In this document: positions 1 through 64,000 of the stretch, piece by piece
How positions within the stretch are numbered: position 1 is the first letter of the stretch
Layout: each line of letters opens with the position of its first letter
NCBI RefSeq assembly: GCF_944388875.1
Contig: NZ_CALXKQ010000001.1
Coordinates: 62,001-126,000 of the forward strand
Reading direction: 5' to 3'
From: an uncultured Brachyspira sp.
Lineage (GTDB): Bacteria > Spirochaetota > Brachyspiria > Brachyspirales > Brachyspiraceae
Length of the DNA: 64,000 bases
Notes under the pieces: model-generated
Seen by the model: the letters and a program-made list of their open reading frames with translations, nothing else
Told to the model about the DNA's origin: nothing
Database searches by the model: none
Program-made: the position numbers and the translations under genes

Positions 1-1004
1 ATATGAGTGAGAAAATTTCCGCCTACTTCAGAACGTGCTTCTATAAGCGTATGTAAATTATATTCTCTCTCATAATCTCCGCTTATTATATATCCTATAG
101 GCATGCCCTCTGTAACAGTTCTATGCCCATTGCAAAATTGCCTGTCATCATATATCTTAAAACTTGAATGCGTATAATGATTTTCTATAGTAAATGCATA
201 TATAATTGAATCGGCTGTTTGTATTTCATTACGTAAAAAATCATCAAATCCATCCTTATAAACACATTTTCCAGTAATTGCACATCCAAAGCATCCTAAA
301 CATCCTCCATGGAAATTATATTCTCTTATATTTATTTCTCTAGTTTTATAAGGAAATACTGATTTAAAATCTTCAATCATGTTCCTCAAACTTTCATCAT
401 CATTAGAACAGTTAGTAAGTATTAAAACATCTTTTGAAGTATCTTTTTCTTTTGAATTGTTAGCATATTTTCTTTTGTATATAGTATTTTCTTTTATATT
501 TGAATTATATCTGTATTTAATATTCAAATTATTCTCTACACAAAAAATTAAATAATTAAAAAAGTTTACTGCATCTTCCTGCCCTTTTTTTTTCATCAAA
601 TCTTCCATATCAGCAGAAAGCCCTCTTATATATTTTAATCCTAAGTCTAAACAATTTTCTTCTATAAACTTATGTGCTGTAATATCATAAAAATGCTTTG
701 AAGTAGAAAACTGCGTTGCAAATTTACTTTTTATATTAATATCATTTTCTTTTAATAATTCTATAAATCTATGCAGCTGATATGGTACTAAAAAAGTGTA
801 TACTGGATAAGAAAAAATAATTACATCTGTTTTTTCAAGTTCTTCTTTTATCTCGTTAAAGTTCTTTTCATAATATTTTATTTTTTGTCCAACGTTTAAA
901 AATGAAAATTTATGCTCTATAAATAATTTTTCTAAAAATAATAAAGTTTGCAATGTTATGCTGTTATTACCTTTAGGACTTCCATTTATTACTAAAATAT
1001 TCAT
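1..1004 (-). CDS. Tandem flavodoxin-fold NAD(P)H/FMN oxidoreductase (3' end outside window)
   Basis: This is an open frame of 334 codons that runs off the left edge, so the C-terminus is missing. The start ATG at 1004 has AAGGA six bases upstream. The protein opens with MNILVINGSPKGNNS, the phosphate-binding loop of NADPH-dependent FMN reductases/flavodoxins. Near residue 190 the fold seems to restart (DVLILTNCSNDD), giving two flavodoxin-like halves. The second half carries a cysteine cluster, GGCLGCFGCAITGKC, around residues 232-246, as in iron-sulfur flavoproteins and related reductases. This suggests an electron-transfer flavoprotein, possibly with an Fe-S cluster. The substrate is unknown. 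It appears monocistronic with its own promoter. Confidence 0.75.
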   Translation of the reverse strand, partial: MNILVINGSPKGNNSITLQTLLFLEKLFIEHKFSFLNVGQKIKYYEKNFNEIKEELEKTDVIIFSYPVYTFLVPYQLHRFIELLKENDINIKSKFATQFSTSKHFYDITAHKFIEENCLDLGLKYIRGLSADMEDLMKKKGQEDAVNFFNYLIFCVENNLNIKYRYNSNIKENTIYKRKYANNSKEKDTSKDVLILTNCSNDDESLRNMIEDFKSVFPYKTREINIREYNFHGGCLGCFGCAITGKCVYKDGFDDFLRNEIQTADSIIYAFTIENHYTHSSFKIYDDRQFCNGHRTVTEGMPIGYIISGDYEREYNLHTLIEARSEVGGNFLTH

Positions 1005-1039
1005 TGTAAATCCTTAGTATTATTAATTGACTAGAATAT

Positions 1040-1067
1040 ATTATATTTTATAGCGGTAAAATGACAA
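1040..1067 (-). promoter_or_regulatory. Promoter of the flavoprotein gene
   Basis: On the minus strand TTGTCA and TATAAT are separated by 16 bases, about 35 bases before the ATG at 1004. This fits a housekeeping sigma-70 promoter. Confidence 0.5.
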
Positions 1068-1113
1068 TATGAATTTAAAATAGAACCTATTTGAATTTTA
1101 TTTAAAATATTTT

Positions 1114-1491
1114 TTATTTGTCTTTTTTATTATTTTCAGATTTTTCTCTTAAAATATCGTTTATTTGATCCAGCATATCACCTATGAAATCCAATTTATT
1201 ATCCTCTAATTTTTTAAGTTTCTGAGATATAGCAAATATTTTATCATCGCTGCTTTTTAATTCATAAGTTTTCACATTTAAAAGTATTTCAGGAGAAGTA
1301 TCCAATGCTTTAGATATTCTATTTAAATTTTTTATTGATATGTTTCTGTTTCCAACTTCAACACCTTGCAGATATTTACCAGAGATAAAAGACTTTTCTG
1401 CAAGCTGATCTATAGTTAGCTTTTTATTTTTTCTCAAGGCTCTAATGTTTTTACCTAAATTTCTTAGCATATCATCATCTGTTTTAATCAT
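1114..1491 (-). CDS. XRE-family helix-turn-helix regulator
   Basis: This small DNA-binding protein of about 125 residues has an N-terminal HTH_3/XRE domain at roughly residues 8-65 (LGKNIRALRKNKKLTIDQLA, then SGKYLQGVEVGNRNISIKNL). The C-terminal tail is lysine-rich and probably helical (KLKKLEDNKLDFIGDMLDQI). The frame is open up to a TTG at 1521, but the ATG at 1491 is preferred because a GGAG lies nine bases upstream of it. The target genes are unknown. The neighbouring flavoprotein and YjfB-like genes are separately transcribed, so context does not reveal a regulon. There is no second domain to suggest a ligand. Confidence 0.8.
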   Translation of the reverse strand: MIKTDDDMLRNLGKNIRALRKNKKLTIDQLAEKSFISGKYLQGVEVGNRNISIKNLNRISKALDTSPEILLNVKTYELKSSDDKIFAISQKLKKLEDNKLDFIGDMLDQINDILREKSENNKKDK

Positions 1492-1619
1492 TATCATAAA
1501 CTCCATGCATTGAACTCTCAAATAACATGATATACGATAATTTTATTAAAAAAACAATTTATAATATGACTATATCAGAAAAAAGTATACTTTATATAAC
1601 CTATAGTTCTTATATAAAA

Positions 1620-1640
1620 GACTACCCATAGAGGGTAGCC
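1620..1640 (-). terminator. Intrinsic terminator of the YjfB-like gene
   Basis: On the minus strand, CTACCC and GGGTAG form a 6-bp stem with a 5-base loop, followed by CTTTTAT. It lies 24 bases past the stop codon at 1665. Confidence 0.6.
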
Positions 1641-1664
1641 TTATAAGTTTTTAAAAATTCTTAA

Positions 1665-1853
1665 TTATGCATAAACATTTAAGTTTTGACCAACACCAGG
1701 TCTTACAGGTGCTGATACTGCCTGAGGCTGAACACTAGACATGATTTTATCAACTGCCTGAGCCTGCATATCAGATGTTTTTCTTATCATGCTTATAGAA
1801 ATATCTTGTTCAAGCATGTTTGATGAATAACTGTTATAAGCTGAAATATCCAT
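1665..1853 (-). CDS. YjfB-family putative motility protein
   Basis: This 62-residue protein resembles the YjfB_motility family. It begins MDISAYNSYSSNMLEQDIS, has a central amphipathic stretch with lysine and aspartate (ISMIRKTSDMQAQAVDKIM), and ends in a Gly/Pro-rich tail PGVGQNLNVYA. The family was named after Bacillus YjfB and is associated with motility regulons, but its biochemical role is not established. A GGAG-type ribosome binding site lies just upstream, and it has its own promoter and terminator. It shares the C-terminal pattern (G-N-x-L-x-V-Y-A) with the neighbouring gene at 2057. Confidence 0.7.
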   Translation of the reverse strand: MDISAYNSYSSNMLEQDISISMIRKTSDMQAQAVDKIMSSVQPQAVSAPVRPGVGQNLNVYA

Positions 1854-1892
1854 AATATTACTCCTTCGTTTTTTAATATAATATATAAAACA

Positions 1893-1921
1893 ATTATAAC
1901 TCTTAATTGTAAATTATACAA
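1893..1921 (-). promoter_or_regulatory. Promoter of the YjfB-family gene
   Basis: On the minus strand TTGTAT, 17 bases, then TATAAT lie about 40 bases before the start codon at 1853. The rest of the 1854-2056 gap shows only A+T-rich sequence and the terminator of the next gene. Confidence 0.45.
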
Positions 1922-2013
1922 TTAATTCAACGATATAATTTTATTATAAAATATAAAAATAAAGTATTTTATGGATATAGGTTTACATAATATTATTATT
2001 TGATAATAAAAAA

Positions 2014-2045
2014 GACCAATTACATATAATTTTACATAATTGGTC
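2014..2045 (-). terminator. Intrinsic terminator of the second YjfB-like gene
   Basis: GACCAATTA and TAATTGGTC form a perfect 9-bp stem. On the minus strand the stem is followed by TTTTTTATT. It lies 12 bases past the stop codon at 2057. Confidence 0.75.
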
Positions 2046-2056
2046 ATAGAAAATAA

Positions 2057-2254
2057 TTAAGCATATACATCCAACGTATTTCCCATATTGATATTTATAG
2101 GTGCAGATGAACCCTGAGGAGTTACAACACTTGCAGCTTTACCAGCAGATTGAGCTGAACCATAAACTGAAGAATTATAAACATTTAACCCAGCAGAAGT
2201 CATATGCCTAGTCAATGGAAACATATCAGATGAATAAATAGAATAAACTCCCAT
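2057..2254 (-). CDS. Small YjfB-like protein (paralogue candidate)
   Basis: This 65-residue protein has a strong ribosome binding site (GGAGG, six bases before ATG). The C-terminal half has the same layout as the 1665-1853 product: a P-Q-x-S-A-P segment followed by NMGNTLDVYA, compared with PGVGQNLNVYA. The N-terminal half is only weakly similar, is tyrosine- and serine-rich and has no signal peptide or membrane segment. It is probably a divergent paralogue in the same motility-associated group. A sigma-28-like promoter upstream supports that but does not prove it. It is monocistronic. Confidence 0.55.
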   Translation of the reverse strand: MGVYSIYSSDMFPLTRHMTSAGLNVYNSSVYGSAQSAGKAASVVTPQGSSAPININMGNTLDVYA

Positions 2255-2286
2255 TTTTTAACCTCCACAGACTTATTTATTTTATA

Positions 2287-2313
2287 ATATCGGAATATAT
2301 ATGAAAATTATTA
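2287..2313 (-). promoter_or_regulatory. Possible sigma-28 (flagellar) promoter
   Basis: On the minus strand TAAT, 15 bases, TCCGATAT matches the FliA/sigma-28 consensus TAAA-N15-GCCGATAA at 9 of 12 positions with exact spacing. It lies about 33 bases before the start codon at 2254. The match could arise by chance in this sequence, so the call is tentative. Confidence 0.4.
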
Positions 2314-2433
2314 GGAAATTTAATATTTTTTACATTTATTTATAATAAATTTACTTTTTGATATATTTGTTTTAAATTATGTATATAACTTGTAAAAATT
2401 ATAAATTATGTACAATTATTTTATATAATAGTA

Positions 2434-2461
2434 TTGACTTATATTGCAATATACATATACT
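2434..2461 (+). promoter_or_regulatory. Promoter of the CoA-disulfide reductase gene with a palindrome in the spacer
   Basis: TTGACT (2434-2439), 16 bases, TATACT (2456-2461) form a good sigma-70 promoter 36 bases before the ATG at 2497. The spacer contains the perfect 14-bp palindrome TATATTGCAATATA at 2440-2453, well placed to be a repressor operator. A strong ribosome binding site (CGGAG) follows at 2483-2487. Confidence 0.65.
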
Positions 2462-2496
2462 AGGTATATATAGATTATATTTCGGAGTTTTAAATT

Positions 2497-4185
2497 ATGA
2501 AAAAAATATTAATAGTAGGAGGTGTAGCAGGAGGAGCTTCCGCTGCTGCCAGACTTAGAAGACTAAATGAAGAAGATAAAATTATATTATTTGAAAAAGG
2601 ACCTCATGTATCTTTTTCAAACTGTTCATTGCCTTATTATATTGGAGGACTAATACCTTCTGAAGATACTTTACTTTTAATGAATCCAGAAAAGTTTATG
2701 AAACAGTTTAATGTTGATGCTAGAGTTAACAGCGAAGTTACAGCAATAGATAGAAATAAAAAAGAGATAACTGTTGTATGTGAAGGCAAAGAGTATAAAG
2801 AAAGTTATGATAAACTTATACTTTCTATGGGAGCAAAACCTATAGTACCTCCTATTAAGGGAATAGAAAAAGTTAATGTATTTACTGTAAGAAATGTTGT
2901 TGATATTAGTAAAATACATAATTTTCTTAAAGGAAAAAAAGATGCTAAAGTGGCTGTTATAGGCGGAGGATTTATCGGTATTGAGATGGCAGAAAATTTA
3001 AAGCATGCAGGATACAATGTAACAATAGTAGAAGCATTGCCTCAGATAATGAAACCTTTTGATTATGATATGGTTCAAATATTACATAGAGAATTAATAG
3101 ATAATGGGGTTAACTTAATAGTTAATGATAAGGTTGATAGTTTTGACACCAATACAGTTATTTTAGGTTCTGGTAAAAAAGTAGAAGCTGATGCTGTTGT
3201 ACTTGCTATAGGGGTTGCTCCTGAAACTGATATAGCAGTAAAAGCAGGAATAGAACTTGGAAAAACTAAGGCTATTAAAGTTGATGCTAATTACCGCACT
3301 AATGATAAAGATATTTATGCTGTGGGAGATGCTATAGAAGTGTACGGTGCTTTATTTAATGATTATTTTAAATTGGCATTGGCAGGACCTGCTCAGAAAC
3401 AGGCAAGAGCTGCTGCAGATCATATAAACGGAAGAACTGTAGATAACAGAGGATTTATAGGTTCATCTGTTATAAAAGTATTCGGATATAATGGGGCTTC
3501 TACAGGACTTTCTGAAGGCTTTATAAAAGCTATGAACTTAAATATAGATTATGATACAGTAGAAATTATTCCTTTTGACGGTGTATCAATAATGCCTTCT
3601 GCAAGACTAATGCATTTCAAACTTATATATGAAGTTCCTACAGGAAAAGTATTAGGTGCTCAGGCAATAGGAAAAGGAAATGTTGATAAAAGAATAGATG
3701 TTATAGCTACTTTAATAAAATTCGGAGGAACTATAGATGATTTGAAAGATTTAGAATTATGCTATGCTCCTTCATTTGGTACAGCTAAAGATGTTGTAAA
3801 TTTTGCTGGTTATGTTGCTTCTAATTTAAAAAACGGAGATTTCAAACAGGTTCATTATAGTCAGGTAAGAGAATTGGTGGAAAAAGATGCTTATTTCTTG
3901 GATGTAAGAATGCCTGAAGATTTTGCTGTAGGACATTTAGAGAAAGCTGTTAATATACCTCTTGGAGCATTAAGAGCTAGAGCAAATGAAGTTCCTAAAG
4001 ACAGACCAGTATATATTACATGCAAAACAGGATTAACAAGCTATACTGCATGCAAAATATTGCAGAACATGGGATTTGATAATGTTATAAATGTATCAGG
4101 CGGTTTTATAGGTTTATCACAATACGAATACTACAATGATAAAGCTACAGGAAGAAAACCTATATTAAGCGGATATTTTGGTTAA
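2497..4185 (+). CDS. cdr: Coenzyme A-disulfide reductase fused to a rhodanese domain
   Basis: The 562-residue protein is an FAD/NAD(P)H pyridine-nucleotide disulfide oxidoreductase followed by a rhodanese domain. Residues 1-50 contain the FAD-binding motif VGGVAGGASAAARL and the single active-site cysteine Cys43 in SFSNCSLPYYIGG, diagnostic of the CoA-disulfide reductase/NADH oxidase/persulfide reductase group. A second nucleotide-binding motif (VIGGGFIGIEMAE) lies near residue 155. The C-terminal ~110 residues are a rhodanese with catalytic Cys509 in CKTGLTS. Fusions of this layout reduce CoA disulfides, CoA persulfides or polysulfide in other bacteria, so a sulfane-sulfur role is likely. 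The gene immediately downstream is a rhodanese-repressor fusion, suggesting co-regulation. Confidence 0.9.
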   Translation: MKKILIVGGVAGGASAAARLRRLNEEDKIILFEKGPHVSFSNCSLPYYIGGLIPSEDTLLLMNPEKFMKQFNVDARVNSEVTAIDRNKKEITVVCEGKEYKESYDKLILSMGAKPIVPPIKGIEKVNVFTVRNVVDISKIHNFLKGKKDAKVAVIGGGFIGIEMAENLKHAGYNVTIVEALPQIMKPFDYDMVQILHRELIDNGVNLIVNDKVDSFDTNTVILGSGKKVEADAVVLAIGVAPETDIAVKAGIELGKTKAIKVDANYRTNDKDIYAVGDAIEVYGALFNDYFKLALAGPAQKQARAAADHINGRTVDNRGFIGSSVIKVFGYNGASTGLSEGFIKAMNLNIDYDTVEIIPFDGVSIMPSARLMHFKLIYEVPTGKVLGAQAIGKGNVDKRIDVIATLIKFGGTIDDLKDLELCYAPSFGTAKDVVNFAGYVASNLKNGDFKQVHYSQVRELVEKDAYFLDVRMPEDFAVGHLEKAVNIPLGALRARANEVPKDRPVYITCKTGLTSYTACKILQNMGFDNVINVSGGFIGLSQYEYYNDKATGRKPILSGYFG

Positions 4186-4209
4186 AATTAATTAAAAAAG
4201 TATTTTATT

Positions 4210-4252
4210 AAAATCTATTTTTATTATATAATATATAATAAGGATAGATTTT
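4210..4252 (+). promoter_or_regulatory. Long inverted repeat in the leader of the rhodanese-CstR gene
   Basis: AAAATCTAT (4210-4218) pairs with ATAGATTTT (4244-4252). Inside it TTATTATATA (4221-4230) pairs with TATATAATAA (4232-4241). Only a two-base internal loop (TT/GG) and the centre interrupt a 19-bp dyad. It ends three bases before the AAGGA ribosome binding site of the gene at 4268. It could be an operator, a weak terminator/attenuator between the two genes, or a translation-control hairpin; the sequence alone does not decide. Confidence 0.5.
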
Positions 4253-4267
4253 AATAAGGATTTAATT

Positions 4268-4873
4268 ATGGTAATAGAAAATGAATTAAAAATAGTATCT
4301 CCTTCGGAGGCGAATGAAATCATTAATAAAACTAATAATATAGTTATTCTTGATGTAAGAACCGAGATGGAGCATAATTATGAAGGTATGATTGAAAATT
4401 CTATTTCTATGGATTTCCTTAAGCCAAGAGTCTTTAAAAGAGAAATATCAAAACTAGATAAAAATACCCCGTATCTTTTATATTGCTCAATAGGTAAATT
4501 AAGCGTCAAGGCGGGCGAATATATGAAAGAAGAAGGATTCAAAGAGATTTATGTATTAGACGGAGGGTTAAAAGCTTGGAATAAAAATTTCGGAGACAGC
4601 AATAAAGTATCTAAGTTTGACAGAGAAGAGGCTTTAGAAAGGCGTAAAAGGCTTATTATTAGATTAAATAGGATAGAAGGACAAATTAAGGGTATGAAGA
4701 AAATGCTTGCTAAAGGGGAATATTGCGGAGATATATTGAATCAATCTCTTGCTGTTAAAGCTGCTATGGGAAGCGTAAATCAGGAAATTATGGAAGTATT
4801 TTTGAATACTTGTATGATATCTCCTAAAGAAAAAGAAGATTTCTTTAGGTATATGAGAAAACTTATAAAGTAA
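4268..4873 (+). CDS. Rhodanese domain fused to CstR/CsoR-type persulfide-sensing repressor
   Basis: The 201-residue protein has two domains. Residues 5-110 are a rhodanese (VILDVRTEMEHNYEG; catalytic-loop Cys73 in YCSIGKLS). Residues 121-201 are a DUF156/CsoR-family all-helical DNA-binding domain (IIRLNRIEGQIKGMKKML, EYCGDIL, FLNTC). The two domain cysteines, Cys153 and Cys182, are 29 residues apart, exactly as Cys31 and Cys60 in CstR. The copper-ligand histidine of CsoR (normally two positions before... in an H-x-x-x-C pattern) is not evident, so persulfide sensing is more likely than copper sensing. The ATG has AAGGA seven bases upstream. The fusion suggests direct sulfur transfer from the rhodanese to the sensor thiols; that is inference. 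Confidence 0.85.
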   Translation: MVIENELKIVSPSEANEIINKTNNIVILDVRTEMEHNYEGMIENSISMDFLKPRVFKREISKLDKNTPYLLYCSIGKLSVKAGEYMKEEGFKEIYVLDGGLKAWNKNFGDSNKVSKFDREEALERRKRLIIRLNRIEGQIKGMKKMLAKGEYCGDILNQSLAVKAAMGSVNQEIMEVFLNTCMISPKEKEDFFRYMRKLIK

Positions 4874-4925
4874 TTTTTTATTTTGTTTATTGTTATTGTA
4901 TTTTTATATTTTCTTTAATTATAAG

Positions 4926-4960
4926 AAATGGCTTTTAATATATTATATCAAAAGCCATTT
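4926..4960. terminator. Bidirectional terminator between convergent genes
   Basis: AAATGGCTTTT (4926-4936) and AAAAGCCATTT (4950-4960) form a perfect 11-bp stem with a 13-base loop between the convergent genes ending at 4873 and 4973. T-runs are short in either direction. Confidence 0.6.
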
Positions 4961-4972
4961 ACTATTATATAA

Positions 4973-6328
4973 TTACTTTCCCCATTCATCTGGATTTTTA
5001 TTCCATTCTAATGCCTTTTTCAATTCATCATCTGTTATATAATTTTCATCTTTTGCAATTTCCATAAGAGATGAAAAATTAGAAAGAGATGAAAATTCAA
5101 TACCTGCATCTGCAAAATTTTTATATGCTTTTTCAAATTCATAAGAAAATATAGCTATAATTTCAAGCCCAATAGCCCCCTCACTCTTAGCAGCCTCAAA
5201 TGCTTTAATAGAACTTCCCCCAGTTGATATTAAATCTTCTATTAATATTAATCTTTTTCCATTACATTCAGCACCCTCTATCTGCTTGCCTCTTCCATGT
5301 TCTTTTTTCTCCGCTCTAATGTAGCAAAGAGGCTTATTAAGTTCATAAGCTATGAAAGATGCCCAAGGAATACCCGCAGTAGCAGTACCAGCTATAACAT
5401 CAAAATCCTTATCTTTTAAAACATTTATAAAAGCATCAACTATAACCTTCCTTGATTTAGGAAAACCTATAACATATCTGTTGTCGCAGTATATGGGACT
5501 CTTTATTCCAGACACAAAAGTAAATGGCTCTTTAACATTCAGCTTAACAGCCTGAGTTTCTAATAATGCCCCTGCTATTAATCTAGCCTTTAATTTTTTA
5601 TTGCTTTCTATTCCTTCAGCAATTTCCTCTACAACCATTTTGCATGCTTTTACTCTGTCCTCACTCCTAGTAATAGGTCTTCCAACAACTAAATAATCGC
5701 ATCCATTTTCTATAGCTTCTTTAGGAGTCATTATTCTCTCCTGATCATCTACACTAGCCCATTTAGGTCTAACTCCAGGACATACTGTTCTAAAATTTTC
5801 ACCGCATTCTTTTTTTATAATGCTAGCCTCTCTAGGAGAACATACAACCCCATCAAGTCCAGATTCTTTACCCAATTTAGCCCAATTAACAGCCAAATCA
5901 GTAAGTGCCAAATTAGAACTGAACATATTTTTTACATCATTTTCTGAAAGACTTGTAAGTATAGTTACACCTATTATAAGATTGTCTTTATTTAATTTTT
6001 TTATCTCCTGAACAGTTTTTTCCATCATCTTTTTTCCGCCGCTGGTATGAACATTAAACATAAATATATTCTGCTTAGCTGCGAAGAGAGAAGCCATAGC
6101 CGTAGTATTTGGTATATCATGGAATTTCAAATCAAGAAATACCTTCTTATTTTTTCCTGCTAAATACTCTATTATCTCACCCTTAGTGTATAAAAAAAGC
6201 TCTAACCCAACCTTATAAAATACAGCCTCATCGCCTAATTCATCTATAAGTTTTGTAGCTTCTCCCATAGAATTAAAATCTAATGCTATAATTAATCTCT
6301 CTTTTGGATTATCAGTTAATTTTATCAT
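4973..6328 (-). CDS. pyrFE: Bifunctional orotidine-5'-phosphate decarboxylase / orotate phosphoribosyltransferase
   Basis: The 451-residue protein fuses the last two enzymes of UMP synthesis. Residues 1-240 are OMP decarboxylase with the catalytic motif FLDLKFHDIPNT (Asp66, Lys68, Asp71) and the phosphate-binding segment VVGRPITRSED. Residues ~245-451 are orotate phosphoribosyltransferase with the PRPP-binding motif LILIEDLISTGGSS and an RAEKKEHG loop. The order (decarboxylase first) is the reverse of animal UMP synthase. It is the last gene of a pyrK-pyrD-pyrFE operon, 22 bases after pyrD. The ATG has AAGGA upstream. Both active-site motifs appear intact. Confidence 0.93.
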   Translation of the reverse strand: MIKLTDNPKERLIIALDFNSMGEATKLIDELGDEAVFYKVGLELFLYTKGEIIEYLAGKNKKVFLDLKFHDIPNTTAMASLFAAKQNIFMFNVHTSGGKKMMEKTVQEIKKLNKDNLIIGVTILTSLSENDVKNMFSSNLALTDLAVNWAKLGKESGLDGVVCSPREASIIKKECGENFRTVCPGVRPKWASVDDQERIMTPKEAIENGCDYLVVGRPITRSEDRVKACKMVVEEIAEGIESNKKLKARLIAGALLETQAVKLNVKEPFTFVSGIKSPIYCDNRYVIGFPKSRKVIVDAFINVLKDKDFDVIAGTATAGIPWASFIAYELNKPLCYIRAEKKEHGRGKQIEGAECNGKRLILIEDLISTGGSSIKAFEAAKSEGAIGLEIIAIFSYEFEKAYKNFADAGIEFSSLSNFSSLMEIAKDENYITDDELKKALEWNKNPDEWGK

Positions 6329-6350
6329 AATCTGTCCTTATAGTTTTATT

Positions 6351-7256
6351 TTACAAATGTGCTATGCCTATTAAATCTTTTATAGTTTTTATATTATTAT
6401 TTTTAATATAATCCTCAATGCCGTTAATAACCTCTATAGGCAGTATAGGATTAGAAAATATTCCAGAACCTATAGAAACCAATGAAGCACCAGCCATTAT
6501 AAACTCCAAAGCATCCTCATAACTGCATATACCCCCCATTCCAATAATAGGTATTTTTACAGCTTTATATACTTGATAAACCATTCTAACAGCAATAGGT
6601 CTTATACAAGCTCCTGATAAACCTCCGAATATATTTCCAAGCAAAGGCTTTTTTGTTTTTATATCTATCTTCATAGCCAAAAATGTATTAACAAGAGATA
6701 CGCTGTCGGCACCTGCATTTTCAACAGCCTTAGCTATACTTGAAATATCAGTAACATTCGGAGAAAGCTTCACTATTAAAGGTTTTTTACTTAAAACTTT
6801 TTTTACTGCCTTAGTTGTAGCCTCTGCACTTTCACAGCTTGCCCCAAAAGCCATGCCACCATTTTTTACATTAGGACATGATATATTAAGTTCTACAAAA
6901 TCTACCCTTTCTATCTCATTTGCTATTTCTGCTACCTTTACATATTCATCTAATGTAGCTCCGTTTATATTCAAAATTATCGGAGTCGTATATTTTATAT
7001 TTTTAACTATATTATCTCTAAAATATTCTATACCAGGATTTTCAAGTCCTATACAGTTTATCATTCCAGATGAAGTTTCAGCTAATCTAGTACCTTTATT
7101 TCCGTCTTTTTTATTTAATGTTATACCTTTCAAATTCACAGCACCAAGTTCATTAATATCAAAATAACTGCTGTATTCTTCTCCAAAGCATCCTGAAGAA
7201 GTTATAACATTATTCTTTAATTGCTTGCCAAGAAAGTTTATATTTAATACACTCAT
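6351..7256 (-). CDS. pyrD: Dihydroorotate dehydrogenase B, catalytic subunit
   Basis: The 301-residue protein oxidises dihydroorotate to orotate in the cytosol. It has the class 1B layout: FMN barrel, ELNISCPNVKNGG, the catalytic-loop cysteine in that NISCPN segment, the KLSPNVTDI strand, and the C-terminal FMN phosphate-binding motif MGGICSYEDALEFIMAGAS. Class 1B enzymes pass electrons to an Fe-S/FAD partner subunit, and pyrK lies immediately upstream (17-base gap). Length is normal for the family (about 300-310 residues). Confidence 0.93.
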   Translation of the reverse strand: MSVLNINFLGKQLKNNVITSSGCFGEEYSSYFDINELGAVNLKGITLNKKDGNKGTRLAETSSGMINCIGLENPGIEYFRDNIVKNIKYTTPIILNINGATLDEYVKVAEIANEIERVDFVELNISCPNVKNGGMAFGASCESAEATTKAVKKVLSKKPLIVKLSPNVTDISSIAKAVENAGADSVSLVNTFLAMKIDIKTKKPLLGNIFGGLSGACIRPIAVRMVYQVYKAVKIPIIGMGGICSYEDALEFIMAGASLVSIGSGIFSNPILPIEVINGIEDYIKNNNIKTIKDLIGIAHL

Positions 7257-7273
7257 AATATTATCCGTAAAAA

Positions 7274-8050
7274 TTATATATTTAATAATTTAGCATCAAA
7301 AACAGGACCGTCATGGCATACTTTCTTTAATATATAGCCATTAGTATTATCTTTTATCTCTATATTACATCCTAAACATGCATTAACACCGCATGCCATT
7401 CTCTCCTCAAGAGATGCATAACATATAATATCTTTTTCATTAGCTATTTTTATTAAAGCACTCATCATAACAGCAGGTCCGCATGTATATATAATATCAA
7501 ATTTTTTTTCTTTTAATAATTCTTTCGTTTTATCTACAGCATTGCATTTATCCCCTACTGAACCGTCATCTGTTGTAATATATAAATCAATATTGCTGGT
7601 ATCAAATCTCTTTATTATTTTTAAAGCACTTTCATTAGCACCGCCCATTATCATAGCTATAGAATTATTTGAATCATTATTAAATAATTTTTCTATTAAT
7701 AATTTCATAGGTGCTATACCCATTCCGCCTGCTGTTATTAATATTTTTTTATTCTTTACATCATCTATAGGAAATCCATTGCCTAGAGGACCTTGTATAT
7801 TAAGAATATCATCTTTTTTTAATTTTGATAAATATTCCGTGCCTTTGCCTTTTACCTGATAATAAAATTCAAGAATATCATTATCTATATAGTGCAGACT
7901 TATAGGGCGTCTTAAAAATGTATTGCTTTTAAGCATAAAAAACTGACCTGCTTTTGAATGCTTATAACTCTCTTTAGATTTTAATCTTAAAAGATATTTA
8001 TCATCGCATATTCGTATATTATCTGATATAATACAATCTTCTAAAAACAT
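7274..8050 (-). CDS. pyrK: Dihydroorotate dehydrogenase B, electron-transfer subunit
   Basis: The 258-residue protein has a ferredoxin-reductase fold. FAD is bound near RRPISLHYI (residue ~47), the NAD-binding segment has GGMGIAPMKLLIE (residue ~110), and the C-terminus has the [2Fe-2S] cysteine cluster ACGVNACLGCNIE with a distant fourth cysteine in KKVCHDGP. It passes electrons from PyrD to NAD+. It is the first gene of the pyr operon, with AAGG seven bases before its ATG and an attenuator-like leader upstream. Confidence 0.92.
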   Translation of the reverse strand: MFLEDCIISDNIRICDDKYLLRLKSKESYKHSKAGQFFMLKSNTFLRRPISLHYIDNDILEFYYQVKGKGTEYLSKLKKDDILNIQGPLGNGFPIDDVKNKKILITAGGMGIAPMKLLIEKLFNNDSNNSIAMIMGGANESALKIIKRFDTSNIDLYITTDDGSVGDKCNAVDKTKELLKEKKFDIIYTCGPAVMMSALIKIANEKDIICYASLEERMACGVNACLGCNIEIKDNTNGYILKKVCHDGPVFDAKLLNI

Positions 8051-8098
8051 TTTATAAACCTTTTATTTAATCAAAAACTGCATATTTATATATAAAAA

Positions 8099-8136
8099 AA
8101 AGAATGCCTAATCCCAGTAAAGAGATGGCATTCTTT
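8099..8136 (-). terminator. Terminator hairpin in the pyr operon leader (candidate attenuator)
   Basis: On the minus strand AAAGAATGCC (from 8136) and GGCATTCTTT (to 8099) pair perfectly. The stem continues as ATCTC/GGGAT with one wobble pair and a two-base bulge around a TTTACT loop, and is followed by TTTTTTTATA. It lies downstream of a good promoter (8185-8212) and about 50 bases before pyrK, so it is in the operon leader. It may also end transcripts from the gene at 8235. Confidence 0.75.
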
Positions 8137-8176
8137 GAATATTCTTAAAGCTAATTATAAATAATATGTTCTTCAT
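8108..8176 (-). CDS. Possible 22-residue leader peptide of the pyr operon
   Basis: A 22-codon frame (starts MKNILFIISFK, ends SLYWD) begins at ATG 8176, almost at the predicted transcription start. It ends at a TAG (8110-8108) at the top of the 3' arm of the terminator hairpin. A ribosome translating it would disrupt the hairpin, as in pyrBI-type attenuation of enteric bacteria. There is no ribosome binding site, so translation would have to be leaderless. This is a weak call based on position only. Confidence 0.25.
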   Translation of the reverse strand: MKNILFIISFKNIQRMPSLYWD

Positions 8177-8184
8177 GAAATCAT

Positions 8185-8212
8185 AATATACCATATTCCT
8201 ATAAAAATTCAA
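8185..8212 (-). promoter_or_regulatory. Promoter of the pyr operon
   Basis: On the minus strand TTGAAT, 16 bases, TATATT predict a transcript start near 8178, upstream of the terminator-like hairpin. No other promoter is evident between the hairpin and pyrK. Confidence 0.55.
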
Positions 8213-8234
8213 GTATTAAAAAAAAATTATTATT

Positions 8235-9368
8235 TTAAAATTTTCTCTTCAAGATTATAGCCTTATGAGGACATAATTCCTGACAGCAGTAACAGGATAT
8301 ACAATGCTTATAATAATATTCAGGAGGATAATCTTTTCCTTTTTTTTCAAAATTAAGTGCTAATGGAGTTACAGGACAAACTTTAACACATACACCGCAT
8401 TTTACGCATTTATTCTTTTCTATAACAGGCTTAGGTATAATAGTGGCAAATAATCTTTTTATTATAGGAAATTTGCTTAATTTCATCAAACTTCTTCCAA
8501 TACCTACACCTTTATGAGGTTTCTTAAAATCAGTAACTTTTACGCTATCTATTCCATCGCCTAAAACTTCTATATCATCCTTATCGCAAAAACCATGCTT
8601 AAAACCCATTTTTAAAGTTGGTATTGTGTTATAATCAAATGATATTATTTGAGAAGCAACATAATCCAAAGCTACAGCATTATCAGATACTATAATTGCA
8701 TTGATTTTTCTAGGACTTCCGTTTCTAGGTCCGTTTCCCTCCATAGCTAGTATGCCGTCCATTATATAAAGTTTAGGGCTTACTAACTTATTCAAATCAA
8801 GAAGCATAGTTGAAAAATCTTCAAAATCAGGAAGTTTTAAATGATATTCAGCCTTTCTAAATCCAGGAATACATCCGAATTGATTTTTTACAGCTCCTGT
8901 CATTGTAGTTAAAGCATGGGATTTTAATTTAGGCAAACTTATTATAGTATCAGCTTCCTGAATAGGCTTAGCTATAGTAAAACTTTTCTCCTGTACGCCG
9001 TCTTCATAAGAAACTCCCACAGGCTCTTCAAAATCAGCATATTGAACATTTAATCTATTGGCAGCTTCATCAATTCCAGCCTTTAATGCTACACTATTTC
9101 CTTTTCCAATACCTGGTGAATCTCCGTAAGAAATACTATTAACATTTTTTTCTCTGAGTATAGAAACTACTGCTTCAAATACTATAGGATGAGTTGTTAC
9201 AGAGCTATCTGCAGTTTCAGCAGCTAATAAATTGGGTTTTAAAAGTACTTTATCATTTTCCTTTACAAATAAATCTATTGTGCCTATTAAATCTATGGCT
9301 CTCTTAATAGATTTTTTTACTTCTTCTAAATCATAATTTTCACATTTTATTACAGCAACTTTACTCAT
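8235..9368 (-). CDS. DUF362 protein with C-terminal 2x[4Fe-4S] ferredoxin domain
   Basis: The 377-residue protein has an N-terminal DUF362 domain (residues ~1-290; KPNLLAAETADSSVTTHP, SLPKLKSHALTTMTGAVKN, MEGNGPRNGSPRK). The C-terminus has two [4Fe-4S] motifs, CVKCGVCVKVCP and CISCYCCQELCP (residues ~320-375). DUF362 ferredoxin proteins are common in anaerobes and are thought to act in redox reactions, but the substrate is not established. No membrane segment or signal peptide is visible. It is separated from secG upstream by a short gap and from the pyr leader downstream. Confidence 0.88.
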   Translation of the reverse strand: MSKVAVIKCENYDLEEVKKSIKRAIDLIGTIDLFVKENDKVLLKPNLLAAETADSSVTTHPIVFEAVVSILREKNVNSISYGDSPGIGKGNSVALKAGIDEAANRLNVQYADFEEPVGVSYEDGVQEKSFTIAKPIQEADTIISLPKLKSHALTTMTGAVKNQFGCIPGFRKAEYHLKLPDFEDFSTMLLDLNKLVSPKLYIMDGILAMEGNGPRNGSPRKINAIIVSDNAVALDYVASQIISFDYNTIPTLKMGFKHGFCDKDDIEVLGDGIDSVKVTDFKKPHKGVGIGRSLMKLSKFPIIKRLFATIIPKPVIEKNKCVKCGVCVKVCPVTPLALNFEKKGKDYPPEYYYKHCISCYCCQELCPHKAIILKRKF

Positions 9369-9444
9369 AATATTAACCTTATATATTAATACTGTTTAAT
9401 TAATTATATAGGAATTAAACTAATTGTAAAGCTAAAAATTATAA

Positions 9445-9795
9445 TTAATTAGAAGTGCCTATATTATTAGTAGGCATATTATTAGATTCTAATGTCTGAG
9501 TATTAGCAGCTGGTGCTTGCTGAGTAGCGGCAGGAGTATCATCAGCTGTAACATTTTCAAAAGCCGTTTTCTGACTGCTTATAGCAACAGATATCAATAA
9601 AGCTCCTACTATAAATATAGTAGAGAGAAAAGTAGTAGCCTTTGTTAAAGCATTTCCTCTTTGGCTTCCTAAAACATTAGCCTGAGCACTTGAGAATAAA
9701 CCTTCTGCTTTACCGCCTTGTATAATGATAATCAATATTAATAATACACAGATTATAGAATAAACTACTATTCCAAGAGTTAGTAAAGCATTCAT
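9445..9795 (-). CDS. secG: Preprotein translocase subunit SecG
   Basis: The 116-residue protein has two membrane segments at about residues 5-24 and 52-72, separated by the conserved cytoplasmic loop IIIQGGKAEGLFSSAQAN...LGSQRGN. The C-terminal tail after the second helix is long, polar and Ala/Gln/Thr-rich. SecG is the auxiliary subunit of the SecYEG channel and stimulates protein translocation. It lies downstream of hydE with about 80 bases between them. Confidence 0.9.
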   Translation of the reverse strand: MNALLTLGIVVYSIICVLLILIIIIQGGKAEGLFSSAQANVLGSQRGNALTKATTFLSTIFIVGALLISVAISSQKTAFENVTADDTPAATQQAPAANTQTLESNNMPTNNIGTSN

Positions 9796-9875
9796 AAAAA
9801 TATATTCCTCAATTTTAATTAATTTTCTTTATTTTAATTGTATAATTATATCATTTATAAAATTTTTTTCAAGTA

Positions 9876-11006
9876 TTAACTGATATTAATTCTTCTATTT
9901 AGGTCGAAATCACCACGCATGCCTGTAAGAATATACCCTATATCTGCCATATTCTTTCTAAGACTCTCTACTCCCTCTGCCGATTCAGTACCTGTAGCTA
10001 TTTTATCATTGTATAATAAATATTTTTTTCTTACGTCCATAGGTGATAAATTAGGCATAACAACATTAGAACCATGAAGTATTCCCATTTCTCTTCCGCC
10101 TTCTCTTATAGTACCTAGTGCTGTTGTAGCAGGAATCAATGCTAAAGGAAAAATTAAACGAAGTATGCTTATAAGTATTAAAGTAAGTTCCAACTCACCT
10201 TTTTTTTCATTAGCAAAAGGAGTATCTTTATGAGGTAAAAATGGTCCTATTCCTATCATCTCTGGCTTTATTTCCTGCATAAATACAAAATCATTAGCTA
10301 TATTTTCTAAAGTTTGATAAGGACTTCCAACCATAATTCCGGTACCTGTTTGATATCCTAACTTTTTTAAATTTCTTAAGCATTCCTTTCTATTATCCAA
10401 ACTCATATCTTTTGGGTGAAGTTTTGAATAGTGAATATTATCAGCCGTTTCATGCCTTAATAAAAATCTATTAGCTTCCTTTTCTTTTAATACTTTATAA
10501 TAATCTTCTTCCTTCTCCCCTATTGATAATGTTAAGGCACAATCTGGAAATTTAGTTTTGATAGCTTCTACTATATCAGACATTATATTTATATTGTAAT
10601 AAGGGTCTTCTCCTCCTTGCAAAACAAAAGTCCTAAATCCTATCTCATAACCAAGCTCGCAGCATGATAAAATATCTTCTTTATTTAATCTGTAGCGTTC
10701 GGCATTTTTATTGCTCTTTCTTATTCCGCAGTATATACAGTCATTCTTGCAGTAATTAGTAAACTCTATAAGCCCCCGCATAAAAACGTATTTACCAAAT
10801 ATTTTATCAGCTTTTTCCCTAGCCTTTACTCTAAGATATTCTTTTAAATCTTTTATGCTCTCTTCTTCCTCTTGAGTTAATTGTTTTTTATTAATATTAT
10901 TATCATATTCAAAAGATGATAATAAAACTAAAGCATCATCATAAGATATACTCTCTTCTTTATCTATTTTGTTAATAATTTCTTTTGACTTGTTTATATC
11001 AATCAA
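9876..11006 (-). CDS. hydE: [FeFe]-hydrogenase maturation radical SAM protein HydE
   Basis: The 376-residue radical SAM enzyme has the cluster motif CKNDCIYC (residues ~73-80) in an EFTNYCKNDCIYCGIRKSN context, then a glycine-rich SAM strand FVLQGGEDPYY. The C-terminal half (GIGPFLPHKDTPFA, NVVMPNLSPMDVRKKYLLYN) is typical of HydE/PylB relatives. HydE helps build the dithiolate-bridged 2Fe subcluster of the H-cluster. The start is TTG at 11006, supported by AAAGGA eight bases upstream. hydF and hydG lie just upstream, separated from hydE by a decayed Rpn gene. No hydrogenase structural gene is in the window. Confidence 0.92.
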   Translation of the reverse strand: MIDINKSKEIINKIDKEESISYDDALVLLSSFEYDNNINKKQLTQEEEESIKDLKEYLRVKAREKADKIFGKYVFMRGLIEFTNYCKNDCIYCGIRKSNKNAERYRLNKEDILSCCELGYEIGFRTFVLQGGEDPYYNINIMSDIVEAIKTKFPDCALTLSIGEKEEDYYKVLKEKEANRFLLRHETADNIHYSKLHPKDMSLDNRKECLRNLKKLGYQTGTGIMVGSPYQTLENIANDFVFMQEIKPEMIGIGPFLPHKDTPFANEKKGELELTLILISILRLIFPLALIPATTALGTIREGGREMGILHGSNVVMPNLSPMDVRKKYLLYNDKIATGTESAEGVESLRKNMADIGYILTGMRGDFDLNRRINIS

Positions 11007-11039
11007 TTTTGTATTCCTTTAAATATACATATTAATATA

Positions 11040-11342
11040 TTATAATTCTTCTATTTCATTTACACTAAGTCCTGTAATATCACTTATCAATGATATATCT
11101 ATATTTTTATTTTTCATATTTTTTGCAGTTAATATTTGGTTTTCTTTTATACCTTTTTCTATACCTTTTTTAAAACCTTCTTCAATGCCTAATCTTCGTT
11201 CTTCTTCCAACATTATCTGATTACCGTATAGATAAGCTTCTCTTTTATCATATTCATTCATCATGAGTCTGTCTTTTATAAAATTATTATATCTTCTCTG
11301 TACATCTTCCATTATAGGTTTTTCTTTAACTAATTCAGACAT
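11040..11342 (-). CDS. C-terminal Rpn fragment with its own start (antitoxin-like ORF)
   Basis: This 100-codon frame encodes the C-terminal part of an Rpn/PD-(D/E)XK transposase-family protein. It contains the typical repeat-like region EEERRLGIEEGFKKGIEKGI and a final helix LISDITGLSVNEIEEL. It starts at ATG 11342 with a strong GGAGG five bases upstream. In E. coli, rpn genes express their C-terminal domain from an internal start as a small antitoxin (RpnS). This fragment matches that arrangement although the upstream nuclease part is broken. Expression is unproven. Confidence 0.5.
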   Translation of the reverse strand: MSELVKEKPIMEDVQRRYNNFIKDRLMMNEYDKREAYLYGNQIMLEEERRLGIEEGFKKGIEKGIKENQILTAKNMKNKNIDISLISDITGLSVNEIEEL

Positions 11343-11372
11343 AATTACCTCCCTACGAGCTGTAGCACCAAC

Positions 11373-11418
11373 CCGCACCGTATTTCAAAATATTATACAA
11401 AATCTTCTATAGGTGCGG
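11373..11418. repeat. Short G+C-rich inverted repeat inside the Rpn remnant
   Basis: CCGCACC (11373-11379) and GGTGCGG (11412-11418) flank a 32-base A+T-rich loop. The G+C-rich arms stand out from the surroundings. The element occupies the place of the deleted middle of the Rpn gene. Confidence 0.5.
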
Positions 11419-11540
11419 CCGAATACCTTTTATTATACCATAAATTATATTTTATCATTAATAAAAAATTAAATTTCTATTATAACAACTGTTCCATTTT
11501 ATGTAATGCATTTTACATCTACAATTGTTTCCTTATAATT

Positions 11541-11588
11541 AAGGCGACTGCGATATCTGTCCACCTTGCGTGCTGCCTTCGGCGACAG
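11541..11588. repeat. G+C-rich insert in the Rpn remnant
   Basis: About 48 bases (AAGGCGACTGCGATATCTG... through GCCTTCGGCGACAG) are markedly richer in G+C than anything nearby. They contain a GCC-TTC-GGC mini-hairpin and two copies of GGCGAC at the ends. The insert is in frame and adds the residues LSPKAARKVDRYRSR between the conserved VEILT and NYKET. It looks like an inserted repeat unit. Confidence 0.5.
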
Positions 11589-11858
11589 AGTAAGTATTTC
11601 CACACTTCTAAAAGTTTTCATATTGGCATCAAGCATTGTTGAATTGATAAAATCAAGTAATATCAAATTGCTGTCTTTAGATGAGAATAAATATCTCACA
11701 AAATAATCATTTAAAACATTAATATCTCTTCTCATAATATAATTATACTAAAAATAAATATAAATGTAAAGTTATAAATAAAAAGTTAATCAAAATTTAA
11801 AAATACATTATTATATAGTAAATATTTCTTTTACTCATTTTATATTATTCGATTTAAA

Positions 11859-13043
11859 TTAAATATATTTCACACCATTAATTTTTGCTATAGTCATGCC
11901 GTAATTAGTTATAGGCACATTCTGCTCTTCGCATATTCTTATTCTATTTAAAATATGCTTTCTAGTACCCATACACCCACCACAATGTATTACCAAATCA
12001 TATTTAGACAAATCATCTGGAAAATCATTACCTGCTACATAATCAATGGCAAAATCACAACCAAATTTCTTTTTTAAAAGATTAGGTATTTTAACCCTTC
12101 CAATATCACCCTCCAAAGGAACATGGGTACAGCTTTCTGCTATTAATAATTTACTTTCCTTTGTAAGTTTATCTATGAAGTCAGCACCTCTTTTATATAC
12201 TTCTTCATTTCCTTTGTATCTTGCAAAAAGCACAGAAAATGAAGTTAAAAGACTTTCTTTAGGTTTTAATTTTTCTACTTCTTTGAATACTTGAGAATCT
12301 GTTATTATAACTTTAGGAGGCTTGCTTAATGCTTTAATGGCATTTTCAAACTTATCAAAAGTAGAAGCCATAATCACAGCCTTATTGTCTAAAATATCTC
12401 TTATAGTCTGTACTTGAGGAAGTATAAGACGCCCTTTTGGTGCTTGAATATCCTGAGGCATAACAAGCATTACAACATCATCTTCTTTAATTATATGTCC
12501 TGTTATACTAATCTCTTCTATCTTAGGTATAGATGATTTTATAGCTTCTATTAGATTATCAATATTAACTCTATTTTTTGAACTGATTGAAACAACTTCT
12601 AAATCAAACATTTCTTTTATATTTTGCTCTATATTTTTATAATTATCATTTAAATCTATTTTATTTAATACAGCTATAACAGGTATCTCTAAAGCAGCAA
12701 GCTCATTTTTCCATTTTAACTCAAGTAAATAATCATTATTAATAAAAGAAGCATCAAATACAAGCAATGCAATGTCAGCAGATTCCATTATTTTTCTAGT
12801 TCTATGTATTCTTAAAGCACCAAGCTCTCCTTCATCATCAAAACCAGCAGTATCAACTATGGCACATGCTCCTATGCCGTTTATCTCTATAGCCTTTTTA
12901 ACAGGGTCTGTAGTAGTTCCTGCAGTATCAGAAACTATCGCTACGTCCTGATTGGCAATTGCATTGATAATGCTGGATTTACCTGCATTTCTTCTTCCGA
13001 ATATTGCAATATGTGTTCTATTTGAATTTGGTGTAGTATTCAT
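11859..13043 (-). CDS. hydF: [FeFe]-hydrogenase maturation GTPase HydF
   Basis: The 394-residue protein begins with a Ras-like GTPase domain: P-loop GRRNAGKSS at residues ~16-24, G2/G3 region SDTAGTTTDPV and VDTAGFDDEGELG, and NKID near residue 140. The C-terminal cluster-binding domain has CTHVPLEGD and HCGGCMGTRKHIL, providing the C-x-H...H-C-x-x-C ligands. HydF is the scaffold that delivers the 2Fe precursor to the hydrogenase. It is separated from hydG by a terminator, so it may have its own transcript. The ATG has GGA upstream. Confidence 0.93.
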   Translation of the reverse strand: MNTTPNSNRTHIAIFGRRNAGKSSIINAIANQDVAIVSDTAGTTTDPVKKAIEINGIGACAIVDTAGFDDEGELGALRIHRTRKIMESADIALLVFDASFINNDYLLELKWKNELAALEIPVIAVLNKIDLNDNYKNIEQNIKEMFDLEVVSISSKNRVNIDNLIEAIKSSIPKIEEISITGHIIKEDDVVMLVMPQDIQAPKGRLILPQVQTIRDILDNKAVIMASTFDKFENAIKALSKPPKVIITDSQVFKEVEKLKPKESLLTSFSVLFARYKGNEEVYKRGADFIDKLTKESKLLIAESCTHVPLEGDIGRVKIPNLLKKKFGCDFAIDYVAGNDFPDDLSKYDLVIHCGGCMGTRKHILNRIRICEEQNVPITNYGMTIAKINGVKYI

Positions 13044-13128
13044 ATTTTATTCCATTTATTTATATTAAAATTAATAATATTCAAAAAAATTTATTTGATT
13101 CTTATTTCTAAATATAACAAATAAAATA

Positions 13129-13165
13129 CACCGAGCAAATAAAAATCATATTTTTCTGCTCGGTG
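13129..13165 (-). terminator. Terminator after hydG
   Basis: CACCGAGCA (13129-13137) and TGCTCGGTG (13157-13165) form a perfect 9-bp stem. On the minus strand the stem is followed by TATTTTATTT. It lies between the hydG stop and the hydF start. Confidence 0.7.
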
Positions 13166-13220
13166 AAATAAATAACCCATAAAATAAAATCAATAATTTA
13201 TACCCAATATATAAAATTAA

Positions 13221-14645
13221 TTAAAATTTAAAATCTCTTTTTCCTTCATCTATGCCTTTTAAAGCATCAACTAATCTTGTTTTTACTTTTTCATTAGGTA
13301 CTCTTTCTATCTCATTTATCATAACTTTATCTATAGATTTTCTCGTTTCTTCTTTAGCATAATCATTTTCATATTCTTTTAAAGTTATTATAGCATTAGC
13401 CTGACAGAAATTCTTTATTTGTCCGCTCTTAGCAAAAGCCATAAACCTGTCGCCTGTTCTTCCTTCCCTATAACAAGCAGTACAGAAACTAGGTAAATAA
13501 TCTATATCAGCAAGCCATTTAATTATATCATCAAGAGAACGGTTATCAGATATTTCAAACTGTTTTGAGTTCTCCTCTTCCTCTTCAACATATCCTCCAA
13601 CACTTGTTCTTGAGCCTCCGCTTATTTGAGAAACGCCTACTTCTAATGCTTCCTCTCTTGATTTTTGACTCTCTCTTGTAGAAACTATTATCCCAGTATA
13701 AGGAACAGCAATTCTTAAAACAGCTACTATTTTTTTGAATAAACTATCAACAATAGCATTAGGAAAACTTTTAACATCAACATCATCAGCAGGTCTTATT
13801 CTAGGAACGCTTATAGTATGAGGTCCGCATCCGAAAGTATCTTCTAAATGCTTAGCATGATAAAGCATGGCAGTGAAATCATATTTATAATCATAAAGCC
13901 CAAACAATACGCCTATACCAACATCATCAATACCGCCTTCCATAGCTCTGTCCATTGCCTCAGTATGATATTCATAATTACTTTTAGGGCCGCTTGGATG
14001 AACCTTCTCATAAGTAGGTTTATGATAAGTTTCTTGAAATAATACATAAGTACCTATTCCTGCATCTTTTAACTTTCTATAATTTTCAACTGTAGTAGCA
14101 GCAATATTTACATTAACTCTTCTAATAGCACCATTTTTATGCTTAATGCTGTATATTGTTTTTATGGATTCAAGCAAATATTCCATACTAGCATAGTCTG
14201 GATCTTCTCCTGTTTCTAAAGCAAGCCTTTTATGTCCCATATCCTGCAATGCTATAACTTCAGCTCTAATTTCATCTTGAGTTAATTGCTTTCTTGCTAT
14301 ATGAGTATTTTTAGCATGATAAGGACAATAAACACATCCATTTATACAATAATTAGATAAATAAAGAGGAGCAAATAAAACTATTCTTTTACCATATATT
14401 TCTAATTTTATTTTCTTTGCTATTTCAAACATTTCATTTTCTACATCTTTATCATTGCAAAGAAGTAATGCCAATGCTTCTTTAGGCTCAAGTCCTTTCA
14501 TCTGATTTGCTTTGTCTAATATCTCTCTTATATTGTAATCGCCGTTTTCTACTTGAGATATAGTTTTTAGAATTTCCTCATCATTAATAAACTCATTAGC
14601 GTTTTTAGATTTTGAATCATACTTAAATAAAGTTGCTTGGGACAT
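13221..14645 (-). CDS. hydG: [FeFe]-hydrogenase maturation radical SAM protein HydG
   Basis: The 474-residue tyrosine lyase splits tyrosine to give the CO and CN ligands of the H-cluster. The radical SAM motif CINGCVYCPYHAKN lies near residue 92, in the context LYLSNYCINGCVYCPY. LALETGEDPDY (SAM-binding GGE-type strand) and GVGVLFG-type segments follow. The C-terminal auxiliary cluster motif is CTACYREGRTGDRFM (near residue 393), characteristic of HydG. Translation starts at ATG 14645 with GGAG eight bases upstream. It follows the TM1266-type gene by 38 bases, likely in one operon. Confidence 0.95.
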   Translation of the reverse strand: MSQATLFKYDSKSKNANEFINDEEILKTISQVENGDYNIREILDKANQMKGLEPKEALALLLCNDKDVENEMFEIAKKIKLEIYGKRIVLFAPLYLSNYCINGCVYCPYHAKNTHIARKQLTQDEIRAEVIALQDMGHKRLALETGEDPDYASMEYLLESIKTIYSIKHKNGAIRRVNVNIAATTVENYRKLKDAGIGTYVLFQETYHKPTYEKVHPSGPKSNYEYHTEAMDRAMEGGIDDVGIGVLFGLYDYKYDFTAMLYHAKHLEDTFGCGPHTISVPRIRPADDVDVKSFPNAIVDSLFKKIVAVLRIAVPYTGIIVSTRESQKSREEALEVGVSQISGGSRTSVGGYVEEEEENSKQFEISDNRSLDDIIKWLADIDYLPSFCTACYREGRTGDRFMAFAKSGQIKNFCQANAIITLKEYENDYAKEETRKSIDKVMINEIERVPNEKVKTRLVDALKGIDEGKRDFKF

Positions 14646-14683
14646 AAAACATACTCCTATAAAATAATTAAACTGTTTAGGTA

Positions 14684-14935
14684 TTACTTTTTGTTTGCAT
14701 AAAGTGCTTTAGCAGAAACATTTTCAAGCATACCAAGTTTACCAGTTAAACTATTAATTTTATCATTAGGAGCATTTAAGACTATACTGATTATATTTAT
14801 ATTCTCTTCTCTATATGGAATACCCATTCTTCCTATAATAAAATCGCTGTAATCATGCAAAATATCATTCACCTCTGCAGCAGCATTGGTGTCTTCTATA
14901 ATAATACCTATAACAGCAATCCTATTATTACCCAT
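14684..14935 (-). CDS. TM1266-type iron-only hydrogenase system regulator
   Basis: This 83-residue protein has an ACT/NikR-C-like ferredoxin fold pattern: RIAVIGIIIEDTNAAAEVND, then IIGRMGIPYREENINIISIV and a final strand region. It matches the small protein family found beside hydE/hydF/hydG genes and named after Thermotoga TM1266. Its regulatory role is predicted in the family and not proven. It lies 38 bases upstream of hydG and is the promoter-proximal gene. No clear ribosome binding site precedes ATG 14935. Confidence 0.85.
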   Translation of the reverse strand: MGNNRIAVIGIIIEDTNAAAEVNDILHDYSDFIIGRMGIPYREENINIISIVLNAPNDKINSLTGKLGMLENVSAKALYANKK

Positions 14936-15010
14936 AAATCATACAAATACGAATTATAAAAAATATTCCTTTATGATAAACATCAATAGTTATTCACTTA
15001 GGCTAATAAT

Positions 15011-15039
15011 ATTATAGTAATTATAATATATTTTGTAAA
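15011..15039 (-). promoter_or_regulatory. Promoter of the TM1266-hydG unit
   Basis: On the minus strand TTTACA, 17 bases, TATAAT predict a start near 15004, leaving a leader of about 70 bases. The rest of the gap 14936-15099 shows no other structure. Confidence 0.55.
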
Positions 15040-15099
15040 TAGTTTTTATCAATTTTTTATTTATCTATACTAAAAATACATCACTTTATTAATAAAATA

Positions 15100-16935
15100 T
15101 TATTTTTCTATCTTAAAAAAGCTCATAGCTGCCTGAAGTTCTCTAGCCTCATTATACAATGATATAGAAGAAGCCGTAGACTCTTCAACCAAAGCAGCAT
15201 TTTCCTGAGTTATAGTATCCATTTCCATAACTGCTTTATTAACTTGAGATACTCCAGACTGCTGCTCTACAGCTGCAGAACTTATATCCATTATTATATT
15301 AGCAGTTTCCTCTATTTGTTCTTTTATACCTACAAACAACTGCTCTTGGCTTTCTACTATATTATTGGCTTTATTAATTTTTTCATATACCTGATTTATT
15401 AATTCTGTTATATCTTTAGCCGAATCCTGACTATTTTGTGCCAAACTTCTAACCTCGCTTGCTACAACAGCAAAACCTTTACCCTGATCGCCAGCACGTG
15501 CCGCCTCTACTGCAGCATTAAGTGCCAATATATTAGTTTGAAAAGCAATACCTTCTATAACCTTTATAATATCCTTAATCTTTTCACTATCAGAATTAAC
15601 TTCATGCATACTTCTAACAGTTTCAGATACAACAGAAGATGCATTTTCTATTGCTGTTCTGCAGTCTTTCATCATATTATTGCCTTTAACAGAATTATTA
15701 GTTGCCAATGTAATAGCAGAAGCAATTTCTTCCATAGAAGAAGCTGTTTCTTCAAGATTAGCTGCAGTATTTTCTGCTTTATGAGCTAAATCCTTATTAC
15801 CAGCAGCAAGATTATTAGCGGCTTCAGCCATCCTGTTTGATCCTTCAATAGTCTTTTCTATTACCTCTATAAGTTTGTATTTCATATTATGAAAAGAATG
15901 AGATAATTCTCCAAGTTCATCCTTTCTATTCATCTTTCTTTTATGCATAATAAGTTTTCCGCTTTCTATTTCTTTAGCTTCTTCAACTATAATATTAAGC
16001 GGTTTAATAATACTTCTAGTAAATAAGAATACAACCAATGTCATAATAACCATAGATATTATTCCTATAACTACACTTGTAAAAATTATAGATTTGTTAA
16101 TCTCATAAATTTCTTCTTCATCCATAGCATAAGCAACTATCCAAGGCTGAACTGCCATCTTTTTATAAAATCCCTCTCTAATATTATTATTAAGACCATA
16201 TTTTAGTTTTCCTGAAACAGATTTATTTTGTATAATATTATTATATTCACTTGGGGCTTCTTTATTTATCTCAGCTGGATCTGTATCCATTAAAACTATA
16301 GATTTATCATTAACTATTACTATTCTTCCAGTTCTTCCCAATTGCACATTACTAAAATACGCATCATATATAGACATTATTTGTATAATAGAAACTAAAT
16401 AACCTATTAATTTATTCTCATAATCAAGGATTCTCACACCTAAAGATATTGTAAGCTCTCCTGTAGCAGCTGATTTAGAAATATCTCCAAAAGCCACTTC
16501 TTCTCCAGCTAATAATTTATTCATCATAGTAGGTCTTAAATCCATAAAATTTCTTCCTATTAGCTGAGAATTTCTATCCAAAACTATTTTACCGCTGGTA
16601 TCCATTATAGAAATATTTTCTATAAAATTATTATTTTCTATAAATGAACCTATATCTAAAAAAACATTATTACTGTAAGCTGTCATATTTGAAAAGAAAT
16701 TCTTAATATTAGCACCGCTCGTATATGATTTATTAACCATAATCTGAGCATCCAATATAGAATCAAATAGGTTAGCATACCCCTCAACAGTATTTATAAA
16801 CCCCGTATTCGTACTCTGGGTTATACCCTTATTAGAAAAATATACTGATGTAACAATTAAAAAAGCAAACATCAATATAGACATTAAGCTAATTATTACT
16901 GGTAATCTAAAGGATAGACTATTAAGTTTTTTCAT
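15100..16935 (-). CDS. Methyl-accepting chemotaxis protein with dCache sensor
   Basis: The 611-residue receptor has a first membrane helix at ~11-33, a periplasmic dCache-type sensor at ~35-280 (MDTSGKIVLDRNSQLIGRNF, GRTGRIVIVNDKSIVLMDTD), and a second helix at ~283-306. HAMP (RSIIKPLNIIVEEAKEIESG) follows, then a long cytoplasmic coiled coil. The signalling tip, GIAFQTNILALNAAVEAARA, is fully conserved. It senses an unknown ligand and signals to CheA/CheW. The ATG has AGGAG seven bases upstream. It is monocistronic with a strong promoter. Confidence 0.95.
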   Translation of the reverse strand: MKKLNSLSFRLPVIISLMSILMFAFLIVTSVYFSNKGITQSTNTGFINTVEGYANLFDSILDAQIMVNKSYTSGANIKNFFSNMTAYSNNVFLDIGSFIENNNFIENISIMDTSGKIVLDRNSQLIGRNFMDLRPTMMNKLLAGEEVAFGDISKSAATGELTISLGVRILDYENKLIGYLVSIIQIMSIYDAYFSNVQLGRTGRIVIVNDKSIVLMDTDPAEINKEAPSEYNNIIQNKSVSGKLKYGLNNNIREGFYKKMAVQPWIVAYAMDEEEIYEINKSIIFTSVVIGIISMVIMTLVVFLFTRSIIKPLNIIVEEAKEIESGKLIMHKRKMNRKDELGELSHSFHNMKYKLIEVIEKTIEGSNRMAEAANNLAAGNKDLAHKAENTAANLEETASSMEEIASAITLATNNSVKGNNMMKDCRTAIENASSVVSETVRSMHEVNSDSEKIKDIIKVIEGIAFQTNILALNAAVEAARAGDQGKGFAVVASEVRSLAQNSQDSAKDITELINQVYEKINKANNIVESQEQLFVGIKEQIEETANIIMDISSAAVEQQSGVSQVNKAVMEMDTITQENAALVEESTASSISLYNEARELQAAMSFFKIEK

Positions 16936-17006
16936 AAAAGACTCCTAATTATTTATGATAAATAATCAAATTGGTAAAAACCGACAAAACCCTAATTATG
17001 TATATA

Positions 17007-17034
17007 AGTATAGTCAAAAAAATATAATTGTCAA
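17007..17034 (-). promoter_or_regulatory. Promoter of the chemoreceptor gene
   Basis: On the minus strand a consensus TTGACA, 16 bases, then TATACT lie about 70 bases before the start codon. It is sigma-70-like, not sigma-28-like. Confidence 0.6.
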
Positions 17035-17194
17035 TAGTATTTTACAATAGAATAAATTTTATTATAAAATATTTATTTTATTAAAGTATTTACATAACAG
17101 TTTTTCATTTAGAATTACATAATAAAATTACCTTAATCTGTAGAAAAAAGTATATTAAAGTATATTATATATAAATTATAATACTTATTAAGAA

Positions 17195-17384
17195 TAGATT
17201 TGTTCAAAAACTCAATTATAAAATATTATTTTATATCTTGCATAAACAATTATTTTAATATATAAACATGCTTTAACTGTGCCTGCCAACAGCAAATATG
17301 TAGCACGAATTGTGGTACCAACTATAATTAATATAAAATTAAAAAGCTATAAATATTAATAAATTGTGTTTTTAAACAAGTCTA
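17195..17384. repeat. Inverted-repeat-ended, MITE-like element
   Basis: The left end TAGATTTGTTCAAAAAC (17195-17211) and the reverse complement of the right end TAGACTTGTTTAAAAAC (17368-17384) match at 15 of 17 positions. The 190-bp interior has no ORF but contains a patch of higher G+C around 17281-17325. The same end sequence occurs at 25829-25845. Confidence 0.5.
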
Positions 17385-17420
17385 ACAATAAATATTATAT
17401 TTTACAAGTTTATCATATAT

Positions 17421-17448
17421 TTGACTATTTATAATTTTACTATAAAAT
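17421..17448 (+). promoter_or_regulatory. Promoter placing the pbpC transcript start at its ATG
   Basis: TTGACT (17421-17426), 16 bases, TAAAAT (17443-17448) put the expected transcription start at about the A of the ATG at 17455. No ribosome binding site precedes that ATG, so the mRNA may be leaderless. Confidence 0.45.
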
Positions 17449-17454
17449 TGTCTA

Positions 17455-19995
17455 ATGGAAAAGATTATTAGAAGAACTGCATTAGCTATAATATATACTA
17501 TAATATCTTCTTTAGTAGTACTCTCAATTATATTTATACCAAAAGGCTATAACTTATATAAACATTGTAAGGAATATATAAACAAGCCATTCTCAAAAGA
17601 TGAATTAAATATTAATGAAGAGCGTGCTTTAAAAATATATGACAGAAACTCAATACTAATATCAACCATATTTCCAAAGCATGGCGGTTTTTTTGAAGAG
17701 GTAAAATACGAAGACTTATCAACAAATTTGATTAATGCAGTAGTAAGTGCAGAGGATAAAAATTTTTTTAATCATAATGGAATAGATTATAAGGCTATAA
17801 TAAGAGCATTTTTATCAAACTTAATAAGCGGAAAAGTGGTTTCAGGAGGAAGTACAATTACTCAGCAGCTGGCTAAAAGTATAATACCGCGTGAGAGAAC
17901 ATATATTAATAAATTCTATGAAGCACTTGATGCCTTAAGATTAGAAAAAAATCTCACAAAAAAAGAAATACTCACTGAATATTTAAATAGAGTATTTTTT
18001 GGAAACAACTGCTATGGTGTGGGGGCAGCAAGTGATTTATATTTTCATAAAAAAGTTAATGATTTAAATAATAATGAATCTGCAATGCTTGCTTCTATAA
18101 TAAAATCTGGTACAAAGTTCAATCCTTATAAATATGAAGAGAGATTAAAATCAAGAAGAATATATGTATTGGGTGAAATGAAAAATAATAATTTCATCAC
18201 AGAAGAAGATTATAATAAAAGTATTAATGAAAAATTAAATATATATAATGATAAAGATAAATATACTTTTAAAGCTCCTCATTTTACAATGTACGCAAAA
18301 GAATCACTTGAACAGCTAAAATATACAGGCGTAACAGAATTAAGAACTACATTAGATTATAATATGCAGAAAGAGGCAGTTTTGGTTATAAGCAATTCAA
18401 GTCAGTCGCTTCATACATTTAATGTTCGTAATATTTCATGCGTGATACTTAATGCCAAAACAGGAGAAGTGCTTTCAATGATAGGCTCTATGGACTATTT
18501 TGATGCTGAAACTCACGGAGCAGTAAACGGAGCAACAGCATTAAGACAGGCTGGAAGTACATTAAAGCCTTTTATGTATGCATATATATTCGATAAAGGA
18601 GAATCACCTGCTTCCGTTATAGCCGATATTAAAACTTATATTAATTCCCCTGGCGGAGATTATATACCAGAAAACTTTGATCATAAATACAGAGGTCCAG
18701 TTACTATAAGAGATGCATTAGCCAATTCTCTTAATATACCAGCTGTTAAATGGCTTGCAAGATACAGTATAAGAGATTTTCAGAATATACTTTTAAAAGC
18801 AGGATTAAGCTCTATAGATAAAAATCCAGACTATTATGGATATTCTTTAGTTCTTGGAAGTGCTGAAGTGCGTTTAATAGATTTAGCTTCAGCATATACG
18901 ATATTTCCAAACTCTGGAACATTTATAAATCATTACTCAATCACTTCATTAAAAAAAGCAAATGGAGAAATTATAACACTTCCCAAAAAAGCAACTAGAA
19001 AAGTAATATCAGAAGAAAGTGCATATTTGATAACAAGCATACTTTCTGACAGAAATGCAAGAATGGGTTCTTTCAGAAGTTATAAAGGAATAGTGTATCC
19101 ATTTTCCATAGCAATAAAAACAGGCACATCAAAAGGCTCAAGGGATGCATGGGCTATAGGTTACACTAGAGATTATATAGTAGGTATTTGGCTTGGAGAT
19201 TTTGCAGGAAGCGAGATGATTAATATAACTGGAGGTAATGGTGCTGTACCTATACTTTATGATATATTTACTATGCTTAATAAAAGTCAGAAAGAAACTA
19301 AATGGGACAGACCAGATACTATAATAAAAAGGGAAATATGTCTTATAAGCGGAAAACTTAGAGGAGATTTTTGTAAAGAAACAAGAGTTGAAGAGTTCTC
19401 TCATATAAATGTACCTAAAGAAGAATGCGATGTTCATAACTTATATATAAAAACAAACTCTGATGGCTCTGTTACAGAAAAAGTTTTTGTAAATCTTCCC
19501 AATGAATATAATGGCTGGATAAAAGAGCAGCAGATAGAACGCCCTACTTCAGAATGGATAAAAGTTAATAATATTTATGCATATAATAACAGAATTAAAA
19601 ATAATATTTATAATCAAAACAGATATTTGGAAAGTATAAATCAAGAAAATAGTTTTGATTTAAATTCTGTAAATACACCTTCAGAAGCATTTAATAGAAA
19701 TATTAATATAAAAGAAAGGCTTTCAATAAAAGAACCTACTGATAATTCAGTATATAAAATAGACTCAACACTTCCAATAGAATATCAAAATATATTCATA
19801 TCATCATATATACCAAAAAATATTATAACTGCTGAGTTATACTGCAACAAGGAAGTAATAGCAAATATTGATGATTTAAAAAAAGATTATATAAAATGGA
19901 ATTTAAAACAAGGCGATTATACTTTTTATATAGAAGCAAAAACTGATGATGGAAATACTATAAAAAGCTCAGCTGTAAAAATATACGTACAATAA
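17455..19995 (+). CDS. pbpC: Penicillin-binding protein 1C (bifunctional transglycosylase/transpeptidase)
   Basis: The 846-residue envelope enzyme polymerises and cross-links peptidoglycan. One N-terminal membrane helix spans residues ~8-28. The GT51 transglycosylase domain follows (catalytic Glu100 in SAEDKNFFNH; GGSTITQQLAK). The transpeptidase has Ser368 in S-T-L-K, S425-L-N427 and K555-T-G-T-S, so all three motifs are intact. The last ~95 residues match the BiPBP_C domain of PBP1C proteins (LSIKEPTDNSVYKID). The partner macroglobulin gene often found beside pbpC is absent. No ribosome binding site is seen. Confidence 0.92.
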   Translation: MEKIIRRTALAIIYTIISSLVVLSIIFIPKGYNLYKHCKEYINKPFSKDELNINEERALKIYDRNSILISTIFPKHGGFFEEVKYEDLSTNLINAVVSAEDKNFFNHNGIDYKAIIRAFLSNLISGKVVSGGSTITQQLAKSIIPRERTYINKFYEALDALRLEKNLTKKEILTEYLNRVFFGNNCYGVGAASDLYFHKKVNDLNNNESAMLASIIKSGTKFNPYKYEERLKSRRIYVLGEMKNNNFITEEDYNKSINEKLNIYNDKDKYTFKAPHFTMYAKESLEQLKYTGVTELRTTLDYNMQKEAVLVISNSSQSLHTFNVRNISCVILNAKTGEVLSMIGSMDYFDAETHGAVNGATALRQAGSTLKPFMYAYIFDKGESPASVIADIKTYINSPGGDYIPENFDHKYRGPVTIRDALANSLNIPAVKWLARYSIRDFQNILLKAGLSSIDKNPDYYGYSLVLGSAEVRLIDLASAYTIFPNSGTFINHYSITSLKKANGEIITLPKKATRKVISEESAYLITSILSDRNARMGSFRSYKGIVYPFSIAIKTGTSKGSRDAWAIGYTRDYIVGIWLGDFAGSEMINITGGNGAVPILYDIFTMLNKSQKETKWDRPDTIIKREICLISGKLRGDFCKETRVEEFSHINVPKEECDVHNLYIKTNSDGSVTEKVFVNLPNEYNGWIKEQQIERPTSEWIKVNNIYAYNNRIKNNIYNQNRYLESINQENSFDLNSVNTPSEAFNRNINIKERLSIKEPTDNSVYKIDSTLPIEYQNIFISSYIPKNIITAELYCNKEVIANIDDLKKDYIKWNLKQGDYTFYIEAKTDDGNTIKSSAVKIYVQ

Positions 19996-20066
19996 TAAAA
20001 AATAGTATTGCTAAAATTATTTATTCCGATATTATTAATAATATGTATTTTTGATGGAGTTTATTT

Positions 20067-20840
20067 ATGAATAAAAAGATTCTTTCTATATTATTAATAC
20101 TTTCTATAGCTTTGACTTTACAGTCAGCTTATAAAACAAATCAATATATGAAAGTCGTTGAAGTTAAAGGCAGAGTAAAAATATCTTCTCAAAAAGCGAT
20201 AGTAAAACCTGCTCAAAATGGAGATTTATTATTCTCTAAAGACAATATCTCCACTGAACAGAATTCTTCTCTAACTTCATATTTAGAAAGCAATAATATA
20301 TTTAAAGTAAAAGAAAGCTCATCATTAAATATAGATGAATCTTATGATAAAACAGGAAATACTAAATTAAGCCTAGATAACGGAAATTTTATAATAGCAT
20401 CATCATCAAATGCTAAACCTAACAGCATAACAGTATCTACTTCTAATGCTAATATTACTGTTAATGGAGCTGCTGTAATATCTTATTCCAATGGAAATAC
20501 TAAAGCACAGTTCTTATATGGAAGCGGAAATGTTAATGGAACTAATATTAATCAATTTACTGAAGTAAATATAGATAATTCAAATAAACTGACTTTAAAA
20601 AATATAGAAATGAATACTGAATTAACTAATACTATAAGTGAAATAGTATCTATGCCTTATATAGAAACAATAGTGCCTGATATTTCAAATATAAGCAGCT
20701 ATTATAATAATTATAATACCGTATCAGAAGAAACTAACCAATCTGGAGAAATTGATATAGATTATGTTGGAAATACCAATGAAACTATAAATACTAATGA
20801 GAATAGAACTACTTTAATTATAACTAATCAAACTAAATAA
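20067..20840 (+). CDS. Secreted FecR-domain protein
   Basis: The 257-residue protein has an N-terminal signal peptide or anchor (MNKKILSILLILSIALTLQS) followed by a FecR-like beta domain at ~30-160: VVEVKGRVKISSQKAIVKPA, then a gap, LSLDNGNFIIASSS and NITVNGAAVISY. In other bacteria FecR domains either signal to ECF sigma factors or act as periplasmic beta scaffolds. There is no cytoplasmic sigma-interacting segment here, so the second is more likely. The C-terminus is Asn/Thr/Glu-rich. GGAG lies ahead of the ATG. Partners are unknown. Confidence 0.75.
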   Translation: MNKKILSILLILSIALTLQSAYKTNQYMKVVEVKGRVKISSQKAIVKPAQNGDLLFSKDNISTEQNSSLTSYLESNNIFKVKESSSLNIDESYDKTGNTKLSLDNGNFIIASSSNAKPNSITVSTSNANITVNGAAVISYSNGNTKAQFLYGSGNVNGTNINQFTEVNIDNSNKLTLKNIEMNTELTNTISEIVSMPYIETIVPDISNISSYYNNYNTVSEETNQSGEIDIDYVGNTNETINTNENRTTLIITNQTK

Positions 20841-20870
20841 AAATTATTTTTCTAAGTCATTTATATAACT

Positions 20871-20898
20871 TTGACAAATAAAAAATAGAATATATAAT
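20871..20898 (+). promoter_or_regulatory. Promoter of the tetR-comEC unit
   Basis: TTGACA, 16 bases, TATAAT is a full-consensus sigma-70 promoter 32 bases before the TetR start codon. Confidence 0.7.
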
Positions 20899-20929
20899 TA
20901 TATTTAAATACATATTTAAAGGTTAATAA

Positions 20930-21499
20930 ATGACTGCTCGCGAACAAATAGTAAAGGCTGGTAAGGAACTGTTTAAAAGGTACGGATTTAAAAAAGCATC
21001 AATGAGTGATATAGCTTTAATGGTTCATAAATCTAAAAGCAGCATATATCATTATTTTAAAAGCAAAGAAGAAATATTTTTTGCCATAGCTGAAAATGAA
21101 GCTAATGATCTAAAAAGAGATTTATATGAGGCTATAAAAAAAGAAGATACAGCAGAAGCAAAATTAAGGGCATATATAGTAACAAGACAAAAAGGATATA
21201 TAAAGCTTGCAAATCTATATGAGGCACTGCATAGCGAAATATTTGAAGATTTTACCCTTATAGAGCATATGAGATCCCAGTATCATAAAGAAGAATATAA
21301 TACTATTAAAATGATATTAAGAAGCGGAATGAAAAAAGGATTATTCAATATAGATTTAAGGCTAGCAACCGAATCAATTTTAGCTATAATAAAAGGCTTT
21401 GAAGTTGAATGGGCTAAAAATAAAAATATAGAAAACTATGAAAAAGATTTGGACACTATAATAAATATTATTTTCTATGGTATAGTTAAAAGGGATTAA
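20930..21499 (+). CDS. TetR/AcrR-family transcriptional regulator
   Basis: The 189-residue regulator has an N-terminal helix-turn-helix at residues ~5-50 (ILFKRYGF-type start, ASMSDIALMVHKSKSSIYHY, FKSKEEIFFAI) and a helical ligand-binding C-terminus typical of TetR proteins. It is the first gene of a probable two-gene unit with comEC, 11 bases apart. A regulator of its own operon or of an efflux system elsewhere is equally possible. AAAGG lies ahead of the ATG. Confidence 0.9.
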   Translation: MTAREQIVKAGKELFKRYGFKKASMSDIALMVHKSKSSIYHYFKSKEEIFFAIAENEANDLKRDLYEAIKKEDTAEAKLRAYIVTRQKGYIKLANLYEALHSEIFEDFTLIEHMRSQYHKEEYNTIKMILRSGMKKGLFNIDLRLATESILAIIKGFEVEWAKNKNIENYEKDLDTIINIIFYGIVKRD

Positions 21500-21510
21500 T
21501 AAATTGTATA

Positions 21511-23094
21511 ATGAAAAAACTTTTTATACACCCAATTACATATACATTTTATATCACTATATTTTTTGCTGCAGGAATATCATTAGCATTTCTAATAAAG
21601 AATTTTATATTTATATATATTTCATCAATAACAGCATTTATATTTATAGTACTTTCTATCGTATTAACATTGAATAACAAAAATAACATATCAATTATAA
21701 TATTAATATTATCAAGCATGTTCATCGGATACAGCTATACTATGATTAGATATTATGATATATTTAAAAACACTCTTGATAATTTCAATAAAGAAATAAA
21801 AGCATACAATGCTAAAATACTGCAGTATGAAGGTGTTATAGGATTTAGAGATAGATATATTGCTTATATAGATAAGGTTTATGACGGAACTAATTGGTAT
21901 AATTATTCAGGCAATATAAGGCTTTATAACAGCTCATTAAAACCAATATATATAAATGATATAATAACAGTATCTTCAAAACTAAATCTATATAAAAATA
22001 TATTAACTAATAATAATTCAGAACTCATAATAGAAATACTTGCTGACAGAATGCTTTACGGAGCAGCCAGTATATATCAGTATAATAATTTTGTTATTCA
22101 AAAAGAAGGTTTTTCTATAATTAATTATATAAATAACTATGCTCTAAAAATTAGAAGAGAAGCAAAAGAATCATTAGGTGCAAATATGGAGGCAATACCA
22201 TATACAATAGCTCAGGCAATATTAATAGGCGATAAAAATTTAATACCATATCATATAAGAGAGTATTTTATAGATTCTGGAATATCTCATATACTTTCAA
22301 TATCAGGACTTCATATTTCTATGATACTTTCTATTTTATTTTTAATATTATCATTTTTTCCAATGAATTTTTATAAAAGAATATTAATATCAACTATAAC
22401 AACTGTTATAATATATCCTCCTATTACGCTGTTTTCTATTTCTATAGTTAGAGCCAGTATAATGGCAGTTTGTTTAGCCATATCATATTATTTTGATAGA
22501 AACAGAAACCCAATTAATGCATTATTTTTATCAGGATTAATAATTTTAATAATGAATCCTAATTCAATAAAAGATATCAGCTTCCAATTTTCATTTTTAG
22601 CTACACTTGGTATAATACTTTACTATCCAATATTCAATTTATACATCATAAAAAATATAAAAGAATTGAAAACTAATAATAAAATTATCTATATAATAAA
22701 AAATTTAATCATAAAATTGCTTGCATTCTTTTCTATAAATATATTCGCTCTAATAATAGTACTTCCTCTAAGCATGCATCATTTTTCTATATTAAATATT
22801 AGTTCAATAATAACAAATATATTTGCAGTGCCTTTATCATTTATAATATTATCATCATCATTAATAACTATAATAACATATAAAATATATATTCCATTAT
22901 CAATTTATCCGTCATTATCAGCGGAATTTTTTACTAATATTTTAATATACTTGGCAAAAAGATTCAGCAGCATAAACTTTCTCAAATATGAAATATCATG
23001 CAGTTTATATACAGCAATATTAATTACATCTATTTTAATATTTATAGGAATCATTATAAGAATAAAAATTAATAATAAAAAAAATAATTTGTAA
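21511..23094 (+). CDS. comEC: ComEC/Rec2-family DNA-uptake membrane protein
   Basis: The 527-residue polytopic membrane protein has the ComEC core motif GISHILSISGLHISMI at residues ~245-262. An N-terminal OB-like segment precedes it (DUF4131-type, residues ~75-190) and many hydrophobic helices follow. The C-terminal metallo-beta-lactamase domain of long ComEC proteins is absent, as in many short homologues. ComEC forms the inner-membrane channel for transforming DNA. No other competence gene is in the window. It follows tetR closely and lacks an obvious ribosome binding site. Confidence 0.85.
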   Translation: MKKLFIHPITYTFYITIFFAAGISLAFLIKNFIFIYISSITAFIFIVLSIVLTLNNKNNISIIILILSSMFIGYSYTMIRYYDIFKNTLDNFNKEIKAYNAKILQYEGVIGFRDRYIAYIDKVYDGTNWYNYSGNIRLYNSSLKPIYINDIITVSSKLNLYKNILTNNNSELIIEILADRMLYGAASIYQYNNFVIQKEGFSIINYINNYALKIRREAKESLGANMEAIPYTIAQAILIGDKNLIPYHIREYFIDSGISHILSISGLHISMILSILFLILSFFPMNFYKRILISTITTVIIYPPITLFSISIVRASIMAVCLAISYYFDRNRNPINALFLSGLIILIMNPNSIKDISFQFSFLATLGIILYYPIFNLYIIKNIKELKTNNKIIYIIKNLIIKLLAFFSINIFALIIVLPLSMHHFSILNISSIITNIFAVPLSFIILSSSLITIITYKIYIPLSIYPSLSAEFFTNILIYLAKRFSSINFLKYEISCSLYTAILITSILIFIGIIIRIKINNKKNNL

Positions 23095-23103
23095 ATAAAA
23101 AAA

Positions 23104-23125
23104 GCGTATCTGAAATCAGATACGC
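23104..23125 (-). terminator. Terminator between convergent genes
   Basis: GCGTATCTGA and TCAGATACGC form a 9-10-bp perfect stem with a tiny loop. On the minus strand it is followed by TTTTTTTATTT, so it mainly serves the FMN-binding gene. It also follows comEC closely. Confidence 0.85.
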
Positions 23126-23145
23126 TCATAATACCCTAAATTCAA

Positions 23146-23502
23146 TTATTTAGCAGGAGTCAATTTAGTTAAAGCATCTTCAACTAATGCAACCCAAGTA
23201 GCACCGCTAACGCCATCAACATAAATATTGTTAGCTTTGATCATTTTGTCATAAGCAGCTTTTCCTCTAGCAGGTCCTGAACTATGTGCACATTTTGTTA
23301 ATACAACTTTTGTTAACTTACCGCCTGCAACAGTAACTTTAGCTTGATAGTCACCTTGTCTTGTTTTGTAAGTAGCTTTGTAATTTCCTAAATATGTGCC
23401 GTCTGGTACTTTAGTTAAATCAACTTTACCTTGAGCAAATAGGAACATGCTTGCTGAAAATACAACAGCAAGAACCAATATCATTATTTTTTTAAGGCTC
23501 AT
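23146..23502 (-). CDS. Secreted FMN-binding-domain protein
   Basis: The 118-residue protein has a signal peptide (MSLKKIMILVLAVVFSASMF, likely cleaved after FAQG) and one FMN_bind domain. It shows DGTYLGNYKATYKTRQGDYQ, KVTVAGGKLTKVVL and the flavinylation motif DGVSGAT near residues 98-104. Proteins with D-x-x-(S/T)-G-A-T are flavinylated on the threonine by ApbE outside the cytoplasm. A single-domain carrier such as this would be a small periplasmic flavoprotein. Its redox partner is unknown. A GGGAG precedes the ATG. Confidence 0.8.
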   Translation of the reverse strand: MSLKKIMILVLAVVFSASMFLFAQGKVDLTKVPDGTYLGNYKATYKTRQGDYQAKVTVAGGKLTKVVLTKCAHSSGPARGKAAYDKMIKANNIYVDGVSGATWVALVEDALTKLTPAK

Positions 23503-23577
23503 ACGATTTTCTCCCTTTTTAATATATTTGTATATAAAAACATAAATACTATAAAAAGTAAAATAATTGTAAAAAAT

Positions 23578-23997
23578 TTAATTTAATATTTTTTTGATAT
23601 TGCCTTCTCTTAGCAGTGAAAGTAAATTATTATATTCTACCGTTGTTTTCATTTGATAATATCTGTCATCTATAAAATATGAATATTCAATTTTTATATA
23701 TTTATCCACTATATTTTTTAATTCTTTCATATCTTCATTTTTATTAGGCATCTCTTTGGCAAAAGCATTTTCTATTTTTACTTTAGATAAAGCCAATGCC
23801 GCCTTAAAAGCACTGTCTTTTGCATCATCTTTATTAGCACTATAGCCATTAGGATATCCTATAGAAACAGCTGCAAATTTATTTTCATTAACCCACCCTT
23901 CATTAAAATTAATATCAGATGATGTTTGTACATTATTTTCAGCAGATTTACATGATATAAATAAAAACAGCATCATAACAATATAAAAATATCTCAT
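23578..23997 (-). CDS. LPP20-like lipoprotein
   Basis: The 139-residue protein has a lipoprotein signal (MRYFYIVMMLFLFISC, lipid-attached cysteine at residue 16). The mature part resembles the LPP20 family: GWVNENKFAAVSIGYPNGYS, then an alanine-patterned helix (DDAKDSAFKAALALSKVKIE) and a C-terminal strand region with YY. LPP20-like lipoproteins are outer-membrane proteins of unknown function. It is divergent from the gene at 24155. Confidence 0.6.
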   Translation of the reverse strand: MRYFYIVMMLFLFISCKSAENNVQTSSDINFNEGWVNENKFAAVSIGYPNGYSANKDDAKDSAFKAALALSKVKIENAFAKEMPNKNEDMKELKNIVDKYIKIEYSYFIDDRYYQMKTTVEYNNLLSLLREGNIKKILN

Positions 23998-24154
23998 ATT
24001 TACTCCTATATTATAAATCTAAGGATAATGTTAAAATATTCGTCAAATTTTAATTTTTTTTAACTATATAATTTTACATAATTATTAATTTTAGAGTATA
24101 ATTGTTCCGAATATATTAAAAAAATATATAAATATAAATTTATTGGGAATTATT

Positions 24155-25768
24155 ATGAAAAGATTATACATTATATCTATTATCTTTCTTTCATTATACG
24201 TAAGAGCATTCAGCCAAATATACACATTGCAAAATGGTGAAAAATTAACTAATTCATATATTTTATCAGAAACAAACTATGCTATAGTTTTGGAAAAGAA
24301 TACTGCTAATGAAGGTAAAACTTATGATATACTATATGGAAATGTTAGATTAAGCGGCTATAAAGATGCAGGTATAATAAGAATTCTGCCTAACGGTACA
24401 CTGGTTGCTACAATGCTTAAAAACTCTCTTGCTAAAGATATGTGGGTTATAATATACGGCAATGTTGAGCAGGAATTCGATTCTATAGAAAGAGAAATAT
24501 TTTCAGGAAATAACTCAATAATATTTGCAAGATTAATGGATTACGGCGTTGCTGTTATAAACGGACAGGCACAAATACAATATTCCGAATTATTCGACAG
24601 TGTTATAAATGATAATAACTATGCATTTTCATATTCAAGGGACGGTCAATACTTTGTAAATATTAACGGCGAAGAAAAGCAGGTAATTGCCAAAGTAGAT
24701 AAATTGAAATTTTCAAATGACGGAAAAAATATAGTATATGTCATAGATGCAGAAGAAAATGCTGTTATATTCACTGGAAATGAGGACAGCGAAAGTTTTA
24801 AATTAGTTGATGATTTAGCTTCATACAATAATAACAGTATAGCTTATGCTGTAAAAATGCTTCCTCAGGCTGATACAAATATGATAGATACTAATAATAT
24901 TACCAATAATGTTACTAATACAGTAAATACTAATGAAATGCAAAACGATGTTGTAACAAATGTTTCTACAATAACAAATTACAACTTATCAAATGTAAGC
25001 ATATATACAAATGAAAAAGGCATTACTGTTAAAGGACAATCAAATACTATAGCTCTTATGATGGTAACTAATGTTATAACAAATATAATATCCAATGAGT
25101 TGGCATCTTTACCTCCTGCTGCTGATAATACAAATTTAATAATAACCAATGAATTTATAATGACAAGTGTTATTGCTAACGGCAGAAACTACGGTGAGTT
25201 TAATATGGTAACTAATATGTCTTTCTCTCCAGACGGAAAAACTTTAGTATTTATAAATGTTAATACAAATAATACGATGCAGTTATATGTAGGCGGAAAT
25301 ATGACTACTAATTATGATGTAATTCATAATTATAAATATTCAGATGACAGTAAATTCTTAGTATACGGAGCTCAAACAAACGGAGTATCATTTGTTATGC
25401 TTAATGGAAGAAGACTTCCTAGAAATTATGAAAAAATAAATGATTTCTATTTCTCAACAAATAATAGTTTAGTTTATAATGCTTCCAAAAACGGCAGAGA
25501 ATATATAATAGGAAATGATTTTGAAAGTCCTTCATATAATAGAATCATATCATTTAAATTTTTAGGAGAATCATTCGCATTTACTGCTGAAAGACTTGGA
25601 AAATATTATTATTTTATATTAAATAAAAATGCATCATTAAGAAGAGAATTAGGAGGATATGATTATATTTCAGCAATGGATAATAATCAGAATTCGGCTA
25701 TATCAATAGTGTCTGACAGTAAAAATATATATATTATCAAAGACGGCGTAATTATGACTAATCAATAA
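24155..25768 (+). CDS. Secreted beta-propeller-like protein with an Asn/Thr-rich linker
   Basis: The preferred ATG at 24155 has GGGA seven bases upstream; a TTG at 24143 is less likely. The ~537-residue product has a signal peptide (MKRLYIISIIFLSLYVRAFS). Repeated strands such as FSYSRDGQYFVNINGEEKQ, KFSNDGKNIVYVID, SFSPDGKTLVFINV and KYSDDSKFLVYGAQTNG resemble TolB/WD40-like blades. The middle (~residues 240-330) is an Asn/Thr/Val-rich, low-complexity linker. The function is unknown; a cell-surface or periplasmic scaffold is plausible. A terminator follows. Confidence 0.6.
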   Translation: MKRLYIISIIFLSLYVRAFSQIYTLQNGEKLTNSYILSETNYAIVLEKNTANEGKTYDILYGNVRLSGYKDAGIIRILPNGTLVATMLKNSLAKDMWVIIYGNVEQEFDSIEREIFSGNNSIIFARLMDYGVAVINGQAQIQYSELFDSVINDNNYAFSYSRDGQYFVNINGEEKQVIAKVDKLKFSNDGKNIVYVIDAEENAVIFTGNEDSESFKLVDDLASYNNNSIAYAVKMLPQADTNMIDTNNITNNVTNTVNTNEMQNDVVTNVSTITNYNLSNVSIYTNEKGITVKGQSNTIALMMVTNVITNIISNELASLPPAADNTNLIITNEFIMTSVIANGRNYGEFNMVTNMSFSPDGKTLVFINVNTNNTMQLYVGGNMTTNYDVIHNYKYSDDSKFLVYGAQTNGVSFVMLNGRRLPRNYEKINDFYFSTNNSLVYNASKNGREYIIGNDFESPSYNRIISFKFLGESFAFTAERLGKYYYFILNKNASLRRELGGYDYISAMDNNQNSAISIVSDSKNIYIIKDGVIMTNQ

Positions 25769-25783
25769 AACTCCATTCTATAT

Positions 25784-25816
25784 AATGCGTAAATCTTTTT
25801 GATTTACGCATTTTTT
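25784..25816 (+). terminator. Terminator of the propeller-like gene
   Basis: AATGCGTAAATC and GATTTACGCATT form a perfect 12-bp stem with a TTTTT loop, followed by TTTTAT. It lies 15 bases past the stop codon. Confidence 0.9.
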
Positions 25817-25828
25817 ATATTTAAATAA

Positions 25829-25896
25829 TAGACTTGTTTCAAAACTAAATTTATTTATTAACTGCGGGGACTAGCACTACTTTTGAAACAAGCTAA
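25829..25896. repeat. Short inverted-repeat element related to 17195-17384
   Basis: CTTGTTTCAAAA (25833-25844) and TTTTGAAACAAG (25881-25892) are perfect 12-bp arms around a 36-base loop that contains a G+C-rich patch (CTGCGGGGACTAGC). The left end TAGACTTGTTTCAAAAC closely matches the right end of the element at 17195-17384. No T-run follows, so it is not a simple terminator. Confidence 0.55.
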
Positions 25897-25909
25897 TGAT
25901 AATTAAAAA

Positions 25910-25933
25910 GGCAGTACAAATTAATGCACTGCC
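25910..25933 (-). terminator. Terminator of the PepSY-like gene
   Basis: On the minus strand GGCAGTGCA and TGTACTGCC pair (one G-T wobble) around TTAATT, followed by TTTTTAATT. It lies 27 bases past the stop at 25960. Confidence 0.75.
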
Positions 25934-25959
25934 TCTTTTCATATAAAAAATTCTACAAA

Positions 25960-26391
25960 TTAATCATCAAATTTTTGTCCCATTAGCTGTCCGTTTCCTG
26001 ATACAATAACTTCCATCATATTATTTAATTTTAATTTATAATTACCCCACTCTTTTTCAGCATCTATAACAGCAGCCTGAGGATGAGCATTTCTTACAGC
26101 TTGAATTACAGCAGCAGGAAAAGCACTGTCAGGTATAGGAGTATATTCGCTGTCTATATTAACCCACTCTCCATTAGTTAAAAAGTCTATTGATACCCCA
26201 TTTGATAACTGAACATCAAACTTTCTTCCATCTCTTTCAACTTTCCATATCTGAGCACTAGGAAATGTTCTCTGTATAAAAGCCCTTGCATTTTGAGGCA
26301 AAGCTGATACTGGAACAACAAAGTCATCAGCAAATAAACTGGCAGCTGATAAAACCATTAATGATATGAATAAAACAAATAATTTTCTCAT
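25960..26391 (-). CDS. Secreted PepSY-like (DUF2874-type) protein
   Basis: Starting at ATG 26391 (GGAG upstream; the frame extends further but without support), the product is 143 residues with a signal peptide ending near SLFADD. The mature part contains two PepSY-like half repeats: ALPQNARAFIQRTFPSAQIW followed by VERDGRKFDVQLSNGVSIDF, and AFPAAVIQAVRNAHPQAAVI followed by KEWGNYKLKLNN. Such proteins are periplasmic and thought to be inhibitory or binding domains. The ligand is not known. It is monocistronic. Confidence 0.75.
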   Translation of the reverse strand: MRKLFVLFISLMVLSAASLFADDFVVPVSALPQNARAFIQRTFPSAQIWKVERDGRKFDVQLSNGVSIDFLTNGEWVNIDSEYTPIPDSAFPAAVIQAVRNAHPQAAVIDAEKEWGNYKLKLNNMMEVIVSGNGQLMGQKFDD

Positions 26392-26428
26392 GATTACTCT
26401 CCTTAATTTTTTATTATCCATATTTATA

Positions 26429-26456
26429 ATTATAGCAATTTCTATATATTTATCAA
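26429..26456 (-). promoter_or_regulatory. Promoter of the PepSY-like gene
   Basis: On the minus strand TTGATA, 16 bases, TATAAT lie about 38 bases before the start codon. Confidence 0.55.
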
Positions 26457-26530
26457 GTTATTTTACAAATATTTTACATATTTTTTACAAAATTATACTA
26501 TAGTTTATTACATGTATGTAAAAAATAATA

Positions 26531-27562
26531 TTAATTATCAAGTTTTAACCTCATTATTTTCAAAATAAGTTTTCTAATATCTTTAGGCAATGGTGCTTTT
26601 ACTTTTATATTTTCATTTGTAATAGGATGAGGAAATTCCATCTCATAAGCATGCAAAGCCTGTCTTTGAAAGAAACCATCTGGTATAATATTTTTTTCTA
26701 TAAAATCATCAAAAACTTTAGGACCATACTTTCCGTAAATCTTATCACCTACCATAAAAAGTCCCTTAGAATAAAGATGAACTCTAATCTGATGCATTCT
26801 TCCTGTATACAGCCTAGCCATAACTACAGCATAATCTCCAATTCTTTTTATAGTTTTAAATGATGTTTTTGAATATTTAGAGCCTTCTAATCTTTCTTTA
26901 TGTAATGTTTGAAAACGCCTATAATATTTATGTCCGCTTTCAAGCATATATCCTTCAACAGTAAATTTATCTTCAATATTCATGGCATTTTCAACTACAG
27001 CAATATAAGTTTTTTTTATATGTTTTATTTTATTATCATTTCCTACTTTTCTTCCCGCAATCATAGCACAGAATTTTGAAGCTGCCTCAGAACTTCTAGA
27101 AAGAACAACACATCCGCTGGTTTCTCTGTCTATTCTATTAAGCATATTTATATTACATCCAAGCATTTCTTTTACAATGGTGTGAAGTGTATTATGATAG
27201 TATTTGCCAGAAGGTATAACAGGCAAATTAGCAGGCTTATTAGCAATTATTAAATCTCCGTCATCATATATTATAGCAACATCTCTATCAACATCAGGCT
27301 CTTTCATTCCTATAATATGATATGCTATTTCATCACCTTTTTTAACGGCTCTAGTATATTTTATTCTCTCTCCATTAAGTAAAACTAAACCCTGACCTAT
27401 CAAATTCTGCCACTTATTTCTTGAATAGTAGGAAAATCTATCTCCCATATATTTATCAAGCCTAATATTATTAATATCTTCTTCTATACGGCACTTTCTT
27501 ATAACAGATTTCAGGTACATCTCTTCAATATTTGAATGCAGTTTATTTTTAGATTTCTTCAT
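26531..27562 (-). CDS. RluA-family 23S rRNA/tRNA pseudouridine synthase
   Basis: The 343-residue protein has an S4 RNA-binding domain at residues ~30-95 (RLDKYMGDRFSYYSRNKWQN, VLLNGERI). The RluA catalytic domain has the motif NRIDRETSGCVVLSRS, with the catalytic aspartate in R-I-D-R. The later GRMHQIRVHL and HAYEMEFPHP segments are also family hallmarks. It converts specific uridines in rRNA to pseudouridine. RluC and RluD are the closest functional types, but the exact site cannot be read from the sequence. It is transcribed alone. Confidence 0.88.
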   Translation of the reverse strand: MKKSKNKLHSNIEEMYLKSVIRKCRIEEDINNIRLDKYMGDRFSYYSRNKWQNLIGQGLVLLNGERIKYTRAVKKGDEIAYHIIGMKEPDVDRDVAIIYDDGDLIIANKPANLPVIPSGKYYHNTLHTIVKEMLGCNINMLNRIDRETSGCVVLSRSSEAASKFCAMIAGRKVGNDNKIKHIKKTYIAVVENAMNIEDKFTVEGYMLESGHKYYRRFQTLHKERLEGSKYSKTSFKTIKRIGDYAVVMARLYTGRMHQIRVHLYSKGLFMVGDKIYGKYGPKVFDDFIEKNIIPDGFFQRQALHAYEMEFPHPITNENIKVKAPLPKDIRKLILKIMRLKLDN

Positions 27563-27607
27563 AATAAGACTATTATACTGATATAATAAAAATTGTCAAA
27601 ATAATTA

Positions 27608-27636
27608 TGGGCAGAAGAAATTAATCCCGCTGCCCA
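27608..27636 (-). terminator. Terminator of glgC
   Basis: TGGGCAG (27608-27614) and CTGCCCA (27630-27636) form a 7-bp G+C-rich stem between the glgC stop (27666) and the next gene. The following T-run is weak (TAATTATTTTG). Confidence 0.55.
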
Positions 27637-27665
27637 CAAAACAAACAAACTTACCAACAAATTAA

Positions 27666-28952
27666 TTAGATTATAGTCCCACTTTTAACTATTGTATTTT
27701 TAGGAAGTATTACTATACCGTCCCTAATACAATAAAATTCGGTATCCTGATGCTGTATTTTTTTCTTATTTGTGATAACAACATCATTTCCTATCCTAAC
27801 ATTTTTATCTATTATAACATTTTTTAGCGTACATTTCTTACCAATACCAATTTTAGGTAAATGTTTAACATTAAGTCTTTCAATATCATTACTGTCTTCA
27901 TAATAATCACTTCCCATCATAATAACTCTTTCTAAAGTAGATCCGCTTTGAACAACAGAACGTACTCCTATAACACATTCTTTTATGGTAGCATTTTCAA
28001 TCCTGCATCCGTCAGCTATTATACTTGAAGTTACTGAAGCCTTTTCAACTTTGGAAGGCGACAAGTAGCGTACATGCGTATATATAGGAGCATTTTCATC
28101 ATAAAAATCAAAAGGAGGATTTTTACTTCCAAAAGATATATTAGCCTCAAAATATGCTTTAATAGTTCCTACATCCTCCCAATATCCCTGAAAAGCATAA
28201 CTGAATACTTTATATTTCTTTATAGCCTCTGGTATGATATCTTTACCAAAATCTATCATAGAACCGTCAGCCAAAATATCTTTAAGTACATTGCGTCTGA
28301 ATACATAAATACCCATAGAAGCCAAATATTCTTTTTTAGGGTCTTCTATATTAAACATTTTCTTTTGATCTTCTGTCAATTTCAAAGAGTTTAGAACTTC
28401 ATCTTCTTTAGGCTTCTCATGGAAATTAGTAATTTGACCTCTTTTATTTACAAGCATTACACCAAATCCTTTAGCATCCTCCCTTACAACTGGAACTGTT
28501 CCTACAATTATATCAGCACCTGTTTCAAGCATGTGCTGAAGCATAACATTATAATTCATACGATAAACTTGGTCGCCTGAAAGTATTACTACATTATTAA
28601 CAAATTCATTATCAAAATGAGGAAGATTCTTTCTAACCGCATCAGCAGTGCCTTGATACCAATCTATATTAGTATCAGTCTGCTCTGCTGCAAGTATGCT
28701 GACATGTCCGCCTGAGAAGTTATCAAATCTATAAGCATTATATATATGATTATTTAAAGAAGCACTGTTAAATTGTGTAATAACATATATATTCCTGAAT
28801 CCGCTGTTAATACAATTAGATACAGGTATGTCTATCATTCTATATTGACCGCCCAAAGATACAGCAGGCTTGGAACGTGCTTTTACTAAAGGATAAAGTC
28901 TTGTACCCCTGCCACCGCCTAGTATCAAAGCAACAGTATTAAATGATCTCAT
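27666..28952 (-). CDS. glgC: Glucose-1-phosphate adenylyltransferase
   Basis: The 428-residue enzyme makes ADP-glucose for glycogen synthesis. The nucleotidyltransferase domain has the start LILGGGRGTRLYPLVKARSK (pyrophosphorylase motif), GTADAVRKNL and ILSGDQVYRM. The C-terminal third is a left-handed beta-helix (IADGCRIENATIKECVIGVR). ATG 28952 is used because GGAG lies six bases before it; the frame extends four codons further to a TTG without support. Length matches the family (about 420-430). Confidence 0.93.
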   Translation of the reverse strand: MRSFNTVALILGGGRGTRLYPLVKARSKPAVSLGGQYRMIDIPVSNCINSGFRNIYVITQFNSASLNNHIYNAYRFDNFSGGHVSILAAEQTDTNIDWYQGTADAVRKNLPHFDNEFVNNVVILSGDQVYRMNYNVMLQHMLETGADIIVGTVPVVREDAKGFGVMLVNKRGQITNFHEKPKEDEVLNSLKLTEDQKKMFNIEDPKKEYLASMGIYVFRRNVLKDILADGSMIDFGKDIIPEAIKKYKVFSYAFQGYWEDVGTIKAYFEANISFGSKNPPFDFYDENAPIYTHVRYLSPSKVEKASVTSSIIADGCRIENATIKECVIGVRSVVQSGSTLERVIMMGSDYYEDSNDIERLNVKHLPKIGIGKKCTLKNVIIDKNVRIGNDVVITNKKKIQHQDTEFYCIRDGIVILPKNTIVKSGTII

Positions 28953-29053
28953 AAAAAACTCCAATATTTTTTTTCTATAACTAAATAAACTTAAATGATT
29001 ATAGTATTAAGTATAGTAAAAAAATATGTCTTTTTCAAGAATTAAATAACTGA

Positions 29054-29839
29054 TTATATTATACTAAAATGTTTTAAAGCATTATATATACCATTATTAT
29101 CAACATCATCTGTTATATAATCTGCAACTTCCTTAACTCCTTCATTAGCATTACCCATAGCCACACCTATTGCGGCATGCTCTATCATAGTTATATCATT
29201 TCCTCCATCTCCAAAAGCCATAGTTTCTGATATATTTATACCATAATATTCTATAATTTTATCCATACCTATATGTTTGCCGCCGCCTTTAGTATTAACA
29301 TCTGTAAATAAAGGATGCCATCTGCTGGATTCGCAGTTTTTGAATATTTTTTTCATCAATTCTTTTTCTTTTGCTTCATCAACAAATAAATTAATTTGCA
29401 AAATATTATCAATATTTTTTTCTAAAAACTCATAATAATTATCTACTGCTGGTATCGGAAGATTAATTGATTTTGAAACTGCTTCAACCTCTTTTGTAAC
29501 ATAATTTATAAATATACCGCTGTTCATCATAACGGAACATGGAAATTTCTCTTTATTTTTAAGATAATCAATGAGTGAATATATCTCTTCTCTTTCAATG
29601 CCTTTTTTATATATCTCTTTATCCCCTATAAAACAATTAAAGCCATTAGCTGTTATATACCCATCAAACTCTAAATTATCTAAATTATTTATATGATTTT
29701 TTATTCTTCCTGTTGCTATAAAAACTTTAATTCCTTTTTCTTTTAAAATTCTTATAGCCTCTTTTGAAGAATCAGAAACTTTATGAGTATTAAAACTAAC
29801 TAAAGTTCCGTCTATATCAAAAAATGCTGCTTTTATCAT
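29054..29839 (-). CDS. Cof-type HAD phosphatase (copy 1)
   Basis: The 261-residue protein is a Cof/HAD-IIB sugar-phosphate-type phosphatase. Motif I is AAFFDIDGTLVSFNTH (nucleophile Asp), motif II VFIATGR, and motif IV MAFGDGGNDITMIEHA followed by GVAMGNANEGVKEVADYIT. The cap domain is type IIB. It probably hydrolyses small phosphorylated metabolites; the substrate is unknown. It is a tandem paralogue of the gene at 29857, with almost identical 5' DNA. ATG 29839 is chosen by homology with that gene (AAGG upstream). Confidence 0.9.
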   Translation of the reverse strand: MIKAAFFDIDGTLVSFNTHKVSDSSKEAIRILKEKGIKVFIATGRIKNHINNLDNLEFDGYITANGFNCFIGDKEIYKKGIEREEIYSLIDYLKNKEKFPCSVMMNSGIFINYVTKEVEAVSKSINLPIPAVDNYYEFLEKNIDNILQINLFVDEAKEKELMKKIFKNCESSRWHPLFTDVNTKGGGKHIGMDKIIEYYGINISETMAFGDGGNDITMIEHAAIGVAMGNANEGVKEVADYITDDVDNNGIYNALKHFSII

Positions 29840-29856
29840 AATCAAAAAACCTTAAA

Positions 29857-30660
29857 TCAATTCACTAAATCAAAATGTTTTAATGCCTTATAAATTCCAT
29901 CATCATCAACGCTATCCGTTATATAATCTGATATCTCTTTTACATCATCATTAGCATTTCCCATAGCTACCCCAATACCAGCATGCTTAATCATACCTAT
30001 ATCATTTCCTCCATCTCCAAAGGCAATGGTTTCTGATATATCTATTGAATAATATTCTATAACCTTATCTATACCTACATTTTTACCGCTGCATTTTGGA
30101 TTAACATCAGCAAATGAAAAATGCCATCTGCTTGATATTGAATTTTTAAGTACATTATTCATTATGTATTTTTCTCTATTATCATCTACAAAAATATTAA
30201 GCTGCAATATATCTTTATAATTATTAGTTATATAATCATTGAAATCTATTACTGCAGGGAGTTTAACATTTGCCATACCGTAAAGTATATTGATAATCTC
30301 ATCTATATAGTTTATAAATACAGAATCACTTGTTATTAATGAACATGGAAATTTATTATTTTTATCATCAAGATAATTCATCAAAGAAAATAAATCTTCT
30401 TTATCCAAAGATACCCTAAAAATCTCTTTAAAATTTTCATTATCCTTAACGAAACAGCATCCTCCATTAACTGTTACATATCCATCTAATTCAATATCTT
30501 TCAAATTGTCTATTTGAAATAATGCTCTTCCGCTTGCTGCAAATACTTTTATACCTTTTTCTCTAAGCTGTTTTATGGATTCTTTAGCAGATTCAGAAAT
30601 TTTATGCGTATTAAAACTAACTAAAGTTCCGTCTATATCAAAAAATGCTGCTTTTATCAT
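29857..30660 (-). CDS. Cof-type HAD phosphatase (copy 2)
   Basis: The ~267-residue protein has the same motifs as its neighbour: AAFFDIDGTLVSFNTH, VFAASGR, IAFGDGGNDIGMIKHA and GVAMGNANDDVKEISDYIT. It is upstream in the same orientation, with 17 bases between the genes, so they are probably co-transcribed. The first 53 bases of the two genes are identical, whereas the later parts have diverged widely. ATG 30660 aligns with copy 1; an in-frame ATG at 30675 is possible. Confidence 0.9.
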   Translation of the reverse strand: MIKAAFFDIDGTLVSFNTHKISESAKESIKQLREKGIKVFAASGRALFQIDNLKDIELDGYVTVNGGCCFVKDNENFKEIFRVSLDKEDLFSLMNYLDDKNNKFPCSLITSDSVFINYIDEIINILYGMANVKLPAVIDFNDYITNNYKDILQLNIFVDDNREKYIMNNVLKNSISSRWHFSFADVNPKCSGKNVGIDKVIEYYSIDISETIAFGDGGNDIGMIKHAGIGVAMGNANDDVKEISDYITDSVDDDGIYKALKHFDLVN

Positions 30661-30743
30661 TGTTACCGCTCTCATTATATTTTATTTTTTAATGTATAGA
30701 TTATATATCTAAAAATATTATTTTCAATTATTATAATCATAAA

Positions 30744-30776
30744 AAAAGATACCCTAAATCAATTAGGATATCTTTT
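30744..30776 (-). terminator. Terminator of the beta-barrel gene
   Basis: On the minus strand AAAAGATATCCTAA and TTAGGGTATCTTTT pair at 13 of 14 positions, followed by TTTATG. It lies 26 bases past the stop at 30802. Confidence 0.8.
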
Positions 30777-30801
30777 CATATTATTTATATAATTTCACAC
30801 T

Positions 30802-31557
30802 TTATTTCGTGCTAGGTCCGAATTTAAATCCTAACTGCAAACCAATATCAAAACTTGAATATGAAACCTCATCAACAAGTAATCTATTATTATTTATTGC
30901 ATTATTTAAACGGTATAAATCAGGCTCTACACCGAAATCATATCCAAGATATAAACCTATATTAAATGCCATTTTCTCTGTGAAAAATATTGAATAATCA
31001 AAAGTCAGTTTTAAATATGGTATTACTGCTGATTTTAAATTTCTTTTCATATAATCAGAATCTATCTTAGTATCTGTTGTAATTGATGCTGCTTTGTAAC
31101 GGTAATTTCCAGACATAGGAATTTTAGCACCAAATCCAATACCTACAGCAAAATTATAAAAATTAAACTTTGGGAGCAAACCCAACTGTATACTGTCAAA
31201 TGAATATGTTTCAGATATATTTTCACTGAGTTTACTAATGTATGAATAAGTATCATGGCTGTATCCTATTTCTCCAAGAACACTTAATCCAAGATTACCT
31301 GTAAATTTAAACATGTAGCCTATCTGTGCTGTTACTCCTATATCAAAACCTACACCGCCATCTCTTCCAACCGTATTGCGTACAGAACCATCCGTCATTG
31401 CATCTAAGTCTTCAGCATATTTAGTTAAACTATAATCGTAAACACCTACACTCAAACCAATAGGAACATTTAGTATAAACTCAAATCCGCCGTCAATAGC
31501 AAATGATGTGGCTGCGGCAGAAACAAACATAAAAACAAAAATGATTAACTTTTTCAT
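30802..31557 (-). CDS. Probable outer-membrane beta-barrel protein
   Basis: The 251-residue protein has a signal peptide (MKKLIIFVFMFVSAAATSFA). The mature part is rich in amphipathic strands ending in aromatic or glycine residues: FEFILNVPIGLSVGVYDYSL, FDIGVTAQIGYMFKF, LGLSVLGEIGYSHDTYSYIS, AFNIGLYLGYDFG, FDIGLQLGFKFG. It ends in a barrel-like strand. It is likely an outer-membrane protein of spirochaete type with no recognised family. GGAG lies eight bases before the ATG. It is transcribed alone. Confidence 0.6.
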   Translation of the reverse strand: MKKLIIFVFMFVSAAATSFAIDGGFEFILNVPIGLSVGVYDYSLTKYAEDLDAMTDGSVRNTVGRDGGVGFDIGVTAQIGYMFKFTGNLGLSVLGEIGYSHDTYSYISKLSENISETYSFDSIQLGLLPKFNFYNFAVGIGFGAKIPMSGNYRYKAASITTDTKIDSDYMKRNLKSAVIPYLKLTFDYSIFFTEKMAFNIGLYLGYDFGVEPDLYRLNNAINNNRLLVDEVSYSSFDIGLQLGFKFGPSTK

Positions 31558-32008
31558 ATTTATTAAACTCCAATATCATATTTTTATATTGTAATATAAC
31601 TTTAACATGTAAAATATAATTTACAACATCAAATTTATGATAAATAATTTTAATATGACAAGTAATTGAGTGCTGCAAATATAAAAAATAATACTTACAG
31701 CACAAAGAAATACTGATTTTTATTAAAAGACTATAGTTAAAATTCTATATTTAGCTGATGCATATATAAAAAAATTATATACCTTATGCATAACTCCTAT
31801 ACTATTATAACTATAACAGTAATTATTATATAATAAATATTTATAAATGTCAATAAAATATATTATAAAAAACAAATTTAGTTAATTATATTTTGTACTT
31901 AATTATAAGAAGAAAATTTTATAAAAAATTTATAACAAACATAATTATTGACAATTTATTATTTTATAGTATAAAGATTGACATGATAAAACTAAAGGAA
32001 AACTATAA
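31558..32008. other. 451-base intergenic region
   Basis: This gap lies between divergent genes. It contains a weak inverted repeat (GTGCTGCAAATA near 31671 and TACTTACAGCAC ending near 31702) and the promoter at 31948-31975. The rest is A+T-rich with no recognisable gene. Confidence 0.5.
31948..31975 (+). promoter_or_regulatory. Promoter of the methyltransferase-like gene
   Basis: TTGACA, 16 bases, TATAAA lie about 33 bases before ATG 32009. AAGGA follows nine bases before the ATG. Confidence 0.65.
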
Positions 32009-32842
32009 ATGAAAAAAGGAAAAAAGTCCGAGATAAAAAAGCTGAGGGTAAAAACACATAAAAATCTTTTATTGGTAAAAGGCAGCAGCGAAGAAGATAA
32101 TAAAAAATTAGAGATAATAAGGGATATATTAATAAATGATGAAAACAAAGATAAAGCAGACTTGCATAATTATTTTTTAGAAAATAAAGGCGAAGCTATT
32201 TTTAAACATCTTCCTTTTTTCGATATATATGAAAGGCATTTCTCAAAATATAGAGGTAAAGATATAAATTTTCTTGAAGTAGGCGTAGGAAGCGGAGGGG
32301 CTGTAAAAATGTGGAAATACTATTTTTCTAAAAATAATCCTGATGCAAAAGTAAATATATACGCTATAGATAAAAATATTAAATGCAAACAGTTTGAACA
32401 GGATAATATAAAAATATTCATAGGCTCTCAGGATGACAGAGAATTTTTAAAAGAATTAAAAAAACAAATTCCTAAATTGGATATATTGATAGATGACGGC
32501 GGACACAGAATGAATCAGCAGATAATAACATTTGAAGAGATGTATGAACATATAAAAGATGATGGGCTTTATTTATGCGAAGATGTTTATACTTCATACT
32601 GGCCTAATTTCGGAGGAGGATATAAAAACCCTAATTCATATATAGAATACACAAAAAATTTAATAGACTGCTTAAATGCATATTGGGCTACCGAAGAAGA
32701 TAATTTAACGGCAAATAGTTTTACAGACAGCACTTACGCCATTCACTATTATGATGCGGTAGTAGTAATAGAAAAGAAAAAAAGGGATAAAAGATATAAT
32801 GATATATGTCAGCAGGCTATTATAGGAAAAACAAAAGAGTAA
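32009..32842 (+). CDS. Class I SAM methyltransferase-like protein (MycE-type)
   Basis: The 277-residue protein has the SAM-binding motif FLEVGVGSGGAVKMWKYYF near residue 90, an acidic end of the second strand (YAIDKN), and DILIDDGGHRMNQQ. That layout and the later YLCEDVYTSYWPNFGGG resemble MycE-type sugar O-methyltransferases and related cephalosporin-hydroxylase-like proteins. It may methylate a surface sugar, but the acceptor is unknown. It lies alone between divergent and convergent genes, with just 26 bases to the znuB stop. Confidence 0.7.
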   Translation: MKKGKKSEIKKLRVKTHKNLLLVKGSSEEDNKKLEIIRDILINDENKDKADLHNYFLENKGEAIFKHLPFFDIYERHFSKYRGKDINFLEVGVGSGGAVKMWKYYFSKNNPDAKVNIYAIDKNIKCKQFEQDNIKIFIGSQDDREFLKELKKQIPKLDILIDDGGHRMNQQIITFEEMYEHIKDDGLYLCEDVYTSYWPNFGGGYKNPNSYIEYTKNLIDCLNAYWATEEDNLTANSFTDSTYAIHYYDAVVVIEKKKRDKRYNDICQQAIIGKTKE

Positions 32843-32868
32843 AATTTGTATATGCTAAAATAATATAT

Positions 32869-33678
32869 CTATTTTTTTAAATGCATCAATACAGATTTTA
32901 ATAATATTATAATTATAAAAGTTATTACACTTATTAAAACTATAGCAGCACCAGGTTTAAGTCCATTGTAATAAGAAATAAATATTCCAAGTACTGTAAA
33001 AAATAAATTAAACAGCACAGCATATATGATAGTCTTTTTATAACTCCCTGCAACCTGCATAGAACATGCAGCAGGAACTACCATCATTGAAGATACTATC
33101 AAAGCACCTACTGCCCTTGCAGATATTGATACTGTAACAGCTGTAAGTATAGTAAAAATGAAGTTTATTCTATTTACAGGAACTCCTGAAAGTTTAGCAA
33201 GTCTTTCATTAAATGTTATATAAAAAATCTCTTTATATAAAAATATAAAAATAAGTATCGATATTAAACTTATAAATACAACAAGTCTAAGTTCAAAATC
33301 ACTTACAGCAACTATGCTTCCGAATAAAAAACTATTAAAATTGGAATTATTAGAAACAAAACCAGAAAGAAGCCCTGCAAGTCCTATAGATAAAGACATT
33401 ATAATAGATATAGACATTTCTCCATATTTTGAAATTTTTTTTCTTATAAACTCTATAGAAAGTGCAGCTAATATACAGAAGACAACTGAAGCTGCTATAG
33501 GATTTATATTAAATACAAGTCCGAAAGTAACCCCCGCAAGTGAAGTATGAGATATAGCATCCCCTATCATAGAAAGTCTTTTTAATACAACAACAACGCC
33601 TATACAAGGTATGATTACAGCAAGCATAATACCTACTATAAAAGCCTTACGCATAAAATCATACTGAAATATTTCCAT
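32869..33678 (-). CDS. znuB: Zinc/manganese ABC transporter permease
   Basis: The 269-residue polytopic membrane protein of the ABC-3 family has about seven to eight hydrophobic helices. It shows the conserved GDAISHTSLAGVTFGLVFNI segment and RINFIFTILTAVTVSISARA. It imports divalent metal with ZnuC and ZnuA. Its start overlaps the znuC stop by one base (TAATG), indicating translational coupling. It is the last gene of a znuA-znuC-znuB operon on the minus strand. Confidence 0.92.
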   Translation of the reverse strand: MEIFQYDFMRKAFIVGIMLAVIIPCIGVVVVLKRLSMIGDAISHTSLAGVTFGLVFNINPIAASVVFCILAALSIEFIRKKISKYGEMSISIIMSLSIGLAGLLSGFVSNNSNFNSFLFGSIVAVSDFELRLVVFISLISILIFIFLYKEIFYITFNERLAKLSGVPVNRINFIFTILTAVTVSISARAVGALIVSSMMVVPAACSMQVAGSYKKTIIYAVLFNLFFTVLGIFISYYNGLKPGAAIVLISVITFIIIILLKSVLMHLKK

Positions 33679-34454
33679 TATATATTATTCACCCCATTCC
33701 CATTATTATAAATACAGCAAGAGCATACATTGTTATCATGCGGATGTTTATGCTTATGAGAAAGTTCTATATATATTTGTTTTTTATCAAGTTCTACTAA
33801 AGTACCGTCTTCAAAACAGAATATTCTATTTGATATTTTAGATACTCTTTCAACATCATGCGTAACCATTACTATAGATACTTTTTCATCTCTATTTAAA
33901 TCCTGCAGAATATTATATATTAAATCTACAGTTTCTTCATCCACTCCGTTTGTAGGTTCATCAAGCACAATCAAATTAGGATCAGATATTAAAGTTCTAG
34001 CTAGAAAAACTCTCTGTATCTGACCGCCTGAAAGTTTGGATATCATTCTATCTTTATATTTATGCATACCCAGTAACTCCAGTACTTTCATAACTTTATC
34101 TTTATGCTTTTTATTAGGAAATTTAAATAATCCTATATCAGCAAAATTATTAGACATTACTATTTCATAAACTGTTGCAGGAAAGTTTACAATTTTAGAA
34201 TATGCATTCTGCTCTAAATAACCTATTCTGTTCCAATTCTTAAATTTGCTTATATCTTCTTCATATAATTTTATGCTTCCCATATATTGATGAAGCTCTC
34301 CTAAAATGAGTTTTAATATAGTGCTTTTTCCTGCCCCATTTGAACCTATTATTGATACGAAATCTCCGCTGTTAATATCAAAACTTACGCATTTAAGTAT
34401 ATCATCAGATGTATATCTAAAATGTACATTTTTAAATTCTATAACTTTACTCAT
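33678..34454 (-). CDS. znuC: Zinc/manganese ABC transporter ATP-binding protein
   Basis: The 258-residue ATPase has Walker A GSNGAGKST, signature LSGGQIQR, Walker B LIVLDEPTNG and the switch His in MVTHD. After the ATPase domain it has an unusual ~30-residue tail with HKHKHPHDNNVCSCC, a likely metal-binding patch. The start is ATG 34454, just four bases after the znuA stop; a longer frame would overlap znuA. It powers uptake with ZnuB. Confidence 0.93.
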   Translation of the reverse strand: MSKVIEFKNVHFRYTSDDILKCVSFDINSGDFVSIIGSNGAGKSTILKLILGELHQYMGSIKLYEEDISKFKNWNRIGYLEQNAYSKIVNFPATVYEIVMSNNFADIGLFKFPNKKHKDKVMKVLELLGMHKYKDRMISKLSGGQIQRVFLARTLISDPNLIVLDEPTNGVDEETVDLIYNILQDLNRDEKVSIVMVTHDVERVSKISNRIFCFEDGTLVELDKKQIYIELSHKHKHPHDNNVCSCCIYNNGNGVNNI

Positions 34455-34458
34455 ACAC

Positions 34459-35328
34459 TTATTTAAGCCCATTAGTCAAAGCTTCAAAATTTTTTTCCAT
34501 TACAGAAAAATAATCCTCTCCAGAATTAATATATTCTTCGCTTAAAGACTCTATCGGATTTAATGTATATATTTTAACTCCTGTTTCCTTAGCAATAGAA
34601 TCTACCAATTTAGAACTTGAAAAATCCTCATAAAATATAGCCTCAATATTATTATTTTTTATAAAAGTGATTGTTTCTGACATAGCTTTAGGATCAGCTT
34701 CATCTCTTGCAATAGCAACCTGATTTAAAGAATATTCTTTGCAGAAATGTCCGAATGCAGGATGAGTTACAACCAAATTAGTATTTTTAATATTTGATAA
34801 ATAATTTCTAAAAATATTATCCAAATCATCCAAATGTGCGGCATATACATTATAATTAGAATTATAATAATTGGCATTATTAGAATCTATTTCTATAAAA
34901 GCATTTTTAATATTTTCCATCTCTTTTTTAGCCTTAATTGGAGAAAGCCAAAAATGAGGATCTAATTCATCATTAGGTATCCCTAAAGAAGCCTCTATAT
35001 ATTTAATATCTTTTATGCTGTCTTTAACAGTATCAACCCAATGCTCCATTCCTCCGCCATTATATATAAAAAGATTAGCCTTAGTTAAATTTGCCATATC
35101 TTTTGATGTTATTTCAAAATCATGAGGCTCTGAACCAGCAGAAGTCATATTATAAATATCAGCTTTATCCCCAGCTATCTTTTTAGCAAAATCATAAATA
35201 GGATATATACTGGCATATACTTGAAGTTTAGTATTAGAAGTATCAGATGCATTTTCATTTGAAGATTTATTACTGCATCCAATAATAAATAATAATATTG
35301 TAAAAATGATTGTTGCAATTTTTTTCAT
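34459..35328 (-). CDS. znuA: Zinc/manganese-binding lipoprotein of ABC importer
   Basis: The 289-residue cluster-A-I binding protein has a lipoprotein signal (IIFTILLFIIGC, lipid-attached Cys18). Metal-ligand regions are visible: GSEPHDFEITSKDM, DELDPHFWLSPIKAK, THPAFGHFCKEY and YEDFSSSKLVD. The usual His-rich loop of zinc-specific proteins is short or missing here, so manganese or zinc cannot be distinguished. It is the first gene of the operon and has a GGAG-poor start at 35328. Confidence 0.9.
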   Translation of the reverse strand: MKKIATIIFTILLFIIGCSNKSSNENASDTSNTKLQVYASIYPIYDFAKKIAGDKADIYNMTSAGSEPHDFEITSKDMANLTKANLFIYNGGGMEHWVDTVKDSIKDIKYIEASLGIPNDELDPHFWLSPIKAKKEMENIKNAFIEIDSNNANYYNSNYNVYAAHLDDLDNIFRNYLSNIKNTNLVVTHPAFGHFCKEYSLNQVAIARDEADPKAMSETITFIKNNNIEAIFYEDFSSSKLVDSIAKETGVKIYTLNPIESLSEEYINSGEDYFSVMEKNFEALTNGLK

Positions 35329-35367
35329 ATTATATAGAATCCTTTAATAAAGTAATATAATTATACT

Positions 35368-35396
35368 ATTATAATACTTTAATCATCAAATTTCAA
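35368..35396 (-). promoter_or_regulatory. Promoter of the znu operon
   Basis: On the minus strand TTGAAA, 17 bases, TATAAT precede znuA by about 40 bases. A near-palindrome (14 of 16 positions, 35360-35375) overlaps the -10 box and could be a metalloregulator site, but A+T-rich chance symmetry is as likely. Confidence 0.5.
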
Positions 35397-35499
35397 TATG
35401 TTTTACTGTACTAACATTTTGGTAATATATAAAAATACATTATTAAATATAAAAACTTTTTACCGAAAATATTAATAGTATTATATTATTAGGATAATT

Positions 35500-35904
35500 A
35501 TGAAATATATTGTAGGATTTTTAACTATAGCATTGTTTATAATTTCTTGCTCAACAACTAAAATATCCCATAATGAAAAAGTGTCTGACAATAATCTTGA
35601 AGGCAGGAAGTTTAAACTTATAAGCATGTACCCAGACATGAATATTACTATAGAATTCTCTTCAGACAGCATTTCAGGATTTTCTGCTGTAAATAATTAT
35701 TCATCATCATATATGATTGACGGAGATATTTTTAGTGTATTGTCCATAACAGCAACAAAAAAATTTGGCTCCAAAGAAGAAAACACTGCTGAAAATGAAT
35801 ATCTAAATATGCTAAAGTCTGCAACTTCATATAAGATTACAGGTAAAAATTTAATAATATATACATTACTATCAGATAAAAATTTAATTTTTGAAGAGAT
35901 TTAG
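35500..35904 (+). CDS. META-domain lipoprotein (copy 1)
   Basis: The 134-residue lipoprotein has the signal FLTIALFIISC (Cys17) and a META/HslJ-like domain: LEGRKFKLISMYPDMNITIE, FSSDSISGFSAVNNYSSSYM, LNMLKSATSYKIT and a last strand. META domains are beta-structured and found in secreted proteins such as HslJ; their role is not established. It is the first gene of a four-gene unit with a second META lipoprotein and an ABC importer. A weak promoter (TTTACC-N17-TATATT at 35459-35487) precedes it. Confidence 0.75.
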   Translation: MKYIVGFLTIALFIISCSTTKISHNEKVSDNNLEGRKFKLISMYPDMNITIEFSSDSISGFSAVNNYSSSYMIDGDIFSVLSITATKKFGSKEENTAENEYLNMLKSATSYKITGKNLIIYTLLSDKNLIFEEI

Positions 35905-35913
35905 GGTATTTTA

Positions 35914-36321
35914 ATGATAAAAAAAGTTACAGCTTTAGCACTTATTATTGTATTTATTTTAATTTCATGTGCTTCATCAGGCAAGTCTATAGCCATATCA
36001 ACAAGCACGCTTAATGGAAAAACATTTCAGCTTGTTAATATGTTTGAAGGAAGAGGAATAACTATATCATTTTACAATGACGAATTTTACGGATACAGCG
36101 GATTCAATACATACTTAGGCAAATATGAAATGAGAAGGGGAAATATAATAGTGTTTAAGGATATGGCTGTAACAAAAATGGGAGGAGAATTAGAAGCCGT
36201 TGAAATAGAAAAGCAGTATATAGAATTATTAGGCAAAGCCTCTTCAATAGAAATGACAAGTACTACCCTTACGATAATAACTTTAGATAATGAAAGGCTA
36301 GAGTTTAAAAGAATAAAATAA
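35914..36321 (+). CDS. META-domain lipoprotein (copy 2)
   Basis: The 135-residue paralogue has a lipoprotein signal (LALIIVFILISC, Cys19) and the META pattern LNGKTFQLVNMFEGRGITIS, FYNDEFYGYSGFNTYLGKY, MAVTKMGGELEAVEIEKQYI. It lies nine bases after copy 1. Its stop overlaps the start of the permease gene by one base (TAATG), so the four genes are probably translated together. Confidence 0.78.
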   Translation: MIKKVTALALIIVFILISCASSGKSIAISTSTLNGKTFQLVNMFEGRGITISFYNDEFYGYSGFNTYLGKYEMRRGNIIVFKDMAVTKMGGELEAVEIEKQYIELLGKASSIEMTSTTLTIITLDNERLEFKRIK

Positions 36322-37049
36322 TGAAATACAAAAGAGTCATATATTTTATAATAGGCATAATAATATTTATAGCCTTATGGTCTTTTATTTCTAAAAAAAT
36401 TAATTCTGAAATAATATTCCCTAATATAAAAAGCATAATAAATAAATTATTAGAAATAGTGTCAGAAAAATCATTTTATAAAGATTTGCTTTCAAGTATG
36501 ATAAGAGTATTAATCACATTTGCATTATCATTTTTGGCGGCATTGATTTTTGGAATAATATCAGGAATATTTAATGGTTTTAGATATATATTAATGCCTA
36601 TGATAAATTTCATACGTACTATACCAACTATACCATTAATACTAGTTGCTGTAATATGGTTCGATAATAATACAGTGCCTATATTTGTATCAATGCTTGT
36701 AATATTTCCTATATTGTATGACTCTGTATGCAATGGAATAATAAATGTTGATAAAAATTTAATAGATATATCATTATCCTACAATGTATCTTTAAAAACA
36801 CAGATAATAAATCTTTATATACCATCTATAAAGCCGTACATATTAACAGGAGTATCACAATCTATGGGTATAACTTGGAAAAGTATATTGGCAGCGGAAA
36901 TATTGGCTATGCCTAGTTTGGGAATAGGTACAAAATTATATGAATCTCATTTATATTTAGACACTATAGGATTATTTGCTTATTGTCTGATTGCTGTTAT
37001 ATTTAATGGAATATTTGAAATTATTATAAGGCTTAATAATGAAAGATAA
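36321..37049 (+). CDS. ABC transporter permease (SsuC/TauC/NitT-type)
   Basis: The 242-residue membrane protein has about six helices. The characteristic BPD-transp segment WKSILAAEILAMPSLGIGTK lies near residue 190. The family imports sulfonates, taurine, nitrate, thiamine precursors or similar anions, so the substrate here is unknown. It overlaps the ATPase gene by 11 bases. No binding protein is nearby, though the two META lipoproteins are in the same unit. Confidence 0.82.
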   Translation: MKYKRVIYFIIGIIIFIALWSFISKKINSEIIFPNIKSIINKLLEIVSEKSFYKDLLSSMIRVLITFALSFLAALIFGIISGIFNGFRYILMPMINFIRTIPTIPLILVAVIWFDNNTVPIFVSMLVIFPILYDSVCNGIINVDKNLIDISLSYNVSLKTQIINLYIPSIKPYILTGVSQSMGITWKSILAAEILAMPSLGIGTKLYESHLYLDTIGLFAYCLIAVIFNGIFEIIIRLNNER

Positions 37050-37713
37050 AAATATATTCAAGCTAGAAAATATAAATCTCTCATATAATGATTTAACAAT
37101 ATTTAAAAACTTCAATATAGAATTTCATTTAAACAAAATAAATATAATATTAGGCTCTTCAGGATGCGGAAAAACTACACTTTTAAATATTATATCATCA
37201 AAAATAAATAAAGAAGACAAGGCATTTGTATATCAGGAACCTAGATTATTAAATTTTTTTAATGCATATAAAAATATAGAATATATTTTAAAAGACAAAA
37301 TAAAAGATAAAAAAGAAAGAGAGAATAAAATAATATCATCATTAGAAATGACAGGACTTGAAAGAAATATATATTCAAAACCTAATGAATTAAGCGGAGG
37401 AATGAAGCAAAGACTGTCATTAGCAAGAGCTTTAGCTTATGATTCAAATTTTATACTTATGGATGAACCTCTTCAAGGTCAGGATATAAAAAGAAAAAAG
37501 GAGCTGCTTGATATAATAAAAGAAATACAATTAAATACAAATAAAACATTTTTCTATGTTACTCATGATGTATCGGAAGCTGTTATGCTTGGAGGTTACA
37601 TATACATATTATCAAATAAAGATAATTATACAAAATTAATATTTCATACCAATATAAAAGATAATGAACTAAATAATGAGTCAGAACTTATAAAAATATT
37701 AATAGAAAATTAA
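37039..37713 (+). CDS. ABC transporter ATP-binding protein (SsuB/TauB-type)
   Basis: The 224-residue ATPase has Walker A GSSGCGKTT, signature LSGGMKQRLSLARA, Walker B FILMDEPLQGQD and the switch His in YVTHDVSEAV. It lacks a long C-terminal regulatory extension. It pairs with the overlapping permease gene. The substrate is not readable from the sequence. Confidence 0.88.
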   Translation: MKDKNIFKLENINLSYNDLTIFKNFNIEFHLNKINIILGSSGCGKTTLLNIISSKINKEDKAFVYQEPRLLNFFNAYKNIEYILKDKIKDKKERENKIISSLEMTGLERNIYSKPNELSGGMKQRLSLARALAYDSNFILMDEPLQGQDIKRKKELLDIIKEIQLNTNKTFFYVTHDVSEAVMLGGYIYILSNKDNYTKLIFHTNIKDNELNNESELIKILIEN

Positions 37714-38059
37714 ATTATTTTATTGTTTAGCTTACATACCCCGCCCTATAAATTTAATACTTAAGCTGAATTTATAATATTTATTAAGTTAATAGCAGAC
37801 AAATAAAAAGCACTGCCCACCCAAGCTTTATTAAATTATAAAAATTCCGCTGCCGCACGTTAAATAAAATTAGAAATATAGTTTAATTTATATTCAAATT
37901 TCATTATATATAAAAATTCATTAAACGTGCGTTAAATAGAATTTTAAATATAATGCACGCTTGGGCGGGTACTATATTTTTGAATCAGATAGAAAATATT
38001 AATTTAGCAGCAAATTAATACAAATCAACAAAATAAAAGGGCGGGCTTTTATAAAAACA
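37714..38059. repeat. Intergenic region with nested G+C-rich inverted repeats
   Basis: Between convergent genes, CCCGCCC (37740-37746) faces GGGCGGG (38039-38045). Inside these, CCCACCCAAGC (37816-37826) faces GCTTGGGCGGG (37959-37969) with one mismatch. Inside that, GCACGTTAAAT (37855-37865) and GTGCGTTAAAT (37928-37938) form a near-direct repeat. The arms are much richer in G+C than their surroundings. No ORF is present. Part of it may act as a transcription terminator for both flanking genes. Confidence 0.55.
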
Positions 38060-39448
38060 TTATATAAAAAATCTATTAATATAGTCTATAATGAAAATAG
38101 CTAATACTATAAAAGGCAAAATACAAGTTACATAAAACCTAGCCCATTTAGGAAATTTAATTCCTTTTCCAGTATCAGCTTCTTTTATAAAATTATCCCA
38201 ACCCCATCCGAATTCTCTGGTACAAAATATTAATATTATTATTCCGCCTATAGGAAGGAAATTATTACTTACTAAGAAATCAAGCCCGTCAGCTATGGTA
38301 CTTCCTTCTCCAAGAGGTTTAATAAATGATAAAATATTGAAACCCAAAGCAGTAGGAAGACTTAATATGAATATACTTACAGCTACAATTATAGTAGTTT
38401 TCTTACGAGGCATCTTAGTTTCAGACATAGTAAATGCTATTATATTTTCAAATACAGCTATTATAGTTGTTAAAGCAGCCATTGATAAGAATAAGAAAAA
38501 TAAAGCCCCCCAAAGCCTTCCTAAAACCATAGAATGAAAAATATTAGGCAATGTTACAAATGCTAAACCAGCCCCTTCTCCAGGGTTAATTCCGAAAGCA
38601 AATGTAGTAGGAAATATAACAAGCCCTGAAAGAAAAGCTATTAAAGTATCAAGCCCTACAACCATAATGGATTCTCCAGTAAGAGAATAGTCTTTTTCTA
38701 TATAACTTCCGAATATAGTCATAGCTCCAATACCCAAACTAAGAGTAAAAAATGACTGACCTATAGCCGCATAAGCAACCGAGAAAAATCCTTTAATTCC
38801 TCCGCTGAACATTTTATCCAAATCAGGAAGCAGATAAAATTTTAAGCCTTCTTTGGCATTAGGCAATGTTACAGCCCTAATTATAAGGACAAAAAGAACC
38901 AAAAGAAGCAATGTCATCATAACTTTAGTTACCTTTTCAACACCATTTTCAAGCCCCATCATACAAACAGCTGTAGCTATTATTACGGATATAGTCATCC
39001 AGAATATTAATGTAGAAGGAGAAGCAAGAACAGTATTAAAGAACTCGCCAACCTGCTGAGGATTAAGTCCTTCCAACTTCCCCATAGCCATAAAATAACA
39101 GTATGATAAACACCATCCAGCTATAGTAGTATAAAACATCATAAGAAGCACGCATCCGAATAATTGTATATAGCCTATTATATGCCATTTATAGCCTTTT
39201 TTCTGAAGAACCCTATAAGAGCCAGCTAAATCTCTTTTACCAGCCCTACCCACAGAAAACTCCATTATAAGTATCGGAAGTCCTAAAATTACCAATGATA
39301 TTAGATAAAGTACAACAAAAGCAGCCCCGCCATACTTACCTGTAATATAAGGGAATCTCCATACATTCCCTAACCCTATAGCACATCCTGCTGAAACTAA
39401 TAAAAATCCTAATCTGCTTGAAAGTTTTTCTCTGTCATTATTATGCAT
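38060..39448 (-). CDS. Neurotransmitter:sodium symporter family transporter
   Basis: The 462-residue polytopic protein has the family hallmark at the N-terminus: SRLGFLLVSAGCAIGLGNVW RFPYITGKYGG region, with about 11-12 helices. Bacterial members (LeuT, MhsT and relatives) import amino acids with sodium. The substrate is unknown. It converges on the ABC unit across the repeat region. No partner gene is nearby. Confidence 0.92.
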   Translation of the reverse strand: MHNNDREKLSSRLGFLLVSAGCAIGLGNVWRFPYITGKYGGAAFVVLYLISLVILGLPILIMEFSVGRAGKRDLAGSYRVLQKKGYKWHIIGYIQLFGCVLLMMFYTTIAGWCLSYCYFMAMGKLEGLNPQQVGEFFNTVLASPSTLIFWMTISVIIATAVCMMGLENGVEKVTKVMMTLLLLVLFVLIIRAVTLPNAKEGLKFYLLPDLDKMFSGGIKGFFSVAYAAIGQSFFTLSLGIGAMTIFGSYIEKDYSLTGESIMVVGLDTLIAFLSGLVIFPTTFAFGINPGEGAGLAFVTLPNIFHSMVLGRLWGALFFLFLSMAALTTIIAVFENIIAFTMSETKMPRKKTTIIVAVSIFILSLPTALGFNILSFIKPLGEGSTIADGLDFLVSNNFLPIGGIIILIFCTREFGWGWDNFIKEADTGKGIKFPKWARFYVTCILPFIVLAIFIIDYINRFFI

Positions 39449-39498
39449 ATCATTATACCTATAACTTATTTTGAGTGATAATTTAATATATAAAAAGT

Positions 39499-40092
39499 TT
39501 AATTATTAGACATTCTTAAATTATTTATATAATTAGTATATATATTCATATCATTGCTATTTTCTATTAAAATAAAATCTACTCTTCTGTTTTCTTCGTC
39601 ATTTGTATATATATTTAATAAATCCTGAAGAGCATAATTTGTGAACTTATATAAATCAGTAGTTTTCATATTCAAATATACACTTTCGCATCTCTTATAT
39701 GATAAGTCTTCTGCTTCTTTTCTATTATAGAGAATTAATATATCATCTTTTCCGTACTCTAAAGAAGCATTTTCATTAGAAGATATATGTCCTTCTATAA
39801 TAATATTCATAATATTAGTATTATGAGATAAACTGCTTACATAACTTATAGTATTATTATATTTATTTAAATCCAAATAACTGCTGTTTGATCCAAATAA
39901 AATAGTACTTGGAACTGTCAATAATTTACCTCTGTCAGTTAAGGTATACTGATATTCAGCTTTATTAGTAGGAAGTTCTTTTGGAGCTTTTGGTTTTTTT
40001 GCTGTTGATATAACTATTGCCCCATAAGAATTAAAAACTATTATTAATAATACAGCCAATATGGTCATATATAATTTATATTTATTAGACAT
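39499..40092 (-). CDS. OmpA-like domain protein with N-terminal membrane anchor
   Basis: The 197-residue protein has one N-terminal hydrophobic segment (LYMTILAVLLIIVFNSYGAI) and a C-terminal OmpA-like domain: IPSTILFGSNSSYLD-type start near residue 60, IIIEGHISSNENAS, NRKEAEDLSYKRCESVYLNM and NRRVDFILIEN. OmpA-like domains bind peptidoglycan. The central insert and divergent first motif make this a remote member. AGAGG lies ahead of the ATG. It is transcribed alone. Confidence 0.7.
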   Translation of the reverse strand: MSNKYKLYMTILAVLLIIVFNSYGAIVISTAKKPKAPKELPTNKAEYQYTLTDRGKLLTVPSTILFGSNSSYLDLNKYNNTISYVSSLSHNTNIMNIIIEGHISSNENASLEYGKDDILILYNRKEAEDLSYKRCESVYLNMKTTDLYKFTNYALQDLLNIYTNDEENRRVDFILIENSNDMNIYTNYINNLRMSNN

Positions 40093-40242
40093 AGAAAAAA
40101 CCTCTTATCTAAGATTATACAATATATTAAAAAAATTTAAATATAGTTTCAATATCGCATTAATGAGTGAAATTAATTAGCTGGAAAAGTAAATAAAAAA
40201 TTATTATATAAAAAAAAATTTATGTATTTTACTGCTATAAAA

Positions 40243-40270
40243 TTGACAATAAGAAAAATAGTATTATACT
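40243..40270 (+). promoter_or_regulatory. Promoter of ppdK
   Basis: TTGACA, 16 bases, TATACT is near consensus and lies about 60 bases before the start codon. A strong AGGAGA ribosome binding site follows at 40318-40323. Confidence 0.7.
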
Positions 40271-40329
40271 ATATAGAGTAGTACGTTTTTATTTTATGTA
40301 AATATTTTATTATAACAGGAGAGTTTATT

Positions 40330-43314
40330 ATGGCATCAAAAAAGATGGTTTACTTCTTTGGTAATGGTAAATCTGAAGGTGCAAAAGAAACTAAAGCACT
40401 TTTAGGCGGTAAAGGCTTGGGACTTGCCCAAATGACAGAAAGTAAAGTTCCTGTACCTGCAGGCTTTACAATTACTACAGAAGTATGTGATTATTACTCA
40501 AAAAACAAATCATATCCTAAAGGATTAGACAAGCTAGTTGATGAAAATATTAAGAAACTAGAAAAAGCAATGGGTATGCAGTTTGGAAATCCAGAAAAAC
40601 CATTACTTGTATCTGTTCGTTCTGGAGCTGCTATATCTATGCCGGGAATGATGGATACGATACTGAACTTGGGTATAAATGAAAAAGTGGTAGAAGGACT
40701 TATCGCTAAAACTAAGAATCCTAGATTTGCTTGGGATGCTTATAGAAGATTTATACAAATGTTCGGCGATGTTGCTATGGGCGTTGATCATGACAAATTT
40801 GAAGAAATACTTGATGATAGAAAAAAAGCTATAGCACCTAGAGTTGGAAAAGCAGAAAAAGATGTTAAAGACACTGATTTAGATGTTGAAGATTTAAAAA
40901 TAGTAGTAAAAGAATATAAGGCTATGTATAAAGAAGAAATGGGAGAAGAATTCCCAGAAGAGCCTAAAGTACAATTATGGCATGCTATTAATGCAGTATT
41001 TAGAAGTTGGAATAACCCTAGAGCTGAAGCATACAGAAAATTAAATGACATAAGAGGTCTTTTAGGTACAGCTGTTAACGTACAGGCTATGGTATTCGGA
41101 AATATGGGAGATACTTCTGCTACTGGAGTATGTTTCTCACGCAACCCTGCTACTGGTGAAAATAAATTCTACGGAGAGTTCTTAATCAATGCACAAGGTG
41201 AAGACGTTGTTGCAGGTATCAGAACTCCTCAGGAAATTACATTAGAAGGCAGTAAAGAATGGGCTGAAAATAACGGTATAAGCGAAGAAGAAAGAAAATC
41301 TAAATATCCTTCTCTTGAAGAGGTTATGCCTGATGTATATAAACAGTTAGTAAGCTATAAAAATCAATTAGAAAAATACTACAGCGATATGCAGGATATG
41401 GAATTTACTATTCAGGAAAGCAAACTTTATATGCTTCAAACACGTAATGGTAAAAGAACTGCCGCTGCTGCTGTAAGAATAGCTGTTGAACTTGCTGAAG
41501 CTAAAATAATTTCTAAAGATGAAGCTTTAATGAGAGTTAATCCTTCTGATTTGGATCAATTACTTCACCCAACATTTGATCCTTCTGCTAAAAAATCAGC
41601 TAAAGTACTTGCTAAGGGATTAAATGCTTCTCCAGGAGCTGCAGTTGGTAAAGTTGTATTTGCTGCTGACAGAGCTGAGGCTATGAAAGAAGCAGGAGAA
41701 CAGGTTGTACTTGTACGTATAGAAACTAGTCCTGAAGACATTAAGGGAATGAATGCTGCTGAAGGTATATTGACTGCAAGAGGCGGTTCTACTTCTCATG
41801 CTGCCGTTGTTGCACGCGGTATGGGTAAATGCTGTGTAGCAGGCTGCAGTGCTTTGGAAATTGATTATTCAAATAAATGCATGAAAGTTGGCGATGAAAC
41901 TGTAAAAGAAGGCGAATATATATCTATAGACGGTTCTACTGGCGAAGTTATGCTTGGAAAAGTAGATACTAAAGAAGCTGAAATGTCAGAAGATTTCAAA
42001 AAACTTATGCAATGGGCTGATGAAATAAGAATAAAAAATAAATTTGAAGTTCATACTAATGCTGATACTCCTCATGATGCCGAAATTGCTAGAAAATTTG
42101 GTGCTGAAGGTATAGGTTTATGCCGTACTGAACACATGTTCTTCAATGCTGACAGAATTAAAAGCGTAAGACAGCTTATACTTGTTGCTGAAGAGGTAAA
42201 ACAATTAAAAGAAAAATTGGAAGCAGCTGAAAAAATAGGCGATAAAAAAGCTATAGAAGAGCTTGAACCTTTATATAAAGAACCTAGAAAACTCTATGAT
42301 GATGCTTTAGCAAATATTCTTCCTATGCAAAGAGAAGACTTTATCGGAATATTTACAGCTATGAATGGATATCCTGTAACTGTAAGACTTTTAGATCCGC
42401 CTTTGCATGAGTTCATCCCTCATGAAGATTCTCAATTACAAGAGCTTTCAAGAGAAATGAATGTTTCTTTTGATAAACTTAAAGCTATAAGAGATTCTTT
42501 GCATGAGTTTAACCCTATGCTTGGACATAGAGGCTGCCGTCTTGGTATTACTTACCCTGAAATATACGATATGCAGGCTAGAGCTATAATTGAAGCTGCT
42601 GTTAAAGTTAAGAAAAATGGAGTAGATGTTCATCCTGAAATAATGATTCCTCTTGTAGGTACTTTAAAAGAGCTAAAAATGATAAAAGACAGAATTATCA
42701 AAATAGCTGATGAAGTATTTGAAAAAGAAGGTTCCAAAGTTTCTTATAAAGTAGGTACTATGATAGAAGTTCCTAGAGCTGCTTTAGTTGCTGATAAGAT
42801 TGCTACTGAAGCTGAGTTCTTCTCATTCGGTACTAATGACTTAACTCAAATGGGAGGCGGTTTCTCTAGAGATGATGCTGGTAAATTCTTAAAAGATTAT
42901 GTTGATAAAGAAATATATGAAAAAGACCCTTTCCAATCATTAGATCAGGAAGGTATAGGAGAGCTTTTAAGAATAGGTGTTACAAAAGGAAGAGCTGCTA
43001 ATAAAAAACTTATTGTAGGTATATGCGGTGAGCATGGAGGTGATCCTGCTACTGTTATGTTCTGCTATAATATAGGACTTAATTATGTAAGCTGTTCTCC
43101 TTACAGAGTACCTATAGCAAGATTAGCTGCTGCTCAAGGAATAATCAGCTCTAAACTAGCTAATAAAAAAGCTCCTGCTAAAAAAACTCCTGCTAAATCA
43201 GCAAAACCAGCTAGTGCTAAGAAAACTGCTGCTAAAGTAGAAGCTAAATCTTCTTCTAAAAAAGCAACCGTTAAAAAAGCTCCTGCTAAAAAAACTACAA
43301 GTAAGAAAAAATAA
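40330..43314 (+). CDS. ppdK: Pyruvate, phosphate dikinase with histone-like lysine/alanine tail
   Basis: The 994-residue enzyme interconverts pyruvate, ATP and phosphate with phosphoenolpyruvate, AMP and pyrophosphate. The ATP-grasp region (SVRSGAAISMPGMMDTILNL), the phosphohistidine loop GGSTSHAAVVARGMG (His490) and the PEP-binding C-terminal barrel (GICGEHGGDPATVMF, LCRTEHMFF) are all present. Families of this enzyme are about 870-890 residues. Here ~55 residues (about 940-994) are added after the barrel, rich in lysine (about 20), alanine and proline, with repeats such as KKAPAKKT. That tail resembles histone H1 C-termini. A terminator follows. Confidence 0.95.
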   Translation: MASKKMVYFFGNGKSEGAKETKALLGGKGLGLAQMTESKVPVPAGFTITTEVCDYYSKNKSYPKGLDKLVDENIKKLEKAMGMQFGNPEKPLLVSVRSGAAISMPGMMDTILNLGINEKVVEGLIAKTKNPRFAWDAYRRFIQMFGDVAMGVDHDKFEEILDDRKKAIAPRVGKAEKDVKDTDLDVEDLKIVVKEYKAMYKEEMGEEFPEEPKVQLWHAINAVFRSWNNPRAEAYRKLNDIRGLLGTAVNVQAMVFGNMGDTSATGVCFSRNPATGENKFYGEFLINAQGEDVVAGIRTPQEITLEGSKEWAENNGISEEERKSKYPSLEEVMPDVYKQLVSYKNQLEKYYSDMQDMEFTIQESKLYMLQTRNGKRTAAAAVRIAVELAEAKIISKDEALMRVNPSDLDQLLHPTFDPSAKKSAKVLAKGLNASPGAAVGKVVFAADRAEAMKEAGEQVVLVRIETSPEDIKGMNAAEGILTARGGSTSHAAVVARGMGKCCVAGCSALEIDYSNKCMKVGDETVKEGEYISIDGSTGEVMLGKVDTKEAEMSEDFKKLMQWADEIRIKNKFEVHTNADTPHDAEIARKFGAEGIGLCRTEHMFFNADRIKSVRQLILVAEEVKQLKEKLEAAEKIGDKKAIEELEPLYKEPRKLYDDALANILPMQREDFIGIFTAMNGYPVTVRLLDPPLHEFIPHEDSQLQELSREMNVSFDKLKAIRDSLHEFNPMLGHRGCRLGITYPEIYDMQARAIIEAAVKVKKNGVDVHPEIMIPLVGTLKELKMIKDRIIKIADEVFEKEGSKVSYKVGTMIEVPRAALVADKIATEAEFFSFGTNDLTQMGGGFSRDDAGKFLKDYVDKEIYEKDPFQSLDQEGIGELLRIGVTKGRAANKKLIVGICGEHGGDPATVMFCYNIGLNYVSCSPYRVPIARLAAAQGIISSKLANKKAPAKKTPAKSAKPASAKKTAAKVEAKSSSKKATVKKAPAKKTTSKKK

Positions 43315-43339
43315 TAAAATATTTATATAAAAATGATAT

Positions 43340-43374
43340 TAGGGCTTGTATAAATATGCAAGCCCTATTTTTTT
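43340..43374 (+). terminator. Terminator of ppdK
   Basis: TAGGGCTTG and CAAGCCCTA form a 9-bp stem with a 10-base loop, followed by seven T residues. Confidence 0.9.
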
Positions 43375-43419
43375 ATTTAAAACTATAATATAATATTTAC
43401 AAAAAATTAAGAGGCTTAA

Positions 43420-44250
43420 ATGAAATATATATCTAATCTGCATACTCACACTGTATACTGTGATGGAAAAAATACTATAGAAGAAAATATAATATGTGCT
43501 ATAGATAAAAAATTAATAAGTTTAGGATTTTCAGGACATTCTCATTTTTATGAGGACTGCTGTTCTATGTCTGAAGAAAATACAATTAAATACTTAGAAG
43601 ATTTAAAAAAATACAAGGATATATATAAAGATAAAATTCAAGTTTATATTGGAATTGAGGGCGATTATTATTCCAATTTAAATAAATACACTGATGAAGA
43701 AATGGGACTTGATTATAGAATAGGCTCTGTACACTATATTAATGATAATGATAATAATTATTTTCCGATAGATATGTCCAGAGATACATTTAATGAAGCA
43801 GTAAAACATTTTGGAAGTTTGAAAGAAGTTATTTGCAGATATTATGATAATGTAATAAAAATGATAGAAAATCAAAAACCCGATATTATAGGTCATTTAG
43901 ATTTGATTAGAAAATACAATTTAAATAAAGAATATTTTACAGAAGAAGAAGATTGGTATATTAAAAAGGTGGATGAGGTAATAGATGTAATTTCAAGAAA
44001 TGGAAACATTGTTGAAGTAAATACAAAACTTATGAATAAAAATAATTTGGATGCTCATTACCCTAATAAAAATACTATAAAAAAACTATTAGAAAAAAAT
44101 ATACCTCTTACTATAAACTCAGATGCTCATAATGCAGATAACATAGATCATTTTTATATTGAAGCTGCTGATGAATTAAAAAAATTGGGAGCAAAGTCTA
44201 TAAAAATGCTTATAGATAATAAATTTCAAGATGTTGATATAAATAGTTAA
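43420..44250 (+). CDS. PHP-domain phosphatase, histidinol-phosphatase (HisJ/HisK) type
   Basis: The 276-residue protein has the PHP metal-binding motifs NLHTHTVYCDGKN (H-x-H), GFSGHSHF, GIEGDYYSN, GSVHYI, GHLDLIRKY and NSDAHNADN. The layout fits histidinol-phosphate phosphatases of the HisJ type. No other histidine biosynthesis gene is near, so another phosphate ester substrate is possible. AGAGG lies five bases before the ATG. Confidence 0.88.
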   Translation: MKYISNLHTHTVYCDGKNTIEENIICAIDKKLISLGFSGHSHFYEDCCSMSEENTIKYLEDLKKYKDIYKDKIQVYIGIEGDYYSNLNKYTDEEMGLDYRIGSVHYINDNDNNYFPIDMSRDTFNEAVKHFGSLKEVICRYYDNVIKMIENQKPDIIGHLDLIRKYNLNKEYFTEEEDWYIKKVDEVIDVISRNGNIVEVNTKLMNKNNLDAHYPNKNTIKKLLEKNIPLTINSDAHNADNIDHFYIEAADELKKLGAKSIKMLIDNKFQDVDINS

Positions 44251-44256
44251 AATAAA

Positions 44257-44289
44257 AAGCATAGGATATATTTTTTATACCCTATGCTT
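44257..44289. terminator. Bidirectional terminator
   Basis: AAGCATAGG (44257-44265) and CCTATGCTT (44281-44289) form a perfect 9-bp stem around an A+T-rich loop. It lies between the convergent genes ending at 44250 and 44310. Confidence 0.75.
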
Positions 44290-44309
44290 ATTTACTTTAA
44301 ATAAATAAA

Positions 44310-45059
44310 TTATTTAGTTTCAGTCAAAGTACCAGTAATTTTAATTATATTATTTTCATAAGTAGTTTGTAAATCACCTTTCCAATAAGGTACTCCTTCT
44401 TTAGCTTTATCTACTATTAAAGCAGATCCGTCTGTATTAAAATCAAAATCATTTGTAACAACAGCTTCGCTTCTTTTGAAGTTTTCTGTACCAGCACCTA
44501 CTTGAAGAATTCCATTAGCATCAGTTTTCATTTCAAAAATATAAGGTTCAACTGTTTTACCGCCTGCATGAACGAATCTGATAGTAATAACTCCGTCATC
44601 ACCTTTTGTTATTCCAGTTCCTGTTACTTTAGGACCTGTAGTGCCTTCTACTGTTCTTTGAGCAATACCTGAACCTGACATACCGTCATCTATATATCTT
44701 GAAGAATTAGCTGTAGCAAATAACAAAAACTGACCTAAACCAACTTCCATTTTATTATTGAAAACATTATTATCTGTAGATCTGTATTTGTTTAATAAAT
44801 CTGGTGTTCTTGTAGGCATAGAAGCACCTGTAGCAGCATCTATTTTACCGTCTATATCACCATAAGAACCAGTAATCTTTAAATAAGAATTACTGCTGAT
44901 TACAGCATTATTAGTGTCGCCAACTATAGCTTGGAAATCAATTGTTAATGTTCCAGCTGCTGTATCATTAGTGTTAGCAGTAGTTGTTGTTTCTGTTTTT
45001 TGACCGCCGCATGCAATTGCTAAAACAGAAATAGTCAAAATAATAAATATTTTTTTCAT
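44310..45059 (-). CDS. Hypothetical lipoprotein
   Basis: The 249-residue protein has a lipoprotein signal (MKKIFIILTISVLAIAC, Cys17) and a Thr/Asn-rich spacer (TETTTTANTNDTAA). The mature part is rich in glycine, threonine and beta-strand patterns: YLKITGSYGDIDGKIDAATG, VTGTGITKGDDGVITIRFV and a last strand ENNIIKITGTLTETK. No family was recognised. A promoter (45091-45119) and a terminator show it is transcribed alone. It is probably an outer-surface or periplasmic lipoprotein. Confidence 0.65.
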   Translation of the reverse strand: MKKIFIILTISVLAIACGGQKTETTTTANTNDTAAGTLTIDFQAIVGDTNNAVISSNSYLKITGSYGDIDGKIDAATGASMPTRTPDLLNKYRSTDNNVFNNKMEVGLGQFLLFATANSSRYIDDGMSGSGIAQRTVEGTTGPKVTGTGITKGDDGVITIRFVHAGGKTVEPYIFEMKTDANGILQVGAGTENFKRSEAVVTNDFDFNTDGSALIVDKAKEGVPYWKGDLQTTYENNIIKITGTLTETK

Positions 45060-45090
45060 GTTTTTCCCCTTTTTTTATTAACGTATATAA

Positions 45091-45119
45091 ATATTAATAT
45101 ATTATTAACTTTATGTCAA
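45091..45119 (-). promoter_or_regulatory. Promoter of the hypothetical lipoprotein gene
   Basis: On the minus strand TTGACA, 17 bases, TAATAT lie about 30 bases before the start codon at 45059. Confidence 0.55.
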
Positions 45120-45239
45120 AAACAATTTTACATTTATTTTAATATATTTACTATATATTTATACTAGAATATAATTATATAATTAAAAAAAATATTAATT
45201 AATATATAATAAATTTATCCAATATCATTAGGAGAATAT

Positions 45240-46283
45240 ATGCAGTATCTAAAAGACACAGTATTTTGGAATAATAGTTTGCTTCAATACATAATATTTG
45301 CAATTGTATTAACTGTAAGCTTTACTGTAATGAATGTAATTTTACTAATTTTATTAAAAATATTACTTAAAGTAAATACTAAATTTCAGAATCTTTTTGT
45401 TACAAACCTTATAAAAAGCATAAAGAAAAGAACAAGGCCTATTATATTTATAATATCATTAGCAATATCAAGGTTTAGTTTGCATTTGCCTAAGGAACTA
45501 AGCGGATATTGGGGAAAAATAGTTATAGTTTTCATTATTATATTTTTGATAATGTTTGTATGCGACTTTATCAGCAATTTTACAGAGAACTATTTATCAA
45601 AAAAAAGAGAGGTTGTTATATCTGACGGTATTATTACCATATTAAAAGCATTGGTATGGATAATAGGATTTTTAACTATACTTTCAAATTTGGGTGTTAA
45701 TGTAAATACTTTTATTACTGGGCTTGGTATAGGAGGTGTTGCTGTAGCATTTGCAGCTCAAAGTATAATAGCTGATTTATTCAATTATTTTGTTATAGTA
45801 TTTGATAAGCCTTTCTTAAAAGGAGATTATATTCAGATAGATCAGGACTTGGGAACTGTAGAATATATTGGAGTAAAATCTACAAGAATTAGAAGAAATA
45901 CAGGAGAACAGCTTTTAATATCAAATACAAATTTACTTGCCTCAAGAATACAGAATTATAGAGTTTTGGAAAGAAGAAGGAAATATATGCTAATTGGTGT
46001 TGAATACTCTACTCCATTAGAAAAATTAAAGGTAATACCTGATATTATAAAACAAATTATAGAAAGCACTGACTATGCTGATTTTTACAGTGCAAGATTT
46101 ATAGAATTTGCAGACTCATCACTTAATTTTGAAGTTATATATTATGTAAACATATCAGATTATGTTCAGTACGTAACTATAGTTGAAGATGTAAATTATA
46201 GAATAATAGATGAATTCAATAAATTAGGTGTAGGATTTGCTTTCCCATCAAGAACTTTATATATAAATAATAATGAAAACTAA
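45240..46283 (+). CDS. Small-conductance mechanosensitive channel (MscS family)
   Basis: The 347-residue membrane protein has four hydrophobic segments (about 15-40, 65-80, 90-110, 130-155). The pore-lining region GLGIGGVAVAFAAQSIIADL lies at ~160-182. The beta domain follows (FDKPFLKGDYIQIDQDLGTV) and the C-terminal alpha/beta domain ends the protein. It releases osmolytes on hypo-osmotic shock. AGGAG lies six bases before the ATG. Confidence 0.92.
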   Translation: MQYLKDTVFWNNSLLQYIIFAIVLTVSFTVMNVILLILLKILLKVNTKFQNLFVTNLIKSIKKRTRPIIFIISLAISRFSLHLPKELSGYWGKIVIVFIIIFLIMFVCDFISNFTENYLSKKREVVISDGIITILKALVWIIGFLTILSNLGVNVNTFITGLGIGGVAVAFAAQSIIADLFNYFVIVFDKPFLKGDYIQIDQDLGTVEYIGVKSTRIRRNTGEQLLISNTNLLASRIQNYRVLERRRKYMLIGVEYSTPLEKLKVIPDIIKQIIESTDYADFYSARFIEFADSSLNFEVIYYVNISDYVQYVTIVEDVNYRIIDEFNKLGVGFAFPSRTLYINNNEN

Positions 46284-46302
46284 ACTTATAAAGGAATATA
46301 TT

Positions 46303-47163
46303 ATGAGTAGCTATTATAAACTAAAATCATCAAATTTAATGCCTAAATTTGGCATTGGTACTTGGGGCATGGGAGAAAAGGAAAAAATAAGAGAAAAAGA
46401 AATAGAATCAATAATTTTATCATTACAAAATGGAGTAAGATTAATCGATACTGCTGAAATGTATGGAAATGGAGAAACTGAAAAACTTATTGGAGAGGCA
46501 TTAACTAGATTTGAATATAAAAGAGAAGAATTATACGTAATATCAAAAGTTTATCCTCATAATGCAGGTAAAGATAAAATATTTAATAGTTTAGAATCAT
46601 CATTAAAACGATTAGGATTAAATTACTTAGATATGTATTTGCTTCATTGGAGAGGAAGAGTACCTTTAAGTGAAACTGTAGAATGCATGGAAAAAGCAAA
46701 AAAAGAAGGACTCATAAAAGACTGGGGAGTTTCTAATTTTGATATAGATGATATGAAGGAGCTTGAAGCTGTAAAAGATGGAGATAAATGCTGTGCAAAT
46801 CAGGTATTATATCATTTGGGATCAAGAGGTGCAGATTTTGATTTAGAACCATATATGAAAGAAAAAAATATTGCATTGATTGCATATTGTCCCTTAGCTA
46901 AAGCTGGCGAATTAGGTAAAAATATTCTAAAAAATAAGGTGTTAACGGATATAGCAGGAAAATATAATGCATCACCTGCCCAGATAGCACTTGCATTTAT
47001 TATGAGTTTTGAAAACAAAATACCTATACCTAAAAGCTCAAATAACAAACATGCAATAGAAAATATAAAATCTCAGAATATTATACTAAAAAAAGAAGAT
47101 ATAGAACTTATAAATAAAGAGTTTCCTGCTCCAAATAAAAAAATGCCTTTGGATATAGTTTAA
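46303..47163 (+). CDS. Aldo/keto reductase
   Basis: ATG 46303 is chosen because AAAGGA lies seven bases upstream; the frame can extend into mscS but without a ribosome binding site. The 286-residue NAD(P)H-dependent oxidoreductase has the catalytic tetrad: Asp and Tyr in DTAEMYGNGETEKLIG, Lys in YVISKVYPH and His in MYLLHWRGRV. C-terminal cofactor residues are IPIPKSSNNKHAIEN. The substrate is unknown. It follows mscS by 19 bases and may be co-transcribed. Confidence 0.9.
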   Translation: MSSYYKLKSSNLMPKFGIGTWGMGEKEKIREKEIESIILSLQNGVRLIDTAEMYGNGETEKLIGEALTRFEYKREELYVISKVYPHNAGKDKIFNSLESSLKRLGLNYLDMYLLHWRGRVPLSETVECMEKAKKEGLIKDWGVSNFDIDDMKELEAVKDGDKCCANQVLYHLGSRGADFDLEPYMKEKNIALIAYCPLAKAGELGKNILKNKVLTDIAGKYNASPAQIALAFIMSFENKIPIPKSSNNKHAIENIKSQNIILKKEDIELINKEFPAPNKKMPLDIV

Positions 47164-47241
47164 TTTATTTGTTTTTTACTGAAATAGTATAATATATATT
47201 ATATAATTTAATAATATTCAAAATATTTTTAGGAAAAATTA

Positions 47242-48270
47242 ATGAATAAAGCCGTACTTATAATAGTTTTTAATAGACCTGATAAATTTAGAAAAGTTTT
47301 AGAACCTCTTAAAATTGTCAAACCTCCAAGATTATATATTGCTGCTGACGGTCCAAGAAAGAATAATAAGAATGATAAAATAAAATGTAAAGAAACTAGA
47401 GATATTGTAAAAGAAATAGATTGGGAATGTGATATAAAAACATTATTTAGAGATAATAATATAGGCTGTGAGAAGTCCATTTCGTCTTCTGTAAGCTGGT
47501 TCTTTGAAAATGAAGAAGATGGTATTATACTTGAAGATGATATTGTAGGAGATATAACATTTTTTTCTTATTGCGAAAAACTTTTAGACTATTATAAAAA
47601 TGATGAAAGAGTAATGCATATTGGCAATAATAATGTCCATGATAATAATTCTTTAGATAGTTATTATTTTTGTTCAATAGGAAATCCTTGGGGATGGGCT
47701 AGTTGGAAGCGTGCTTGGAAATATTTTGATTTGGGATTATCTAAATATAGTTATGATGAAATTAAAAATTCCATAAATAATATATTTGATGATGAAATAT
47801 TTAGAAGATTTTGGATAGATTGCGGATTTTATATGAAAACTAATACTGAAAAAGCTGTTTGGGATATGTCTTGGATTATTTGTATGATGATTAATAATGG
47901 TTTATCTGTATATCCAAATCAAAATTTAATAACAAATATAGGTTTTGATGATAGTGCGACTCATTGTATTAGTTCTGATAATAGATATTCAAATCTGCAA
48001 ACTCAGCAGTTAAAAGAATTAAAATATTTAAATGAAGTTGGCAGAAATAAATATATGGATAGCAAGATAATGGTAGAGTTTTACGGACAAAAACCGCTGA
48101 ATATAAAAGAGATTTTAAATGATTTAGACAGATTAAACTTTATAATAAATGAAACTATAAATAAAATAGTTTGGCTCATACCTATAAAAAGCATAAGAAA
48201 TAATGTTAGAAACCATATAAAAAACAAATTAAAATCTATAAAACCTAATAATTATCCAGTTGATTTATAA
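47242..48270 (+). CDS. GT-A glycosyltransferase, HlpA-like
   Basis: The 342-residue protein has a GT-A nucleotide-sugar-binding start (AVLIIVFNRPDKFRKVLEPL), a disaccharide-type core RDNNIGCEKSISSSVSWFF, and the acidic metal site IILEDDIVGDITFF. NPWGWASWKRAWKYFD follows. This layout occurs in proteins annotated as hemolytic protein HlpA-like glycosyltransferases in spirochaetes. It probably adds a sugar to a surface polysaccharide or lipid. GGAAAA precedes the ATG. Confidence 0.75.
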   Translation: MNKAVLIIVFNRPDKFRKVLEPLKIVKPPRLYIAADGPRKNNKNDKIKCKETRDIVKEIDWECDIKTLFRDNNIGCEKSISSSVSWFFENEEDGIILEDDIVGDITFFSYCEKLLDYYKNDERVMHIGNNNVHDNNSLDSYYFCSIGNPWGWASWKRAWKYFDLGLSKYSYDEIKNSINNIFDDEIFRRFWIDCGFYMKTNTEKAVWDMSWIICMMINNGLSVYPNQNLITNIGFDDSATHCISSDNRYSNLQTQQLKELKYLNEVGRNKYMDSKIMVEFYGQKPLNIKEILNDLDRLNFIINETINKIVWLIPIKSIRNNVRNHIKNKLKSIKPNNYPVDL

Positions 48271-48344
48271 TTAACATTTTTATTAAAAAATGCTGATACT
48301 TTACATAATCATTTTATATTTTTAAATTATAAATGTTTTATGTA

Positions 48345-48372
48345 TTGTTTATTATTAAAAAAAGTATATAAT
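48345..48372 (+). promoter_or_regulatory. Promoter of galT
   Basis: TTGTTT, 16 bases, TATAAT lie about 40 bases before the start codon; AAGGAG follows. Confidence 0.5.
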
Positions 48373-48411
48373 TAAACCAAGAAAATATAGATGACTTAAG
48401 GAGAATTTAAT

Positions 48412-49386
48412 ATGGCAGAATTACGCTACAATCCATTATTAGGGGATTATGTTATGATAGCAAGTCATAGGCAGGCACGTCCTCAAATGCCTAAAAACTA
48501 CTGTCCATTTTGTCCTGGCAGCGGTAAAGTTCCTGATAATTATGATGTTCATAAATATGATAATGATTTCCCTGCTTTATCTTTCGAGCCTCCTTACCCA
48601 GATGCAGTTGATAATGGAAAATTATTTAAAACAGCACCTGCAATTGGAAAATGCGAGGTTATATTATATTCTCCAGATCACACTACAACATTACCTGAGC
48701 TTCCTGTTGAACATATTGCTAAACTTGTAGCTTTATGGCAGGAAAGAATGAAAGCTATAGCTGAAAATAAAAAAATAAAATATATTATGCCTTTTGAAAA
48801 TAAGGGAGAGGTTGTAGGTGTTACAATGCCTCATCCTCATGGTCAAATATACGGCTACAGCTGGATACCATTAAGAGTAAAAAGAAAAATAGAAATGGCT
48901 GCTAGTTATTATAATGTTAATTGCAGAAATTTATTTATGGATATGATTGAGCAGGAGATTGAAGCTAAAGTAAGAGTTGTTTTTGAAAATGAACATTTTA
49001 TATGCTTCCTTCCTTTTGCATCAGAATATCCTTATGGTATAATGATAATGCCTAAAAAACAAACGATTTCTATAACAGATTTTAGTAAAGAAGAAAGTAC
49101 TTCGCTTGCTGATGCCTTAAAAAAGGCTACTTCAACATTAGATTTATTATTTGATATGAAATTCCCTTACATGATGTGTATGTATAGTGCCCCAGTAAAT
49201 GACGGCTTTAATTATAATGATATATGGAATTATCATATAGAATTCTTCCCTCCTATGAGAACTAAAGAGAAGCAAAAATTTAATGCCTCCTCAGAAACAG
49301 GTGCTTGGGCTCCATGCAATCCTACAAGCCCTGAAGAAATGGCAGCTCAGTTAAGAACTGCTTATATTAGACTTATGGGAATGTAA
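48412..49386 (+). CDS. galT: Galactose-1-phosphate uridylyltransferase
   Basis: The 324-residue HIT-superfamily enzyme exchanges UMP between UDP-glucose and galactose-1-phosphate in the Leloir pathway. The catalytic motif MPHPHGQIYGYSW has the H-P-H-G nucleophile near residue 143. The zinc motif CPFCPGSGK lies near residue 32. It is followed immediately by a glycosyltransferase whose GTG starts at the next base, so the two are probably co-translated. No galK or galE is in the window. Confidence 0.92.
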   Translation: MAELRYNPLLGDYVMIASHRQARPQMPKNYCPFCPGSGKVPDNYDVHKYDNDFPALSFEPPYPDAVDNGKLFKTAPAIGKCEVILYSPDHTTTLPELPVEHIAKLVALWQERMKAIAENKKIKYIMPFENKGEVVGVTMPHPHGQIYGYSWIPLRVKRKIEMAASYYNVNCRNLFMDMIEQEIEAKVRVVFENEHFICFLPFASEYPYGIMIMPKKQTISITDFSKEESTSLADALKKATSTLDLLFDMKFPYMMCMYSAPVNDGFNYNDIWNYHIEFFPPMRTKEKQKFNASSETGAWAPCNPTSPEEMAAQLRTAYIRLMGM

Positions 49387-50382
49387 GTGTCATTAAAATT
49401 TACAATTATCATCCCGCATAGAATTGGTGAGAATATAGAACATACATTAGAAGGGGTATACCTGTCTAATTACCCCATAGAAAATATAGAAATTTTCCAA
49501 GCAGAAGGTACTCATCCTACAGTTCAAAGAAATGAATGCATCAAGCAGTCTTCTGGGGATATAATTTATTTTATAGATAATGATTCTATTATAAGCCATG
49601 ATAATATAAAAAAGGCATCAGAAATATTTGAAAGCGATGAAAATATTGCCATAGTAGGAGGTCCTGCTATACATAAAGTTAGCTCTGTTACAGAAATGTA
49701 TATTGATAAATGTATGCGATCATATTATGCAGTAGGACCTATAGCTAATAGATACAGCATTGATAAATCAGACTCTAAAGAAGGAACTGATATGGATGTT
49801 ATACTTTGCAATCTCTTCATAAGACGTAAGGTATTAATTGAAGCTGGACTTTTTAATGAAAGTTTGTATCCGAATGAAGAAAATGCCCTTATAGATAAAA
49901 TACTTTCTCTAGGGTATAAACTAATATATGATCCTAGTATAATAGTTCAAAGGCCTCCAAGAGAAAATTTGAAATCATATATAAAAATGCTTCTCAATTA
50001 CGGCAGAGGAAGATTTGAACAATTATTCAGAGATTTTAATAAAAAAAATTTAATATTCACATTACCTGCATTTTTTTCTACATACATATTATTAACCCCA
50101 TTTGTATTTCTTTTATATCTGCATACAAATAATATTATTACAGCATCATATTTTATACCATTAATTATTTATTTTCTTATTACTTTGTTAGCGGGAATAA
50201 TAACATCATTAAAGGATAATGGGCTAAAAAATAAAATAATTGGTTTATTTATATACCCATTTATGTTTTTTATCACTCATTTCTTCTATGGATTAGGCTT
50301 TTTTTACTGCTTAATTAGAATTATTACAGGATTTCAGAGAGTTGCTAAATTTTCCATAAAAAAACATAAATCTTTCGAATAA
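49387..50382 (+). CDS. Family 2 glycosyltransferase with C-terminal membrane helices
   Basis: The start is GTG 49387, directly after the galT stop, with GGGA upstream inside galT. The 331-residue protein has a GT2 domain (FTIIIPHRIGENIEHTLEGV, RNECIKQSSGDIIYFIDNDS with the D-x-D metal site, FNESLYPNEENALIDKILSL) and about three hydrophobic segments at ~225-310. It is membrane-bound and probably makes polysaccharide or glycolipid at the inner membrane. The acceptor is unknown. Confidence 0.85.
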   Translation: MSLKFTIIIPHRIGENIEHTLEGVYLSNYPIENIEIFQAEGTHPTVQRNECIKQSSGDIIYFIDNDSIISHDNIKKASEIFESDENIAIVGGPAIHKVSSVTEMYIDKCMRSYYAVGPIANRYSIDKSDSKEGTDMDVILCNLFIRRKVLIEAGLFNESLYPNEENALIDKILSLGYKLIYDPSIIVQRPPRENLKSYIKMLLNYGRGRFEQLFRDFNKKNLIFTLPAFFSTYILLTPFVFLLYLHTNNIITASYFIPLIIYFLITLLAGIITSLKDNGLKNKIIGLFIYPFMFFITHFFYGLGFFYCLIRIITGFQRVAKFSIKKHKSFE

Positions 50383-50483
50383 TTTTATCATATTTAAAAT
50401 ATCATAATTACATATTGAAATTAAAAGAAAATTATATACCATTTTAATACTGATTTTTATTTTAAGGACTATATTTATAAATA

Positions 50484-50972
50484 ATGAAGTACTATATTAA
50501 ATATATTCTATGCATTTTAGGAATTTTTACATGTAATTTATATTCTATGTATAATTTCAATGTTAATGAATCTTTTTATTTAAAAAATAATTCTAATGGT
50601 TCTGAAGTAGATATAAACGATATCAAATTTGAGGATTATTCTAGTAATTTAAATATTTTAGATTTTCCTATGATGAGTACTTTTTTAATTGCACAAAGCA
50701 AACTTCCGATTTTATCTATATTTTATGAGCTGTACAATTTTATGGGATATAGTAAAGATGTAAGGACATACATAAGTTATTGGAATTTTTTTAGAACCTT
50801 AAAAACTGTAGAATGGCTTTTTATAGGAGATAATAAAAACATATCTGCATCTTTTACTTATTCAAGCAGCATGAATGTTGATTATAATTCTATGATAAGA
50901 GATTTATCAGCTTCCTGCAGCAGATTTAGAATGGATACAAATATTTTATTATCAATACATTTTTATTTATAG
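50484..50972 (+). CDS. Hypothetical secreted protein
   Basis: The 162-residue protein has an N-terminal signal peptide (YIKYILCILGIFTCNLYSM) and an aromatic- and Asn-rich mature part ending in strands (SIHFYL). A C-terminal hydrophobic strand with a terminal aromatic residue suggests an outer-membrane or periplasmic location. No family was recognised. The ribosome binding site is poor (AAGGA 15 bases upstream). Confidence 0.45.
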   Translation: MKYYIKYILCILGIFTCNLYSMYNFNVNESFYLKNNSNGSEVDINDIKFEDYSSNLNILDFPMMSTFLIAQSKLPILSIFYELYNFMGYSKDVRTYISYWNFFRTLKTVEWLFIGDNKNISASFTYSSSMNVDYNSMIRDLSASCSRFRMDTNILLSIHFYL

Positions 50973-51103
50973 AATAGATTATTTATTAGTAAAAATATCT
51001 AATTTTTTTAATAAAGTTTGTATTTATTAAAATAAAAATTTGCAAATTATAATTATTTATGATATATTGTATAGAAAATTATATTAACTAAAAAAGGTTA
51101 TAG

Positions 51104-51784
51104 GTGTCTAATTCTAGTAAATACGAAATAATAACGCTTGACGGTCCTTCTGGAGCTGGTAAAAGCACAATAGCTAAATTAGTAGCAAAAAGATTATCTT
51201 TCAAATATTTAGACACTGGTGCCATGTATAGGGCTGTAACCTTATATATGATTAAACATGATATAAATATAGATGACAAAGTTGAAATCATATCTGCTCT
51301 TAATAATTTAAATATAAATTTTGACAATGATGGTAGAATATACTTAGATACAGAAGATGTATCTGAAGCTATAAGAAGCATTGAAGTTGTAAATTTAGTA
51401 TCAAAGGTATCATCTATTACTGAAGTAAGACAAAATATGGTGTCATTACAAAGAAAAATAGCTGAAGATGGAAATTATGTTATAGACGGAAGAGATATAG
51501 GAAGTGTTGTATTTCCAAATGCTAAATACAAATTTTATATGGATGCTTCTTTGGATGAAAGAGCTAAACGAAGACATAATGAGGAGTTGTCTAAGGGTAA
51601 AAACCTTACCTATGAAGAAGTTAAAGAAAGTATTAGAAAAAGAGATGAATTTGATTCTAATAGAAAAGATAGTCCTCTTGTAGTACCTGAAAATGCATAT
51701 ATTATAGATACTACTAGTATGACTATTGATGATGTTGTTAAAAAAATCACAGATGTGGTTTTAAATATAAAGTCTAATTCATAA
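51104..51784 (+). CDS. cmk: Cytidylate kinase
   Basis: The 226-residue kinase phosphorylates CMP/dCMP. The P-loop LDGPSGAGKSTIAKL lies at ~12-26 and the substrate-binding segment DTGAMYRAVTLY follows. YVIDGRDIGSVVFPNAKYK and DASLDERAKRR (lid) are family marks. The start is GTG 51104 with AAGG six bases upstream. It lies 44 bases before rpsA, a conserved pairing in many bacteria. Confidence 0.93.
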   Translation: MSNSSKYEIITLDGPSGAGKSTIAKLVAKRLSFKYLDTGAMYRAVTLYMIKHDINIDDKVEIISALNNLNINFDNDGRIYLDTEDVSEAIRSIEVVNLVSKVSSITEVRQNMVSLQRKIAEDGNYVIDGRDIGSVVFPNAKYKFYMDASLDERAKRRHNEELSKGKNLTYEEVKESIRKRDEFDSNRKDSPLVVPENAYIIDTTSMTIDDVVKKITDVVLNIKSNS

Positions 51785-51828
51785 ATTAGATATTTTAACC
51801 TGTGAAAGTACAGGAGGGAGAAGGAAAA

Positions 51829-53487
51829 ATGGAAGATAATAAGTTATCAAATGAACGCGAACAATTTCTTAAGGCTTTGGAGGAGGATAACAGCACATCT
51901 TTTAAAGCTGGAGATATAATAAAAGGTAAAATTATACAATTCGATGATACGGATGTATTTGTTGACTTTGATTACAAATCAGAAGGCAAATTAAAAAGAA
52001 GTGAATTTGATAAAGAACCTGTAAAAGGTGAAGAAATAGAAGCTCTTATTAAAGGCATAGATAAGGGATATATAATTTTATCAAAAGCAGAAGTAGATAA
52101 GAGAAAAGCTCAGGAAATAATAGACAATGCCGTTAACAATGATACAACAGTTAAGGGAGTGGTTAAAGAAGTTACTAAAGGCGGATTCAGAGTTTCTATA
52201 AGCGGTTTTTTGGCTTTTTGTCCTTTTTCATTAATAGATATATCTAAAGAAACTAAAGATACAGATCATATTGGAAAAGAATATGAATTTAAAATAATAA
52301 AGAAAGATAAAAAAGATGTTGTAGTATCAAGGAAAGCTTTGCTTGAAGAAAGTCAAAATAAAAATATAGAATCTTTCCTAAATAATTTAAAAGAAAATGA
52401 CATTATAAGCGGTAAAGTAAAAAATATAAAAAATTTTGGTACTTTTGTTGAAATTGCACCTGGATTTGACGGATTTCTTGCAATACCTAATATGTCTTGG
52501 GATAAAATGATAAATCCTAAATCTATAATATCAAAAGGTGAAGAGAGAATGTTCAAAGTTCTTCATATTGATAAAGAAAACCGTAAAGTTGATTTAGGAA
52601 TCAAACAGTTAGATGAAGATCCTTGGAGCAAATTTGTTGAACAGTATCATGTAAATGATATTATTCAAGGTGAGGTTACAAATGTTAAAAAATTCGGTGC
52701 TTTCGTTAAAGTGGCTGAAGGTATAGAAGGGCTTGTACATATATATGATTTAAGCTGGAATTCACATGTTAATAGTCCTAATGATTTTGTTAAAAAAGGT
52801 GATTTCCTTGAATGCAAAATACTAGACATGAATGTTCCTGAAAGAAAATTAACACTTGGATTGAAGCAAGTTAAAGAAAATCCTTGGGATACAGTTGAAA
52901 AAGATTTCCCAGCAAAATCAAGCGTAAAATGTAAAGTTAAAAGAATTATTAAAGGCTTTACAGTATTTGAACTTCCTAATGGTTTGGAAGGCACATGTGA
53001 TATGAGTGATTTTGATTGGAAAAATAATGTTGTAAATATGAAAGACTATGTTAAAGAAGGCGAAGAAGTTAATATGGTTATCATGTCTATAGACAGAGAT
53101 AAGCAAAAAATAAAATTAAGCTATAAACATACTAAGGAAAGTCCTTGGAGGCTATTTGAAAAAGCTCATCCTCAGGGTTCTATAGTTGATGGAGTAGTAA
53201 AAGCCATTGTTGATTCAGGTGCTGTAATTTCTTTGGAAAATGATTTGGAAGGCTATATGCATGTTTCTCAGGTTGAAATACCTAAAGGAAGTACTTTAGA
53301 AGAAGTTGTTAAAGTAGGAGAAACTTATCCTTTCGTTGTAAGAGAAGTTAATCAAAGCAAAAGAAGAATATCTCTATCAAGAAGAGAATATTTAGAAGCT
53401 CAAAACAAAAAAGAAACTCAAAGCTATATTTCTAAAGCTGAACCTACTTCTTTAACTTATAATCCTTTCGATAATATTAAAAATTAA
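51829..53487 (+). CDS. rpsA: 30S ribosomal protein S1
   Basis: ATG 51829 is preferred: it is preceded by CAGGAGGGAGAAGGAAAA. A GTG 27 bases upstream extends the frame only into that ribosome binding site. The 552-residue protein has six S1 RNA-binding domains, e.g. IIQFDDTDVFVDFDYKSEGK, VKNIKNFGTFVEIAPGFDGF and VTNVKKFGAFVKVAEGIEGL. The third and fourth are the best conserved. S1 helps mRNA binding to the ribosome. A terminator follows. Confidence 0.93.
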   Translation: MEDNKLSNEREQFLKALEEDNSTSFKAGDIIKGKIIQFDDTDVFVDFDYKSEGKLKRSEFDKEPVKGEEIEALIKGIDKGYIILSKAEVDKRKAQEIIDNAVNNDTTVKGVVKEVTKGGFRVSISGFLAFCPFSLIDISKETKDTDHIGKEYEFKIIKKDKKDVVVSRKALLEESQNKNIESFLNNLKENDIISGKVKNIKNFGTFVEIAPGFDGFLAIPNMSWDKMINPKSIISKGEERMFKVLHIDKENRKVDLGIKQLDEDPWSKFVEQYHVNDIIQGEVTNVKKFGAFVKVAEGIEGLVHIYDLSWNSHVNSPNDFVKKGDFLECKILDMNVPERKLTLGLKQVKENPWDTVEKDFPAKSSVKCKVKRIIKGFTVFELPNGLEGTCDMSDFDWKNNVVNMKDYVKEGEEVNMVIMSIDRDKQKIKLSYKHTKESPWRLFEKAHPQGSIVDGVVKAIVDSGAVISLENDLEGYMHVSQVEIPKGSTLEEVVKVGETYPFVVREVNQSKRRISLSRREYLEAQNKKETQSYISKAEPTSLTYNPFDNIKN

Positions 53488-53510
53488 TACCATATAATTT
53501 TATAAAATAT

Positions 53511-53548
53511 AAATCCCAATGCTAATATTATAGTATTGGGATTTTTTA
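53511..53548 (+). terminator. Terminator of rpsA
   Basis: AAATCCCAAT (53511-53520) and ATTGGGATTT (53535-53544) form a 10-bp stem followed by TTTT. Confidence 0.85.
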
Positions 53549-53561
53549 ATATACACACTTC

Positions 53562-53589
53562 TTGACAACTATATTTTTTTATATATAAT
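53562..53589 (+). promoter_or_regulatory. Promoter of the glycolipid/ABC operon
   Basis: TTGACA, 16 bases, TATAAT is a full-consensus promoter about 30 bases before ATG 53620. Confidence 0.7.
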
Positions 53590-53619
53590 CATTCAATATA
53601 ACGATTAGAGGTAAAGTAA

Positions 53620-54753
53620 ATGAAAAAGATATTAATAATATATTCTGAATATACAGGTCATGGACATAAAAGTGCTAATGAAGCTTTGGTTAATGCATTC
53701 AATAAAATATATGGTGATAATATTACATGCAAATCAGTGAATGGCTTTAAATTAGGAAGTCCGCATTTTAGGGTTACTGAAAAACTTTATAACAGCTGTG
53801 TAAAATATTTGCCTGATATATGGGGAAAATTTTTCTTATTATCAAATACTAATCCTGCAACTCTTAATAAAATTATATCTATAGACATAGAGAGAAAATT
53901 TTTAAAATTAATAGAAAAATATCAGCCTGATTTAATACTTAGCGTACATCCGTTGTTTAATGGAAGTATATTAAATATTTTAGAAAAAAACAAATTAAAT
54001 ATAAAAATGTATAGTCTATTAACTGATTTAGTAAGCGTAACAAATATTTGGCTTGACAATAGAGCTGATAGGATAATAAGCCCTTCTAATGAAGCAACAG
54101 AATTCATTATAGAAAATAATATAGATAAAGATAAGATAGCAACTTTCGGAATACCTGTGAGAGATCATTTTAAATCTCCTTTTGATAACTTAGAAGATAT
54201 AAGAAAAAATACTAATATAAATGGAAAATTGAGAGTTCTTATATTAAACAACACAGAAAAATCTAAAAGAATATTTTATATGATAAAAAAACTGCATGAA
54301 AAATATGACTGCGATGTTACTGTTGTATGCGGAAGAAATAAAAATAATTATAAAAAATTAAAATCAAGATTAAAACATTATCAAAGAGAAGTTAATGTTA
54401 TAGGATATACTAAAGAATTATTTAAATTATTCTATGACAATGACATATTAATAACTAGATGCGGTTCTTTATCTATAGTAGAAGCTATTAACTGCATTAT
54501 ACCTATAATTTCTATGGGAGCATTGCCAGGTCAGGAAGAGGGAACTCCTATGTATTTAGAGAAAAATGGAATGGGGTACAGTACCAGCTCTACAGATGAT
54601 ATATTTAATAAAATAGATCTATTAATAGCCAATAACAGAGAAGGTTTAGTGAAAATGAGAGAAGCACAATTTAATTATTATGGAAGAAATGTTACTGATA
54701 AAATAGTAAAATATATAGCTGATGATATACTTGGAAATGAGGTTAAAAATTGA
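53620..54753 (+). CDS. MGDG-synthase-type (GT28) glycolipid glycosyltransferase
   Basis: The 377-residue protein has the N-terminal MGDG_synth domain (ILIIYSEYTGHGHKSANEAL; LSNTNPATLNKIIS; DLILSVHPLFNGS). The C-terminal GT28 nucleotide-sugar domain has TRCGSLSIVEAINC and MGALPGQEEGTP. It resembles UgtP and MGDG synthases that add glucose or galactose to diacylglycerol. It likely makes membrane glycolipid on the cytoplasmic face. It overlaps the next gene by four bases and heads an operon with an ABC transporter. Confidence 0.85.
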   Translation: MKKILIIYSEYTGHGHKSANEALVNAFNKIYGDNITCKSVNGFKLGSPHFRVTEKLYNSCVKYLPDIWGKFFLLSNTNPATLNKIISIDIERKFLKLIEKYQPDLILSVHPLFNGSILNILEKNKLNIKMYSLLTDLVSVTNIWLDNRADRIISPSNEATEFIIENNIDKDKIATFGIPVRDHFKSPFDNLEDIRKNTNINGKLRVLILNNTEKSKRIFYMIKKLHEKYDCDVTVVCGRNKNNYKKLKSRLKHYQREVNVIGYTKELFKLFYDNDILITRCGSLSIVEAINCIIPIISMGALPGQEEGTPMYLEKNGMGYSTSSTDDIFNKIDLLIANNREGLVKMREAQFNYYGRNVTDKIVKYIADDILGNEVKN

Positions 54754-55205
54754 TAAGTAATATAAAAATGAAGGAACTTCTTTTGGATATAGATTTTTCA
54801 TCAATAGAGCCTAAAAATTACTATTCTATATCCCAAAAAGAAAACTCTAATAATGAGAAATATTGGACTATAAATAAAGAAATTGACTGCACCGCATGCA
54901 AAACATCTGCAAGCGGATTAGAATTAAGTCATTATGAGTATGATGAAAATGAAATATATATATCAAACAGCCAAAATCTCAAAGATGTTTTAAATCTTTC
55001 ATTAAAAATTTTTGTATCTATAAAAAAAATACTTCAGGAAAATTACAGCGACACTGTATTTGATATTATATTTTCTATAAATGAAGAACAGACATATTCC
55101 ATAATTAGATTCTATGCTATTAGAGATAATTTTAGAATAACAGATATAAAAGATATTGAAAACTACAAATTAGAAGCTATATTAGTAGATACTGTTAATA
55201 ATTAA
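54750..55205 (+). CDS. Hypothetical 151-residue protein
   Basis: The start TTG 54750 overlaps the previous stop (TTGA) and has GAGG seven bases upstream; an ATG at 54768 is the alternative. The protein has no signal peptide or membrane helix. It contains a C-x-x-C pair (EIDCTACKTSASG, residues ~48-51) and an alternating charged/strand region (FDIIFSINEEQTYSIIRFYA). No family was recognised. It lies between the glycosyltransferase and the FecCD permease in one operon. Confidence 0.5.
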   Translation: MISNIKMKELLLDIDFSSIEPKNYYSISQKENSNNEKYWTINKEIDCTACKTSASGLELSHYEYDENEIYISNSQNLKDVLNLSLKIFVSIKKILQENYSDTVFDIIFSINEEQTYSIIRFYAIRDNFRITDIKDIENYKLEAILVDTVNN

Positions 55206-55214
55206 AATAAATCT

Positions 55215-56216
55215 ATGAAAAATGCCAGAAAAATAATTATACTTTTAATATTAGCATTTATTTCTATTACTATTTCTATAAGTGTAGGAAGCGTATTTAT
55301 TTCGCCTAAAGAAATAACAGCAGCGTTTTTATATAAAATATTTAATACAGAAATAATAAAAAATTTAAATAAAATAAATACTGATATCATATTTAATATA
55401 AGATTATCTCACACAATATTAGCTTTTTTTGCTGGTGCCTCTCTGTCAGTAACAGGAACTATAATACAATCCGTTTTAAGAAATCCATTAGCATCAGCTT
55501 ATAATCTAGGAGTATCTTCAGGTGCTGGTCTTGGAGTATCTATATTAATAGTTTTGGGTATAAATTATTCTCAAGTTTTATACATGTTATCTGGAATTGC
55601 ATTTGCATTTATTACAATTATAATTATTTTAATCATATCAAATACAATAGATAAATATATGAATAATAATTCTATAATACTTGCTGGTATAATAATATCT
55701 TTATTTGTTAATTCAATAATGAGTTTTTTAACTTATTTATTTCCTAAATATTCTAATAAAATAATTTTGTGGCAGCTTGGAAGTTTATCTTTAAAAAATT
55801 GGAATTTTATATTTATTATTATTTTAACAACTATAATATTTTTAATCATCTCGATGCATTACTCCAATGTTTTAGATATTATGACATTTGGAGATAATAC
55901 TGCCTATTCAATAGGAATAGATATTAAATACATGAAAATATTTTTTATAATGATATCATCATTAACTGCTTCTATATTGGTATCATTTATAGGTATAATA
56001 GGATTTATTGATTTGGCAGCACCGCATATTGCAAGAAAACTATTTTCTGCAAAACATATATTAGTAATTCCAATGTCGGCATTAATAGGAGGCATACTGC
56101 TTGTAATATCAGATATTATATCCAGAATAATAATTCAAGGTTCAAATATACCTATAGGAATTATAACTGCAGTAATAGGGGCTCCATTTTTCTTTTATGT
56201 GTTTATAAAAAAATAG
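55215..56216 (+). CDS. Iron-siderophore/B12-type ABC transporter permease (FecCD family)
   Basis: The 333-residue membrane protein has about nine to ten helices. Family segments include IRLSHTILAFFAGASLSVTG, QSVLRNPLASAYNLGVSSGA, GFIDLAAPHIARKLF and the C-terminal GIITAVIGAPFFFYVF. It imports a chelated metal, heme or cobamide with the ATPase at 56229. The substrate is unknown. No binding protein is in the window. It starts nine bases after the previous gene. Confidence 0.88.
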   Translation: MKNARKIIILLILAFISITISISVGSVFISPKEITAAFLYKIFNTEIIKNLNKINTDIIFNIRLSHTILAFFAGASLSVTGTIIQSVLRNPLASAYNLGVSSGAGLGVSILIVLGINYSQVLYMLSGIAFAFITIIIILIISNTIDKYMNNNSIILAGIIISLFVNSIMSFLTYLFPKYSNKIILWQLGSLSLKNWNFIFIIILTTIIFLIISMHYSNVLDIMTFGDNTAYSIGIDIKYMKIFFIMISSLTASILVSFIGIIGFIDLAAPHIARKLFSAKHILVIPMSALIGGILLVISDIISRIIIQGSNIPIGIITAVIGAPFFFYVFIKK

Positions 56217-56228
56217 GAATAAAATAAA

Positions 56229-56990
56229 ATGCTTGAAGTTAATAATTTATCATTTTCTTATAACAAAAAACGCAATATACTTCATGATATATCTTTTAAT
56301 ATTAAAGCAAAAGAAGTTTTATGCATATTAGGACCTAATGGATGCGGAAAAACTACTTTATTAAAATCATTATGTAAAATAGTAGATTTTGATGGCGAAG
56401 TATTAATAGATAAAGAAAATATAAAAAATAAAAACAGAGTATATTTAGCAAAAAAAATAGCGTTTATGAGTCAAATGTCTGATATATATTTTGACTATAA
56501 TGTTTATGATACTATAATGCTTGGACGGTATTCTAATTTTAATGATAAATTATTTTCTATACCTAAAGAAGAAGATAAAAAAATTGTTGAAAATTATATT
56601 AACAAATTGAGTTTAAATCATTTAAAAAATAAATCGATAAAAGAAATTTCAGGAGGCGAACTTCAAAGAGTATTTATAGCAATGATTTTCAGTCAGGAGC
56701 CTAATATTATATTATTGGATGAGCCTACAAATCATTTGGACATAAACAGCCAAATAGAACTTATTAATAATTTAAGAAAATGGGTAAAAAATAATGATAA
56801 CAAAGCTGTAATAGCCGTTTTGCATGATATAAATACTGCATTAAACTTTGCTGATAAAATATTAATTTTAAAAGAGGGAAAACAAAAATATTTCGGAGAT
56901 ATAAAAAATTTTAATACTGATATGCTTAATGAAATATACAATATAAACTTAAAAGAATATATGAAATCTTTATTAGAGATATGGAATTGA
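56229..56990 (+). CDS. Iron-siderophore/B12-type ABC transporter ATP-binding protein
   Basis: The 253-residue ATPase has Walker A GPNGCGKTT, signature ISGGELQRVFIA, Walker B NIILLDEPTNHLDI and switch His VLHDINTALNFAD. That fits the FecE/FhuC/BtuD group. It lies 12 bases after the permease and ends the operon. Confidence 0.9.
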   Translation: MLEVNNLSFSYNKKRNILHDISFNIKAKEVLCILGPNGCGKTTLLKSLCKIVDFDGEVLIDKENIKNKNRVYLAKKIAFMSQMSDIYFDYNVYDTIMLGRYSNFNDKLFSIPKEEDKKIVENYINKLSLNHLKNKSIKEISGGELQRVFIAMIFSQEPNIILLDEPTNHLDINSQIELINNLRKWVKNNDNKAVIAVLHDINTALNFADKILILKEGKQKYFGDIKNFNTDMLNEIYNINLKEYMKSLLEIWN

Positions 56991-57001
56991 TAAATTTATA
57001 C

Positions 57002-57036
57002 TTGATATTTATTTTTAGAATGTTATAATATTCTAA
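57002..57036 (+). promoter_or_regulatory. Promoter overlapped by a 22-bp palindrome (nif operon)
   Basis: TTGATA (57002-57007), 16 bases, TATAAT (57024-57029, with an upstream TG) form a strong promoter. The near-perfect palindrome TTAGAATGTTATAATATTCT plus AA (57015-57036; 20 of 22 positions symmetrical) overlaps the -10 box and start site, as repressor operators do. It precedes the BFD-nifU-nifS genes. Confidence 0.6.
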
Positions 57037-57119
57037 CAATGAAGGTTTATAAAATAGATTATTTATATTTTCTATTTTATATAAATTATTAAATTAAATA
57101 TATAAAAGGAGAATCGAGA

Positions 57120-57299
57120 ATGGCTGATGATAAGACATTATGTTTTTGTATGGCTGTAACAGAAAAACAAGTTAGGGATGCTATTGTTTCAAAGAAATTA
57201 AAAACAGTAGAAGAAGTGTCTAAAGAAACTAAAGCAGGAACTGGATGCGGAGGATGTAAAGACGCTATTCAAAAGATTTTAAACGAAGTCAACAAATAA
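57120..57299 (+). CDS. Stand-alone BFD-type [2Fe-2S] protein
   Basis: This 59-residue protein starts at ATG 57120 with AGGAG eight bases upstream. It has the BFD/NifU-central pattern: C-x-C in KTLCFCMAVTEKQ and C-x-x-C in AGTGCGGCKDAIQKIL, giving four cysteine ligands. It closely parallels the internal BFD domain of the downstream NifU (both contain LKTVEE, then KAG-x-GCG-x-CK, then ILNE). It may be a free [2Fe-2S] carrier or regulator of cluster assembly. It is 89 bases before nifU. Confidence 0.85.
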   Translation: MADDKTLCFCMAVTEKQVRDAIVSKKLKTVEEVSKETKAGTGCGGCKDAIQKILNEVNK

Positions 57300-57388
57300 A
57301 AATTTTAATACTATTTTTATATTCCAATATAAATTAATATATAAATTCATTGTATATTAATCTAATTAACTTAGATGGAGGTAAGAAC

Positions 57389-58222
57389 ATGTGGGAATAT
57401 ACTGATAAAGTAAAGGATCATTTTATAAATCCTAGAAACGTAGGGGAAATACAAAATCCTGATGCTGAATCTATGACAGGAAGTATTGTATGCGGCGACG
57501 CCCTCAAATTAACATTAAAGATCAATAAGGATACTGAAGTTATAGAAGATGCAAAGTTCCAAACATTCGGATGTGCATCAGCAATAGCAAGCAGCAGTAT
57601 ACTTACAGAAATGATTAAGGGTAAAACCCTTGATGAAGCCAAAAATATAACAAATAAAGACATAGCTATGGAGTTAGGCGGACTTCCTGAAGAGAAGATG
57701 CACTGTTCTGTTATGGGAATGGAAACTTTAGAAAAAGCTATTAATAATTACAGAGGCATAACTACTGATGAAGACGAACATGATGAAGGAGCTATTATTT
57801 GTAAATGCTTTGGCATAACAGATACTAAAATAAAAAGAGCTATAAGGGAAAATAAATTAAAAACTGTAGAAGAGATAACATTCTACACTAAAGCAGGTGG
57901 CGGATGCGGAGCTTGTAAAGTTAAACTTGAAGATATCTTAAACGAAGAATTGGCAGATATGGAAAGAGAGGCTAAAAATGCTCCTATGACTACTGTTCAA
58001 AAAGTAAAAAAGATAGAAGAGGCTTTAGAAAAAGTTATTAACCCTATGCTAAAAATGGATGGAGGAAGCTGCCGACTCGTAGATGTTGATGGAAATAAAG
58101 TTATGATAGAGTTTAAAGGAGCTTGTTCTTCATGTGCTTCTTCAAAAAATACTCTGAAAGGTTTTGTTGAGCCTAAAATAAAAGAGTTGGTTCATAAAGA
58201 TTTAGAAGTTGTAGGAGTTTGA
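57389..58222 (+). CDS. nifU: NifU-type Fe-S cluster scaffold
   Basis: ATG 57389 has GGAGG nine bases upstream; a longer frame lacks one. The 277-residue protein has three domains: IscU-like (MWEYTDKVKDHFINPRNVG; GSIVCGDALKL; FGCASAIASSS; MHCSVMG), a central BFD [2Fe-2S] domain (ICKCFGITDTKIKRAI; GGGCGACK), and a C-terminal Nfu domain (VNPMLKMDGGSCRLVDV; GACSSCASSKNTL). NifU assembles Fe-S clusters using sulfur from NifS. nifS starts one base after its stop. Confidence 0.95.
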   Translation: MWEYTDKVKDHFINPRNVGEIQNPDAESMTGSIVCGDALKLTLKINKDTEVIEDAKFQTFGCASAIASSSILTEMIKGKTLDEAKNITNKDIAMELGGLPEEKMHCSVMGMETLEKAINNYRGITTDEDEHDEGAIICKCFGITDTKIKRAIRENKLKTVEEITFYTKAGGGCGACKVKLEDILNEELADMEREAKNAPMTTVQKVKKIEEALEKVINPMLKMDGGSCRLVDVDGNKVMIEFKGACSSCASSKNTLKGFVEPKIKELVHKDLEVVGV

Positions 58223-58223
58223 T

Positions 58224-59393
58224 ATGTCAGAAAATAAAAAAATAATATATTTAGACAATAATGCTACTACAAGAGTATATGAAGAAGTATTAGAGGTTAT
58301 GCTTCCGTATTTTAAAGATCAATATTTTAATCCCTCAAGTATGTACAGTCCTGCTGGTGCTGTTCATAAGGAAATGGAAAAAGGAAGAGAACAGGTAGCA
58401 GATTTTCTAGGATGCGAGCCTATTGAGGTATGTTTTGTATCATGCGGAAGCGAAGGCGATAATATGGCTATAAGGGGTACAATAGAAGCCTACCCTACTA
58501 AAAATCATATTATAACAACAAAAGTTGAGCATCCTGCTGTAATAGAAACTTGTAAAGATTTGGAAAGGCATGGATATAGAGTAACTTATCTTCCTGTTGA
58601 TAATGACGGCAATATAGATTTAGATGAATTGAAAAGTGCAGTAAACGAAAATACTGCTATAGTTTCTATAATGTATGCCAACAATGAAACAGGAGTAATT
58701 TTTCCTATTAAAGAAATAGGAGAGATAGTAAAAAGTGCAGGTGCGGTATTTCATGTTGATGCTGTTCAGTCTGCAGGTAAATTGCCTTTAAATATGAAAA
58801 ATGAGCCTTATATTGATATGCTTACAATAGCAGGTCATAAAATACATGCCCCTAAAGGTATAGGTGCTTTATATATTAAAAATGGAACTAAATTAAGAAC
58901 TGTACAAACAGGAGGGCATCAGGAGAGAGGACGCCGTGCTGGTACTGAGAATGTTCCTTATATTATTGGTTTGGGCAAAGCAGCCTCTATGGTTAAAGCA
59001 GAACTTCCTAAATTTGTTGAACATACGGCAAAATTAAGAGATACTCTAGAATCAGAAGTTATTAAGAGAATAACTGATATAAAAATAAACGGCAAAGGTG
59101 CTAATAGAGTAAGCAATACTACAAATATAAGTTTCAAAAATATAGAAGGAGAAGCTGTATTATTATTGCTTGACGGATATGGTATATGCTGTTCAAGCGG
59201 AAGTGCATGTTCTTCTGGTACATTAGAACCTTCCCCTGTACTTCAGGCTATGGGAGTGCCTTTTGAATATGCTCACAGCTCTACAAGATTTTCTATGTCA
59301 TTAGACAACACTATGGAAGATATAATGTATACAGCTGATGCTATAGAAAAAATCGTTGCAAGATTAAGAGATATCTCGCCATACAGAAATTAA
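58224..59393 (+). CDS. nifS: NifS-type cysteine desulfurase
   Basis: The 389-residue PLP enzyme supplies sulfur for cluster assembly. The PLP lysine is in TIAGHKIHAPKGIGAL. The catalytic cysteine loop is CCSSGSACSSGTLEPS near residue 328. N-terminal IIYLDNNATTRVYEEVLEVM is typical of NifS/IscS. It is directly after nifU, and the cluster lacks iscA, hscA and iscR, so it is the minimal Nif-type system. A terminator follows. Confidence 0.95.
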   Translation: MSENKKIIYLDNNATTRVYEEVLEVMLPYFKDQYFNPSSMYSPAGAVHKEMEKGREQVADFLGCEPIEVCFVSCGSEGDNMAIRGTIEAYPTKNHIITTKVEHPAVIETCKDLERHGYRVTYLPVDNDGNIDLDELKSAVNENTAIVSIMYANNETGVIFPIKEIGEIVKSAGAVFHVDAVQSAGKLPLNMKNEPYIDMLTIAGHKIHAPKGIGALYIKNGTKLRTVQTGGHQERGRRAGTENVPYIIGLGKAASMVKAELPKFVEHTAKLRDTLESEVIKRITDIKINGKGANRVSNTTNISFKNIEGEAVLLLLDGYGICCSSGSACSSGTLEPSPVLQAMGVPFEYAHSSTRFSMSLDNTMEDIMYTADAIEKIVARLRDISPYRN

Positions 59394-59412
59394 AAAATTA
59401 ATGCAGAAATAT

Positions 59413-59448
59413 AAAGCTCATCATAAAATAATTATGATGGGCTTTTTT
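59413..59448 (+). terminator. Terminator of the nif operon
   Basis: AAAGCTCATCATAA and TTATGATGGGCTTT pair (one wobble) around AATA, followed by TTT. Confidence 0.85.
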
Positions 59449-59526
59449 ATTAAACAAATCAATCATCAATACATCTTATAGTTCTTATTTTAAATCATTT
59501 ATTATATAAAGTCATCTTTTAAAATG

Positions 59527-59554
59527 TTGTATATGAAAAATAATTGTATATAAT
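59527..59554 (+). promoter_or_regulatory. Promoter of the nuclease lipoprotein gene
   Basis: TTGTAT, 16 bases, TATAAT leave only about nine bases to the ATG at 59570. No ribosome binding site is visible. Confidence 0.5.
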
Positions 59555-59569
59555 ACCATTAATATAATT

Positions 59570-60151
59570 ATGAAAAAATTATTTTATCTTTTATCTTTAA
59601 TTGTTATCATATCATGTAAAACTGCTGAAGTTTATAATATAAAAAATGACAACGATAAGAGCCATTTTGTAAAAATAAACAGAGTAGAATATCTAAAACC
59701 TAATATAACCTACAATATAAACGGTACGCAATACAGTACAGATTATTTATCACGTATATATAAAGTAACAAGGAAAGATAGTTTGATATTATCAAATGCA
59801 GGCAGAAATAATTATGCACAGAAAAAAATAGTAGAATTATACGGCATAAAAGGCAATGATCATGGAGGGCATATAATAGGCAGACAGTTCGGAGGTTCTC
59901 CTAATATTGATAATCTAATACCTATAAGCAGAGAATTAAATATTGGTAAAATGAAAGAAATGGAAAATGAATAGCGTAATATTATAGAAGACGGCGATGA
60001 AGTAAAAGATATTACGATTAAAATATACTATATATACACCAATATGAGACCTAATATCATAAATATCAGTTATGTAGTAGAGAGAGAATATACGAATTAT
60101 AAAGTTATAGAAATATTCACAAATATATCAGGAAGAACGCCTCAAAATTAA
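59570..60151 (+). pseudogene. DNA/RNA non-specific endonuclease lipoprotein, broken by one amber codon
   Basis: The frame encodes a lipoprotein signal (FYLLSLIVIISC, Cys16) and an Endonuclea_NS_2-type domain with catalytic-region DHGGHIIGRQFGGSPNIDNL and LNIGKMKEMENE. A TAG at 59972-59974 then stops it, but the same frame continues for 58 more codons (RNIIEDGDEVKDITIKIYYI ... GRTPQN) to TAA at 60149-60151. In this family ENE is followed by W (ENEW), so the TAG is most simply a TGG-to-TAG change. The full 193-residue protein would be a secreted or cell-surface nuclease. A sequencing error cannot be excluded. Confidence 0.8.
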
Positions 60152-60201
60152 CATCTGAAATTAATTCTGAAGCGTTTAAAATATTTATAGGAGTATGTTA
60201 A

Positions 60202-62691
60202 CTAACTTTTAGATAATTCCTTATCTTCAGCTTTCACTGCTTTAGTATAAGAAAATATCAAAGAGCCATCATTAGCATCAACATCAATAATATCACCATC
60301 CTCTATATTACCAAACAATATTTCCGTACTTATATAATCTTCTATTTCCTTCTGTATAGCTCTTCTTAAACTTCTAGCACCATACTTCTTATCGAATCCT
60401 TTATCTATTATATAAAGTTTAGCATCTTCTGTTAAATTAATAACTATATTTCTGTCTTTAATAGCATCATTCAATTCTTTAAGCATTATATTGATAATGT
60501 CTTTAAGATTATCTTTAGTGAGAGTGTGGAATACAATAATATCATCTATTCTATTCAAAAATTCAGGATTAAAGTTTTGTTTTAACTCTTCTAAAGCAAA
60601 GTTTTTTATATCATTAACATCTTTTTCACTTCCAATAGCATTGAACCCTAAAGAACTTCCTTTAACTATATCTCTTGCCCCTAAATTACTTGTTATAATT
60701 ATAATGGTATTTGAAAAATCAACTTTTCTTCCGAAGTTATCAGTAAGCTGTCCCTCTTCAAGTACCTGTAAAAGTATATTAGTAACATCAGGATGTGCCT
60801 TTTCTATTTCATCGAATAAAATAAGCGAATAAGGTTTTCTTCTTACTTTCTCAGTAAGTCCGCCTCCTTCTTCATAACCAACGTATCCAGGAGGAGCTCC
60901 TATAAGTCTGCTTACGGCAAATTTTTCCATAAACTCGCTCATATCTATTCTGATTAATGCATCGCTGTCGCCGAACATAAACTCAGATAATACTTTAGCC
61001 AAAGCAGTTTTTCCAACACCAGTAGGTCCTAAGAATATAAAACTTCCAAGAGGTTTTTTAGAAGTTTTAAGCCCTGCTCTGCTTCTTCTTATTGCTTTGG
61101 ATATGGAAGCTATAGCCTCTTCCTGACCTATAACTTTTTGATGAAGTTCATCCTCCATACCTATAAGCCTTTTACTCTCTGAATTTAATAATCTTTTTAT
61201 AGGTATATTAGTTATTTCTGATATAACATGTCTTATATCATCTTCTTCAATAAAAGTTTCTATTTTATCGCGTTCTTCACGCCATTTCTCTTCTCTTTTT
61301 GAAAGCTCTTCCTGTAAAGCTGTTATCTCATCTCTTATTTTGGCAGCCTCTTCAAAATTCTGATTATCAACCATATCTTTTTTCTGATTGTTAAGCTCTT
61401 CAACTCTTTTCTCTATATCTTTAAACTCTTTAGGTCTAGTCATATTTATAAGTCTAGCCCTTGAACCTGCCTCATCTATCAAATCTATAGCTTTGTCAGG
61501 TAAATATCTCTCAAATATATATCTTTTACTTAATACAGCAGCTGCGGATATAGCATCATCAGTATATTTAACTTTATGATGCTCTTCATATTTAGGCTTT
61601 ATTCCATTTAAAATTTCTATAGTATCTTCTATGCTAGGCTCTTCAACGCTTATAGGCTGAAATCTCCTAACTAAAGCACCGTCTTTTTCTATATATTTTT
61701 TATATTCATTAATAGTAGTAGCACCTATACATTGAATCTCTCCGCGTGAAAGTGCCGGCTTCAACATATTAGCAGCATCTAAAGCACCTTCTGCACCGCC
61801 TGCTCCTATTAATGTATGAAGCTCATCTATAAATATAATAATATTGTTAGCTTTTTTAATCTCTAAAACTATATTTTTTATTCTCTCTTCAAATTCACCT
61901 CTATATTTAGTACCAGCTACTACAGATGATAAATCCAAAGTTAAAACGCGTTTTTTAAGAAGTATATCAGGAACATCAGCAGCCACTATCTTTTCAGCCA
62001 ATCCTTCAACTATTGCAGTCTTTCCGACACCAGGCTCTCCTAGAAGTATAGGATTATTCTTTTTCCTCCTTGAAAGTATCTGTACAACTCTCATAACCTC
62101 ATTTTCTCTGCCTATAACTTTGTCTAAAGATTTTTCTCTAGCCATTTTAGTTAAATCGCGGGCAAATTGATCTAATGTAGGAGTTTTTACTTTTTTTCCA
62201 GTATCTTCCTGATGCTGCACCTGTTCTGATGCTGCCATATTACTATCAACAACACCAAGCATCTTTAATATTTCCTGTCTTAAAACTGTTAATTCAAGTC
62301 CTAAACTAGTAAGAACATTATAAGCTGTTCCGCTCTCCTCCCTTAATAAACCAAGAAGCAAATGCTCTGTACCTATATAATTATGTCCGAAAGCTCTAGC
62401 TTCTTCAGCTGATTTACTTATAAGTTTCTGCACCCTAGGAGCAGTAGGTATTTTACCAAACAGCTTTGTAGGAGAAGACTTTACCATAGAAGATTCCAAT
62501 TCTATCTTAATCTTATCTAAATCAATTTTTAATCTTGTCAAAACACGTGTTGCTAAAGCTTCAGGCTCACGCAATAAACCTAGCAGCACATGCTCAGGAG
62601 TTATCATATCATGATTTAATCTCTTTGCCTCTTCTTCAGCATATAATTCTATAACTCTTTTGGCTTTGCTAGTTAAATGAAATTGAAACAT
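60202..62691 (-). CDS. clpC: ClpC-type AAA+ protease ATPase
   Basis: The 829-residue Hsp100 protein has an N-terminal Clp repeat domain (residues ~1-145; [39 protein letters not shown]). The first ATPase has [15 protein letters not shown] and the second has [18 protein letters not shown]-motif middle region lies between them ([20 protein letters not shown]). It unfolds substrates for ClpP. Its upstream leader has a palindromic hairpin and an extended -10 promoter. It is transcribed alone. Confidence 0.95.
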
Positions 62692-62713
62692 ACTCTAATC
62701 CTACAAATTATTT

Positions 62714-62736
62714 TTAATTATGTAAAACATAATTAA
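62714..62736. promoter_or_regulatory. Perfect inverted repeat in the clpC leader
   Basis: TTAATTATG and CATAATTAA form perfect 9-bp arms with a 5-base spacer, about 25 bases before the clpC start. It does not match CIRCE or CtsR boxes. It could be an operator or a leader hairpin, or chance. Confidence 0.35.
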
Positions 62737-62789
62737 TATTTCTTCAAAATAAATCTAATTTTTATGATATTATCGGATATTAAGATATA

Positions 62790-62798
62790 ATTATACCA
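62790..62798 (-). promoter_or_regulatory. Extended -10 promoter of clpC
   Basis: On the minus strand TGGTATAAT is an extended -10 element about 100 bases before the clpC start codon. No good -35 box is visible. Confidence 0.4.
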
Positions 62799-62824
62799 TA
62801 AAACAAAATAGATTAAAATCTTAA

Positions 62825-63160
62825 TCAAATAAAATTACTGTTAGCAACATTAACAATATCTACATTACTCCTACTAGTTGATGCAGTATTAGTTCTAGTA
62901 TTATTAGATTCACTATTATTAGGATTACTATACAATAATGAAATTACTAATGCTAAAACTATTGCCGTAGATAAAGCAAAAGAAAGCCTAGCAGAACACA
63001 TAAAGGCATATAATGGATTTATATCGCTTTTCCTCATGCTTTCCATCTTCGCCCTTTGAAGCATATACTGCCATTCTCTATCCGGCAAATTAGGCAAATT
63101 GAAATTATCTCTTTTTCTTTCAATTTTGCTTTTAAATTGCATCATCTCATGTAGTTTCAT
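62825..63160 (-). CDS. Probable membrane anti-sigma factor
   Basis: The 111-residue protein has an N-terminal cytoplasmic part (MKLHEMMQFKSKIERKRDNF) and one membrane helix at ~58-79 (LSFALSTAIVLALVISLLYS). A short Asn/Ser/Thr-rich external tail follows. Its ATG overlaps the sigma factor's stop (ATGA), indicating translational coupling. That arrangement fits a membrane-bound anti-sigma factor, but no zinc-finger (H-x-x-x-C-x-x-C) motif is seen, so the assignment rests on context. Confidence 0.55.
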   Translation of the reverse strand: MKLHEMMQFKSKIERKRDNFNLPNLPDREWQYMLQRAKMESMRKSDINPLYAFMCSARLSFALSTAIVLALVISLLYSNPNNSESNNTRTNTASTSRSNVDIVNVANSNFI

Positions 63161-63729
63161 AAAAGAGTCCTTTCTTTTTCTAATAGCGACTTCATTTTTT
63201 TAAGGGCATAAGAATAATTGCTCTTAGCTGAATCGCTTGATATGTTTAATATATCTGCTATTTCTTTATATGAGTAATTCTCATAATACCTCAATATAAA
63301 GACATCTCTCTGTTTTCCCTTTAACCTTTTAGAAGCATTATAAATTTTCTCTTGAAGATAGATTCTTTCATATTCTTTCTCTGTATTATACCTTTTATCA
63401 TCAACTACCTCTAATTTTTCTAAATAAGGTGATTCTCTCCTATACGCCTTAGAATACATATTGATAGCTGTATTACTTATTATACGGTATAACCAACCTT
63501 TGAAATAATTTCTTTCTTCATATCTGTCTATGGCTTTATAAACACGTATTAAAACGTCCTGAGTTAAATCCATAGCATCTTCATAATTATGCATAAAGCG
63601 GTATGAAAGATTAAATATATAATTTTTATATCTTGTAAGTAATATATCCAATGCTTCGCTGTCGCCTTTTTTATGTGCCTCTATAAGTTCATAATCTTTT
63701 AATAATTCTTTATCTTTAGTTACTATCAT
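63157..63729 (-). CDS. ECF (extracytoplasmic function) sigma-70 factor
   Basis: The 190-residue sigma factor has region 2 (ALDILLTRYKNYIFNLSYRF, DAMDLTQDVLIRVYKAIDRY, FKGWLYRIISNTAINMYSK) and region 4 (LKGKQRDVFILRYYENYSYK, EIADILNISSDSAKSNYSYA). It recruits RNA polymerase to a stress or envelope regulon. GGAG lies upstream of ATG 63729. It is coupled to the membrane protein gene at 62825. Confidence 0.92.
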   Translation of the reverse strand: MIVTKDKELLKDYELIEAHKKGDSEALDILLTRYKNYIFNLSYRFMHNYEDAMDLTQDVLIRVYKAIDRYEERNYFKGWLYRIISNTAINMYSKAYRRESPYLEKLEVVDDKRYNTEKEYERIYLQEKIYNASKRLKGKQRDVFILRYYENYSYKEIADILNISSDSAKSNYSYALKKMKSLLEKERTLL

Positions 63730-63775
63730 TCCACAAACTCCAATTTATCTCTTCTTAAATAATATACATACATTA

Positions 63776-63784
63776 ATTATAACA
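63776..63784 (-). promoter_or_regulatory. Extended -10 promoter of the sigma factor operon
   Basis: On the minus strand TGTTATAAT is an extended -10 element about 45 bases before the start codon. It lies just past the stop codon of the upstream gene. Confidence 0.45.
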
Positions 63785-63807
63785 AATGTAATGTATTTTA
63801 AGTAAAA

Positions 63808-64000
63808 TCAAGCCATGTAGCTTTGCTCATCTTTGGAGAAATTTTTATTAGAATTATCTAACTTTTTCTCCTCATTGCCTGAATTTACTGCCTCCTTTTC
63901 ACTAAACACTTTCTCTAAATCATATTTAGTAAGTGTTAAAGTATTGCCTTTTATCCCGTCCAAATTAAAAAGTATATTAACCATTGCAGTTTCAACTATA
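63808..64000 (-). CDS. C-terminus of an unidentified gene (5' end outside window)
   Basis: The open frame enters from the right edge and ends at TGA 63808. The visible ~63 residues include FNLDGIKGNTLTLTKYDLEK and a charged C-terminal tail (SGNEEKKLDNSNKNFSKDEQ). No motif is recognisable. It is in the same orientation as, and immediately upstream of, the sigma factor gene. Confidence 0.6.
   Translation of the reverse strand, partial: IVETAMVNILFNLDGIKGNTLTLTKYDLEKVFSEKEAVNSGNEEKKLDNSNKNFSKDEQSYMA

What the first reader, a model, noticed from the sequence alone, without database searches (positions are those of the whole stretch)
4268..4873. Rhodanese fused to a CstR-type persulfide sensor, next to a CoA-disulfide reductase/rhodanese
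The sequence shows one 201-residue protein with an N-terminal rhodanese (Cys73) and a C-terminal CsoR/DUF156 domain whose two cysteines (153 and 182) are 29 residues apart, as Cys31/Cys60 in the Staphylococcus CstR persulfide sensor. Known CstR proteins are stand-alone and regulate genes encoding separate rhodanese-type enzymes. Here the sulfur-transfer domain is part of the repressor, and the upstream gene is itself a CoA-disulfide reductase/rhodanese. The inference is that the rhodanese domain hands sulfane sulfur directly to the sensor thiols and so derepresses the pair.
Basis: partly seen in the sequence, partly recalled or inferred. Interest (0 to 1): 0.8.

Follow-up and report, generated by a model that had tools for sequence, protein, structure and literature searches.

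The report
Sulfurtransferase fused to a sulfur-stress repressor
Brachyspira and some Fusobacteria carry a gene-silencing protein with a sulfur-transferring enzyme built into it, and a conserved DNA site marks the sulfur-detoxifying gene it most likely controls, so the sensor may load its own chemical switch.

Summary
Window 4268-4873 (+) encodes 201 residues: rhodanese (11-106) plus a CsoR/DUF156 repressor domain (126-190); Cys73, Cys153 and Cys182 are the only cysteines. The architecture is conserved: 23 of 26 genus genomes and 12 of 98 Fusobacteriota genomes, all three cysteines invariant in 15 aligned fusions. A CoADR-rhodanese gene is adjacent or clustered in 17 Brachyspira and 10 Fusobacteriota genomes. 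CoADR promoters from 27 fusion-bearing genomes carry a 17-bp box, ATAC-N9-GTAT (at most one mismatch), on or beside the -10; seven orthologous CoADR promoters without fusion linkage lack it. In the window the box is 2451-2467 and resembles the published site of a persulfide-sensing CsoR (ATACCn6GGTAT). Fusion-bearing Brachyspira genomes have one DUF156 gene, so the fusion is the likely binder. Corrections: the 29-residue Cys spacing also fits copper CsoR; Phe178 is what argues against copper. The 4210-4252 site is not conserved, and the fusion's own Brachyspira promoter has no box, so only CoADR looks repressed. CstR control of a CoA-persulfide reductase is already known in Enterococcus. Sulfur relay from Cys73 to the sensor thiols is plausible but untested.

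The parts
2434..2439 (+). -35 element TTGACT of the CoADR-Rhd promoter
   Evidence: sequence; TTGACT precedes the box at the same distance in most Brachyspira CoADR promoters
2451..2467 (+). operator-like box ATAC-ATATACTAG-GTAT (ATAC-N9-GTAT) overlapping the -10 hexamer TATACT (2456-2461)
   Evidence: present at CoADR promoters of 27 fusion-bearing genomes in two phyla, absent from 7 orthologous CoADR promoters without fusion linkage; TATACTAGGTATA occurs once in the window's genome, here
2497..4185 (+). CoADR-rhodanese (CoA-disulfide / CoA-persulfide reductase type), 562 aa, Cys43 and Cys509
   Evidence: Pfam PF07992, PF02852, PF00581; TIGR03385 429 bits, below its cut-off of 578.8; cysteines
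4268..4873 (+). rhodanese-CsoR family fusion, 201 aa
4298..4585 (+). rhodanese domain (residues 11-106), active-site loop C73-S-I-G-K-L-S
   Evidence: PF00581; structure matches to rhodaneses including CoADR-RHD and CoAPR; C73 and G76 invariant in 15 fusions
4586..4621 (+). linker between the domains, low confidence at residues 111-115
   Evidence: AlphaFold2 pLDDT below 50 at 111-115
4643..4837 (+). CsoR/DUF156 repressor domain (residues 126-190), Cys153 (X), Phe178 (Y), Cys182 (Z)
   Evidence: PF02583; model of this domain: the top 20 PDB structure matches are FrmR, CsoR, CstR and InrS

Best explanation
The 201-residue protein is a CsoR-family (CstR-like) thiol-switch repressor with its own sulfurtransferase. 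At rest its DUF156 domain sits on the ATAC-N9-GTAT box over the -10 element of the CoADR-rhodanese promoter and blocks transcription. When sulfane sulfur (LMW persulfide, CoA persulfide or thiosulfate) rises, the rhodanese Cys73 takes up sulfur and passes it to Cys153/Cys182, forming a persulfide or polysulfide bridge; the repressor leaves and the CoA-persulfide reductase is made. Shown here: both domains, invariance of the three cysteines, the genetic link in two phyla, and a box that goes with the fusion. Inferred: that the fusion binds the box, that persulfidation releases it, and that the rhodanese is the donor. The confidence is for the whole chain; I would put the repressor-of-CoADR part alone at about 0.85.
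For: Domains. C73, G76, C153, F178 and C182 invariant in 15 fusions from two phyla. CoADR-Rhd adjacent or clustered in 17 Brachyspira and 10 Fusobacteriota genomes. Box exact in 22 of 28 CoADR promoter rows against 0.13 expected in shuffles, within 1 mismatch in 28 of 28 against 4.5 (one genome counted twice, so 27 genomes); spacing 9 in 10 of 10 Fusobacteriota promoters. 0 of 7 exact boxes at orthologous CoADR genes in five fusion-less genomes and as unlinked second copies in two genomes whose fusion-linked copy has the box. In the B. pilosicoli clade the genes are unlinked but the box (one mismatch) stays at CoADR. One DUF156 gene per fusion-bearing Brachyspira genome. A persulfide-sensing CsoR of Streptomyces has the site ATACCn6GGTAT (PMC7533328). 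E. faecalis CstR controls CoAPR (PMC9405070).
Against: No binding or chemistry was measured. The box was first seen in the same promoters on which its frequency was then tested, and the Brachyspira promoters are closely related; only the seven controls were looked at afterwards. Phe178 differs from the Asn of SpCstR. The AlphaFold2 model is a monomer with a loose linker, so reach of Cys73 to the sensor thiols was not tested. G025 keeps the fusion without a full CoADR-Rhd match.
Confidence: 0.55

Rival explanations
1. CstR-like repressor of CoADR in which the rhodanese is a passenger or a separate enzyme: the DUF156 thiols react directly with LMW persulfides as in stand-alone CstR, and the rhodanese works on other acceptors.
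For: Stand-alone CstR reacts with persulfides and polysulfides itself (PMC9774590). The linker is flexible and the DUF156 half is better conserved than the whole protein between Brachyspira clades (89% against 72%).
Against: The fusion is kept in two phyla with C73 and the loop G76 invariant in 15 of 15; no split rhodanese + DUF156 neighbour pair turned up in the regions examined.
Confidence: 0.25
2. The rhodanese resets the switch: it removes sulfur from persulfidated Cys153/Cys182 and passes it on, for example to the CoADR rhodanese, restoring repression.
For: Sulfur transfer by rhodaneses can run both ways (general knowledge); the CoADR partner has its own rhodanese domain that could take the sulfur.
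Against: No sequence evidence separates loading from unloading.
Confidence: 0.1
3. The DUF156 domain is a copper sensor (CsoR) fused to a rhodanese.
For: Best PDB sequence match is Geobacillus CsoR; Cys spacing is identical.
Against: The copper-binding His of CsoR is Phe178 here, invariant in all 15; the clustered genes are sulfur genes, not copper genes.
Confidence: 0.03
4. The box is only a conserved promoter and the CoADR gene is controlled by something else.
For: The box overlaps the -10 hexamer, which would be conserved anyway.
Against: The AGGTAT / GGGTAT extension beyond the -10 is not a promoter element; half-sites keep a 17-bp frame although the -10 lies in the centre of the box in Brachyspira and in its left half in Fusobacteriota; orthologous CoADR promoters without fusion linkage lack it; G116 has a GC-rich version, ATACCCTAGGGGGGTAG, at the fusion's own promoter.
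Confidence: 0.07

Closest known systems
CstR (Staphylococcus, Enterococcus, Streptococcus), stand-alone persulfide sensor of the CsoR family
   Same: DUF156 fold, two cysteines at X and Z, sulfur-gene target; in E. faecalis a target is CoA-persulfide reductase (PMC9405070)
   Different: Here an N-terminal rhodanese is fused, the Y position is Phe instead of the Asn of SpCstR, and in Brachyspira the regulator gene has no box of its own
ScCsoR of Streptomyces coelicolor (persulfide-sensing CsoR)
   Same: ATACCn6GGTAT operator (PMC7533328); the gene circuit includes a separate rhodanese
   Different: Rhodanese and repressor are separate proteins; spacing one base shorter; targets include a persulfide dioxygenase
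YrkD of Bacillus licheniformis
   Same: CstR-like repressor of a sulfur cluster, released by elemental sulfur (PMC9918477)
   Different: Stand-alone
SoxR / SoxT1B signalling in Hyphomicrobium denitrificans
   Same: A YeeE-type importer serves a thiol-switch repressor (PMC11582611); Fusobacteriota fusions sit beside YeeE-type PF04143 genes
   Different: SoxR is ArsR-type (PMC12423496); how sulfur reaches it is undecided; here the carrier would be covalently attached

Membership tests
CsoR/RcnR family (DUF156, PF02583) | HMM match over the curated cut-off | tested here: met
   72.1 bits against 22.8
CsoR/RcnR family (DUF156, PF02583) | three-helix DUF156 fold | tested here: met
   model pLDDT 90.6; top 20 PDB structure matches all CsoR/FrmR/CstR/InrS, best E 2.1e-3, TM 0.75
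CsoR/RcnR family (DUF156, PF02583) | homotetramer that binds operator DNA | not testable with these tools
   only an operator-like box was found
CsoR copper sensor | Cys-His-Cys copper site | tested here: not met
   Phe178 in place of His, invariant in 15 fusions
CstR persulfide sensor | cysteines at X and Z | tested here: met
   C153 and C182 invariant
CstR persulfide sensor | Asn at Y as in SpCstR (ENLTEC) | tested here: not met
   Phe178; whether Asn defines all CstR was not checked
CstR persulfide sensor | stand-alone single-domain protein | tested here: not met
   N-terminal rhodanese in every copy aligned
CstR persulfide sensor | represses sulfane-sulfur genes through its operator | tested here: inconclusive
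   box and linkage shown; repression not measured
CstR persulfide sensor | loss of DNA binding on persulfidation | not testable with these tools
   needs purified protein
Rhodanese (single-domain sulfurtransferase) | PF00581 fold with a Cys at the head of the active-site loop | tested here: met
   61 bits; C73 and G76 invariant, S79 at least 90%; fold matches
Rhodanese (single-domain sulfurtransferase) | sulfur transfer activity | not testable with these tools
   needs an assay
CoADR-RHD / CoAPR (upstream gene) | CoADR flavoprotein plus rhodanese with two catalytic cysteines | tested here: met
   C43 and C509; TIGR03385 429 bits but below its 578.8 cut-off

The most novel reading that the evidence does not exclude
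A self-loading sensor: the fused rhodanese is the obligatory catalyst that turns donors which react poorly with CstR thiols (thiosulfate, CoA persulfide) into persulfide on the repressor's own switch, so the protein senses the substrate of a sulfurtransferase rather than free persulfide.
Probability: 0.35. Interest if true: 0.8.

Novelty: new variant of a known kind. Interest (0 to 1): 0.62.

Why it matters
How sulfane sulfur actually reaches repressor thiols in cells is open: for SoxR, PMC11582611 states that loading by TusA or directly by the transported sulfur cannot be decided yet. A natural protein in which carrier and switch are one chain, with a defined promoter and one point mutation (C73A) that should separate the steps, would make that question directly testable. 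It also places control of CoA-persulfide reduction in gut-associated spirochaetes and in fusobacteria.

Tried and rejected
Inverted repeat 4210-4252 as operator: rejected, not conserved across the genus. Autoregulation in Brachyspira: no exact box upstream of the fusion gene; the one exact Fusobacteriota hit is the shared divergent site (L147); G116 has its own. A wider regulon in Brachyspira: 37 exact TATACTAGGTATA hits in 26 genomes, 18 at the CoADR promoter, 17 inside ORFs, 2 in other intergenic places. Box at the GltP-like symporter beside the fusion in the B. pilosicoli clade: none. YeeE partner in Brachyspira: only weak, unlinked PF04143 genes. Fusion elsewhere: none outside the genus in a 374-genome sample of the phylum nor in 395 genomes of the phylum of a Bacteroidetes MAG (no positive control); plasmid records hold only part-length matches. 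The one genome-contig scan used two short peptide patterns, and Bacillota could not be centred with the tools, so absence elsewhere is not shown. The NAR 2021 paper on CsoR-family persulfide sensors is not held, so an earlier mention of such fusions cannot be excluded.

Full report
Observation. ORF 4268-4873 (+) is 201 aa with PF00581 at 11-106 (1.7e-16) and PF02583 at 126-190 (5.2e-20). Its cysteines are 73, 153 and 182 only. The upstream gene 2497-4185 is CoADR plus rhodanese with Cys43 and Cys509, matching E. faecalis CoAPR C42/C508 by position and context (PMC9405070). NCBIfam cut-offs for CoA-disulfide reductase are not reached (429 against 578.8 bits), so 'CoADR-RHD type' is the safe name.

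Distribution. The same fusion is in 23 of 26 genomes of the genus, which related records name Brachyspira; none was found outside the genus in a 374-genome sample of the phylum. The genome scan found it in Fusobacteriota, and a phylum search found it in 12 of 98 genomes. In 15 aligned fusions from both phyla C73, G76, C153, F178 and C182 are invariant.

Neighbourhood. Full-length CoADR-Rhd is in 22 of 26 genus genomes. By the coordinates it is adjacent to the fusion in 17; in G021 the two lie on different contigs with the fusion near a contig end, so linkage is undetermined; in G001, G007, G015 and G019 the genes are apart; G025 has the fusion without a full match; G006, G010 and G022 have neither. 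In Fusobacteriota CoADR-Rhd is clustered with the fusion in 10 of 12: co-directional with a YeeE-type gene (PF04143) and a permease in four, divergent in six, of which five show YeeE and the sixth contig ends there. G116 has another cluster, with rhodaneses and a flavoprotein; in G063 the fusion starts at a contig edge.

Operator-like box. Reading the upstream sequences suggested a 17-bp box, ATAC-N9-GTAT, at CoADR. It is exact in 22 of 28 promoter rows against 0.13 expected from dinucleotide shuffles, and within one mismatch in 28 of 28 against 4.5. This test is post hoc, on the sequences in which the box was seen. Spacing 9 occurs in 10 of 10 Fusobacteriota promoters, other spacings in 0-3. 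In the window: TTGACT 2434-2439, TATACT 2456-2461, box 2451-2467.

Controls. Seven CoADR-Rhd genes, 60-76% identical to the Fusobacterium protein, were looked at afterwards: five in genomes without a full-length fusion match (G086, G093, G104, G105, G106) and two second, unlinked copies (G097, G095). None has an exact box; the single one-mismatch match lacks ATAC. In G097 and G095 the copy clustered with the fusion has a box (one mismatch). Fisher test for exact boxes, 22/28 against 0/7, p = 2.6e-4 (one of four 2x2 tables run, not corrected for relatedness). TATACTAGGTATA lies at the CoADR promoter in 18 genus genomes, and in the window's genome only there. Fusion-bearing genus genomes have one DUF156 gene each, so no other family member is at hand to bind the box. 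The persulfide-sensing CsoR of Streptomyces has the site ATACCn6GGTAT (PMC7533328).

Own promoter of the fusion gene. No exact box is seen there in Brachyspira; several species show a terminator-like hairpin between the genes (for example L087, judged by eye). So the regulator is probably made independently and only CoADR is repressed. Read-through from CoADR in the window is not excluded.

Structure. AlphaFold2 on 15 sequences: mean pLDDT 83, pTM 0.54, residues 111-115 below 50. The rhodanese half matches Sud, CoADR-RHD and CoAPR structures. DUF156 alone: pLDDT 90.6; the top 20 matches are CsoR, FrmR, CstR and InrS. Only monomers were modelled and no Cys-Cys distance was obtained.

Classification. 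The 29-residue spacing is shared with CsoR, since Geobacillus CsoR aligns without gaps. The Y position is His in CsoR, Asn in SpCstR and Phe here. So the domain is CstR-like in sensing cysteines and likely target, and a distinct subgroup by Y residue and domain layout.

Trees. Brachyspira CoADR is near the Fusobacterium type, while the CoADR of the divergent Fusobacteriota group is far from both; several forks are weak. In the fusion tree Brachyspira is one clade. Exchange between the phyla is likely; direction is unresolved.

Literature. Word searches of the open library found no paper describing a rhodanese-DUF156 fusion; most subscription papers are missing from it.

Noticed in passing
window 4973-6328 (-): Single 451-aa ORF matching orotidine-5'-phosphate decarboxylase (PyrF) followed by orotate phosphoribosyltransferase (PyrE).
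   Followed up: partly
L013 1522-2108; L104 405-991: In a B. pilosicoli T010 record the fusion is split by a frame change near residue 129; sequencing error or real break not decided.
   Followed up: no
L149 4830-5195, L150 2090-2455: Ilyobacter-type genomes carry a stand-alone rhodanese 46-47% identical to the fusion's rhodanese half, in a cluster resembling the one around the G116 fusion (L148): possibly a relative of the pre-fusion rhodanese.
   Followed up: partly
L153-L156: In other Fusobacteriota, DUF156 genes have 185-192 aa frames just upstream of a response-regulator-like gene; the one scanned (L153) holds two DUF156 stretches.
   Followed up: partly
L074: G025 keeps an intact fusion but has no full-length CoADR-Rhd match; its target there is unknown.
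   Followed up: no

Follow-up and report, generated by a model that had tools for sequence, protein, structure and literature searches.

A dispersed folded repeat within a broken rpn gene next to hydE in Brachyspira, and the probably translatable rpnS-like frame behind it

The stretch of DNA analysed here, referred to as the window, comprises 64,000 nucleotides from an uncultured Brachyspira sp. (contig NZ_CALXKQ010000001.1, positions 62,001 to 126,000). The only rpn gene at the locus considered is a broken one, the whole of which is read on the minus strand. Its parts, compared with the intact orthologues L053, L054, L057 and L060 and with seven further loci (L071-L077), are the following:

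11472..11735, minus strand: rpn N-terminal fragment, the PD-(D/E)XK nuclease half, 88 codons, aligning with L053, L054, L057 and L060
11544..11588, minus strand: short GC-rich in-frame insertion within the N-terminal fragment, net +24 nt relative to the orthologues in the alignment
11353..11471, minus strand: foreign stretch replacing about 308 nt of the gene, its first bases forming the second TAA (11471-11469); homologous in L071-L077
11353..11440, minus strand: 88-nt core of a dispersed structured repeat, defined by covariance model R1 and covariation
11418-11412 with 11379-11373, and 11365-11362 with 11356-11353, minus strand: core stem and mini-hairpin of model R1
11432..11440, minus strand: TGGTATAAT, an element resembling an extended -10 promoter, as read from the sequence
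11348..11353, minus strand: GGGAGG Shine-Dalgarno (SD) sequence, already present in the intact orthologues
11040..11342, minus strand: rpnS-like open reading frame (ORF), 100 codons plus stop, the C-terminal Rpn tail with four-residue repeats

The rpn frame starts at 11735 and, as the original prediction had it, carries two in-frame stops in the nuclease half, namely the TAA at 11501-11499 and the TAA at 11471-11469, which lies directly 3' of the codons for EI. In total, six in-frame stops precede the ATG at 11342, and the four beyond the first two fall inside the replaced stretch. The site of the first stop encodes Q in the intact orthologues L053, L054 and L060 and H in L057, and where the window has EI followed by a stop, the intact orthologues have EIQ, which we take to be the catalytic strand of the nuclease. 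The earlier reading that a stop had taken the place of a catalytic-strand residue is right in that the TAA directly follows EI; a point change of that residue is not supported, as the stop sits at the junction with the inserted repeat. In the alignment, homology with the intact orthologues ends at about 11472 and restarts at about 11355, leaving 308 nt of L053 without counterpart, so that the middle of the nuclease is indeed missing, and about 116 nt of other sequence stands there instead. A near-identical copy of a 26-mer from the insertion at 11544-11588 is found at one other site of the same genome, inside an intact paralogue.

Neither a full-length match above the cut-off of an Rpn nuclease family nor a frame open through the catalytic strand was found in the window gene: the N-terminal fragment scores 18.5 bits against PF12784 (cut-off 27.4) and the tail gives a partial match to positions 197-273 of TIGR01784 with 42 bits (cut-off 52.1). 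The orthologue L053 exceeds both cut-offs, with 135.6 and 152.7 bits (Rpn families TIGR01784 / PF12784). Judged by its sequence, the window gene thus belongs to the Rpn family, and its nuclease half is dead. Its last 100 codons are open, as had been noted before, running from the ATG at 11342-11340 to the stop at 11042-11040 behind GGGAGG-TAATT-ATG, in which a 5-nt spacer separates the SD sequence from the start codon.

For comparison, 26 genomes of the same genus were searched and the best loci were checked for their flanking genes; all relatives named here are Brachyspira. An intact rpn adjoins hydE in four sister genomes: it lies between hydF and hydE at L053 (genome G005), L054 (G006) and L060 (G025), and at L057 (G015) rpn and hydE are both present and the contig ends before hydF. 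These orthologous genes encode about 290-305 residues, and the SD sequence, the spacer and the internal ATG are found in all four of them. A comparison with sister strains had been proposed along with the original prediction; the sister genomes indicate a gene that was once whole and was broken in the lineage of the window.

The sequence that replaces the middle of the gene belongs to a dispersed repeat. The covariance model R1 was built from 11 copies, and the window copy, which was one of them, scores 99.4 bits in the search of its own genome, where 13 copies are found at E <= 0.01. Copies occur in 24 of 26 Brachyspira genomes, with 0 to 59 per genome. Among 102 distinct copies, 97.0% of the cells are paired, compared with 87.2% in shuffles, and 98 cells are changed on both sides, compared with 24.3, with the caveat that an alignment fitted to the model favours the structure of the model and that copies related by kinship inflate such counts. 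Two measures that count pairs, namely pairs with a change on both sides and further pair types, do not rise above the shuffles. The four-base mini-stem occurs as CTAC/GTAG in 51 copies, CCGC/GCGG in 11, GTAC/GTAC in seven, GTAT/ATAC in seven and GTGC/GCAC in five, in addition to other variants. Folding of the replaced stretch by itself, as a single strand, is unexceptional (z -1.47, with 15 of 200 shuffles equally good), so the structural claim rests on the alignment, in which the covariation is strong.

Rfam holds no match for positions 10900-12000 of the window up to E 5, nor for the restriction-gene locus L086 of the same genome up to E 1, and no description of the repeat or of the locus was found in the open-access literature searched, PMC3532143 included. 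Two known kinds of repeat were considered and rejected. An integron attC site is contradicted by the lack of any TIGR02249 match over the cut-off in the genome, where tyrosine recombinases match only below it, and a REP element mobilised by a RAYT by the lack of a match to the Y1 transposase PF01797 in the genome, the control having matched in six of 14 genomes. PADLOC returned only weak matches, to a "putative invertase" model (E 0.011 and 0.031). One copy in the same genome (L162 1000-1247, G000:C36) is part of a unit some 248 bp long whose terminal inverted repeats are imperfect. At the orthologous place in G004, G010 and G016 (empty places L319, L320 and L321) this unit is absent, so that this form, if no other, has the behaviour of an insertion. 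In its terminal inverted repeats and its empty sites, this single dispersed copy resembles MITE-like elements, whereas the rpn-linked copies consist of the core and some upstream sequence, without terminal inverted repeats.

Several other arrangements of the repeat were observed. At L208 7062-7431 (G010:C1:2162062-2162431), repeat cores form a tandem array (period about 71 bp), and other short GC-rich modules are nested between them. On the minus strand of L086 (G000:C1:405000-424999), Eco57I-like Type IIG restriction-modification genes at 6253-7620, 10931-12379 and 15630-18506 form a cassette-like array of one full-length gene and two 5'-truncated copies, which keep the TaqI_C specificity domain and start at a repeat end. 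Further clusters of repeats are located at G010:C1:2150-2170k and G004:C1:2508-2524k, and at L182 (G004:C1, about 1417635) a copy of the repeat lies between ORFs that, by eye from their translations, resemble a Type I specificity subunit and the N-terminus of a restriction subunit.

The junction between the repeat and rpnS, which the original prediction missed together with the repeat itself, recurs at seven further rpn loci, three of them in G022 and one each in G024, G025, G008 and G010. The upstream part of rpn ends at three different places, after EI in the window, after about FNLD in L071-L075 and after LQIHI in L076 and L077; the downstream junction is constant. Of the eight loci, four (L073-L076) have both halves open, two (the window and L072) only the tail, one (L071) only the N-terminal half, and one (L077) neither. 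In a tree of 103 leaves, the six distinct sequences of the rpn-side cores fall into a group of eight leaves (support 0.892), which also holds two L131 copies away from any rpn. As the rpn-side cores group together, one fusion followed by spread and rearrangement is likelier than many independent insertions. The recurrence exceeds what a single accident leads one to expect, although the cores look related by descent.

The ORF behind the repeat corresponds to a gene within a gene that is known from E. coli, where, as the original prediction stated and Zhong et al. (PMC10327210) bear out, rpn genes encode an intragenic C-terminal antitoxin, RpnS. The duplex predicted between the anti-SD sequence and the region before the ATG at 11342 has an energy of -10.3 kcal/mol and is stronger than the 1% quantile (-9.3 kcal/mol) that 17 intact paralogues give over 5186 in-frame positions. 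These 17 paralogues were found in a search of the same genome for intact genes with a related C-terminus, and in each of them the SD sequence of the homologous ATG, of the GG(A/G)G type and with -8.6 to -11.1 kcal/mol, is stronger than that of any other internal Met codon. The residues encoded by this SD sequence vary with the subfamily (KEAI, LEAS, LEDT, GGNNI, KGED) and the purine-rich stretch is retained, pointing to the DNA signal as the object of selection. Like RpnS, the 3' ORF represents the C-terminal part of Rpn with its own ribosome-binding site and start codon, and it contains four-residue repeats of varying number: tails of the same C-terminal subfamily have 92, 96, 100, 104, 108 or 116 residues, in steps of these repeats, and those of the orthologues also differ in length by multiples of four. 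Six paralogues in the genome (L002-L007) belong to this subfamily, of which only L004 has a tail of equal length, with 75 of its 100 residues identical to the window tail. The ORF is therefore the ancestral intragenic rpnS, and it is probably translatable.

An AF2 model of the tail, computed from an alignment (A4) of the tail and 36 of the 78 named loci, predicts one long helix and two short ones (pLDDT 82.6, pTM 0.46). The order of a long helix followed by two short ones is that of RpnA-S, which ranks first among PDB structures both with Foldseek (7TH0, E 0.85, prob 0.96) and with VIA-align 2 (Z 7.9, rmsd 1.5, 46/46 residues), although the latter tool warns that a Z below 8 may reflect a common arrangement. 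The predicted agreement is thus based on modest statistics; neither score is significant by itself, and its weight lies in the expected molecule ranking first. A PDB sequence search with L053 gave no Rpn entry up to E 1, and a profile of the tails reached 7TH0 at rank 3 (E 0.12), under two unrelated chains. Together with the start codon conserved in 17 of 17 paralogues, the fold match agrees with the antitoxin-like character that had been ascribed to the 3' ORF.

The reading that we consider probable is that the rpn gene next to hydE was broken in the lineage of the window when about 308 bp of the nuclease domain gave way to the core of the dispersed folded repeat. The SD sequence and start codon of the pre-existing intragenic rpnS, just 3' of the break point, were left untouched, so the small protein can probably still be translated, perhaps with the -10-like box in the repeat as its promoter. 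Once produced, it would adopt the long-helix fold of RpnS and could bind an RpnL whose tail matches and block it, its most likely target being the paralogue L004 on contig C9. This reading explains the openness of the frame by the recency of the break, without selection.

The recency of the break is suggested by the N-terminal fragment, in which, outside the insertion, the only unique nonsynonymous change in 88 codons is the stop. With this single point stop besides the junction, the gene seems to have been broken recently, in which case an open tail of 100 codons is expected. The tail shows a dN of 0.016-0.025 and a dS of 0.49-0.53 between the window and L053 and L054, low ratios that would also fit continued selection, and much or most of this divergence may predate the break. 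A census of 78 rpn matches in named genomes comprised 56 full genes, 10 at contig edges, which were left unclassified, and 12 decayed ones. From the last, L269 and L281, which are the repeat-split L072 and L071, and L304 and L314, which lack both parts, were set aside. In the remaining eight loci, the tail is open in five (L254, L277, L287, L306, L313) and the N-terminal part in three (L288, L291, L292), as compared with the 5.2:2.8 that part lengths of some 190 and 100 codons predict, in small numbers and in draft and metagenome assemblies that may contain sequencing errors. Better-than-chance survival of the tail is thus not apparent, and single-lesion decay elsewhere strikes the two parts in proportion to their lengths. 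Accordingly, neither the earlier suggestion that the toxin decayed first nor the one that the small ORF was kept by selection finds support in the census, and the recency of the break suffices to explain the open frame.

These results also suit a plain pseudogene, in which the tail drifts and is neither transcribed nor translated. The recent break and the neutral census of lesions fit this possible, if somewhat doubtful, alternative, as does the promoter scan, which gave no complete promoter and no site with both hexamers at 11432-11440, for which reason TGGTATAAT is only suggestive as a -10 box. It accounts less well for the unchanged SD sequence and start codon, for the lack of any unpaired change in the tail and for the repeated occurrence of the same junction.

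According to another explanation, which seems unlikely, the tail behind the repeat works as an antitoxin gene standing on its own and is retained by selection for neutralising other Rpn copies. Such a gene would have the open ORF, the strong SD sequence and the -10-like box seen in the window, and the tail is open at six of the eight repeat-split loci (the window and L072-L076). In L073 and L075, which occupy orthologous places with flanks 97% identical, the tails differ by a dN of 0.008 and a dS of 0.091, and free-standing rpnS genes exist in E. coli, according to PMC10327210. However, the N-terminal half is equally constrained in L073/L075 (dN 0.014, dS 0.21), so that both halves look constrained, it is open at five of the eight loci (L071 and L073-L076), and open tails are not in excess in the census of named genomes. 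The tail may protect against other Rpn copies, a role restricted by the specificity for repeat number, which limits cross-neutralisation, and retention of the tail for such protection is likewise possible, unsupported by the tests made. If the small protein does act as RpnS, it could do so most plausibly against L004, whose tail is of equal length.

The repeat also adjoins other defence genes. An ORF of at least 100 amino acids begins no more than 60 nt after the repeat in 10 of 33 copies from G000, G004 and G010 (a raw count, tandem and weak copies excluded), and six of these ten ORFs are, by sequence, 5'-truncated Eco57I-like Type IIG genes, two of them confirmed with Pfam. The 3' fragments that the repeat caps thus come from more than one defence gene, namely from rpn and from Type IIG genes. 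On this basis it can be conceived, as a quite unlikely possibility, that the mobile folded Brachyspira repeat is a capping module that provides such fragments, be they rpn tails or the target-recognition halves of Type IIG genes, with a -10-like box and a leader, and so gives rise to free-standing antitoxins or to donor cassettes moving between species. Still more improbable is that the tail behind the repeat serves as a gene-conversion donor diversifying the C-termini of intact rpn genes, as might be suggested by the orthologous L072 and L074 (flanks 97%), in which the distal C-terminal ORF is only 67% identical, with indels, in one 100-nt bin and the repeat 99%, and by the same repeat capping 5'-truncated Type IIG genes that hold target-recognition domains, because the N-terminal half is also mosaic (83-90% in several bins), so exchange is not specific to the tail, and no donor-recipient tract linking the tail in the window to any intact gene was traced.

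A repeat-broken rpn with a readable ancestral rpnS extends the gene-within-gene start of RpnS to Brachyspira: each of the 17 intact paralogues examined, all from one genome, has the homologous ATG as its best-supported internal start. Loci with an antitoxin tail naturally set apart from the nuclease would allow a direct test of RpnS action in trans between paralogues and of how strictly the number of repeats determines specificity, and the splitting repeat is itself noteworthy for its strong covariation, its presence in 24 of the 26 Brachyspira genomes and its position beside truncated restriction genes.

In E. coli, according to Zhong et al. (PMC10327210), RpnS has its own RpnL as specific target, and it matters how many four-residue repeats there are. 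The window tail resembles it in being the C-terminal part of Rpn with its own SD sequence and ATG inside the long gene, and in the hypervariable four-residue repeats in a long helix, the predicted fold matching all 46 of 46 residues of RpnA-S. It differs in that the Brachyspira product is about twice as long (92-118 residues from the conserved start in most paralogues, compared with the 49-residue RpnA-S chain), that its start falls inside the PF12784 match (8-234 in L053), and that the long protein is gone at the window locus, where the antitoxin role is predicted. Free-standing rpnS genes of E. coli such as ypaA, which according to the same text follow an intact rpn of matching type, share with the window tail that a separate gene encodes the small protein; the window locus, in contrast, has no intact rpn, and the region upstream of its tail is the dispersed repeat. 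Free-standing rpnS is thus known from E. coli, and what is new in Brachyspira is the splitting of rpn by a folded dispersed repeat and the recurrence of this split within the genus.
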